Assembly (NCBI GenBank): GCA_011033025.1
Contig: WFMF01000264.1
Location: forward strand, 124,001 to 188,000
DNA: 64,000 nt
Reading direction: 5' to 3'
Source: Beroe forskalii
Taxonomy: Eukaryota; Ctenophora; Nuda; Beroida; Beroidae
Shown piece after piece: positions 1 to 64,000 of this stretch (positions are counted from its first letter, which is position 1; every line of letters starts with the position of its first letter). Below the pieces are notes generated by a model. That model saw only the letters and a list, made by a program, of their open reading frames with translations. It was not told where the DNA came from and did not search any database. Position numbers and translations under genes: made by a program.

Positions 1-139
1 GATGGTTAATTGTTAAGACTTTTATCAGTTTATCATTGTATTGTTCCATTGCTAGAGATAACAAAATTTTGTATGAAAATTGGTGTCACAGTTATGTTGA
101 GCATTTCCTGAAGTTTTAATCTCCGGCTACTCCTTTCAG

Positions 140-3100
140 CTATGTAACACAGCATCCCAACTCCAACAAGAATACAAAGAGTGGCAAGTCAGCCTTGACA
201 GGGTATGTTTGGAATTAATTCATTTCAAGTTTAATTTTATGGATTTTATGGATTACTATTGATATTGGTACCCACTGAAAATGTTCATTTTGAATGAAAT
301 TTTCAAATTTAATTTAAGATGTATTTTTTCATAACGTTTTTGGTATCATTTGACCCCCCCTCTCTCGCTCTCCATTATTTTGTGTTTGAGAGAAGGGGTT
401 GAACAATCTCTAACATACACACGCTCCCCACAAACCCTGGTGCACACTGTCAAGTGGCCTAATTGTATTGTGCGTGTGTACAGCAATAGGTGCCGTGCCA
501 TTATCACTACAAGTACCCCTGTGTGCAGAGCTGGGTAATATGATATCATAATCACTTGTTATATGAAGTGTAAATGGCATAATAGTTCAAGGGATTAGGG
601 ATCTATGATTTTGCTTGCTAAAGAATGTTACACATTACTAATGCTACTCAACTGTATATAAATCTTAATCAAGGAATTGAATGACCTTGACATAATATGA
701 AGTATAGCAAAATCCGTAAAATGTGCACATTTCTGATGAAAGTTAAGTTTCTGTAGGTTTTCACTTTATGCACAATGTGCAACACTTCTCTACCAAGTTT
801 TTAAACAGTGGAAAACGTCTCACACATGGATGAAATATTTGTGTGCAACCCAGTATATTACTAGCTAACATGGTGTGTTTTATGGCTTTTCTCCTTTTCT
901 CGCATGTTAGAAATAGAGTAGCAATGCATCAGTACTTAGACCTAAGTATAAAGTCACTGGTGTGTCGGGAGATGGGGTATTCTGGAATGCTAGTTAAACA
1001 CTGTTTCCTTTGTGTGCCATGTCATGAAATTAACATATATACATACCATACATTGTATAATGCGTAATTCATCGGCGGAAGCCCCCACGTTTCTGCCAGC
1101 ATTATTAAACATAGTACCTACACCGTATTCAACCTTATTATACTCCTGCCACATTGTCTTTTACTAACTACATTCTGTACCCTGTATTGTACCTTTCTTC
1201 TCGTGGTGTAAGGACACACAATTCAAGTTATGTGCCTAAGTACACTGTATAAACAATGTAAAATAGCAGTGCCCATTCTCTCCCCCTCCTTTCTCTCTCG
1301 AGCCCTACCTCTCACTTATTAATGTACTACAATTCTCTGAATTTACAAAGATACAACAAATGTTTTGTAATAACGAGTGTGTACGGTTTGTGATTATGCG
1401 GGATATAAGAATATTCAATTATATACGTGAACTGCTTGTGGAAACTAGACCGTTTAACGTCATTAACTTACCACGTTTAACTGTGATAATGACGTCATCT
1501 TGATTGCAGATTTATCTCGTATATGGTTACACATGTAAAATTACCGCACAGCGCTCATTTTCTCATCATCCGCTGGAGTGACGTCTCCGAGTTTCATTAT
1601 TACGACTTACATTTAACCTGCCCTACCTCACTTCTGACATATTATCTGAGGAGCGCATGAGAAAAGATGGGTAAAATGACGTCATTATTTCAGGTATTTA
1701 TTTAAGATAAAACTCCTGTAGCCTTCTACATACATGTGAATACATACATAACAGAGTAGTTAGCACATAACAAAATACAGTGTGCCTTGTAAACAAAAGC
1801 TTGTTAAAGATTACAAAAGCTGTTGTATAAAGATAACAAAAGAATGTTATAAAAATAGGTTTCAAAGGCTGATTAGTTATTACAAATAACTTGGATTTGA
1901 CATGGATTATTATACACATCTTCAGATAAGAATCTCTCTAAAGTCTACACTCTACACTCACTATACCAGTGCGTGTACCATAGGTCCTTGAACCTATTTA
2001 TTTATAGATTCTACCTTGGCATTGTGTATTATACACGTGCTTTGCAAGGACAATAGGCAGTGTGACGTCATTAACTCACTACAATAACCCATGATAATGA
2101 CGTCACTACTCACCAGCAAGTTATAGGGGGTTCTGTGTAGCGCACGCTCTCTATTCGAGTACATGCTCGCTGACAATGACAATGTAACATGTCATTAGTG
2201 AGAGGTCCTAAACTCAGTGATTCGGGCTCCTGGTCCTAGGATCGGGGATGTATCATTATACTTAATACTCCTTTTCTTGCTATCCTAGGATGGAGAGTGT
2301 ATCATTATACTCCTTTACTCCTATTCTCGCTATCCTAGGATGGAGAGTGTATCATCATACTCCTTTACTCCTATTCTTGCTATCCTAGGATGGAGAGTGT
2401 ATCATTACACTCCTTTACTCCTATTCTTGCTATCCTAGGATGGAGAGTGTATCATTACACTCCTTTACTCCTATTCTTGCTATCCTAGGATGGAGAGTGT
2501 ATCATTATACTCCTTTACTCCTATTCTTGCTATCCTAGTATCTGGGATGTATCATTATACTCCTTCACTCCTATTCTTGCTATCCTAGGATGGAGAGTGT
2601 ATCATTATACTCCTTTACTCCTATTCTTGCAGGGTCCTATTTGTCATTTTACTCCTACTCTTTAGAACCTTAGATAGTTAGATGGAGCGTGTATCATTTA
2701 AGTTTTTACTCATTTACTCATATTCCTTCACTCCTACTCTTACTCTTAAAAGATGCAGGATCGTATGTACCATTTTACAGTTAAATCCGTATAGGCCCCC
2801 CGCTTAAGGCCCACCATTGGCATTAAACTTTCTTTTATTGAGGATCTCATGAAATACGTGAGGACCTTCAAAAGGAAGGTTCTTAACAGTTGGGGTTCAT
2901 TGCAGTCTAATCGCTCTTAATGTCAGAAAAAGTTTACTTACAGTTCATAAAATGCAATGAAATTCCCCTGAAGAAGAAAGTCTGCTGAGTTTCCCTGGTA
3001 AAACGGTAAAAGAACGCTGGTACGGTCTGCGTTTTTATGGAAAAGTAGCAGATTATGGCTTTCTACTGAATACCGCATCGTCGCAAAGCAATGTCTGAGA

Positions 3101-6100
3101 ACGGAACTACTGGAACGCAGATGGAATAGGCGGTTTAAATGACGTCATTATTATAGCTCAATGTGGTAAGTTGATGACGTTGAACCGCCTATCTTTGCGC
3201 AGGCGCATACCTTACCGATAAATACCTAGATAATGATAGAAACACAGAGCGTAGACTCCTCGAATCGTGTCTCATGTAATGAAACCTATTTAAATCATTG
3301 CTATACGTCAGGTAACTGTTTAACTTGTACAATGTACATGACCACACCCAAACACTATGATATATGATCTACGTGTAATGTGTATTACATAATATGTATA
3401 GACTATGTTTCAACGTATAATATACTGTGTAGTGCATTGGTATCTATTACTGCACAAATTTGCTATAATATTATGATCATCCGTGTCTCCATTGTTAGTG
3501 AACGAAACCAAAAGTCATGCGACAAAACCAACATTTCATGCGACTCCGTTTAGTGCACAGAGTGTGACACAACAGTGACGTTTACGTAATCTGAACACCG
3601 CGCACAAGTTGAACTAATTGTACTTTTTCTGTAAAAGAACAGTTCACTTTACGTGAACTGTTCAGAGGTAAACGGTACGCTAATTCATATGCTGTCATCG
3701 GTACAAACTACGTCAACTGATGTTGGTTGTATACGACTGGTATTATATTGTATTGTTCATTGTACACATTCGACATTCATGTATACATTTTTACATTTTA
3801 CAAGTTTGTACATTATACATTTTGTACAAAGTACATTCTGTACATTTTTTAATAACATTGCACATGATTACGAGTAAAGCAGTACTTAATCTCATAAAGT
3901 TGACATCTGAAACGCATGTGCGTAATCATATCGTCAGTGTGTTATTAAACTTTTATTAGAAGCAGTTATAGAGATACTGTTGCCCAGTCACGGCCCTCTA
4001 GGGACCTATCATACACTAATATTGATGAAATGTCTTATTGATGAAATGTCTTATTGATGAAATGTCTTATTGATGAAATGTCTTATTGATAATAATTTAA
4101 TGATGAATTGTCTGATAAGTCATTTTCTCATCATATGGGCTCATATTATGTACCATTGACAGTGTGTAGCATGGTGTCACAGAAATATTATTGCGAAATA
4201 TTTCATTTACTAATACTATTGTTTATTCAATGTTTTGATTACTCTCAGAGCATCAACAATAACATGAGAAGTACGTGCTTGTCACACAGCACTGTATAAA
4301 GTCATTATTATACACATGCATCTATCATTTTATTGTGCACTCGCACTTTGTACATAATATGAATACAGTGGTACACTTTTATTTGAATAAGGTATTATTC
4401 AGTACTTTAGAGTGTGATAGCGTAAAATGGAAACGTTTTTAAATGATACGAGAAATAAAAGTCAAAAGCTTTCGATTATTTCGTCAATCAAAGCAAAATA
4501 CATGTAAATCAGTGTGATTGTCTGTGTTCACATTGTTGTGATGCTTTTGTTTGTAGTTAATTGCATGCTAAGTAGCAACACTGTCGCTATTGTGAAGATG
4601 ATATGAGAAGAATTCATATCTAATTGCTTATCATGCTTAAAGCGGGCTGCAAAGATGGAAAATTGGTGCTTGGTAGTATTCAGATATGTTTTGTTTTGAC
4701 TGTATGTTTTGTTTTGATGCATGTCCAACTCATTGCCAAAGATTTATTGGCCAGATATAAATCAAAACAACATCTCGCACACACTTGATTTGTCTTCAAC
4801 TCGACTGATGACAGTATGTCCATGCATAATTATGTTTACTGTCAACTTGACATGAGTTACGTAACCCATTAAAAATATCCATGGTTGCTAGTACTTGATG
4901 AATTGGGTGATGTAAGAATGAAGTGAAGTGTCGTATATGAGTCGGCATTTGGTAGGAACATATACCTGAAGTTATAGATATGATCATGTGTTAAATAGAC
5001 TGGTAGTGACAAATAAAACCCGTGTTGACAGGCACATGACTCTGTAATAACCCAACGTGACATGATAATGACCCCCACGTTACGTATCACGTGACCTGTC
5101 ACGTGATACTCTGAAATGTTCCTGAAATAATATGGTAGAAACCTCGCCTTGTAATCAATATACATGCACATTGTGTCGGTATTATCGGGAAAGTGTGAAA
5201 AATGTCACCGACGGCTCCACAGTTTATTCTGGATTATTTTATACTGTGAACTTTAAACTGAGTAAAATGCAAATAATCACAATGTGGATAAGAAAATAAT
5301 CATGCTCCGTAAAATGTATAAATTCTGTATATTTTCTCCTCTACCCCACCTTCTCATAACACATGTCATTGCTACTAAATATCAGTTGTTCTATGTATCA
5401 AGTTGTTTAAATTACAGTAAAGTTCGGTCGTGGAATGCGACTGTTGGAAGGTAAACTTTCCTCTGTATAATCCAAAGATCGCGCTTGAAAAATAGGCGCT
5501 TTTCATCGACCTCATTACCATGTCTGGGAACGCTAATTTAGTGACACGGAATCGCGTAATTTTCATGCGGGGTGTTTGTTTTAACTTTTCTATAAGGGCG
5601 AGAAAGCGTTGAAACCTGCTGAATGTTATGTTATGTAAGTTAAATTTATATTTAATTAGCGATCGAATAGCAGTGAATTTGTTATATTGTAAATCTTAAA
5701 TACACCGCTGTGTTAGTCCGTACAACGCTGCAGGAATATTCCTGAATGTTATGGAAGAGAGGTGAATTACTGAAATGAAACTGAAATGAAACGGGTGATT
5801 TCAGATGATGAAAATCAATCCTTCATTGTGATAAAATTATCTTATTAGTACCCGTTACATTCTAACCACAGTTTTCGTCATACTCAAAGCATCTTACTGA
5901 GTATTTACCTCCCATATTACAAAGTTACAACTGTTACTAACCCAGCTCTCTCCTCTTTTATCTCATCCTCAGAAACTGTGTCCATTATCCCATTAACATG
6001 TGGGTGTAATGGAGCATTCTTATTGTGGAGCACTTTAACAGTGCCCATTTACAACATACGATCTGTATTACGCATATACTGCATAAACTACGAATAATTA

Positions 6101-9100
6101 TGCAATATATGCATCTACTCTGTCCACTTTGTGTATAGATGGTTAATATATCTGAAACTGAAATCCACGCTGTGAGACCTTGCTGTGAAGTGTCTATCAG
6201 TTTAGAGACCAGTCGGAACCACAAAACACCTCTTATTTAACGTTTTTCATGTATGGTATGACGTATAAACACCCCAAAACTTATCTAAGTAGTATTTCAT
6301 GTATACGATGTTGCTCTCTCACTGGCTCTGTCTATACGGCACCCACGAGAAATAGGCGGTTAAGATGTCGTCATTATCAAAGCACAAAGTAGTGAGTTGA
6401 TGACGTTGAACCGCCTTTTTTTCACGCGCGGGGTCTACATTGTACAATACCTCTCTCTCACATAACTTCCTACACACACCGTTTACCGTGTGATAAAAGT
6501 CCACGCGCGAAAAATTGGCAGTGTCATTAACTTACTTACATTGAGTTATGATAATGACGTTAACTTAACCGCCTATTTCTCCTGTGCTTATAGTACCTGT
6601 GTGAATAAGTGGTGTTGTAAACGTATAATAATTGGCACCTCTACTCCTCTCCCTTTGTACAATGCTAGAATATTGCTTGAACTGGCCGTCAATAGAATAC
6701 TGTGCAGTGATCAACATTCCCTAATTCCCGGGCTCATAATACCTATTACTGCTTCATAATACCTATATACCACTATAACTACCTACACTGTTCAGTACTC
6801 CTTCACAATACCCCTATAACAGCTTCATGCAATTTCTTTACTCCTTCATAATCCCTGTAACTCCTTCATAATTTCTTTACTCCTTCATGTAATTTCTAAT
6901 TCTCCGGGCTCACACAATAATATAATGCACATAATATGTTATTATAAATACTCCTTTATAATAATTCCCAGCATTCCCTGACAGTTCACGCACACGAATT
7001 ACACGCTCTGATTACACTCTCTATGAAATACTTCTCTCTTCGTAGTACTGATATTTAGTGTGGGAGACTGGGAGATGGGTGTGTTCCTCCCTAACATTAG
7101 TGAAGGTATTGTAAAACGTAGAGCACAATGAACAGAGGTACTATAGAAGTGGAATAATCCTCGAAATCTGGCGGCTTTCCTGTATCTTATACCCATTGCC
7201 TAACACTTGGCTTTAACTTCACTTCTTTGTTATCAGTGCTTGAACTGCTTAAGGTGCCGAATGTGATTTAGATTGCCTGGCACCCTCTACATGTAACTAA
7301 TTCCAACTATTAACATCCCGCGCCCCTTTCAGCACCAACAGAAATACGAGAAAGCGGCTAAAGAAGCTGAGACGGCGACACAAGCCTTCGCTCGAGTAAA
7401 CGAAGACATGAACGCCACCAAAGCTCAAGTGGAAAAGGTAAAATCTACAAAATACTGTGTATAGCTACACTGTACACTCCACACAGTACAATGTTACACA
7501 CTTACTTGTACAGTGTACAGTGTGTAATAAAGTGCATAGTACTGTAACATTTAACATTCGCTTTTCGTTATTTGGATCTACTCAAAAACCTGAGTGTACG
7601 TAAGATAGCTGTATAATTCTATCAATCCGGCGAGTAGTTAAGTAAAGGGTTTTTATTTTAATTAACATTTAACATCAATTTATTTTTGCCCAATACACAA
7701 AGTACTATTATCATGGCAAAGTACTCTAAGAAAACCATAGCATGTTATTCGTGTGTTGATTGTGAAATCCCTAGTTTTAAAGAACAGAGGGAGAATCAAA
7801 GATTGTAGTACCGTGTTTATTTCACTTCAATGCGCTATCGGTCCCAACATTAAACTACTACTTTAATATAACGGTAAATCATTACCACACACTGGCAGGA
7901 CTAATTAATTAGCTAATTAATGCACTGCACATGATGTATGTAAATCTATATATTATATTTACCCCTGTTCATTACTTCATTATGAGTACTACTGCTCAAA
8001 TAAGCGGAAGGTTATTAGCATTATATGCCCATTAATGTAGTACAGTGTGTAAATAACATGTAATTACGTGCACTATATTTTATAGGAATTATAACTTGTT
8101 ATGTTCGGCTCAAAGGCTCTATGAGTGTTATACATAAAGGCTCACAAAACAGTGTGTATGAGTTTTATTCTCAAAGCTCATAATACATTCTTTGAGTGTT
8201 ATACAGGATAGTTATAATGAGTCGTTTTTCACCATTTTAATACATGATCATGTCGTCTCTCAGAACCACATATTATTTTATGCGGCCTATTATACTAGTG
8301 GAGATAACTTCACAGCATTGGCTGAAGTTTATTAAATTGCTGCATAAACTGTTTATTACAGCGAAACAGACTTAAAATGTGTCTATGTAGTCTGTAGTAT
8401 GATGAATTACATTGTGTCTGTGAAGCTGTAAATTCCTTTATGAGGAGCAAATTTAGAATTTCATTTTAGTATTCAAATGTAGACAGAACGAGATACAATA
8501 AATTCAAGAGAAACTTAATTTCTCTCCGAAAAATCATGGAGAAACTGTGGCAATGGGCAGTTGAGCAGAATGATCGGGGAGAAATTAAGTTTCGCTTGAA
8601 TTTTCTGTATCTCGTTCTGTCTTCATCTAACGGGTCACAACTAATTATTTGGACAAATTCCAATCGCTCTTTTCGGGTGGTAAGTATGTTATTATAGGAG
8701 TTGGATATAAATATTCTGGACGTTTAAAGCACGCAGATAAAGAATAAATTGATGCGGAGGACCGTAGATCGATTTTTGGTTTTATAACAGGCAGTTCACA
8801 GCAGTTGGTCGAAAAAAATCCTGTACAACTTAAAAAATCGAAATATCAATTTAGAAATTCCAGGGTTGGTTTAAGAGTTTCATGACCGCTTCCAATCAAT
8901 TTTTTGGCTGATTTTACTGTTGGGTACCTCGAATCAGACCCCTCAACACATCCTAAATCCTGCAGCAGGAAGAAAAAATATCCCAAAAACCCTTATTTTG
9001 CATTTTTTTGAATTTTGGCATTTTTTATAACTTTGGCAACTTTCTGCAGGCTAGACTGAGCACTTGAAAAACAGAGAAAGGATGTACCATGGACCATTTT

Positions 9101-12100
9101 TAACCGTGGAATGAGTTGCAAGGCAAAGATTTGTGATTTGGACCTTGCAAATGTTTTAAAAACGTAATTGAAATTTAATAGGGTGAAAAACTCCATGTTG
9201 TTTCAGAGAGAATCGCCATTCTGTGTCCCTAAAAGCACGAAAATACCCAATATGCAACAGTTCAGGCCAATGGAAGACTTCTTTGGGGTGTGAGTGACGA
9301 GGTTCCATGAAATTTTTTTGGTTGAAAGTGATTTTAGTGGCCCAGTAAGCAGGATAAAAACATGAATTAAAAGGCATTCTATCAAAGTTGTACAGGATTT
9401 TTTTCGACCAACTGCTGTAAACTGCCTGTTATAAAACCAAAAATCGATCTACGGTCCTCCGCATCCATTTATTCTTTATCTGCGTGCTTTAAACGTACAG
9501 AATATTTATATCCAACTCCTATAATAACATACTTACCACCCGAAAAGAGCGATTGGAATTTGTCCAATTAATTAGTTGTGACCCGTTAAATACTAAAATA
9601 ACATTCTAAAGTTGCTCCTCACTAGCCCAACTCCCCCTTCAGTCGCGAGCCCAGATGAACCACAGACACGACCTGATGGAGAAGTCTAAAGGAGACTACA
9701 TCATTGCAGTGGAGACCACAAACACAAACCAACACGAGTACTACCACCAGTGAGTTGGATACAGGGGGAAATAAAGGATTAAAGTTTTCATGAGTTGGGC
9801 AAAGAAGCAAATTCAGAAATCATGGCTCATAAGTTTTCATTGTTATCCAATTTTAAGGCTGGAACACAAAATAAATTTGACACAAAAACTTATATGAGAA
9901 TTAGTGAGGCGAGCGGAGCTTCGACCAAAGTTAGTGTGTAGCCTTAACATATGAATTTACTCCACATCCATTATCCATTCTCAGACGGTGGCCAGGTCTG
10001 ATAAACCAGATGCAGCGATGTGAGGAACATCGGATAGACGAGATTAGAGAAGTCCTACAGGAGCAGTGCAGCATCCACCAGTCCATCATACCTCACATTC
10101 AGGAGTGTATTGAGACCATATCAGAGAACTGCAACAACATCAACCCTGCTGAGGACAGTAACATCAACCCTGCTGAGTTTATTAACATCAACCCTGCTGA
10201 GTGCTGAGGTTAGTAACATCAACCCTGCTGAGGTTAGTAACATCAACCCTGCTGAGGTTAGTAACATAAACCCTGCTGAGGTTAGTAACATAAACCCTGC
10301 TGAGGTTAGAGTAACATCAACCCTGCTGAGGTTAGTTACATCAACCCTGCTGAGGTTAGTAACATCAACCCTGCTGAGGTTAGTAACATCAACCCTGCTG
10401 AGGTTAGTAACATCAACCCTGCTGAGGTTAGTAACATCAACCCTGCTGAGGTTAGTAACATCAACCCTGCTGAGGTTAGTAACATCAACCCTGCTGAGGT
10501 TAGTAACATCAACCCTGCTGAGGTATGTAACATCAACCCTGGGCCTGCTGAGGTATGTGAGGCATGGAAACGATTGATCTTGATTGAAAACCCCACAGGT
10601 TTTGGACGTTACTGATCAACCGCACTTACCCAGAACTTGGAAAGTCGGAACGCGAGTAAAGAGGACCATTGGTTCAGAAAAATAGAACTTATCCTAATCC
10701 CCCCGTGGTTTTTTGATTAAATTTATTCCCCCTCTCACTACCCAATACCCATCAATCCCTCCTGCTGAGGTTAGTAACATCAGTTACCGTGCTGAGGTAT
10801 GTGAGGAATGGAAACGATTGGTCTTGATTGAAAACCCCACAGGTTTTGGACGTTACTGATCAACCGCACCAACCCAGAACTTGGAAAGTCGGAACGCGAG
10901 TAAAGAGGACAATTGGTTCAGAATAATAGAACTTATCCTAATCTCCCCTTGCTTTGATTAAATTTATTCCCCCTCTCACTACCCAATACCCATCAATCCC
11001 TCCTAATGCTAGTGCAATGCATTAACCCAGCAGCCTGCTGTCTTAAGGGAACAATTAAAGCATATAAAATTACTAAAATATGCGTAAATCAAGTGGTATA
11101 ATTCCTACCGCTCCTTTCTCAACATTTCATATTCAAATTTTACGAATGAGTTGGGAAATTTGATATGCGCTAAAATGTGAGTGTTTCCTGAATTTCATTG
11201 TAGCTTCACATCGCTGGATGTGTAACTTGGTACAGGTGTAATTTTAATAATAGGAAACTATTTTTACACCTTCGCGAAGTTAATTACACGGCATGTAAAA
11301 TCATTACACTTTATACAGTGTAAATCATTGCACTTTATACAATGCAAATCATTGCACTTTATACAGTGCAATCATTGCACTTTAACATTACATTCTATAC
11401 AATGTAAAACATTAATTTACACTTTTCAGTTTAGAATATTTCACTTTTCAGGTACATAACATAGTACATTTCAGCTCCATTAACTCAGCCGCGACGGTTT
11501 TTCTTTGTACACAATGTGCTCTTTGCCTGAAACTATTTAGTTTCAAAAGCTACATTAGTACAGCTATATTTCAAGCTAGTACAAAGTTGAGATGAAACTG
11601 TACATTAAAATCATACTGAACCTCAAGCAGTGGCCACTGGCCAGTGATGATTACCCCCCCCCCCCCCCCCCCCCGTTATATACTAGAAAATAGATACCCT
11701 GTCGCCCGCTGCAAGGACCAGGGGAATGAAAAGTTACTAGGAGGGGCTGGAGGAGAACGTTAATCTTAATTTGAGTAATGTATGCAATGTATGATTTATA
11801 TTCTACTCAAATGTATATAATGTATAAACTCTTCAATCCGTTAATAACCCATTTTGCAGTGAAATTTCTAGAGAATGTACTCATTTCCAGAGGACAGGTA
11901 TTCGTATGTAGAGATACTTCCTATTCAATGGAAACTGAATGGCTCATTCCTAACTCCTAGTAGAATTTACCTATATCTAAGCAACTCTACCCTTGGCAGT
12001 CTGAGTCAATGAACGACCGAAGACTCGACAATGGACACGCCCTTAATTCACCCTGGACAAGCCCTTCCTGTCATTTTCTGTACAGTTGTTAGAATAGAAG

Positions 12101-14173
12101 TAAAACCTTGTAAATTTAACTGTGAGAACAACACATAGGTCATCAAATGAGCTGATATATTCCAGTTTATCTAAACTTTTATTATATTTTGAATATCCTA
12201 TCCCATAACCTCCTGAAATACAAATAAAACTTCTGTTTACCGGGGGAAATGCGCATTAAATTCGCTGCCAATTTAACCACGACATGATAACACGGACGTC
12301 ATATGTTAGTGCGTCAACCCTACCGATAAAATACGCCCAGAATAAATAGGCGGTCACAATGACGTCATTTACATTGTGTGCGCTTTAAACTTGTGAAAAA
12401 TAACCGCCTATTTTTCGTGCGCGGGTTAGTTAGTACGTCAACCCTGTGATAGTGTGAGAAGTTGTAAGGCTTGTTTTTACTACATAATAGGTACATGACA
12501 CATCTCTACACACACTATGTGATGCTGGTTCATTACTGGTATTATGTGTGTGTGCTGTTACACACTGCTAATCACAGGGCTTCACAGGGCCTTGTTATAT
12601 CTCTTCTTTAGATCTTTTCCCATTCTTGAAAGGTCTTTTCTCACTCGATGGGTCGCACTGTCGCAGTCTGGCGTTTAGGAAAGCATCACATTCAAACTCA
12701 TAGACCATGGCCATGGTTTCCATGAAAACTACTGAAGTTCCCGAACTGAGATATATTTGTCCGACATATCCCAGTGAATATCTCCGATATACCTTTGTGT
12801 ACACGCTCTAATTGCTATGTATGGAATGTAACACGTACATAAATAGCACACTAATACGCTAATATAGCTCATTAACATCTGTATATCAGGCAATAGTTGG
12901 CAGAGCGCTGTAATTATATTTATCTCATACAGAATTAACTGCTATTTGTAGATATTTGAGGTGTTAAATGGGTCGTTAATTGCCGTAATGGGTTTGTGTC
13001 TGGTTATTAATTGGTAGGGTAATTTATTTGGGTGCTCGCGTGAAAAGTTACAGAACATCAAAAGGAATCTTATCTGATTTTTGACATTTGGTTCTTGATA
13101 CGGACCAACAGATACGATATGTGTTAATTTGTATCTTCTGTTGAATTGAAAGTGTGGAAAGGAAATACTGAATACTTATTTCTTCCTTTTGTTGCAAGAA
13201 ACAAGGAAGAAAAAACAGAGAAAGTTGGAAAGACTTTGCAGTGTGCTTCAAACATTGCACATATAGTTCGCACCATTGGAATGTAAATGGGTATCGAATT
13301 CCGATGTTGTGTTTACGGTTAGAGTTACTGAGTATTTCATTTCTCAATTTGTAACCGAAGCCCCCACTTTATTTTTCCTAACAACATCACGGCTGAAGCT
13401 TGCTTTATCTCAAATTAAAGCGCCCTTATTCGTAATTAATTCATACCTCTCAGGAATTATTTCAATTACAGGAAAATTTATCATTTCAGTAACTAGAGGA
13501 AGTTGCTAAGGTAAGAGTAAAGATTGAGGCTTAATTAGGGGGACCTAATGAAACATGATACCTCACTTCTTTAGCAGAAACCAGTGTAAAGATAAGAATT
13601 AAAATGGGGATAAATAATTGCGAAGAACACTAAATTTTGCAAATATAGCGACTAGCGAACGCGGCAAAGGAATGAAGTACGCTAGATATGGGATAGCATT
13701 TCATTCTGATCGCCACACCAGGTGTTATTTTCACAGGAGGCAGACCACCGTACTCTGGATATGTCCATTTGTGCTTTATATGGAGTGCATTTATTGGTAT
13801 GAAACTTGCGAAATGTAATAACAAGTTCTTTTCAGGCAGGAGATTTTCTTGAATAAATCCTCAGCCCTCAGGCATCATTGAAGAAATGCCAGGTTTATAA
13901 AGGTCTGAAGTTCAGAAAAAAAATTGGTTACCCTTATCTCGTTCTCAGGACAGTGAGTTGTTGATGGAAGAAAGGAGTAACCAGCCCTACCCACCCGATC
14001 ACCAGTTCATTGAGTACGGTACAGCTAAACCTGAGCCAGCTACCTTCGGGGCGCACAACAACAGTACGAGGAAGACCAAACGTGACAAGAAGAAAAAGGT
14101 AAGGAGTGCTATCTATTCTTACCTTTCTTTAAACCTTCTAGAAATATTAGAATTTGTAACTGTAGTTTTATGA
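140..14173 (+). CDS. F-BAR domain adaptor, CIP4/TOCA/FNBP1 type, 5' end outside the window
   Basis: Membrane-bending F-BAR adaptor of the type that links curved plasma membrane to actin assembly. Exons read from splice sites and frame are 140-202, 7333-7437, 9643-9749, 9985 to about 10208, and 13949-14098. They encode, in order, a coiled-coil segment (QLQQEYKEWQVSLDR), then KYEKAAKEAE with NATKAQVEK, then HRHDLMEKSK with NQHEYYHQ, then a helix ending in NINPAE, then DSELLMEE and a Lys-rich end (KRDKKKK). These match the order and spacing of the second half of the FNBP1/CIP4 F-BAR domain, including the NATKADVEK and HEYYH landmarks and the NDS at the domain end. The N-terminal half lies upstream of base 1. 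No HR1 or SH3 exon was found before the next gene; reading through the last donor reaches a stop at 14171-14173. The 10.1-kb exon end is disrupted by a minisatellite with an in-frame TGA at 10205-10207. The family call is firm; the exact paralogue and whether the gene is intact are not. Confidence 0.8.
1448..1500. repeat. TGACGTCA hairpin repeat, copy A (diverged)
   Basis: Inverted repeat with outer arms ccgtttaacgtcatta and the related taatgacgtcat, containing a TGACGTCA octamer at its right side. It resembles the arms of the better-preserved copies at 3.1, 6.35, 12.3 and 22.6 kb. Confidence 0.5.
2052..2108. repeat. TGACGTCA hairpin repeat, copy B
   Basis: Reads aataggcag..tgacgtcattaactc then ..atgataatgacgtcac, so it is self-complementary around a short loop. 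It shares the aataggc edge and the GACGTCATTA core with other copies. Confidence 0.6.
2231..2630 (+). repeat. 50-bp tandem repeat, 8 copies
   Basis: The unit contains tatcctaggatggagagtg followed by tatcattatac and a pyrimidine-rich tcctttactcctattcttgc. The tatcctagga landmark recurs every 50 bases from 2281 to about 2581. The first copy (2231-2280) and one near 2531 are more diverged. No coding capacity. A single-locus minisatellite in an F-BAR intron. Confidence 0.9.
3125..3192. repeat. TGACGTCA hairpin repeat, copy C
   Basis: Left arm aataggcggtttaaatgacg pairs with right arm ending gatgacgttgaaccgcctat. It is a well-preserved member of the dispersed family, about 70 bp long, with a CRE-like TGACGTCA. 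Confidence 0.8.
4021..4090 (+). repeat. 16-bp tandem repeat, just over 4 copies
   Basis: Unit attgatgaaatgtctt starts at 4021, 4037, 4053 and 4069, followed by a partial attgat. Copies are identical, suggesting recent slippage or expansion. Confidence 0.9.
5084..5109. repeat. CACGTG double palindrome
   Basis: A 26-bp near-perfect palindrome, gtatcacgtgac then ctgtcacgtgatac, with two CACGTG E-boxes. A related arrangement occurs at 22421-22485. It could be a dispersed repeat or a bHLH binding site; nothing in the sequence decides. Confidence 0.6.
6346..6430. repeat. TGACGTCA hairpin repeat, copy D
   Basis: Left arm gagaaataggcggttaagat and right arm ttgatgacgttgaaccgcct face each other. A G-to-T change breaks the left GACGTCA (gtcgtca). 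Followed by cacgcgcg, which also flanks copies E and F. Confidence 0.8.
6502..6583. repeat. TGACGTCA hairpin repeat, copy E, opposite orientation
   Basis: About 70 bases after copy D and inverted relative to it: cgcgcgaaaaattggcag at the left, then gataatgacgttaacttaac and cgcctatttctc at the right. Copies D and E together form a larger inverted pair. Confidence 0.75.
8463..9599. mobile_element. Short TIR (MITE-like) element split by a second element
   Basis: Left terminus attttagtattcaaatgtag followed by acagaacgagata pairs with gtatctcgttctgtcttcat and aatactaaaat. The right terminus is interrupted by the 957-bp element at 8630-9586. Removing that element restores a compact hairpin of about 180 bp with internal arms around aaacttaatttctc and gagaaattaagttt. 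Confidence 0.8.
8630..9586. mobile_element. 957-bp DNA transposon with 201-bp TIRs, copy 1
   Basis: Terminal inverted repeats of about 201 bp start acgggtcacaactaatta and end taattagttgtgacccgt; both sides are bordered by TA, consistent with a TA target-site duplication. A near-identical copy lies at 28453-29408 with its interior in the opposite orientation. The interior encodes no recognisable transposase, so it is non-autonomous. TA duplication is typical of Tc1/mariner-type elements, but long TIRs are also seen in other groups, so the superfamily is unassigned. Confidence 0.92.
10136..10557 (+). repeat. 24-bp minisatellite grown from an F-BAR exon end plus its donor site
   Basis: The unit is aacatcaaccctgctgag followed by gttagt. 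The first 18 bases are the end of the F-BAR exon (NINPAE) and gttagt is a plausible 5' splice site. The first copy has gacagt in place of gttagt, the second has tttatt, and later copies carry gttagt or gtatgt. Roughly 16 units are present, several identical. In the coding frame the array meets TGA at 10205-10207, just before the first GAG/gttagt junction at 10208/10209. Confidence 0.95.
10547..11004 (+). repeat. Direct duplication of about 220 bp
   Basis: Two copies, about 10547-10767 and 10791-11004, both beginning gctgaggtatgtgagg and containing gaaaaccccacaggttttgg and acccaatacccatcaatccc. Each starts with an exon-end/donor-like unit from the minisatellite, so the duplication extends the same process into intron sequence. 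Confidence 0.9.
11295..11420. repeat. About 24-bp tandem array of small palindromes
   Basis: Repeats of atcattgcactttatacagt and variants; each unit is partly self-complementary (cactttatacagtg). About five diverged copies, able to form a cruciform-like series. Confidence 0.75.
11654..11674 (+). repeat. Poly-C tract, 21 C
   Basis: An uninterrupted run of 21 C between tta and gtta. Length is likely to vary between individuals or reads. Confidence 0.95.
12341..12424. repeat. TGACGTCA hairpin repeat, copy F, with direct-repeat flanks
   Basis: Left arm aaataggcggtcacaatgac and right arm aataaccgcctatttttcg. It is flanked on both sides by ttagtgcgtcaaccct and ttagtacgtcaaccct, a direct repeat of about 16 bp that could be a target-site duplication. 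Confidence 0.8.
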
Positions 14174-14524
14174 TAAATAGGACGAGCAGAGTTGTCACAA
14201 ACATCGTTTATTGTAGCAATAAAACTATGTTGTAGTAGTACGGAAATTTTCAAATGTTCTATCAACATTCATTTTCAACCATATTCTGAAGATTATAAGA
14301 TTAGCATAACAACAGATAATCAACAAAATAATTGACTATACCTATCATACAAAATCAACACCTAAATATCAACGGTACTGATGGCAACTGTATTGAACTG
14401 ATTTATCATTTACAAAATGAACCCAGAATAGTACGGTATCATGCTTCACACCCGGACAAATATCAACGGTAATCTAATAGTTATAACGGAATTTTACACC
14501 TGTACAATATACAAACTTGATTTC

Positions 14525-15065
14525 ATTTACTGTTGGGCCCTACTTAAAACCGGGGAAGGGGGTTTTAATCTACCTGAAGGGGTCAAAAAAATTTGAAACC
14601 CCTTTTAAATTCAATTGTTTCTTTTTCAGTTTTTTTTTACCAGACCTGATTTCTTAAACAAAAACACCTTTGTCAGTTTAAGCCCCCACCTCGTGTCGGG
14701 TCGAGCGGATCCGCATTTTTCCCATTTTTGGGGGCAGTTGCAATTTTAATTTAAAAGTTGGGTTTAAATTTTCTTTTTTGCCCCATTTAAAAGCCCCTTT
14801 TTCGAAAAAAGGGGGGTTTCCGACTTTTTGTTTCCTCGGGTTTTTTAAAATTTTAAATTTAAATCTTTTCATTTCTTAAACACCCTTGGCGCCGAACACC
14901 AATAAATGTCCCAAAACCCGGGTGGGGGTCTTTTGGCCGGTTGCCCCATTTAAAAATTTTGGTTTTCCCCGGGAATTTTGCCGCCGAGGGGGGGGTTTGC
15001 GGAAAACAAAGGGTTTTGGGCTTTCCGTTCCCAACAACTGCATGTGATCCTTTATCACATCAAAT
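14525..15065. other. Homopolymer-rich stretch, possible low-quality sequence
   Basis: Long blocks such as aaaaccggggaagggggttt and cgaaaaaaggggggtttccg, with runs of doubled and tripled bases, unlike the surrounding DNA. The texture is that of stretched homopolymers. ORFs on the - strand here should not be treated as genes. Confidence 0.55.
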
Positions 15066-15439
15066 TTCATACACGGGTGTGCTTACGTAAATTTACATGT
15101 GATAAGGAAGCATCAGACAAGTTACCACTTTAGATTTATTACTTGTTAAAGACAGTAACGCTGGCATTGAAAATATCTCGTAACTGTTTACTGCAAACTC
15201 ACTCCACTCAGGCGTATTCACGCACTTTTAAGTTTTGTACCATTTAAAATTTAAGATAGGATTAATCAACACTAGTAGACAGAGCTTTTAAAAAATCCGT
15301 TCTTAAGGGACTTATTCCATTTAGAATACTAAAAGATAGTTAACATGCGCAACAATGGTTATAACAAGAATTTTATTTATAGTATTATCAATAAGGAAGT
15401 AACTAAACGAATGGATGCCGACGAAAAAAGAATTTTCGA

Positions 15440-15855
15440 AGGCCCAGAGAAGTTTAAAGTTTATCTTTAAATTACCATACTTAGGTGAAATATCTAATAA
15501 AGTCATTGTATCAGAAAGAAATTGCCTGGAAAAATTAGAATTAATCAGTTATATGAGTAGTTACTAAAGTTGCCAAGTATTTAAGTTTAAAAGATGTACA
15601 ACCTAAGCACCTCAAACATGATGTGATATACAGGATCACATGCAGCAAATTTCATATCGGTGAAACTTGCCGTGCTCTGCAAACTCGTCTGAAGAGCACA
15701 CCAAGTGGATCAGGTATGACGGAGGTCGGGAAGCACTTGTTGCTGAACCTGGCTGTCATATCACATTTGAGGACTGCGATTTAACGTATGAAAGTAAAAT
15801 GTACAAACGGAAATCCGAAAGAGAGCTTATTTATTCAACAATACGACGATGGTAA
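15440..15855 (+). pseudogene. Decayed Penelope-like retroelement C-terminus with GIY-YIG nuclease domain
   Basis: One frame reads KLPYLGEISNKV near 15466-15500, the conserved motif upstream of the linker in Penelope-like polymerases. After several stops another segment reads DVIYRITCSKFHIGETCRAL then QTRLK (about 15618-15690), the core of a GIY-YIG endonuclease with YR.TC, HIGET and R residues. A frame change then continues as GCHITFEDCDLTYESKMYKR (about 15751-15815), the usual tail of this domain. Stops and at least two frame changes show it is dead. Strand +, lying between the inverted repeats of the 14.2-16.4 kb element. Confidence 0.72.
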
Positions 15856-16432
15856 CTTGTTGAATGATAAGCTCAAATCTGTTCCATTATTTCTATTCAA
15901 TTTACCCACCCATCAAGATCAGATTTAAAGGCCGTATCTTCCCCAAGTTTTAGTACCAGACAGTGTAATAGTGTAATAGTGTAATTTGTATATTGTATAA
16001 TTAGGGTAGGTGTAAGAGGAATTCGTAGTATAACGGTAATTGACGCGAACTGGCACTGTGTCGGGTGTGAAACCCTATGATACGCACCCTCTATCACGAC
16101 GTTCACATGCAATAGCAAATGTGAAAATCAAGTTCCTAGTACAGTTGCCATTCCGTTCTATTAGTACTGCTGATATTTGAGTGAAGCTGATACCACAAAA
16201 TGATTCTTGGGTCCATTTTGTATGATAGTGTGAAGTCAATACTGTCAGTACTAGACTCATGTTGATTGAATTATTTTATTATCTGTTATGCTAATCAACC
16301 TATAATCTTCAGAATATGGTTGAAATGAATGTTGATAGAACATTTGAAAATTTCCGTACTATTACAACATAGTTTTATTACGCAATAAACGATGTTTGGT
16401 GAATAACCCTGCTCGTCCTATTTATCATAAAA

Positions 16433-18111
16433 CTTCAAAAGAAATCCCTCTTCTTCACTCCTGTAACTGTAGTGAGTGACTAATTTAAGGCTTAAGCTAT
16501 TTCTTCCTTTTAGATTACAACGCTTTTGTGCAATCTTTGCCTTAAGAACTAAATCCCTTTTTCAAAGTCAATCATTGAAGCTGAATTTTATTTAATTGAT
16601 TAAAAAATTAGTTAATTCTACTGCATGAAATTCGACAAGGTTCTGCGTTTGCTGCTTGCATGCGCATAATCAACTTTAAGGTATGACGCGCGCGCGTAGG
16701 TCTTCTTAAATTGTGAGCATTCAAAATTTTGCGCGTTCTTATACAAAAGTTTAATTGTGAGCATTCGACGCACGCGCGTTTTAGGATTCTGAGCGCGGTA
16801 ATTAAAGCATTTCCACCTAATTTCCATGATAATTTGTAACTACCTCCCTTGCTCATGGACATGATGTCATACTACACGGCACAATATGATCACTAATCAA
16901 ACTCATAAAACGTAGATAATATGTGTGTTTCATGATATGACGTGACTTACATTGCTCGCCCAATGACATCATGTGGGAATGATCCTAAGTTGAAAAAAAA
17001 AATCTCCGAAGAGAATGAAATAGTATAAATATATTCTGAGAAAGCACTAGAGGTGCATCCCCAAAGTGTAAAATTTCACCAAAAACATCAAAATAATTTA
17101 AATTTAAAAAATAAAATAAAATATATTAAAAACCAACATTTTCAAAATTTAAACTAAATTCAAAAAAACAACCCCCAAATTAAAAAAAGCCCCCCAAAAG
17201 GGAAAGAAAGGCCCCAAAACGGTCAGAAAACACAGAACATACGAACAAGAAAAAAAGTTCCAAGGGGAAATTTGGGGGGACGCCCTGGAAAAACCCGACT
17301 GATGGGTTTTTAGCAGCCGATCAAACTAAAACTTTCCCCAAGATTTAACTGAAAAGATAAACCCAAACACATCAAACCCCAATAACACATCTCCCCCTTT
17401 TTTAAATTACAAACCCCCGCCCCTATTCCATTTTCCCCCCTTCCCTTCTGACAAAACTCACCCCTTCCCCCTAAAATTATGGATGTTAAAAAGTTTATTT
17501 TCTAGTAATATGTTATCGCGCGTTACCAAAAATAGAATTATGAGCGAATTTTGTGACATGGATAAATTGTCACACATTTTGAGTTGTGAAGCATGAGCCA
17601 TGGTGCTCAGTCTTCAGTCCCAAATAGGCTCGGGTTTGTAATTGATGTCTCTCTGTGAAGATTTTTTCAAAATTTATGAGAGGAGGTTATTCTCTATTCC
17701 TCACAATCATCAAACCAGATGTGTTTCTCTTGCCACCTGCTGATGCTGGGATAATCATATCGTTGATGACAAGGGAGTACCTCAAATCTGTAGAGTAACC
17801 GCTGGTGATTCACCTATTACGCCAAATGCTACCGGGAATTTTGTGTAGGTATCCTACAAATATTCTGCTGTTTGCTGAAAAAAGCAAAGATCAAAAACTT
17901 CAACGTGGCAGGGGATGATCTCATCCTTATTAATATTAAATTTCTCATTTTGATAACGTGTAATTTTCAGGCTCGGAGCTGATTGGCTGGAATATGCGAA
18001 ATGCAACAGTTAGTGGAATTATCAGTATCTTGGAATGTGTCAACAGCCTCTCCGTGTGTCACAGACCGGTGCAGACTTTGTTTGATTTCTCTCAGCCTCT
18101 GATAGTGAGCC
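16433..18111. other. Non-coding stretch with a second homopolymer-rich patch
   Basis: No gene seen. 17085-17480 has the same stretched-homopolymer texture as 14525-15065 (caaaaaaacaacccccaaat, aaaaaaagccccccaaaagg). The part next to 18112 is the presumed promoter or 5' UTR of the secreted-protein gene; I see no clear TATA element. Confidence 0.45.
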
Positions 18112-19737
18112 ATGATTCGTGTACTTTTTACGGTGTTTCTGGTGGGAGCTGGGATATGCGAAGATGCGCTGGGTATGTTCGATTTTAGATCGTACAAAGA
18201 AACCACTTTTAAAATGTTATTATCCGTAAATCAACCATTGTGCTTATTTCAAAGTTTACACTTCATATTGATACTATTTTGCAAAATACAGTGGCATTTT
18301 GAGTATTCTAAGTATGAAGTTCGCCTGAATTTCAGATGTTTCGGGCATCATTATGGACGCTCCCAGTCCACTGGAACTCATGGTCCGGGGTCTCTCGGAC
18401 ACAGTCGACTCTCTAAAGAAGGAAGTGAAACGTCTTGACATGCTCATCAAGTTCTACAATCCAGGTACGTGAACTCGAAACTCCGCGCAATTAGATTTAA
18501 TGAGAAACTCCGTGAAATCACAAAACACTTTAACCGGTTAGATTTAGTATTATGTAGTAGATTTAGATTTAGGGGAGGCTAGGCGCTAGTCATGCTAGGG
18601 ACAAGGGAAAAATAATAAAAACATGAAAATTCGACGTTGGTGAAACAGCTGATAATCTAATGAGATCCAACCTCAATTTTCTCGTTCTTCTCCAGAATGG
18701 ACGTGGACGGATGCCAGAAAATGTGGCATTGACTGTCCGTATGCCATCAATCTGCTGGACTTTGCAGCAGTACAGTGGAGGTTTGAGGGAGATTTCAACG
18801 GTATCTTCGATCTGGAGTTTGTGGATGAGCAGGGCAAGATGCGGGGAAACATGGACTTGTGAGTCACTCTTATGTTATCTGTCATACCTTATCGGACATA
18901 ATTATCTCGAAAGTTAGTTTCACGGACCTAAAACTTCACGGACAAGTTCGGATAATTTGGCATTTCAATGAAATCGAGTATCACATCGGAATTTCTCAGC
19001 TAATCGGCAGCGTGACAAGTCTTCTTGATTTCAGCTACGACCGGCACATGTGGCTGCGAGGGTGCGGGTGGATTAAGTACACGACCACCGCTCCACAACC
19101 GGCTGATAACGGAACTCTGAGAACTTGGGCCTTTGCCAAGTCCGAGGGAGGTTTCAAGGTCTACGCTGAGGATACCATGCTCCTGGAGTACACCTATCCA
19201 GAAGGTGAGTTAGTGGAATTGTGGTAGATTAAACAGGTGTCGCGAGTTCGAGAATTGAGGATTATTCTGAAATTTGCGAGTTGCACGGCACCATGTGCGT
19301 ACGTGGTTATTCTGTTGATTGTTGAATCAGTATCACGTTCGTACGTGGTCGTGTGGAAATTTTAGAATACGTTCTCAGAACTTGCGACATCAGTGTTAGT
19401 TATACATCAAATTAAGAAATCAATTTAATAAAAATTGATACGCAATATTGACGGTTTTCTCGTTAGTACTTCAGTTAAATCATTTGTCATTTAATAGCAG
19501 TGACTGTCGTTACAATTGGATAATCTAATGATTTTCGAAAAAACTGAAAAAAACTAGAAAAACTGGGACTGTCCCATTTACCACCTGCATCTTATCCCAG
19601 GTGACTGTGCTGACACGTGGAGTGGAGCTACAGCCGGGTTCTTCTTTGAAACGCCTGCCACTGCAGTCCACCTTCTACAACACGGAATGGAAACAGCCGA
19701 GTGCGACAAGTTACTTATACAACGAGGCGAGGTCTAG
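18112..19737 (+). CDS. Small secreted protein, five exons, family not recognised
   Basis: Exons 18112-18172, 18336-18464, 18696-18858, 19035-19204 and 19601-19737 have consistent phases (1, 1, 2, 1) and give an open frame of 219 residues ending in GEV and TAG. Residues 1-16 (MIRVLFTVFLVGAGIC) are a signal peptide. About residues 35-60 form a short charged coiled coil (SDTVDSLKKEVKRLDM). The remainder is a Trp- and Cys-containing beta-rich module (EWTWTDARKCGIDC, AVQWRFEGDFNGIFDLEF, HMWLRGCGWIKY, LRTWAFAKSEGGFKVYAED, GATAGFFFE). The alternation of short strands suggests a jelly-roll or lectin-like fold, but I cannot name it. A signal peptide plus short coiled coil plus C-terminal globular domain is the layout of secreted multimeric recognition proteins; that role is inference. 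Each donor and acceptor is canonical GT-AG. Confidence 0.78.
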
Positions 19738-20001
19738 TGTGATAAGTTCATTCTACCACGAGGTGAAGTCGAGTTGTATATGTCTTAGGTAACGCGAGCT
19801 TGTGACATGCGAGAAATAAAACCGTGACAGTGTCACATTGTGGCGACCAAGTGCATTAAAGCATACCCATTTCACCTTGTTTCACTTCGTGACATGTGAG
19901 AAATAAAAACGTGACACTTTGTCCAAGTGCATTAAACCCAAGTGCATAATACCCAAGTGCATACTGCATAATACCCACGGGGTAAAACGGAAATCGTGGC
20001 C

Positions 20002-20093
20002 GCTCCAGTGGCACAATCGGTTAGCGCGTCGTACTTATAAGCAGTACCGGCTTAGCAATGCGAAGGTTGAGAGTTCGAGCCTCTCCTGGAGCA
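20002..20093 (+). tRNA. tRNA-Ile (anticodon UAU) with intron
   Basis: Acceptor stem gctccag pairs with ctggagc followed by discriminator a (20093). The D-arm region gtggcacaatcggttagcgc has an A-box, the T-arm is gagag-ttcgagc-ctctc with a B-box, and the anticodon stem tcgta pairs with tgcga around loop cttata/a, giving anticodon TAT. An intron of about 17-18 bases (agcagtaccggcttagc) sits one base 3' of the anticodon. A T-rich run (gcttttta) follows at 20094 and could end Pol III transcription. The sequence closely resembles animal tRNA-Ile(UAU), which usually carries an intron. Confidence 0.95.
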
Positions 20094-22420
20094 GGCTTTT
20101 TAAGGAAAAACATCCGAAAAATAATCCTAAAATTTAAGGTGGAAATATCAGGAATTTTGATTTTTTTTTTGAAAATTTACCAAACGCGGAGTGAATGATT
20201 CTGGTTTCAACAGGTGTTTTTACAGCTCATGTTAGTAATTACTAAGTACACATTTGAAATAAGAGAATTAATTTCCACATGGAGATAAGGCGTTCTCTGA
20301 GTTGGATATACACCCTCTTAAGCTTGTACATTACTTGTACAGTGTACATTGTATAAATGAAGATATGTTGATTCATGAGTATAATTTAGATGTAATGGTC
20401 GGTACAGTGTGCACTAAATTATACCATTTGTGTTTTGCATCGTTGGAAAGATGAAAGGAGCGACGTGTACACTCAGTGCACAATAGAACACACGATAGGA
20501 AATTCTGGACACTGAACGAGACATTTTTAAGATACTTATATGGAACGAAATTTGCGGATTGTACGACATTTTCCAACTCCGCAAAATTTCAAAATGACGC
20601 CATCATCATAGGTTAGCATGAGTAATATTGAATAAAATTTCTTATGATCATCTGAAATCAATTCTTTTCAGTACATTTTTTCAGATTCAATTGGCAATAA
20701 TTTGATATTGTTTCAGGAATGGATCTCCTCTGGTGGCTGAACCAGTAGACAATCAGGAAGGCAGATCACTGACACTGCTGACTGAAACAAGTGCAAAATA
20801 TGATTCATGAATCCATATACATGTATATTGGGATAAGACATTAAGGCGTCCACTGTCCATTGAACTATACAAAAATATTCCGTTCATAATTTCATCGAGA
20901 ATTATTTTGAAAAATTACCTTTTGGTTTATCAAATGTATACTGTAATTTTATGTTTAGTTTATCATATCACTTGTCTATTATGAACTTTTAAGAACGATT
21001 ATGGTGTTTATTTCATAAATTTTTCCAGCAATCTGGTCCGATGTCGATACATAGTTAGGGCCAAGTTGTGCATAGTCATTGCTTTATTAGTTTGGTCAAT
21101 GTTGAAGCATAGTAAGGACATTTTTAGGGAACGGGGCATAGTTTTACACACTTGAGGCTAACTCACACTTGAGGCATGGTTGGGGCAAATTTGGGACAAA
21201 GTCAGGGCATACTTGGGGCTAGTCTCGCCAGGGGATGGGAAGGAAGTAATGGTTGATGGTGAGGAAGGTGAGTGAGGCCGTCGTTCCCAATCTGTTTTTG
21301 AGGGCGTCTTTCAAAAACGCTCAAAAATGGCAATTCCCACGATTTTACAACAAAAAAATGCGTTTTTCAAAAACTCTTCCAATCAAGTGACATTCACTTC
21401 ATGTTGGCGTTGCACTTGTTCAGATATGAGAATGTGCATACATACGCATGATAATGATGGTTCAATAACATTTGCCCAGCCACTCCCACATCGGAACTAT
21501 CCTACAAATTAAAACATTTACTGCTCCCCACTCTTCTAAGATTATTAAGACAATCAGTCATTAATCGATTATATTAAGGTAACCAAATACATTTAATAGA
21601 TTCCGGAACTCCCACGGCCAACTCCCTTTCACCTTTCCAAAATCTGCAATAAAATAATCAAAAGTAAGCGTACGATTAACTTTCAAATCGGAATGATAGC
21701 TCAAACAACGATCTCTGAACCATAGATGTGCTATTTTGTATCAAAAGGTTTAGAAATACAATTCATTAGGGAAAGCCTTGCCAAGTTTCAGTGCAAACAT
21801 CCCCACAAACACGGATTAAATTATGGAATTTAATAGCAGAGCTCTGCTATTTATAAATACAGAACCACAGATCAGTTATATACATAAATATAGTTATGTT
21901 TTGTTTGAATATGTGGGAATTGCCGGGAGATTCTCAGAGTGTTTTGAAGTTTCGGAATGATTTCGGAACGAATTTTGAACTCAAAATACCGCATCGCTTT
22001 TATCTTTTGTGGTGTCTCACTCTTAAACTTTTTGGTGGATCACCTCTTATAGATCCACCTTACAGACCTTATTAGACCTTACAATACATATTTTCATTGC
22101 TCAGATGATATCCCAATATCGCTGTATCGCAATATGTGTCCCAGTGTCCCTTTACAGAATGAGATAACTGACTCATGATAAAACCTGAACTACTTTCGCG
22201 ATCAGCTATAGAACTCAACTATTATTGCTTTGTTACTTTGTTCTTTTGTTAGGAGCCTAAAATCTGCACATGCTTTTAAAAACGACCCAAAACAATACAG
22301 ACACGACAGAAACAATAATAACAATAAGTTTAATGATAAGCCTTTTATCTGAAAATCAACCGCTATGATTGGCTCATTGCCACCTATTACCTTTCTCTTG
22401 CGACAAGATGTTCGAAAAGT

Positions 22421-22485
22421 CACGTGGCATCATAGCTGATCACGTGTGTCCTGTCACGTGATCACATGTGACCTATCATGTGATC
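22421..22485. repeat. Cluster of CACGTG / CATGTG palindromes
   Basis: CACGTG at 22421, 22441 and 22455, then cacatg and catgtg, arranged as tandem inverted repeats (gatcacgtgtgtcctgtcac then gtgatcacatgtgacc). It shares the cacgtgacctgtcacgtg-like layout with 5084-5109. Confidence 0.65.
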
Positions 22486-22637
22486 TGTTAGTAATCTGTG
22501 TGTAGGTGCTGTGAGCTCATATTTTATTTGATTAGCAGTGTAGCAATCTGCGGGGATAATGGTTAGACCTACTGATCGGCCAGCAGAGACCTCTAGTTAA
22601 TCTAGTTAATAGTACTCTCCTAACTCTATATGTTGCT

Positions 22638-22733
22638 TACGAGAAATAGGCGGTTGTGATGACGTCATTATCATAGCATAACGTGGTGACTGGTGAGTTG
22701 ATGACGTTAAACCACATATTTCTCGTACGCGGC
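22638..22733. repeat. TGACGTCA hairpin repeat, copy G
   Basis: Left arm acgagaaataggcggttgtg with gatgacgtcattatca; right arm gttgatgacgttaaaccac then atatttctcgta. Flanked by gttgcttac at the left and gttgctta at the right, a possible short target duplication. Confidence 0.85.
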
Positions 22734-24190
22734 GTTTAGTTGCTTAAATAGTACTCTTATAGTCTGCGTATGTATGTTTTGTAGGCATGTGTGTCCTACG
22801 TGACTACATCACTTGTTACTTGTAAGCAGGCTTAGCTTCCGATAATTGCCGGCTTTTCCGATAAACGGCAGCGCGGATTTGTTTTAAATAATTCAGAAAA
22901 AATGGACTAATAAATTAATCATTCGACACCACAATCTAAACATTTCTAATTTGAATTCAATTGGTTTTGTTCTTCAAGTTTTTTATAGCCGCTAATCTAG
23001 TTAATTCTCACTTTAATATTCCACTAAAATAGCTCCTTACATAATTAAATCTGGTTAAGATTATAATTAGTTGAATAAAGAGGAACTCATCTCTCGTTTT
23101 AAAATCAACGAAATTTCAACAACAAAAAGCACTTGTTGTGATGTATTTTGTGACAAGCAACAATACATTATTGTTTCGTATCTTGTTAAATGGCCATAGT
23201 GTAATGCTTGTGACACTGTTAAACAAAAAGAAGCCACATAAATTGCAGCATAATGATTCGTTCACCGAATTTGTGCTGCTCGTCTTATGATATAAAGAAC
23301 ACAGCAGGATCGTTGTTTAATTTGTTGTTTTTTCGGAGAACTTATAACGTTGTAAAATTTATAGTCTTGTCGAAGGGACCTTACTTTATAGCACAGAATT
23401 TAGCAGTACGATCACAAACTGCACTAGAGTTACGAACTGGGCTATTGCTAAAGAATGGAGTAGCATGTCGAATGTCGATGTATTAGCTTGTTAGCGACAG
23501 ATGTGAGCTTGTCCGTGCTACTTCCAAATTTTAGATTTATTTTAGGAATGACGAAATTTGCAGTACCATCATCACCAGTAAACTTCATACCACAGTGGCA
23601 ATATTGCCAAATTTCCAATTTCAATAGCGGATACTGCAGCACTGTTGCATAAATAATACCTATGATATGCTTGAAATGAAGTTGAATATGTTTTATTTAT
23701 TACACCGGTAATTTGGCGTGAAATTTAAAACTCAAAATCAACATCTGCAAAAAAGTTCACATTAAACACCGTATTATTGTCTCTCATGTAACATGAACAA
23801 AGTCTTTTTCTGACTTTTTGAGATCTTAATAAAGCAGTGTTTTCCACTATTCATCTGCTAATAAGCTGTCAATTTCAACCAGTTGATTTCTCCTATGGTA
23901 TTCAGTATCTGCGGAACGATGTTTCTCCAACGATCAGCATAAAATTAAGAAATATTTGATGATGAATCTCGAGCATTCATGATCCTTTAATAATAGACTG
24001 AACTTATTCAACCTGAGGAAGAAAAAAATCAAACTAGTAAACGGCATCAGACTGAAAAGACTTTCGATAGACTTCTTCGAACACTCCGTATTTCGAATCA
24101 CCCCTTTTAGTGCAACTGTTAAGCCCATTCCGTGAGTTCTCTGAAACCAGTCACTCATCACACCGTTCCTAAACCAGAAACGACGCCAAT

Positions 24191-27100
24191 ATGATGTTCC
24201 AATTGCCTCCGTTGAAGGTCAACCTTCCTAAACCCAAATTCAAAAACCAAGGTGAGTGAACTTCAAAGAATTTGAAATTTAAAAGATCAACACGAATGGA
24301 TTTAAGGGCTTGCTTGTAACTGCTTGATTGTCTTCAGTCTATTTTGACCTTACTGATGTTCCCATCCTCTTCCCACTCCTTCTCACACCCACTATCTCAC
24401 CCCTCCCACTCCAACTCCCCCTCATTCCCACTCCCCTCACTCTAACTCACTCCTCCCACTCCCTCCCCTCCCTCACACTTTCTACCCTCCCACTATCTTC
24501 CCCCTCACTCCCCCTCTCCTCTTCTCCCTCTCAGAGGTGGTGACTGAGCACGGTCAGAAAGCAGAGTGTAGGCGCCGGGACACCTACCTTGACATGAGTC
24601 AGATGACCCTCACTTCCTTTCCTTCCATGGTGCTGCGATGTGACCTCCTCCACACCCTCATACTCAACAGAAACTTCCTGAGGTGGGTTTGCGTCTTTGA
24701 CTTTGAAATTAAGTCAAAGGCACGCCCGAAAATCTCGATAAAATTTAGATAATTCAGTCAAAACCCCGGTCAAAATATCAATCTTTGACCTTCCTGGGGA
24801 CAGGGACCTCCCAGCAAGAGGTCCCGTGCTGGGGACTCTGTTTGGATCTCTTGTAGATCCATCCCCCGTTTAGTAGTAGTAGACCGGGACCGAAATGGGC
24901 TAGCTCAACACAGTCTTACGTTAGCAATTTACCATTTTAAAACATACAAAAGACGTCACGTTTTATCACTGGGTTTTTGGAAGCTGAGAGCTGCCTAAAA
25001 TCCCCAAATTTCTCATGATTATACTGAATACAGTGGTCAGTACTCACTATTCCGTGACTAAGTTTAAGCTAAATTCAAAATATTTAAATATCAATCCAAT
25101 TTCAACATAATGGTGATTCAATTACATCATCATTAATCTATTTTAAATTTTGTTTTGATGTTGTTATGAGCCTGACCTGTGATCAGTTATCAAATTTTAC
25201 GAATTTGATGACCTAATAAAATTTGAATTAACTTAACTTATTGAGTTAAAATTAATTAATTTGATTTCAGATCAATACCGAAAGCAATAAGAATTCTAGA
25301 CGGTTTAGAAGTTCTTGACTTATCGTACAACAAACTCTATGAGTTTCCGGAAGAGATCCTTGCTCTGGAGTCCCTGACTGACCTTGACATCAGCCACAAT
25401 GTCCTGCAGAACATATCGGCTGACATCAGATTCCTTCGCAGATTACAAGTCAGTAAAGCTCCTCTCAGAGCCGTAAATCGAACAGAATGACTGTTGGGGA
25501 CACGGAAATTTTGCAAAGCCATAAAAAGGCAGAAATGCCCACCAGAGGGAAATTTTTTGGAAATTTTAGATTTTTCATTGAATTTTGAGCAATTTTCTAC
25601 CTATATGCCAAAAGACAGAGGAATAACGGTGATGAAATCCCCTCCTCTCCCTCAGACGCTGAATCTAAGTAACAACCGGATCAAGGGTCTCCCGCTCAAC
25701 ATGCAGCACCTAACCAACCTCCTCACTATCGATCTCTCCTCCAACAAGATCGAGGAGTTTCCATTGGATCTTTGCAACTGTTTCCCTAAGCTAACCAGGC
25801 TGAAGTGCAGCTATAATCGGATATCAGTCGTTCCTTATGAGGTAAAACTGTAAAACGAGATAGGTATACAGTATACACTATACACCGAGTTCCTCCAAAT
25901 TTATAGTGAGTATTCCCAAACTCAAGGAAATATCTCCAAATTTTGTCCTTGTTCCCAAACACAAGGAAATATCTTTCCGTGATAGTCTTCTAGTCTTTGA
26001 ATTGCACGTTTCCTGAGTGACAGTATGTTCCTCAGATTATCTACCTAGCGGAGGGTTGCCTCCTGGATAAGAAAGCTGTGGACTTCACACACAACCCTCT
26101 CACTTTCCCACCAATGGATGTTGTGGTCAGGGGGTTTGAAGCGATGAGGGACTACATAGAGCCTAAGTGGAGGGATCAGAAGGAGTTCAAACGACGGAAG
26201 AGTGTCATGCAAACTGCGGGGGCTCCTAAAACCAATATTACCAAGGTAAAATTGTAGAATAGCATAATGATGATAGAATACCAGTGCAAAGTAGCAGTCC
26301 ACTGACCGCTCCTCGGCGATTCTCCTTGTTCGTTAACAGCGGACCAGTGTGCCAGTAAGAGTTGATAGAGCAATTGAAATTTCATTAATTCATCTCTTTT
26401 TTTTCAAATTAATTTCTTTGAAATTTGGAGCGAAAAACATTTTACTTTTTCATTAGAATTCTCTTTTACAGCAAGACATGTGGGAGAACGTTGAATCCCC
26501 TGTTGTTACCGATGATAAAAGCAAGAGCAGCACGGGATCCGCCAAGAAGAAACGGCACCCGCCAGCAGCCCGAAAAGACAGTCCCAACCCCAAGAAAACC
26601 CAATTCAACGCTTCCCACCCTACAGCACCTAAAGCTGCAGCTAAACCTCCTAAATCTGCAAAGAGAGGAGGAACTGGCAGTGCAAAGAAGAGTAAACCTG
26701 AGTTAGTGATGGAGAGTCGGAGGGGGGAGGTGTATGACTACGATGAGAGCAGTCAGGCAACCCTCGTGGAGGTACACGTGAGAAACTTTATTTCAGGGAA
26801 TTTAAGCCCTAAAGTCTCAAAATGGGCTTAATTTGATGTTATATAAGGTACTTCAGATCTTAGAATTTGTTGAATACTTAGTAAATATGGAGTAAGGGAA
26901 CATACCAGATCGAGTGAGTCAAATCAGTCAGAAAGGTTTCAGAGTTCTCTCTCCTCAGCTACCATTCCCCCGTTTATCCTCCTAGGTGTACGCTGGTCCA
27001 GACATGGTGACTCCAGTGAACCAGCTCTCCCCACTCCCAGACAGTTGGCACCAATCCAAAACCCCTGCAGAAGGGTTAGAGGGGTTGGAGGGGGAGCTCC

Positions 27101-30100
27101 TCGATCTTAGAGGGAGTGACGAGTGGTCAAACTATAATGAGGAGGAAGAGGAAACGGTAGGAGTTTGAAAAACAGAAAATATGCTTTTCGATAATTCATG
27201 TTTTTCAAACTTTATCGTATCACTGAACGTTTTCGACTTCCTACTTTATTTTCTGTTCTGATCACAGATGCCAATAAACGTGTTGTCGAATGATCTGCAA
27301 TAAATTTGCAATTTCTCTCAAATATCTTTTTTTGAATATTGGCCCCAAACTTAAACTTTTATAAAAATCTAAGCTTTGTCGTAAGGAGTTGGTGGACATA
27401 ACGCAGTCGTTTGAGCCTCCGGATTTGGACTTGCCAGAAACAATGAACATGGGAACAGGAGGAGGGCTTCTAGAGCAATGGCTTGGTAAGTTCATGCATA
27501 AATGGCGCTTGATTAAATCATAATCTTAAATATTCAATTCTATTATTCGGAAATAAAAACTAGGTTTCTTGTGGTTTTCAATTAGTGATATCATCAATTG
27601 AAAACCACATAAAACCTAGTTTTTATTAAAACCTTATCAAGCTCGAGGAACAATAACAAAAATAGCAAAAACATTTTCTGATTTCCAGGTGCTGTGCAAA
27701 GCATGACCCAGTCCCCGACCACCCAAGACCCCTCCTGTGGCAGTACTGACGCAGAGGGGAGCTGCAAAGCCACCTTCAACCCCTTCACCCCCTTCTCTGA
27801 CGTCAAGATCATCAAGTGGGTGAAATATATCACAAACTTGCATGGATGCAAATTGCAATGTCTGACCATAATAATTCAACTATCAATATTAGCCTGTGAA
27901 GTTATGACTATCAAAATCCCGGTCGTTTGAGCGTATGACCCTTGGTCTAGTATGATTTAGTCTCTACTTAAATAATAAATATTAAATTTACTCCATGCTA
28001 TACCTTGATAAAGCCGGTACTCACACCCCCTACCAGGAACAAAGAAGAGCACTTCAGTTCCTCCTCCGAGGATGAGGATCAGCTAGGAGGACGAGCTACT
28101 AAAGATCAGGCTCCCAGTGAGACTGGTTTCTTTGGAGGGGACTACGAGAGGAGCGAGGGGGGTTCCGTGCCCCCTCCCCCCTTCACCCCCCACTCGCAGG
28201 ATACTGTGTCAGATGTGCTGTCCTGTAGGAACTCTCTGTCGACACCTGGTGAGTAATTGGGAAACCCTGGGAGAAGAAATGTAATTCGATAATCGGCAAA
28301 GTTCTCGATTAAATATCTAGGGCAAAATCGATTATCGGCACTGATCGGGTCAGATAGGCGCCGATTTTTAACGAATCTAGAGTACAAATTACAGTAGAAT
28401 CCTCCAAGTCTTATTCTTTGTCAAGTAATTCTCAGACATTTCGGTGTAACTAACGGGTCACAACTAATTATTTGGACAAATTCCAATCGCTCTTTTCGGG
28501 TGGTAAGTATGTTATTATAGGAGTTGGATATAAATATTCTGGACGTTTAAAGCACGCAGATAAAGAATAAATTGATGCGGAGGACCGTAGATCGATTTTT
28601 GGTTTTATAACAGGCAGTTTGCAGCAGTTGGTCGAAAAAAATCCTGTACAACTTTGATAGAATGCCTTTTAATTGATGTTTTTATCCTGCTTACTGGGCC
28701 ACTAAAATCACTTTCAGCCAAAAAATTTTCATGGAGCCTCGTCACTCACACCCCAAAGAAGTCTTCCATTGGCCTGAACTGTTGCATATTGGGTAATTTC
28801 GTGCTTTTAGGGACACAGAATGGCGATTCTCTCTGAAACAACATGGAGTTTTTCACCCTATTAAATTTCAATTACGTTTTTAAGACATTTGCAAGGTCCA
28901 AATCACAAATCTTTGCCTTGCAACTCATTCCACGGTTAAAAATGGTCCATGGTACATCCTTTCTCTGTTTTTCAAGTGCTCAGTCTAGCCTGCAGAAAGT
29001 TGCCAAAGTAATAAAAATGCCAAAATTCAAAAAAATGCAAAATAAGGGTTTTTGGGATATTTTTTCTTCCTGCTGCAGGATTTAGGATGTGTTGAGGGGT
29101 CTGATTCGAGGTACCCAACAGTAAAATCAGCCAAAAAATTGATTGGAAGCGGTCATGAAACTCTTAAACCAACCCTGGAATTTCTAAATTGATATTTCGA
29201 TTTTTTAAGTTGTACAGGATTTTTTTCGACCAACTGCTGTAAACTGCCTGTTATAAAGCCAAAAATCGATCTACGGTCCTCCGCATCAATTTATTCTTTA
29301 TCTGCGTGCTTTAAACGTCCAGAATATTTATATCCAACTCCTATAATAACATACTTACCACCCGAAAAGAGCGATAGGAATTTGTCCAAATAATTAGTTG
29401 TGACCCGTTATTTGTTGTTATATCAAAATTGGCTATCAGATATGGAGAGGTTATCAGTTATATTTTCTGATGACGCCGCAATCCCTCAACAGAAACGTAG
29501 GTTTAGGTGTAATGTGTTCGTGTAAATCTTCAATGTGATTTGGTGAGCGTTATTGTTTTTAATTTCAGAAGTGCAACGAGAATTGTGTTATCATTTTCCA
29601 AATTTCAGAAATGATTAACGAGAAATATATTTTCCTAAATTTGTTAACTTATTTCCTTTACAATCTAATAGAGGTAAAACCTATGCGAGAAAAATACGCA
29701 GATAAACCTAATACATTTAACTTTGACAAGAGAAAACATTTAAAACACCTATTTCTCGTTTGAGCATAGTAACTGTGAGGACGATAATCACGATTCTCTC
29801 GTATATCAGCGAATCGTCCAAACATCTACCTCCTAAATAGTACCTTAGCATCACGTAATTGGTGCGCACTTAAAGTTAAAGATTTGCGCACTTAATTAGT
29901 GCGAGTTATCAAAATCACATTTATAAAGTGTTGCAGTTCTTAAATGTACTAAGGTACTCGTGTATTCCAGATTCTATCAAGAGGACTGACGATATGGCTC
30001 CGATTAAGACCACCGTGACTACTACACCTCGCCCCAAGAGGAACTCTGTGTCACGTGGTGGAAGGAGGAGCAGCACTCAAAGTGTGATGAGCAACACGTC

Positions 30101-33100
30101 AATTGACAATGTAACCAAGGGTAAAAAGAAGGTCAATTCATAACGTTACCAAGGTAACCAATGTGTCAATTGACAACGTAACCAAGGTACCTAATCAACG
30201 TGTCAATTGACAACGTAACCAAGGTAACGAATATGTGTCAATTGACAACGTTACCAAGGTAACTACTAATGTGTGTCAATTGACAACGTAACCAATGTAA
30301 CTAACGTGTCAATTGACAACGTTACCAAGGTATAAGTCAAATGAATTTAGTATGTCGGACACGACTATTAGTCTAAAATTATTCCATGGAAGCCACAATT
30401 CTCCAAGAGTACCGAGCTTCATCCACAGATGTACATTATACATCCATCTCTGTATCAGGGTAAAAAGAAGAAGCGAAAGAAGAAAAAGAAGAAGGTTAAG
30501 AAAGAAGAATCAGAGCTGGAGTTTTACTCCCGGATACCCTTCCAACCACTGCTCATCACACGGCGACAACTTCCCAATGTCAGGGGCCTCAAGACTTGGG
30601 CCTACTTCACCGAGCCTAAGTCTTGCTACCTGGTAAGTAAGGGGTTTATCGTCCGGAGTGTATGCATCAATCAGTGCAATAAACAATGAGGCCGAAGGTT
30701 GCATTGTTAATTGACACGATTAATACATTAACTTCGGTCGATAGACACTATTTAACAATTAATGAGCGAAACGTTTAAATGGACTCAGACCACAAGATTT
30801 GGTCGGTGTGAACTTAAGGTGAATGGTTGAATAGGTAAAGTACTCATTGATATACTGACTACTCCGCAAGAAAAACTGATCAAATAATCAGTATTTTGAA
30901 ATGCACTTTGTATTGCTGACGACTGTTTGAACATTATTTTTGAAGCATTAATGGCCTCAATACCTTGCCTTCTGAGAAATCATATATCATTACATATATT
31001 TCTTATTTTCGTACATGCCAAATTATCAATCGGCATGCATTTTAACTGATGCCACTTCATACACTATTTATCAGCAGTGGTATATAATATTAAAGTCCTC
31101 TGCTTGCCATAAGCCACATTATGCCTGAGAATGAAGCTTGAAGGTCCTACTTCTACATGCCTGCATATCATTTAGTTTTACTGGTGTTTTTACTTGAGGA
31201 TCGACTGTTTACGGTTTCATACGGTCCTTCATGACACTACTGTTGTACTGAACTAAGGTTTTGATTTTATTTCTTAGTTGCAAACCGAAGGTAAATCAAG
31301 ATTTAATCACTGGTCGAATAATAGTTTCTGTTTAATATTTTCTGTTCTTTCTCGAGTATCACCTGCACAATTGACACCACCTTTACAATTGAAACCATCT
31401 TGACAGTTGACAACACCTCAGATTGACAACATGACCGAGATATCTTCCTCCACTAAACGAGTGAGGTTTGGAACAGACGAGGTGACCGTAATGAAGTCCA
31501 ACTCCTCAACACGGAGCTTGCTGACAGAGTCGTGTATTGCAATGAACTCCAGCAACTCAACTCTTGGTAATTCAACCTGTTTTAATTTCCTACTTGAACT
31601 ATAGTATAAATTTAAATTGCCTGAATAAGCCAAGACGTGATTTTAAGATATTTTGATTGTGAAAATGTACCATTTTAAATCAAAAATTTAACAATTTTAG
31701 ATAAAAAAGTTTAAAAGTTAAACGAGTGAACCCCTTGTTCCAAGTGAATCTCTTGTTTCATATGGGGATTGGGGCTGCAGAAATTTAATTACGAAAATTA
31801 CTTCAGATCGATCGAACAGTATGCACAGCGTGGACTCGAACAATTCGCAACTTCTAAGGTTTGATAATTGAAACCACCACAACCTACAAATCATGATGTA
31901 CAACCCAAGGTAACTTCATTACAAAAACACGAGTCTCATCCAAATTCCTAAATTTACCACACGTCTACCCTGTATTGTGTTACACTCTGGGAATCATCCC
32001 ACTGTTGCCCACTGCCTTCATAATTCATTCCATACATTGGTTTTGTGGGTTTCTGTGTCGTTGCAGGTTGCTTTATTTCAACCCCATCTTTTTCTGTAGT
32101 TTCTGTAGCTGTATTCTGTTTGTGATTTTGATCTTATTTCTGCTAATTCATCTCATGCAAATTATTAAGTCGGGAATGGCACGGAAGTCGAACCCTACCT
32201 TCTGATCACAAGCCTGAATAACTTACTTCACCATAAACTCAAGCATTTACTCGATTTGTAACCACTTCACAACCTGTGCTGAAACTTCCCTCCCCAGTGG
32301 GAGAAACACCACGTCACCACAAAGTTCTAATTTCACCCCAAACTCAAGTGCTCATTCTTGAGTCTTCCCTGCAGTGGTAGTGTGTGCAGTATGTCCCAGC
32401 GGAGTGAGGTTTCCTCAAAGAACCTCCTGGATCACCCTGGAGAAGAGACTTGTGGCACCCCAGTGGCACCCCTCCCAGGACACTCCCCCGCCTTAATGTC
32501 CGGAACAATCCCGGGGAGAGGCCTCACTTCACCTCTTGATACAGCTTCAGTGGGGGCCTGGTCAAAGTCCAATATGTGAGTATCAATAGCTCGCAGTTTG
32601 TGTTTGTTAATTGATTTTTAGCTGTATCTAGCTGCATTGATTATTTCTCGTGGATAGTGAGGATACAATCAAATAACTAGTTGATTGTCTACAATCAGCT
32701 CTTATTCTCTGATGAAAACTCATTTTTCAGAGGAAAAACTTAATATAACTTCGCATATCATATAACACTCACCTAATTAATGTTGTTTTCTATTGCTGAT
32801 GTACGATTAACAAACGAATGGGAGTATCAAGAGGCGTCACACGATCCATGAGTTTGTTATTACCAATCAGCGACCCTCGTCTGAATTCAACGTTTTTATA
32901 GATCTTCGAGTGCTCCTTCATAAAACCAACAATTTATTTAACGATATTCTGCTCTATTATTCCGCCACTGTTCAGTAGTCCTATAAAGTAGTGATATATC
33001 GATAATTATCACACTGGAGTTTGAGCCACGGGAGGGTAATAATTGATGATATATCCTCAGCACGAAAAACAGACCCCCCTCCCTGCCTGCCCCACGGCAC

Positions 33101-35237
33101 CACACCTGGACTACAGAGGACCTTCAGAGGTACATATACAAACCTCCAGACCTGATCATACCTCCCAAAGTACTGGTGTCCTACCTCAAACACGACAACG
33201 ATACTGTACACTTAAAGCAGATCCACAAGCTGGCAAACACTTTGGAGGTAAGAGAGATTTGAAATGATGCATTCCCATCTAGCCTGCTCTTAGTTTTGAC
33301 ATCATTTAAAAATTTGGACATTATATAGGTACAGTAACAATCTATACTTCATTTGTTCTACAGTAAAAGTTGTTCAGTTGAAATAACTTTTGGAGTCAAA
33401 TGGCTTAGCAGAATGTGTTAGTGACCTGTTGCAGAAGGATGACTATGATTTCGATGAACTGGGGTACTTTGAATGGCTCAATGAACAGATATTTTGGTTT
33501 GACCTTGATTTCAATTTCATCCAATTCCCCAATTTCTGACATGACATGTTATGATTATGATTCTGTTTAAAATTTCACATTCACTAGTTTACAGTTGTGA
33601 TAAGAGGATTACACTCAGCACCTACTACCTAAAACCTAAACTTCAATAATATGTTATTCCATTTATCATTAAATGCTCTGATATACCTATATATACCTAT
33701 ATATTACTCACCCAGATACAGGAATGTGAGTTTGTAATGGTAATCATATCAGAGCACTACCTACGCTCCTTGCCACTACTAAACAAACTAGCTAGCTCCC
33801 CATCAAAAGACACCCCATACAGAGACTCTCCTTATATAACCCCAGCTGATGTGAAGAGATGGGGTATAGGAATAAATGAAGTAGGTATAAATGATTTCAA
33901 TAATTTTCAGCACACATAGGCAACAGCAATTGATAAGGGGTCAAATGTTGAAGTGGTACCTCAAATTTAATGGTTGAAGCAAATACTTTGTAAGTTTTTT
34001 GATGGAAGATTGAAGATTCATGGTAAGTCCATTATTAAAGGTATACAGTCACAGCTGTGACCTTGGAACTGGGTTAATTCCAATTGGGTGTGACGACCCT
34101 CATCTGATTTCAATGCTTTTGTAGATCTGTGAGTGCTTCTTTGTAAAATCAAATCTGAATTAAAGCACTGAAATTTTGTGGAGAACCCTATAATAAAATT
34201 TAAATGATCACTAAAATAAGCCAGCTGAGGTATATAACAATCAATATGAAATCCATTCATTCTAGTCAATGATCAAAGTGGTATTATCATGAATCATTTC
34301 AATTTCTGAAGCCAATAGTTTCGAAATGATAATCGAATAACATTACCTCCTAGGTTCAGAGAAAGTTTATCCCAGTTTTCTATGATGACATGGAGATTAC
34401 AAACACTGCCACCTGGCTTCAAGTACTGCCTTTCTTCATTCCCAGTGAAATTTGTGAACTGGGGTATCATGTTAGTACCTTCATTTATAAAGATAGACCT
34501 ATTATCGCTACTGAATCTTTATTGATAATCAAACTTGAAAGTTCTTACAAAAACAGCAATTGGAGTATTGGCATTAAGCTTAAGTGAACTTAGCCCACAA
34601 GGATTGTTACAAATTCACAGCAACTTCACAGCCCTCTGCCAATCAAGCGATCCGCACACATATGTGTTGACTGTTGAACCTATATCAGGTAACACCAAAT
34701 AATATTGGTTATCCATAACATTATTTTCAGTTAATAAGTCGGGATAGTCGAGAGTCAGTCATCATTCCAAACATATTTGACATAGACAAGACTGTCTCCA
34801 CTCCTGATATTTGTGAAACAAGCAAAGCTGACTTGATTATGACACCAGATTCTAGTGAATCATGCACTGACCAAATCAAGGAAGATGAAGAATCAGTGGC
34901 CATTTCACCAGACATGTTCAGAGTCCTTCCAGTTACAGCACATCTCTTGGTTTACCCACATGACATCCCACCAGATTGGAGACTAGAAGAAATAGCAGGT
35001 AAAGTTCGTCATCATTGGAGAGTCTTTGCTCAGACATGTGGCTTTGAAAAGGATCTAATAGATGAGATTGACTCAGTATACAGTGGGATGCTCAATAAAT
35101 CAATACAGTGTCTCAGAACGTGGAAAACTCAATTAGTTGGCAATGCCTCTTATGAAGAACTCGCTAGGAGACTTGACCAAATAGATCAGAAACACATTGC
35201 TGATGCATACTGTAATTTTCAGAGAAATAGTTTTTAG
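24191..35237 (+). CDS. LRR - SEFIR - Death domain protein, about 1147 residues
   Basis: Twenty exons keep one open frame: 24191-24251, 24535-24682, 25271-25448, 25656-25841, 26036-26245, 26472-26771, 26986-27156, 27386-27485, 27689-27815, 28037-28248, 29971-30119, 30459-30632, 31422-31566, 31807-31858, 32375-32575, 33061-33247, 33435-33488, 33716-33880, 34354-34470, 34731-35237. Residues about 36-190 are leucine-rich repeats (LEVLDLSYNKLYEFPEE, LTDLDISHNVLQNI, TLNLSNNRIKGLP, LLTIDLSSNKIEEFP). Residues 260-800 are low-complexity, with a Lys tract (KKKKRKKKKKK) at about 616-626 that could be a nuclear signal. Residues about 835-979 resemble a SEFIR/TIR fold: PPKVLVSYLKHDND, YFEWLNEQ, ECEFVMVIISEHYL, RKFIPVFYDD with TWLQ. 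Residues about 1060-1140 look like a Death domain (WRLEEIAGKVRHHWRVFA, LRTWK, LARRLDQI). No signal peptide or membrane segment, so probably a cytosolic adaptor. Two exon borders (30119 and 33488) lack a normal donor. Domain calls are by eye. Confidence 0.8.
27551..27632. repeat. Hairpin MITE in intron 8 of the LRR-SEFIR-Death gene
   Basis: Arms aaataaaaactaggttt..gtggttttcaatt and aattgaaaaccacataaaac..ctagtttttatt pair almost perfectly around an atcatc-type loop of about 12 bases. No coding capacity. Confidence 0.9.
28453..29408. mobile_element. 956-bp DNA transposon with 201-bp TIRs, copy 2
   Basis: Same termini (acgggtcacaactaatta .. taattagttgtgacccgt) bordered by TA on both sides. The interior is inverted relative to the 8630-9586 copy and nearly identical to it. 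It sits in intron 10 of the LRR-SEFIR-Death gene. The 80-residue ORF at 28843-29085 has no transposase motif and is matched in copy 1. Confidence 0.92.
30090..30340 (+). repeat. Minisatellite grown from an exon end plus its donor in the LRR-SEFIR-Death gene
   Basis: The exon end encodes NTSIDNVTK (aacacgtcaattgacaatgt then aaccaag). Downstream are about six diverged copies of gtgtcaattgacaacgt[a/t]accaag followed by gtaacc, gtacct, gtaacg, gtaact or gtataa, spaced 33-38 bp. Each unit therefore carries exon end plus 5' splice-site-like bases. Between the exon and the first full donor the frame reads GKKKVNS and stops (TAA at 30141-30143). The bases ggtaaaaagaag at 30120-30131 equal the first 12 bases of the next exon at 30459. 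Confidence 0.9.
32866..32936 (+). repeat. Dispersed repeat, copy 1 (intron before the SEFIR exons)
   Basis: Sequence around gcgaccctcgtctgaattca and tagatcttcgagtgctcctt is matched at 34092-34165 by gacgaccctcatctgatttc and tagatctgtgagtgcttctt. The two copies lie in introns on either side of the main SEFIR exons. Confidence 0.65.
34092..34165 (+). repeat. Dispersed repeat, copy 2 (intron inside the SEFIR coding part)
   Basis: About 75% identical by eye to 32866-32936, same orientation. Nature unknown. Confidence 0.65.
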
Positions 35238-36424
35238 AATGATACAATTATAATGTACTATATTGATATTATTTTTTGGTGATAATTGAAACAAAATATG
35301 TCAAGACATTATATCTATGGCAATATTAAATATTTTCAAATAATAGATTACTGATTAGTAATAACTTTTTTCGTTAATTAAATACTGACTTATTGCCAAA
35401 TGCCAATAACCCAATTCTTTTATCCATGTTGCCTGTTGGCATCATACAAACAAGAAATACTATAGTTAAATCCAAAAAGTATCGACAAGAATATTTTTCT
35501 GAGTTACGTCATTATTTTAGATAATGAAGGCTCTAGAATTATATGGGAAACTAGCCAGAGTCTGAGGCAGACAACGTCCGGCAACCATATAACACTGGTT
35601 TCAATTTCTCGCACTCGCATACGGTGTTGCCCTAACCAAGACCCTGGTTACGCGCACGGAGTGCGCGGCGCGGCAAGCGCTAAACCCCTGGTTAGGGGAA
35701 CATACGGTGCGGCAGTGCGCGGCGCGTTCGGCTTGGTTGGAAGAAGTTGCTAAATTGTAAATACATACTTTCCTGTATTTGCGTTGCGCGGCGCGCGCTT
35801 CTCCGTAGCTGTAGCTAGGCCGCGCATAGTGCGTACGCACACCTATGAGGGCTTTTAAAAAATCAGACGTCGCGTCAATATGAAAATAATTTAATACTTA
35901 ACAATTTATTTTATTTTTCAAAGCCCATATAGGTGTGTCTATAATGCGCCGCGCGCGCTTCCCTTCGGAAGTGCGCCGCGCAACGCAAACAACTTTTCGT
36001 TGTTTCCTTTATTTGTGTGCACATGCTTCAATTAACTAGATTTGTCGACCATCATGGTTTTCTGTGAAGCCAGCAATGGTATGTCAATTTGCCAGCCGTT
36101 ACCGGGCCCCGGCCCCCTCCGCGGCGCGCGCTCTGACATGACAACCAAGACTCGGAAAGTTTTATTTTGAAAAAATATAGGGCAGACAACGTCTGGCAAG
36201 AGAGTCTGTCCATGCCCCATATTGTGAAAAAATATGGAGCAGACAATGTCTGGCAAATGTCAATCACGTAGGTCCTCACAAGCATAATATTCCCACGGAT
36301 TTTCAGTGGAATGATTATTTGAGTTGTGCTGTTAACTCCATCTCGAAACTTGAAAAGCCTTTGACAGGAACTGGACACAATGCTGTCATTCTCCTAAGAA
36401 TTGAGGGATTGTTCAAACAATCAA
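35238..36424. other. Intergenic stretch with GC-rich island and short repeats
   Basis: No gene recognised. 35620-36140 is unusually rich in GCGC (gcgcggcgcg). The motif gcagacaacgtc[c/t]ggcaa occurs at about 35568, 36182 and (as gcagacaatgtctggcaa) 36239, so part of this may be retroelement-derived sequence adjoining the gag remnant downstream. Confidence 0.5.
35778..35989. repeat. GC-tipped inverted repeat with an AT-rich centre
   Basis: Left end tttgcgttgcgcggcgcgcg pairs with right end gcgccgcgcaacgcaaa. The next inner arms are acacctatgagggctttt and aaagcccatataggtgtgt. The centre (about 35860-35920) is AT-rich. About 210 bp; MITE-like, no coding capacity. Confidence 0.75.
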
Positions 36425-37668
36425 TCACTTGGAATTGTTCTTTACCACATGCTGTGGCACAAGCTCCTGTATCAAGTAGGGCTTGATTGGAAGCTTATCC
36501 AGTAAGGGAACCAATTCCTCTTCACTGTTGGATAGATTGAAATCTGGTGTGTATACAGCAAACACCTTGTTATCTTTTGCTCCATTACTTTTCTTGAATG
36601 AGTCGTAAGAACAGTCACTAACATAGTTGTGGTCACCACAACTAAAACAACTTTGCTGTTGCTTCTTGGCTCCTTTTCCATAGGTATTGAATCTGCCTCT
36701 CTGATTCTTGTGGGGTGAGTTTCTTGCATAGTTGCCACTTGGGTTAGGACCTCTGAACCCTTGTTGGAAACCTCGTTGAAAACATCTGATTCTTTGTGGG
36801 GTTCTGATTCCAGTAGTTACCCCAGTAGTTACCCCATCTATCATCATCCTCTTCATTAACATACTGTTGATCCTCTTCTAACTCACTGGTTAGAAAAAAT
36901 GGCTCCTCTTTAGCTTTCACTTTTAAGTCTGCTGTAGCAGCTGATTTGCAATGCAAAGTTATAACTCCTGTTGTACTTAGTCCATCTCCAAATTTCCTCA
37001 TCAATGTCTCTGTCATCACATTCACAGACAGAGGTTTGGTGATTGCCTTCATGATCCTTTGATTGTCACTAGACATCTCAGCCTGCATTAACATCTTGTA
37101 TGCCAGAATTCCATCCTCCTAGCTTTTCTTTGTATGTACATTTAGAAGTTATTAATCAATCAAATAATTAATTAGCTTTCCTTTCCTTCATGGCATTCAA
37201 CATTGTAGAACCTTGTGAATTCAGCACTATACTCATCTATTGTCATGGATTTTGGACAGTTGAACTTCTCAAATGCATCAATAGCACAAAACAACTGTTG
37301 AGTGTTATTCGTTTTTCGTTTGTTTTGGAAACCCACTGTGGAGCTGGCGATGTGCCAAAATCTTTATTACAATTTTTGCCTTCTAGAAAAGCTTGCCCTG
37401 CCCATCTCCTTGACAAGAAGTTCTATCCTTCCTGCAATTGCTGACACTTGCACTTCTGGATAAGTTTGCTTGGCTGCTGTCCTTGGCTTGCCAGTTATAG
37501 CCAGGATCACAGTATGAGCCCTCTTTGTAGAATTGAAACATTAGTAGCATGTTTGCAGAAAGCAATCCCTTTCTTCCATGAGGAATACACTGTGTCCTCT
37601 GTTAATACTGGAATTCTCTTGTTTGAAGATGTCATGACAATCTATGAATTGATGTGCCACTTTAATAT
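36425..37668 (-). pseudogene. LTR-retrotransposon gag remnant with zinc knuckle
   Basis: Read on the - strand from 37668 down: VYSSWKKGIAFCKHATNVS (N-terminal capsid-like region), a frame change, ITGKPRTAAKQTYPEV with IELLVKEMGRA, another break, AIDAFEKFNCPKSMTIDEYS with FTRFYN, then AYKMLMQAEMSSDNQRIMKA, MTETLMRKFGDG, an acidic stretch and a zinc knuckle CFSCGDHNYVSDC (C-x2-C-x2-H-x5-C, near 36630-36660). The order matches gag proteins of animal LTR retrotransposons. At least two frame changes are visible, no protease, reverse transcriptase or LTR pair was recognised, and the copy appears truncated on both sides. The knuckle has two residues between C and H rather than the usual four. Confidence 0.75.
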
Positions 37669-38920
37669 AAAAGTCTAAATTATTATTATTATTATTATTT
37701 TGAATTCAAATTTTATATGTGAGTTAAAGGTAATACATTGGATGAATCATAAAGTTATAGATAAGACATTGGATTAAAGTTGTACCTATACTCCTGAGTA
37801 CTCACTACAATGGAACATCACCTCTTGCTTCTGCTACCACTGTTAATACCCCCAATCCCCTAGAAAAAGTAACAGACTTGGTTTACTCACAAACAAGTAG
37901 AATATAAGTATTTAGATTTATAAGATACTTGCTCCTCTTCTCTAACTCAACTCAATGCAGATCACATATCACTTTACTATGAAATCAACAATATATCACT
38001 CTAAACTTCAGTTCCCAAATGACACCACTGATAACCACTGTATATTGTTTGAGTAAAATAAAATTTTTCGTTTCCTTAAATTTTTCGTTTCCTTAATATC
38101 ACTGCAGTCTAAAGATAATACTGTACATTGTTCCCAATCCACTACCATGTACATATCTGGTGATCCACATGATAGGTAACTATCCCTTTATGAAGTCCAA
38201 ATGAAGTTACAGGAGTCCCACAGAAAAAGGACTCCCATGACAGATGATAAGCCATGATTACGTAATATTCTCCTCAAGAGAGGGGGGTTGGGCTTTGATT
38301 ATGTTTGATTATGAGGGGGAGGAAGGGGGGTTGAAAATGACCAAAAATTGATTACATAATATGTGAATGATCCCATATTAGGTAATCACCTAGGGGGAGG
38401 GGGGAGTTTTTAAATGATTACGTTTGATTATGGAGAGGGGGAGGGGGTTTGGTGGTTGATTACGTAATCAAAATTTACAATTTTTGATACATTTTTGCCA
38501 CAAATGTTCGGTATTTTTCGCAAAATTTTCAGAAAAACCAACTCAAAAGCACCATTTTTCAGGACCATTTTTTATAACTTACCATACTTGAAACAATCAA
38601 TTTTAAAGTATTTAAACTGTCCATTTTCTTCATTTTTTTACTCAAAAAGGTGGGGGGGTTAAGCCATGATTACATAATATTGTCTTCAAGAGAGGGGGGT
38701 TGGGGTTTGATTACGTTTGATTATGTTTGATTATGAGGGGGAGGGAGGGGGGTTGAAAATGACCAAAAATTGATTACGTAATATGTGAACGATCCCATAT
38801 ATAACACATATATAATAGTGTAACACAACATATCAGTTAGTTACTTTAATATGTGTTTTGCTGTAAGTTTTAAATGTTCTAAATAATTAGATAATTCATA
38901 GCAAAACTTTTGAGGCATTT
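37669..38920. other. AT-rich intergenic stretch with G-rich direct repeats
   Basis: Contains an ATT microsatellite (about 37680-37700), and two direct copies of a G-rich repeat listed separately. No gene seen. The last 100 bases precede the ATG at 38921; no strong promoter motif was found. Confidence 0.5.
38240..38795 (+). repeat. Two or three copies of a GATTACGTAAT / G-run repeat
   Basis: aagccatgattacgtaatat then caagagaggggggttggg occurs at about 38250-38300 and again (aagccatgattacataatat) at about 38660-38705. Both are followed by tttgattatgagggggagg and ttgaaaatgaccaaaaattg. A shorter G-rich relative lies at 38390-38450. The units end with gattacgtaat-type palindromes. Confidence 0.8.
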
Positions 38921-40477
38921 ATGACTTCAAAACTTGATCAATTAAATGATGAAGAGCTAGAGGCAAGTCTACTCTGGACTGATGATGAAGGTGAAAATGA
39001 TGTCATTGATCTTTCAGATGAAGAATTACTCCTTAATGGTTCTGAGGGGTCTCCTAAGTCAACTGTTATGGATGACACTGTAGGAACTGAAAATTTTGAA
39101 GATAATAATGATGAGGATGATGTCGAAAATGGAAATGAAAATGAAAATAAATTGGAAGTCAAGCAAACAAGTGATGATACAATCATTGGCCCTTGTACCA
39201 ATAATAAGGAGGAAATTGTTGACCTTGATGTAACATTTAACACACGTGATGCACTTGAAAACTCTCATCTATCTGATGGAGAATCTGTTTTAGACAAAAC
39301 CATCACTAATGATGAAACCTTAGATGTTGTAAGTGAACAAAACAATGAAGACCTTAGTGAAGGTATTTTGATGACCTCCACGCCTCTAAATACTTCATCA
39401 GATTCAGTTCAATGTGAAACAATATCTGATGAGCAAAGATCAGATAAATCCGAAAACACCCTCCCACAGACAGAAGATTTAATACCCGAAACCCCTCCAA
39501 GTATCAATAGCTCAGTTGTAGAAATAACTCCCCCAAAACAAGCAGAGACAATTGTTAAATGTGTTGATAATGATTGCTCCATCATAGAAATTTCTCCTCC
39601 ACATCAACTGAAGAAGGATGAAGCAATACATGACAAGAAAATACTTGACAATCAAATGATTGAACAATCCAAGGATCAATCAAATCCTGATATTCAGAAA
39701 ATTGATGAGGATGGCGATTCTGATAAGGCTATTCCTGCTACTAGTCATAGTAATAATGAGACTTTAAAAGATGAAAAAAATATTGACTCCAAATTACCTG
39801 GACAAGCAGGTATTGCAGATGATCAAGCATTAACAGTTGATGATGCTATTAAAAGTATCAGACAAGCAGTTGCAAAACGTGCCAAGTCTAACTCTGATGA
39901 AGAAACTCCACTAGAAAAGCGTATTTGTTCTTCTGTTGATTCTTCTAAGTTAGACAAAGAAAGTTTAGATAATAATTCCAAAAATTTGATCTCTAATAAT
40001 AATTCATTAATTCCTTCAAATTCTAATAATGAGGTCTTAGATTTGAATAAGAAGAGGCCAATAGTAAGCTTTAAGTTTCAAAATTATTCAAAAAACTGTG
40101 CCACTGATCCATTTGATTGTAAAACATGTAGCTTGAAGTTCAAAGATGAACTTAAGTTTGAAAGTCACCTTATTGCATGCCATGCTATGTCCCTTATTAT
40201 TAATGATTTTAACATAGACCTCCATCAGTATTATAAGCAAAAAAAGGAAAAAGTTATTGCTCAATGTAAAAGTACTCTACCAAGGATAACTCCCCAAGAT
40301 GGTAACATTGATGCAGCCCTTATCAAGGAATATAATCAAAATGTTAAATTATATCCAGCCCAAAAAAATGCTCAATATTTTTGCAAAATATGTGAAAACG
40401 TTTATTCCACTAAAAATCTAATTATAGGGCATCTAAAATCATCCAAGCACATCCTTCAGAAAGGAAAACTATCGTGA
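38921..40477 (+). CDS. Acidic protein with two C2H2 zinc fingers, single exon, 518 residues
   Basis: One uninterrupted frame from ATG 38921 to TGA 40477. The N-terminus is acidic and starts MTSKLDQLNDEELEASLLW, followed by DLSDEELLLNGSE and long Asp/Glu/Asn/Ser-rich sequence. Near residue 405 there is a C2H2 finger (CKTCSLKFKDELKFESHLI then ACH; C-x2-C-x12-H-x4-H). At the C-terminus a second, CKICENVYSTKNLIIGHLK then SSKH (C-x2-C-x12-H-x5-H), has the longer His spacing of RNA- or U1-type fingers. Lack of introns and very AT-rich codons set it apart from the exon-dense genes around it, which fits a retrogene or a recent origin. I do not recognise the family; a nuclear nucleic-acid-binding role is inference from the fingers. 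Confidence 0.65.
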   Translation: MTSKLDQLNDEELEASLLWTDDEGENDVIDLSDEELLLNGSEGSPKSTVMDDTVGTENFEDNNDEDDVENGNENENKLEVKQTSDDTIIGPCTNNKEEIVDLDVTFNTRDALENSHLSDGESVLDKTITNDETLDVVSEQNNEDLSEGILMTSTPLNTSSDSVQCETISDEQRSDKSENTLPQTEDLIPETPPSINSSVVEITPPKQAETIVKCVDNDCSIIEISPPHQLKKDEAIHDKKILDNQMIEQSKDQSNPDIQKIDEDGDSDKAIPATSHSNNETLKDEKNIDSKLPGQAGIADDQALTVDDAIKSIRQAVAKRAKSNSDEETPLEKRICSSVDSSKLDKESLDNNSKNLISNNNSLIPSNSNNEVLDLNKKRPIVSFKFQNYSKNCATDPFDCKTCSLKFKDELKFESHLIACHAMSLIINDFNIDLHQYYKQKKEKVIAQCKSTLPRITPQDGNIDAALIKEYNQNVKLYPAQKNAQYFCKICENVYSTKNLIIGHLKSSKHILQKGKLS

Positions 40478-41410
40478 TAGCTATATTTGAGCATGGCATA
40501 ATGATATTATGTATTTGAAATTTATTTAGACCAACAAAATCTAATATTACATGCCATTATCAAATTCAATATAGTATTTATTGTTTTGTCAGTCTGCTTT
40601 TCATCAATTAACATTCTGATATTATGATGAATTGAATTGAGATCTTCAACTTAATGTTAACTACCCTTATAATTTTCCTTCACATAATTTTACCTATCCA
40701 TTGCATTGCTTGAAAATTCTATTAAAATTTTTAACTTATTTATCATCAGTTCAGATCTATAATGATATGACAAGTTTATACTGAAAAACTTGTTTGTATA
40801 ATATTGATGGTATTTTTTATTTATGAACCTCAACTTGTCTCTCCTTTACATTAGTTGGTAATGAGATTCATCATCATTGAAGTTAAAAAATTGGTCAAGG
40901 GAAGTTTTTCAATTTTCAAATTCCAATGTGAGTATCATATTGAGTCCTCAATTATAATTATGATTGTTTTTTATGATACCTTTTATTAATGACTTATGTT
41001 GAGAATTGGTGTTACTTATAATCATGTTAATTGTGCAAATTCATCTACAATAGTCATTTTTATGTTTTTAAGATTTTGACTACCTAAACTTTGAAATGTG
41101 TAAAGTGGACACCCCTTCATTTTGAATATAATGTAGGGAAATGATAGGAACTTTCACTGATAGATCATGAACATCATTTTAAATGTGTACTAATTAGTAA
41201 AAGAATTAAACTGAACTTCCTTTTAAAATAATTGTGTTTCATAGATCTAAATAATCTGTATAGTTTGCACTTACGAAGTACCAAGTAAAATGATCAGGTT
41301 CCAACTCAAAGTTTAACTTTTCTACATAATCATTTAATCTATGCTAAGTAATCATTGATAAATAAATCACCAAACTCAATAACCATGTATTCCTGCTTAG
41401 ATCGTGAAAG
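40478..41410. other. AT-rich stretch between two long ORFs
   Basis: No ORF of note. It could be intergenic or an intron joining the two acidic ORFs into one gene; no decisive splice pair was found. Confidence 0.4.
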
Positions 41411-43135
41411 ATGGTGAAGACATTTGCTTATATTATGAAAATTGATAAAGGAAGTTATGTTATTAAGATAATGATATATCTCCATTTTTCACACCACAGA
41501 GAAGTCAGCGAAACTTCTAAAGCCAAAATCAACAAAGCATTTACCAGAAAATTTTTCACAGAGCAGAAATTGACCTCATTCACTGTAGGTGACCATGATT
41601 TAATCTACTTTGTGTTACCACTAATCAAAAGGAAAAGATCATCCACCGGCAAGACATATTTTGATTATCACTTATATTGTAGAACATGTGATAACACTTT
41701 CAAAAATCCAGCTACACATTTTACCTTTAATGATGAGGAAGATGCCACAATGCTTCCAAACACTAGCTCTGATAACCTGGAACTTGGTATCTCAGACCAA
41801 TCAACAATCTCTGTGGATACAGCTGGTGATATACAAAGTGACCATGATTCAGATAAGACTATGGTGCCTTCTCCCTCTTACTCTCCTGCCTCTAGAAACT
41901 CTAATCTTGATGAACCTTGTGATTCCAATGACTTTGACGATGTCACCATAAGCAGCTCCCTAGGTGAGAAAATTGATCAAGATATTGCCAGAAAATCTAT
42001 AAACTTTGGAAGGGAATTGGAATTTTCCAATACTGCAAACACTTTGGTTTCTGCATTACAATTTAATTTGGAAAAAAATGTTCACAAGTCTGTAAGTGAA
42101 ACTTTAGTATTGTCTGAAGAAAAAATAAAGAGTGATCTTGTATGTGGACAAAGAGCAGTTAAAGCAACAAAATATGTTCAGATTGATATTCCTCCTAGAA
42201 TTAATTCAACAGAATTACCAGAAACAACTGAAGCATCACAACCACTTGAAAGGAAAGGAGATGCAACCACCAATTTCTCTATCAATGATATCACAAGTAC
42301 CTCCCAGTTTATTCCAGCAGCCAATTCTACACTGGTTGAGAGCAGTGTCACTGAGAAGTTTGTTCCAACTGAGGATTCTTCCGTAAATGGTAGTAATTCA
42401 ACCTCATATGACGAGCTATCAAGTGAATTGATTGAAGATTCTTCTGAGAAAATGAGTACTCTTGAAACCATAGAAAATGGCACCAATTGTGAAAATATGC
42501 CTAATATTGAAAGTGAATGCGATAACACCTCTCAAAATGTGCCCAGTGTTGAAAGTGAATTTGACAGTTTTACTTATAATTCAGAAGATATGGCTGTGGA
42601 TGAAAGAGAATGTAACACAGTTAAATCAGAAAGTTTGATTGTAAATGATCCTGAAACTATGCCTGATATTGAACGTGAATGTGATTCTGATGATTCTGAA
42701 ACTTTGCCTGATATTGAAAGTGGATGTGAAAGTGTTGATCCTGAAATTTCGTTTGCTATCGAAAATGAATGTAGTGATCCTGAATCTGAAAATGATGAAG
42801 TTGATTCTGTAACCAGGCCATTTGTTGAAAATGAGCCTGATAGTGAATTAGATCATACTCTAGAAATTGTTGAAGATGAAAGTGTGGACCTGGCTGCCGA
42901 GGATTCTGATGAAACCCAATGCGATATGACTTTAGATAGTCCCCCAGAAAATGTAAATGAATCTGTTGAAAGCAAAGAAACAGAAAATGAGTCCATTACA
43001 TCATCTAATTTAGAGATATACAATACACCTCCATTCCATGATGCAATCCAATCACAAGGTTCTAATGAAAAGAATCAACTCCTGAATCCTATTTGTCCCC
43101 ACCAAATTCTCCTGACTACTCAGGACCATGTTTGA
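41411..43135 (+). CDS. Acidic Ser/Glu-rich protein with internal repeats, 574-codon ORF
   Basis: Open frame to TGA at 43133-43135. The first about 30 codons look non-coding, and an acceptor (acaccacag) just before 41501 suggests the true exon may start there. Residues about 35-105 are basic and ordered-looking (KINKAFTRKFFTEQKLTSFT, IYFVLPLIKRKRSSTGKTYF, YHLYCRTCDNTFKN), with a single CxxC. The rest is acidic with tandem motifs such as MPNIESECD, MPDIERECDSD and LPDIESGCESVDPE between about 42490 and 42790. Codon use and composition match the zinc-finger ORF upstream, so the two may be paralogues or parts of one gene. Function unknown. Confidence 0.55.
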   Translation: MVKTFAYIMKIDKGSYVIKIMIYLHFSHHREVSETSKAKINKAFTRKFFTEQKLTSFTVGDHDLIYFVLPLIKRKRSSTGKTYFDYHLYCRTCDNTFKNPATHFTFNDEEDATMLPNTSSDNLELGISDQSTISVDTAGDIQSDHDSDKTMVPSPSYSPASRNSNLDEPCDSNDFDDVTISSSLGEKIDQDIARKSINFGRELEFSNTANTLVSALQFNLEKNVHKSVSETLVLSEEKIKSDLVCGQRAVKATKYVQIDIPPRINSTELPETTEASQPLERKGDATTNFSINDITSTSQFIPAANSTLVESSVTEKFVPTEDSSVNGSNSTSYDELSSELIEDSSEKMSTLETIENGTNCENMPNIESECDNTSQNVPSVESEFDSFTYNSEDMAVDERECNTVKSESLIVNDPETMPDIERECDSDDSETLPDIESGCESVDPEISFAIENECSDPESENDEVDSVTRPFVENEPDSELDHTLEIVEDESVDLAAEDSDETQCDMTLDSPPENVNESVESKETENESITSSNLEIYNTPPFHDAIQSQGSNEKNQLLNPICPHQILLTTQDHV

Positions 43136-44096
43136 ATTATTTGAGCCAAGAAACTAATCAGCAATACAAAATGGTTTTTGGTAAACCGATGTGAATATTA
43201 ATTTATTTATGGTTGTGAATGTTTTTATTTTTTCTACTTGGTTGGATTTTTGAAGTTTGAATTACAGTTATTAGTAGTAAATATTATGTTAAATTTATAA
43301 TTTAAACTTTGGTTGACAGAAAAAATATTACTTGTTGTTTGGCAGAACAAATATTACTTGTTGTTTTGAAGTTTTGACACTGGATAAAACCACCTCTCTA
43401 TGCTGTATGATATAAGTTGACCTTAAGCATGCCAATTATTTTATTTAACCATGTTTTTAACGTTGACAATTCTTGTTTGGTTGCTACCATATCCCCAACA
43501 ATTAATAATCTTTTGATATTCACATACAATTATAATTTTAAACTTATTACATGAAATTAGGGTATCACTTAATAAGGAAACAAGTAAGGTGATTGGATCG
43601 AATTTGACCATGATTGCCTTTTAACACACTAAATAAGTACATCATGTACTTAATGCTTTGCACTCAGCCTATCCCTCTCGAAAAACCTTGCTGCACCCTG
43701 ATGCCAAACAGGTCTCTACAGAGGCCAGAGCTAGATCAATTCAAAGCTAAATCTTTTGACTATCTAATATCGCCATTAAACACATCTTCATAAGTCATGA
43801 TATGCTTTAAAATAATGATTGGCCCATGTTGTAATCCGTCGCAACTTTTCTGATTTCAAACTTATAGTTAGTCTAAACTTCTACAATCTAACTGGTGCTC
43901 TAGTGCAAATATCCTACAGTGATAAAAAACACGTGAGATAATTTCATGATTTTATACACATATTATTGTCATTGACAAAAACATTCAATAAACAGTAATC
44001 AAATCTGAGGGTTTGATGTGATAGTAGGTGTGGCTGTTTTCACCATGTTTTAAAGAACACAGGAGAAAGTAGTTTCCATATTTCGTAGAGTCGTAG
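43136..44096. other. AT-rich intergenic stretch
   Basis: No gene or structured repeat recognised apart from a short direct repeat (aatattacttgttgttt) near 43330-43365. The end is the presumed 5' region of the next gene. Confidence 0.45.
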
Positions 44097-46945
44097 ATGG
44101 GGGCTTCCCAGTCCTCAGAAAGTGATACCAACCAGATTTTGTTGGAAAACGGCGACGATGGAGAGACCAAGATAACCTTAAGAAAGATTTTATTTCATGA
44201 TCAGTAAAATTCGGTATTTTGTTTACAATAAAGTTTTGTGGAGGGAAATCAAAAGTGGCTGATTAAATGTTAGCTGTAGCTTGTAAGTATGACTTTTTCA
44301 CGCCTTTAACTCCTCAGATAACGAAACGACGGCTATCTGTTGAAGAACTTGATACGCTGACTAAGGAAATCAACAAATCTGCTGAAAATACCGTGGTAAA
44401 TGGATTCTAGAAATTCTTATATCGTAAATGATTGCCTCAGTTTCTCGTGGTAGTTTTTTAATCAAATTCCCAATAACCCAGCTTCAAATATGCTACGTTT
44501 TCTGCAATGCTTTGGCCTTACTAAATGTCAATTACACCACCAAACTTTCCAGACACTTGATGCTGATCTGTACAAATCCATCGGTACTGACCTTGGCATA
44601 GAGTTTGAAGATGACGAGGAAGAAGAAGAAGAAGAAGAGGATGAGGAGGATTATGAGGTGTACGAAGTAGCGGAACTCATCGACCCAATCCAAGTGCCAG
44701 ATGATACTTAAGCTGTGTCAAAACGATTTACACTTGCATTTTAGAACCACATTATCCATTATCCTGTTTTAGCGATTGAATCGCATATTTAGACCAATAA
44801 AACGTCTTCTTAAGTATCCCATCAACACATGTTATCATTTTTGCTGATTGCTTAATGCTTATAAATACCATGCCATACTTTCTACCCTCGATTAATCACC
44901 CGATCATTAGAATGAAACGTGTCATCATAATAATCTAACAGCTGCATCCCCAGATGATTTGGGGCCTTTGGATGGCCCTGCAGCTCCGCCCGCTATTGCT
45001 TCAGTGAGTCCCATTGAGCTGCCACCCACTGTCGTGTTTGAACAGCCTCAACCAGGTAATTGCAAAATTTAGAATTTTTGGAATTTCAACTGGGTGTTCA
45101 GGTATTTTGGTGATGGAACATATTTTTACGACTTCTTGCTTTTTGAACATTGGCTCACCCTTAAATTCAATGACTTTCGATCAAAAAAGTACCATTGTAA
45201 TTTTTGAAATTTGACAAAATGTCACACCGTCCGCGTTTTTGTTTGAAAATGTACCCACGGTGCTTTTGAAATTTTTGAATTTGATCAGCGACTACCCACT
45301 TTTTAATTTTCTCGTTTCTTCATTGCAAGAAGAGTCAGGATTAAAGTAGCATACTCTCCTTGACCAATAAATTGGCTTTAATTTACCGGCCTATATTCAC
45401 GTTCCATGAAAAAAGTATCTGGACCCTGGACCCCCTCCCGTAAAAGCTTGCATATAAATTTGCTAACTTAACTGTGACTGAGAGATACACTAGATTATAT
45501 TCTGCCCCTTCATTAGAATTATTGTACTTGCTGCAAAAGCTTCAACTGAGCTGTTATAGAGTGTAATGCTTAGTGCATGAGCATATAATTTCACTGAAGA
45601 AACATGCACTGCTAATGTGTATGCAACTTTTCCTTCATTTAAACCAACAGGGACTGAAACAAGTAACCAGCCTGAACCATCTGAAGAACTCGACTATATT
45701 GGAGATGATACGTCTGATTCGTCTCAGTTCTCTGATTCACTGGAATATGAAACATCTGAACTAGATTATAGCAGTGACAGCGACAGCGAACAAGGTATAA
45801 CAGAGGTGTCAGAGCAAACAGTTGATGAAGACCTTACTTTTATGGAAAAAGTATCCTCTTCTGTACCCGATGTGGTAGTCGAGGAAATTGGGGAGGAAAC
45901 TGTGCCGGAATCAGAGACATCTGACCTCCCAGAGGTTGCTGTATCTGAAGAAGTAGATGTATCTTTGGAATCACAAGAACAGGAAATTATTCAAGAGGAA
46001 CCCACGACTGAAGTGATTGATACATCCTCAGTATGCACTGACGATATCCCGCACAGAGAATCTCAAACTGAGTATGTAAATGTTGAGGATACAGAAACGG
46101 AAATGATACCTGTTGTTCTGCCTGAAGAAGAAAGCGACCTCATTGAGTCCTCAGCTGTGGAAGATACGGCTGCTGCTTCGGAATCAGTGCCTGAATTAGC
46201 TGATAAAACTAAATCAGTCCCTGAGTTAGCTGATAAAACTGTATCAGTGCCCGAATTCACTGCTGATGAAACTGAGTCATTGCTCCAATTGACTGATGAT
46301 GAAATTGAATCAGTGCTTGCATTGACTGATGATGAACCTGTATCAGTGCCTGAAGTAGCTGATGAAACTGAATCAGAGACTGATATTATGCAAGAGGCTA
46401 CTTTAGAATCTGAACCACCCGTGGAGTCTGTTTTGGCAGAAGAACCTGTAGTTACCGAGACAGATGTTTCTGAATCTGCTGTCCATCAAGCTGAACAATC
46501 CATTGAAGAAGGAGCAGCAGTTTCTGAACCTGGTGAACTTATTGAGGAAACACCTTGGGTTATCGCGTCAGAATATGAAAAATGTACGACAGCGGAGAAT
46601 GTGATAGACAGCATTCCATCTGAATTAGACGAAACGCTATGTGAGGAGTCCATGGAGGAATTGATTCAGGAACCAATTGTTGAAGAATCTCTGGGACCAG
46701 TTACTGAAACTATCACTCTAGAAGTTAATCTAATTGAAGAAATCGAACCTGTGGCTGTTGAAGTGGCTGAAGAAAAGGATGAAATCGAGGATCTGTGTGG
46801 AGATGTCCTGCCTAGCAATGACTTGCTCCCTGAGGAAAGACCCTCTGAAGCACTCGCTGCGGAGGAAACAGCTTCTTCGGAAGGTTTCGTTGCTGTTTTC
46901 TACCCTGATTTGCGTCATGCTCGATTTGCGTTAAAAAACAAATAA
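44097..46945 (+). CDS. Acidic repeat-rich protein with myristoylation-like N-terminus, about 565 residues
   Basis: Proposed exons 44097-44171, 44318-44395, 44553-44700, 44954-45055 and 45651-46945 give one frame. The protein starts MGASQSSESD, which fits the N-myristoylation pattern (Gly2, Ser6). Next come RRLSVEELDTLTKEINKS, a Glu-rich block (IEFEDDEEEEEEEE), a Pro-rich segment, then a long acidic part with tandem units SVPELADK, SVPEFTADETES, LLQLTDDEIES, VLALTDDEP and SVPEVADETESE (about 46185-46380), and it ends FYPDLRHARFALKNK. Two of the joins (after 44171 and after 44700) have AT rather than GT at the intron start; without them the frame stops soon after each exon. Family unknown; probably a membrane-tethered, mostly disordered protein if the start is right. 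Confidence 0.55.
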
Positions 46946-49041
46946 CTCTGTGTGTTTGCATGCTTTGTCTTTTTCATCTCTTCATCAAGTCTTCTTAGTC
47001 TGGTCAGTTATGCACGAAAATTGCTGACTCTCTGCATTTATAGGTGCAAGTTTGAGACTCGGTTTATAGGCTCTCCATATGTAACTCTTTCGAAATGTAC
47101 CGTGACGCAATGGTGAAAAGTGTGGGAACACGCCCAAATGACCACGCCCATTTTTACCGTGGGAAAATTTTGAAATTTTAATTTTCAGCCAATTTTCACA
47201 TGCTTGGCATCTAAGTAGCATGTTTTTGACCCGCTGAATCGATTCCCGGCATCAGTTTTTCATTTCAACCTTCCCCTGACCCTATAGACCCGACCACGCC
47301 CTTTTTCGGTGACGTATCAGTTCAAAATGATCCGAAGGCATTAATTTCCTCTTGAGGACATATTATTAATCAAACTAGTACTAATTTGGACCCCTGAATC
47401 GATTGCTGATGTTATTTTTCTGTTTTGACATTCCTCCGACCCTTCTGGACCGACCACGCCCTTTTTTGTTTGGCTCCCATGAGGTCAAAACTTCATGAAT
47501 CGTTCTAATCATTATGATATCAATGTAGGGCATCGAACTAGTGGTTTTTTGGACTTCTGAATCGATTGCCGATGTTATTTTCATGTTTGGACCTTCCCCT
47601 GACCCTGTAGGCTCGACCACGCCCTTTTGATTAGAGCCCAAAGGGCCAAAACCTCTTGAAATATTATCATTATCATACAAATATGGGGCATTAAGCTAGT
47701 GCTTTTTACTCCCTGAATCAATTGCTGTTTTTAGTTTTCTGTTTTAACCTTCCACTGGTCCTTATCCGCCATCAGGTAAGACCACCACGCCAATTTTGTT
47801 TTGAACCGCATAGAGCCAAAACTTCTTGAATCATCCGAGATATTGTTTAGCCAGAATGGCTTCCTTTTCTTTCGGGTTCACGATTCACATATACCAGATT
47901 CCACCATGCCATTATGTCAAAATCTTTTGGAAGGCCCCCTCATGGATCTCGTGCTTCACCACTCACCAGTTCCGGGTTCCCCTCGATATGCACACCGTAC
48001 AGGATCGCCCAAACCAGACTCACTTCATTGCTGGGTTTCACTACCGCTATGTTATAACCCTAAAACCTCGAATCATGACATCATGACATCACCCGGGCTA
48101 CCAGGCTTCCCACACCTTGTACTAAAATTGTACCAGACAGCACCTAACCCGAATACCCGATGCTCCAGGTTTACACTGTAATATGGGATCACCCATTCCA
48201 GTCTCACCATTACCTTGGGGTACAGTGTACTACTGACGAAACCCAATCATGTCATCCTGGTCTTCACCGACCTCCTGGCCTTACACTGTAACATGAGGTC
48301 ATACTTTCCATAATCCTTCTTACCTTAAGCTATACTTTATCTGACTCCACTTGGACTTCACCTTATTATTTTGGTTTCCCCATACTATATACACGGCCGT
48401 GTTGTTTTCGCGCGTGCTGTATACGTATAACCATCACTGATGGAGTTACGAAACCAGAGATGGAGTTATATAAACACGCGCGAATTCTCTCTAAAAACTC
48501 CATCAGTAGATTTCAAAAGTCCATCAGTAGATTTCGAAAGTCCATCTCTAGATTTATATTCGGATTCTGACGCTGAATTACCGAATGTTACAAAATTAAT
48601 TAATCATGCTTACACTGTTTGTTGCCCTGCTTATTCTTATTTACCCTGTCTATTTACCCTGTTTGTTTACCCTGTTTTACCTGACCCATTTACCGTATTA
48701 AACAAAGATACACATGCAGAGTAACGAACACCAAATACCAATCAACACATTGTAATTACTGTGTACATTTGCAAACCGTTTGATGCTAGACAAGTATGTC
48801 ACGTGACGTCGGCTCGAAACAAAGGTATAGAATGGAATGTGGCTGCTACACAATTGCAATTCCAAAAAGCAATGTGCACCATGAGCGGTGCCTCTTTAGT
48901 GTATACTATGTTTGGTCGGACGTGTTTAATGTTCACAACACATTTCGATGTATTGGTCTGTTGCTGCTGATTTATACATACTCAATTATTTTGTACTCGC
49001 ACAATGATCATTCAAATGTGAGTGGATTCTTGAAATGTGAG
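46946..49041. other. Repeat-rich stretch before DDX46
   Basis: Apart from the 47.2-47.8 kb tandem array, 47830-48360 has diverged repeated phrases (caccttgtactaaaattgta, ttacactgtaacatgaggtc), and 48380-48560 has tccatcagtagattt[c/t]aaaag repeats. The ORF 48440-48724 (PSVDFKSPSVDFESPSLDL) is built on that repeat and I would not call it a gene. The first exons and promoter of DDX46, including its initiator ATG, should lie in or before this stretch but were not found. Confidence 0.45.
47232..47830 (+). repeat. Diverged tandem repeat, period about 160 bp, 4 copies
   Basis: The phrase ctgaatcgatt (or ctgaatcaatt) recurs at about 47234, 47394, 47557 and 47713, each followed by a shared block with ccttcccctgaccct and gaccacgcccttt, then by gccaaaact-like sequence. 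No coding capacity. Confidence 0.85.
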
Positions 49042-62520
<13,479 letters not shown>

Positions 62521-64000
62521 GGCGGCTTTGTGAGTCTGGTTATGTTTGTAACTAAATTCTACAAATACATTTCGGAATTACCCCCCTCCCCCAATATATA
62601 CCCCGGATTTCTACTCGGACAGTGGCATGAATTTTTTGGCACATTTTTTTGAGTTTTGCCAACCTTAAGGCTAAGCGACTTTTTGCCGGTTTTTTCGCGA
62701 CTTTTTGCCGGTTTTTCGTGACTTTTTGCCGTCTTATTGCGACTTTCCTGCACTCTCTGGCGATTTTCTTGCGGTTTTTTGCCGTTCTTAACGCTGTTCG
62801 AGTAGAATACCGGGGTATATCTCTGTGTCGCAATAATTAAGAGTACTGTGGTATCCTGTAGACAACATCACTACAACAAAGTTCAATTAAAGATAATTCG
62901 ACTTCCTTAGATATAGTTCTGTGAGGCATGTCTGTTGCATATTCTCATATTGCAGATGCTCCTCCAGCCGTTAGATAGATATATCAGGGTATCTCACTGT
63001 GCCTATTACGGGGGGAGGAAGTGGGGAACTAGGGGGCCTGGCCCCCCTAAGGGGGGGGAGGGCGTTTAATCCCATGGTCGCGTGTGATGATGATGCATAT
63101 CACATGAATTAGCTTACCACCAATAGATGTGCCGCGAAAAGGTAACAAAATTATTACGTATAATTACAGGACATCACCATGTGGCCCACATGGTTATGTC
63201 CTGTAATTATACGTAATAATTTTGTAACCTTTTCGCAGCACATGAATAAAATGCTATAGGTTAAAAGTTGTTGGGTTTGGGAAATAAGAGCGTTATTGGT
63301 CGGCTGATATCACCTCGTGGCTTCGCCACTCGATGAAATCAGAAGACCAATAACAAGAAACACGGCGTTTTACTAATTGTTACAATTGAAGATGCTCGTC
63401 ATCACGTTACCTAACTCGTCCTATTTCTCTATCTCTAATATAATTTCGTAAGAGCACGTGAATTATGTTTGTACTTCCGCACCGAATTAAATTTCAGCTT
63501 GCCAAGAAATTATAAGGAGAAACGAATGCAAACGGGAGAAAAGAGGTGCCGTTGCTATGGAGATGCGCGGCGTAAAATTATGAATTTGATTTAGCTGCGC
63601 TTAGTCAGAGTGCATGCACGGCCTAAATAATGTATTTTATTTTGAAATGCATATTATCAAATTCGCAATCCTTATTAAACGTTTATCATAATTAGAAAAC
63701 ATGTTTTGTCAAAGGACGATGTCCGGCGAGATTACATCCATTATCCAAGTAGGATCGTTGCGCGCTATACGACAAAGGTTACGGGTAGTAACAAATATTC
63801 TGGAAAATGAGTCGCTATTTATTTTCCAATTCTTACGCAGCCTTATTCAGTACACGAATGAGGGAAAAGAAATAGTTCACAGACGGTCAGTCAATCAATG
63901 CGTTGGTCATAAGTTTACCTTACCCACGAGCGGCGTAACGTTCCTCATTTGATATCAACATTCACCTTGCGCCATAAAACAACGCACTTCGGCTACTTCA
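62521..64000. other. Downstream of DDX46, no gene recognised
   Basis: 62690-62800 has degenerate repeats of gcgactttttgccggtttttc-type units (cgactttttgccggtttt). A long hairpin follows at 63127-63243 and a smaller one (gttattggtc..gaccaataac) at 63294-63352. The ORF at 63701-63952 has no recognisable domain. Confidence 0.5.
63127..63243. repeat. Near-perfect hairpin with 50-bp arms
   Basis: Arms atgtgccgcgaaaaggtaac .. ataattacaggacat and atgtcctgtaattatacgta .. ccttttcgcagcacat pair with about two mismatches around a short loop that itself contains catgtggcccacatg. MITE-like fold-back or recent inverted duplication. Confidence 0.92.

Follow-up and report, generated by a model that had tools for sequence, protein, structure and literature searches.

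The terminal exons of a forward-strand locus in the ctenophore Beroe forskalii encode a SEFIR domain followed by a Death domain (DD), with both domains and their order present in one frame of the exon model. We propose, with a probability of roughly 0.6, that exons 15 or 16 to 20 specify a soluble adaptor in which a SEFIR domain precedes a C-terminal Death domain, comparable to the DD-SEFIR adaptors ACT1/CIKS and working in a MyD88-like manner. The locus lies within a window of 64 000 nucleotides, to which all coordinates refer, and its upstream exons encode leucine-rich repeats (LRRs). Whereas the SEFIR-Death half is firm, the link of the LRR half to it is not, and a transcript common to both sets of exons is possible rather than probable.

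By analogy with the families to which the two domains belong, the SEFIR domain would pair like with like onto an activated SEFIR or TIR partner, after which the Death domain would stack into an assembly and recruit Death-domain partners such as IRAK-type kinases, with an NF-kB-like output. The upstream LRR module, if it is part of the same protein, may sense or regulate, a role that we put forward tentatively.

Exon model

Twenty exons at 24191-35237 on the forward strand join into one open frame of 1164 residues (Table 1). All 19 junctions are phase-consistent, every exon is free of stops and frameshifts, and the exons lie on the same strand, with no intron longer than 1.8 kb. The first-pass annotation had likewise described 20 exons with consistent phases; the single frame and the agreement at all 19 junctions hold, but intron 17 lacks a GT donor. 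The peptides that it quoted are each encoded at the place and on the strand given there. Its protein was shorter (1147 residues), probably owing to a later start of exon 17 (by 13 residues) and an earlier end of exon 11 (by four), which is a guess based on arithmetic.

Table 1. Features of the locus, in window coordinates
Feature	Position	Strand	Remarks
Exon 1	24191-24251	+	In-frame ATG; donor AAG/gtgagt; signal peptide not seen (hydropathy)
Exons 2-5: LRRs of a common cytosolic kind	24535-24682, 25271-25448, 25656-25841, 26036-26245	+	Pfam LRR_8, 1.8e-23
Exons 6-10: low-complexity linker extending the LRR gene	26472-26771, 26986-27156, 27386-27485, 27689-27815, 28037-28248	+	
Element with 207-nt inverted ends, 98% complementary	28448-29413	.	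Within intron 10 if the locus is one gene
Exons 11-14 of the one-gene model, doubtful	29971-30131, 30459-30632, 31422-31566, 31807-31858	+	
Exon 15	32375-32575	+	Start at 32400 in the gene finder's one-gene paths
Exons 16-19: SEFIR domain	33061-33247, 33396-33488, 33716-33880, 34354-34470	+	Profile positions 1-137 of 150
Intron 17, AT...AG ends	33489-33715	+	Junction backed by the SEFIR profile
Exon 20: linker and Death domain (about 34980-35207)	34731-35237	+	Stop TAG; Pfam Death, 7.5e-8

Domain assignments

The profile-HMM check for which the first-pass annotation had asked was run and bears out its three domain identities, each of which exceeds the Pfam curated cut-off: LRR (1.8e-23), SEFIR (PF08357; 28.5 bits for a 187-residue stretch and 28.8 bits for a 178-residue stretch, cut-off 23, E 2.2e-6) and Death (PF00531; 32.8 bits, cut-off 22.6, E 7.5e-8, with 33.0 bits for a shorter stretch). 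The SEFIR and Death domains sit in a single run of exons separated by short introns. The SEFIR stretch scores 22.7-23.2 bits with TIR_2 (cut-off 28), which is not far under its SEFIR score, so that the partner of the domain could be a TIR protein; with TIR it scores 13.5-13.8 bits against a cut-off of 21.3. As both TIR profiles remain below cut-off, a reading of the protein as MyD88 was rejected. In pairwise comparisons confined to two provisional reference sequences, the SEFIR stretch appears to resemble human ACT1 (z 5.4, 0 of 500 shuffles as good) more than IL-17RA (z 3.3, 7 of 500).

Searches of PDB chains with phmmer returned no match to the SEFIR stretch at E values up to 10, which counts against the proposed adaptor, and the RIPK1 Death domain as the nearest match to the Death domain (3.8e-4), which counts for it. 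The best PDB sequence match of the LRR part is LRRD1, followed by a Leptospira LRR protein and SHOC-2. In NCBIfam, nine families were matched by the LRR part, every one of them far under its cut-off, and no Pfam family matched the linker of exons 6-10.

A hydropathy scan contains no stretch of transmembrane strength (the highest 19-residue mean is 1.32) and no signal peptide, the N-terminus not being hydrophobic, which fits the earlier description of the protein as cytosolic. On hydropathy alone, the same two features led us to reject a Toll-like receptor. An NLR was rejected on the absence of any NACHT match in the four segments scanned (residues 1-808 and 810-1164). If LRR, SEFIR and Death domains do form a single cytosolic chain, which we consider rather doubtful, one molecule would hold a sensor, a receptor-tail-like domain and a domain for the signalling assembly, and SEFIR/Death signalling could start intracellularly without a membrane receptor in a ctenophore, a lineage that is reported to be without canonical Toll-like receptors.

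Searches of the same genome

An LRR query against the genome gave 67 matches, five of them to this gene and 62 elsewhere, the best of the latter being 38% identical. The SEFIR-Death query gave seven matches, of which five are this gene and two are weak (E 0.36 and 1.08). Neither query revealed a second copy, nor a paralogue that would bear on the link between LRR and SEFIR. The contigs with TIR_2 places (10) and those with Death places (five) do not overlap; this locus is thus the only one detected that pairs a Death domain with a TIR/SEFIR fold. A genome search for an IL-17 ligand gave no match, with controls that gave no signal, and one for another SEFIR protein or receptor gave none either, with silent controls and this gene itself missed. 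These negatives weigh against the proposed adaptor as far as searches blind to this gene can, and the bridge to IL-17 signalling that had been suggested is conjectural.

Extent of the genes

The reading that we moderately favour for the locus as a whole is that of two neighbours on the same strand: an LRR gene that begins at 24191 and ends near 28256, 30689 or 31604, and a distinct gene for the SEFIR-Death adaptor, whose start would be an ATG within exon 11, 13 or 15, perhaps behind a trans-splice acceptor. The other reading, to which we give less credence, is a single gene whose cytosolic product would have the order LRR-linker-SEFIR-Death, with the LRRs acting as sensor or scaffold and the SEFIR-Death portion signalling. 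The two were compared using a home-made gene finder with splice matrices and costs set by ourselves and a codon model trained on 12 ORFs, features that count against its preference for one gene.

The presence of 20 exons in a single frame on the same strand, without an intron of more than 1.8 kb, favours one gene. So do exons 6-10, which prolong the LRR gene in the direction of the SEFIR exons by a margin well outside chance expectation: the path from exon 5 to exon 10 scores 36.7, compared with a best score of 3.6 in 60 shuffles (0 of 60 as good). Under the codon model, the frame used outscores the other two in 15 of the 20 exons, the exceptions being exons 1, 11, 12, 13 and 14. The codon weakness of exons 11-14 argues for two genes and against one, and the omission of exons 11, 13 and 14 from the best one-gene paths, which take exon 12, argues against one. 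The end of exon 11 falls within a 33-nt minisatellite, and pieces of exons 12, 13 and 15 each match this locus alone in the genome. Across this region none of 60 shuffles reaches the score of the path from exon 10 to exon 16, which speaks against two genes, although that score is itself slightly negative; the paths from exon 10 to exon 15 (-6.5, matched by 3 of 60 shuffles) and from exon 12 to exon 16 (-4.7, matched by 1 of 60) speak against one.

When boundaries are cheap, the gene finder chooses two genes, 24194-31604 and 32391-35237, along a path that uses the acceptor of exon 13; the ATG at 32391 in exon 15 is a possible start of a separate SEFIR-Death gene of 417 residues. Under stricter boundary costs one gene is ahead of the best split by 9.6 bits (14 forced boundary positions). 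One gene is preferred in two of the three cost settings and also in a run without homology credit, which omits exons 17-19, an omission that counts against the proposed adaptor.

Between 24 and 33 kb, the nine 1 kb bins have observed/expected CpG ratios of 0.54-1.10, as against 0.20-0.24 in the next two, up to 35 kb. This step near 33.0 kb favours two genes over one, but stretches carrying transposon-like ORFs are also poor in CpG, so that it may be a spill-over from stretches of this kind further downstream. Poly(A) signals (11 AATAAA and 11 ATTAAA at 24.0-36.5 kb) are too frequent to mark a gene end. Exons 13, 15 and 11 have ATGs 9, 16 and 23 nt past their acceptors, respectively, as would suit an adaptor starting behind a trans-splice acceptor, and at least 56% of mRNAs in the ctenophore Hormiphora acquire a leader by trans-splicing (PMC8527503; here and below, the literature is cited from excerpts). 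Against this, ATGs are equally near the acceptors of exons 6, 7, 9, 14 and 18, and a search of this genome for the 32-base leader of Hormiphora, allowing up to three mismatches, gave no match, while its conserved 3' end plus donor has one match compared with one in the control. The sequence feature that does suggest a ctenophore is an AT-rich COX1 in genetic code 4. In the Mnemiopsis excerpt, a Death domain is described for a single TIR2 protein and LRRs for no TIR2 protein at all (PMC11797021), which again favours two genes. The single gene of the first-pass annotation thus keeps a slight preference from the gene finder and has the codon scores of exons 11-14, the CpG step and the Mnemiopsis proteins against it.

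Intron 17

Intron 17 (CAG/atatttt...cccag) is the sole intron of the 19 that starts with AT instead of GT; the gene could therefore be damaged or the base could be wrong. By eye, no GT donor is compatible with the phase of exon 18 while keeping the W-containing helix. The SEFIR score is 28.8 bits with the longer exon 17 and 17.8 bits with the shorter, and also drops if exon 17 is omitted; a start of exon 17 at KDD was rejected for its cost of 11 bits. A decayed gene, in which the missing GT donor and the AT in its place would mark a broken SEFIR domain, is highly improbable, since the 20 exons are free of stops and frameshifts, the LRR, SEFIR and Death profiles all exceed their cut-offs, and a rare splice site or a sequencing error would account equally well for a lone odd donor.

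Comparison with known proteins

MyD88 has the order Death-TIR, with a true TIR domain rather than SEFIR. The proposed SEFIR-Death adaptor resembles it in joining a Death domain to a domain of the TIR superfamily in a soluble protein and differs from it in domain order and in carrying SEFIR, not a true TIR. LRRD1 and PIDD1 combine LRRs with a Death domain; neither is known to carry SEFIR. The likeness lies in the cytosolic LRRs, and the PDB match to LRRD1 is limited to these repeats, a fold common to many proteins.

The pairing of SEFIR with Death is already known from ACT1 (PMC7190641) and from placozoans (PMC6321704), the C-terminal position of the Death domain being a variant. In most non-amniote lineages ACT1 contains Death and SEFIR, worded as DD-SEFIR, and in Caenorhabditis elegans ACTL-1 associates with an IRAK and MALT-1 in one complex (PMC7190641). 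The present protein is like this soluble ACT1/CIKS adaptor in its two domains and, provisionally, in its SEFIR stretch being nearer to ACT1 than to IL-17RA (two references); it is unlike it in its C-terminal Death domain (exon 20), in the possible LRR module upstream and in that neither an IL-17 receptor nor a ligand was found by an insensitive search. The placozoan protein, said to resemble both CIKS/CIKSL and MyD88, likewise carries SEFIR and DD in one non-bilaterian protein, and neither LRRs nor the order of the two domains are mentioned in the excerpt (PMC6321704). The 'Myd88-like' protein of Mnemiopsis also combines TIR2 and Death in one ctenophore protein, but its domain is named TIR2, not SEFIR, and no TIR2 protein groups with MyD88 in the published tree (PMC11797021). 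It could be an orthologue of this gene, and could then be explained as a SEFIR-type adaptor.

Ctenophores have been placed as sister to all other animals (PMC11797021), and Cnidaria are named as the most ancient phylum with IL-17 in an excerpt that is silent on ctenophores (PMC8353272). A ctenophore SEFIR-Death adaptor could move this type of adaptor to the base of animals, predating clear IL-17 cytokines. In a non-exhaustive search of partial texts, neither a protein with LRR, SEFIR and Death nor the term 'LRR-SEFIR' was found; if RNA bears it out, such a protein with all three domains would be novel, and the LRR fusion would then represent a new wiring of recognition to a SEFIR-Death pathway.

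As a separate observation, the PxExx(aromatic/acidic) motif of TRAF type has four matches as a raw count.

Gene model and domain composition

Reading of the window between 23.6 and 35.5 kb yielded a gene model of 20 exons, which join in a single reading frame that stays open over all 1,164 residues (Table). The 20-exon gene of the first-pass annotation reads as one open frame, and all of the peptides quoted there are encoded in it. GT–AG ends are present in 18 of the 19 introns. Intron 17, which lies inside the SEFIR domain, starts with AT and ends with AG, a feature not mentioned in that annotation. When variants of exon 17 were compared, the SEFIR score was 28.8 with the exon starting from SNGL and 17.8 from KDD, and no SEFIR match was listed when the exon was omitted. 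On these scores, the SEFIR domain needs this odd junction, which may reflect a rare AT–AG intron, a mutation or an error in the sequence.

The product was scanned against Pfam in four segments, together covering residues 1–808 and 810–1164. LRR families were matched in residues 1–261 (LRR_8, 1.8e-23), SEFIR in exons 16–19 (28.5 bits, cut-off 23) and Death in exon 20 (32.8 bits, cut-off 22.6), so that the three proposed domain families were matched by profile, all above their cut-offs. The 547-residue middle (residues 262–808) has no listed Pfam match at E up to 10. The LRR part, whose nearest PDB sequences are LRRD1 followed by a Leptospira LRR protein and SHOC-2, is of a common LRR type. The Death domain is nearest to RIPK1 (3.8e-4), followed by weak matches to THOC1 and FADD (0.6 and above). 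For the SEFIR stretch, a phmmer search of the PDB up to E = 10 was negative, and Pfam also gave 22.7–23.2 bits for TIR_2. In comparisons with two human references only, ACT1 gave this stretch the better alignment (z = 5.4, a score reached by 0 of 500 shuffles) and IL-17RA the poorer one (z = 3.3, reached by 7 of 500).

Table. Features located in and around the gene (window coordinates)
Feature	Position	Strand	Details
Rebuilt gene	24191–35237	+	20 exons
Intron 17	33489–33715		AT start, AG end
Inverted repeat, intron 8	27552–27627		38 nt, arms directly abutting, 89% complementary
MITE- or foldback-like element, intron 10	28448–29413		Inverted ends of 207 nt (98% complementary) flanking 552 nt
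Minisatellite, beginning within exon 11	30098–30332		33-nt unit, 6.8 copies
tRNA-Leu (TAA) gene	20002–20093
gag-like ORFs, CCHC-type knuckle	36425–37363	-	By eye
Acidic open frame, 528 aa, C2H2 zinc finger	38891–40477		zf-C2H2_jaz 1.2e-5
DEAD-box helicase stretch	60828–61304		4e-14

One gene or two

In a codon model trained on 12 long ORFs (25,830 bases), the frame of the gene model outscored the other two in 15 of the 20 exons, the failures being exons 1, 11, 12, 13 and 14. A small gene finder was used with splice matrices and costs set by hand. When no credit was given for homology, it preferred a single gene lacking exons 11, 13, 14 and 17–19 and terminating at 35230; the best path to the true stop lies 1.5 bits lower. 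With homology credit on exons 2–5 and 16–20, one gene was best in two of three cost settings. At the strictest cost, the best two-gene path from 14 boundary positions (an LRR gene at 24194–31604 and a SEFIR–Death gene at 32391–35237) was 9.6 bits worse than one gene, whereas at the loosest cost two genes beat one.

Path scores were compared with 60 shuffles each. The paths from exon 5 to exon 10 (36.7, shuffle maximum 3.6) and from exon 5 to exon 16 (50.4, shuffle maximum -2.4) stand far above the shuffles; that from exon 10 to exon 16 scores -2.9 (shuffle maximum -6.5, none of 60 as good), that from exon 10 to exon 15 scores -6.5 (3 of 60 as good) and that from exon 12 to exon 16 scores -4.7 (1 of 60). 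On these scores, the LRR gene very likely extends to exon 10 and the SEFIR–Death gene very likely runs from exon 15 or 16, and the link between them is weak. Of the single LRR–SEFIR–Death gene first proposed, the presence of all three domains in one open frame of the exon model holds, while their union in a single transcript is somewhat less likely than not.

The rival reading, slightly more likely than not, is a separate SEFIR–Death gene downstream of the LRR gene. An ATG comes 9 nt after the acceptor of exon 13, 16 nt after that of exon 15 and 23 nt after that of exon 11. Such spacings would suit trans-spliced starts, but ATGs are similarly near the acceptors of exon 6 (6 nt), of exons 9 and 14 (14 nt each), of exon 7 (18 nt) and of exon 18 (21 nt). 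A search of this genome for the spliced leader of Hormiphora was negative. We regard one three-domain protein as a fair possibility, somewhat short of even odds.

Comparison with known adaptors and proposed function

A SEFIR–Death adaptor in the 3' half is well supported. By analogy, it most likely acts as ACT1 and MyD88 do: judging from the families, SEFIR would make like-with-like SEFIR/TIR contacts and the Death domain would then form an assembly. In the portions of the sources available to us, a Death domain is present in ACT1 orthologues of most non-amniote lineages, with DD–SEFIR likened to the DD–TIR of MyD88 (PMC7190641), a placozoan SEFIR and DD protein resembles CIKS/CIKSL and MyD88 (PMC6321704), and echinoderms yielded no ACT1 (PMC5457136). 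The published wording for ACT1 is DD–SEFIR, from which the C-terminal Death domain here departs.

Within ctenophores, the accessible part of one survey counts SEFIR in Mnemiopsis and Bolinopsis, not in Hormiphora; in Mnemiopsis it describes one TIR2 protein with a Death domain, LRRs on no TIR2 protein and, in the authors' tree, no TIR2 protein grouping with MyD88 (PMC11797021). The Mnemiopsis protein may be an orthologue, since the SEFIR stretch also earns TIR_2 bits and the present gene is the only locus detected in its own genome that pairs Death with a TIR/SEFIR fold; if so, its missing LRRs favour two genes.

Searches of this genome covered 216 Mb in 1,134 contigs. The LRR query gave 67 matches, five being the present gene (best other place 38% identical), and the SEFIR–Death query gave seven, five being the present gene and two weak. 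The Death profile found seven places on five contigs, with the present gene second and only five over the cut-off, against 15 places on ten contigs with 11 marked over the cut-off for TIR_2; exon-split domains can escape both searches. No contig is common to the two lists, from which exon-split domains can escape as the present SEFIR does. The SEFIR profile gave no match at E up to 10, in a search that misses the SEFIR of the present gene and whose controls were silent; the IL17 profile gave none at E up to 1, again with silent controls.

Genomic surroundings

CpG observed/expected is 0.54–1.10 over the nine 1-kb bins from 24 to 33 kb and drops to 0.20 and 0.24 in the bins from 33 to 35 kb. 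Positions 33001–44000 are depleted (0.10–0.36 in 10 of 11 bins, including all eight from 36 to 44 kb), with an exception of 1.30 at 35–36 kb. The step near 33 kb may mark a gene boundary or, because low-CpG stretches in 200 kb of this genome include reverse transcriptase-like ORFs (by eye), may have spread from transposons. Of the gag-like ORFs, the three compared with Pfam gave no match at E up to 0.01. In the minisatellite, a donor-like AAG|GTA recurs in five of seven units (by eye).

The mitochondrial COX1 suggests that the host is a ctenophore, whereas the negative search for the Hormiphora spliced leader speaks against it. Ctenophores are thought to use code 4, with AT-rich mitochondria; the mean GC for Beroe forskalii is 17.3%, as given in the part of PMC6991124 available to us. 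COX1 of this genome sits on a 13,339-base contig and is very AT-rich and strongly derived, with 20% GC over the stretch analysed and in-frame TGA read as Trp. It reads best under code 4, with AGA as Arg and ATA as Ile, as judged at positions that we take to be conserved.
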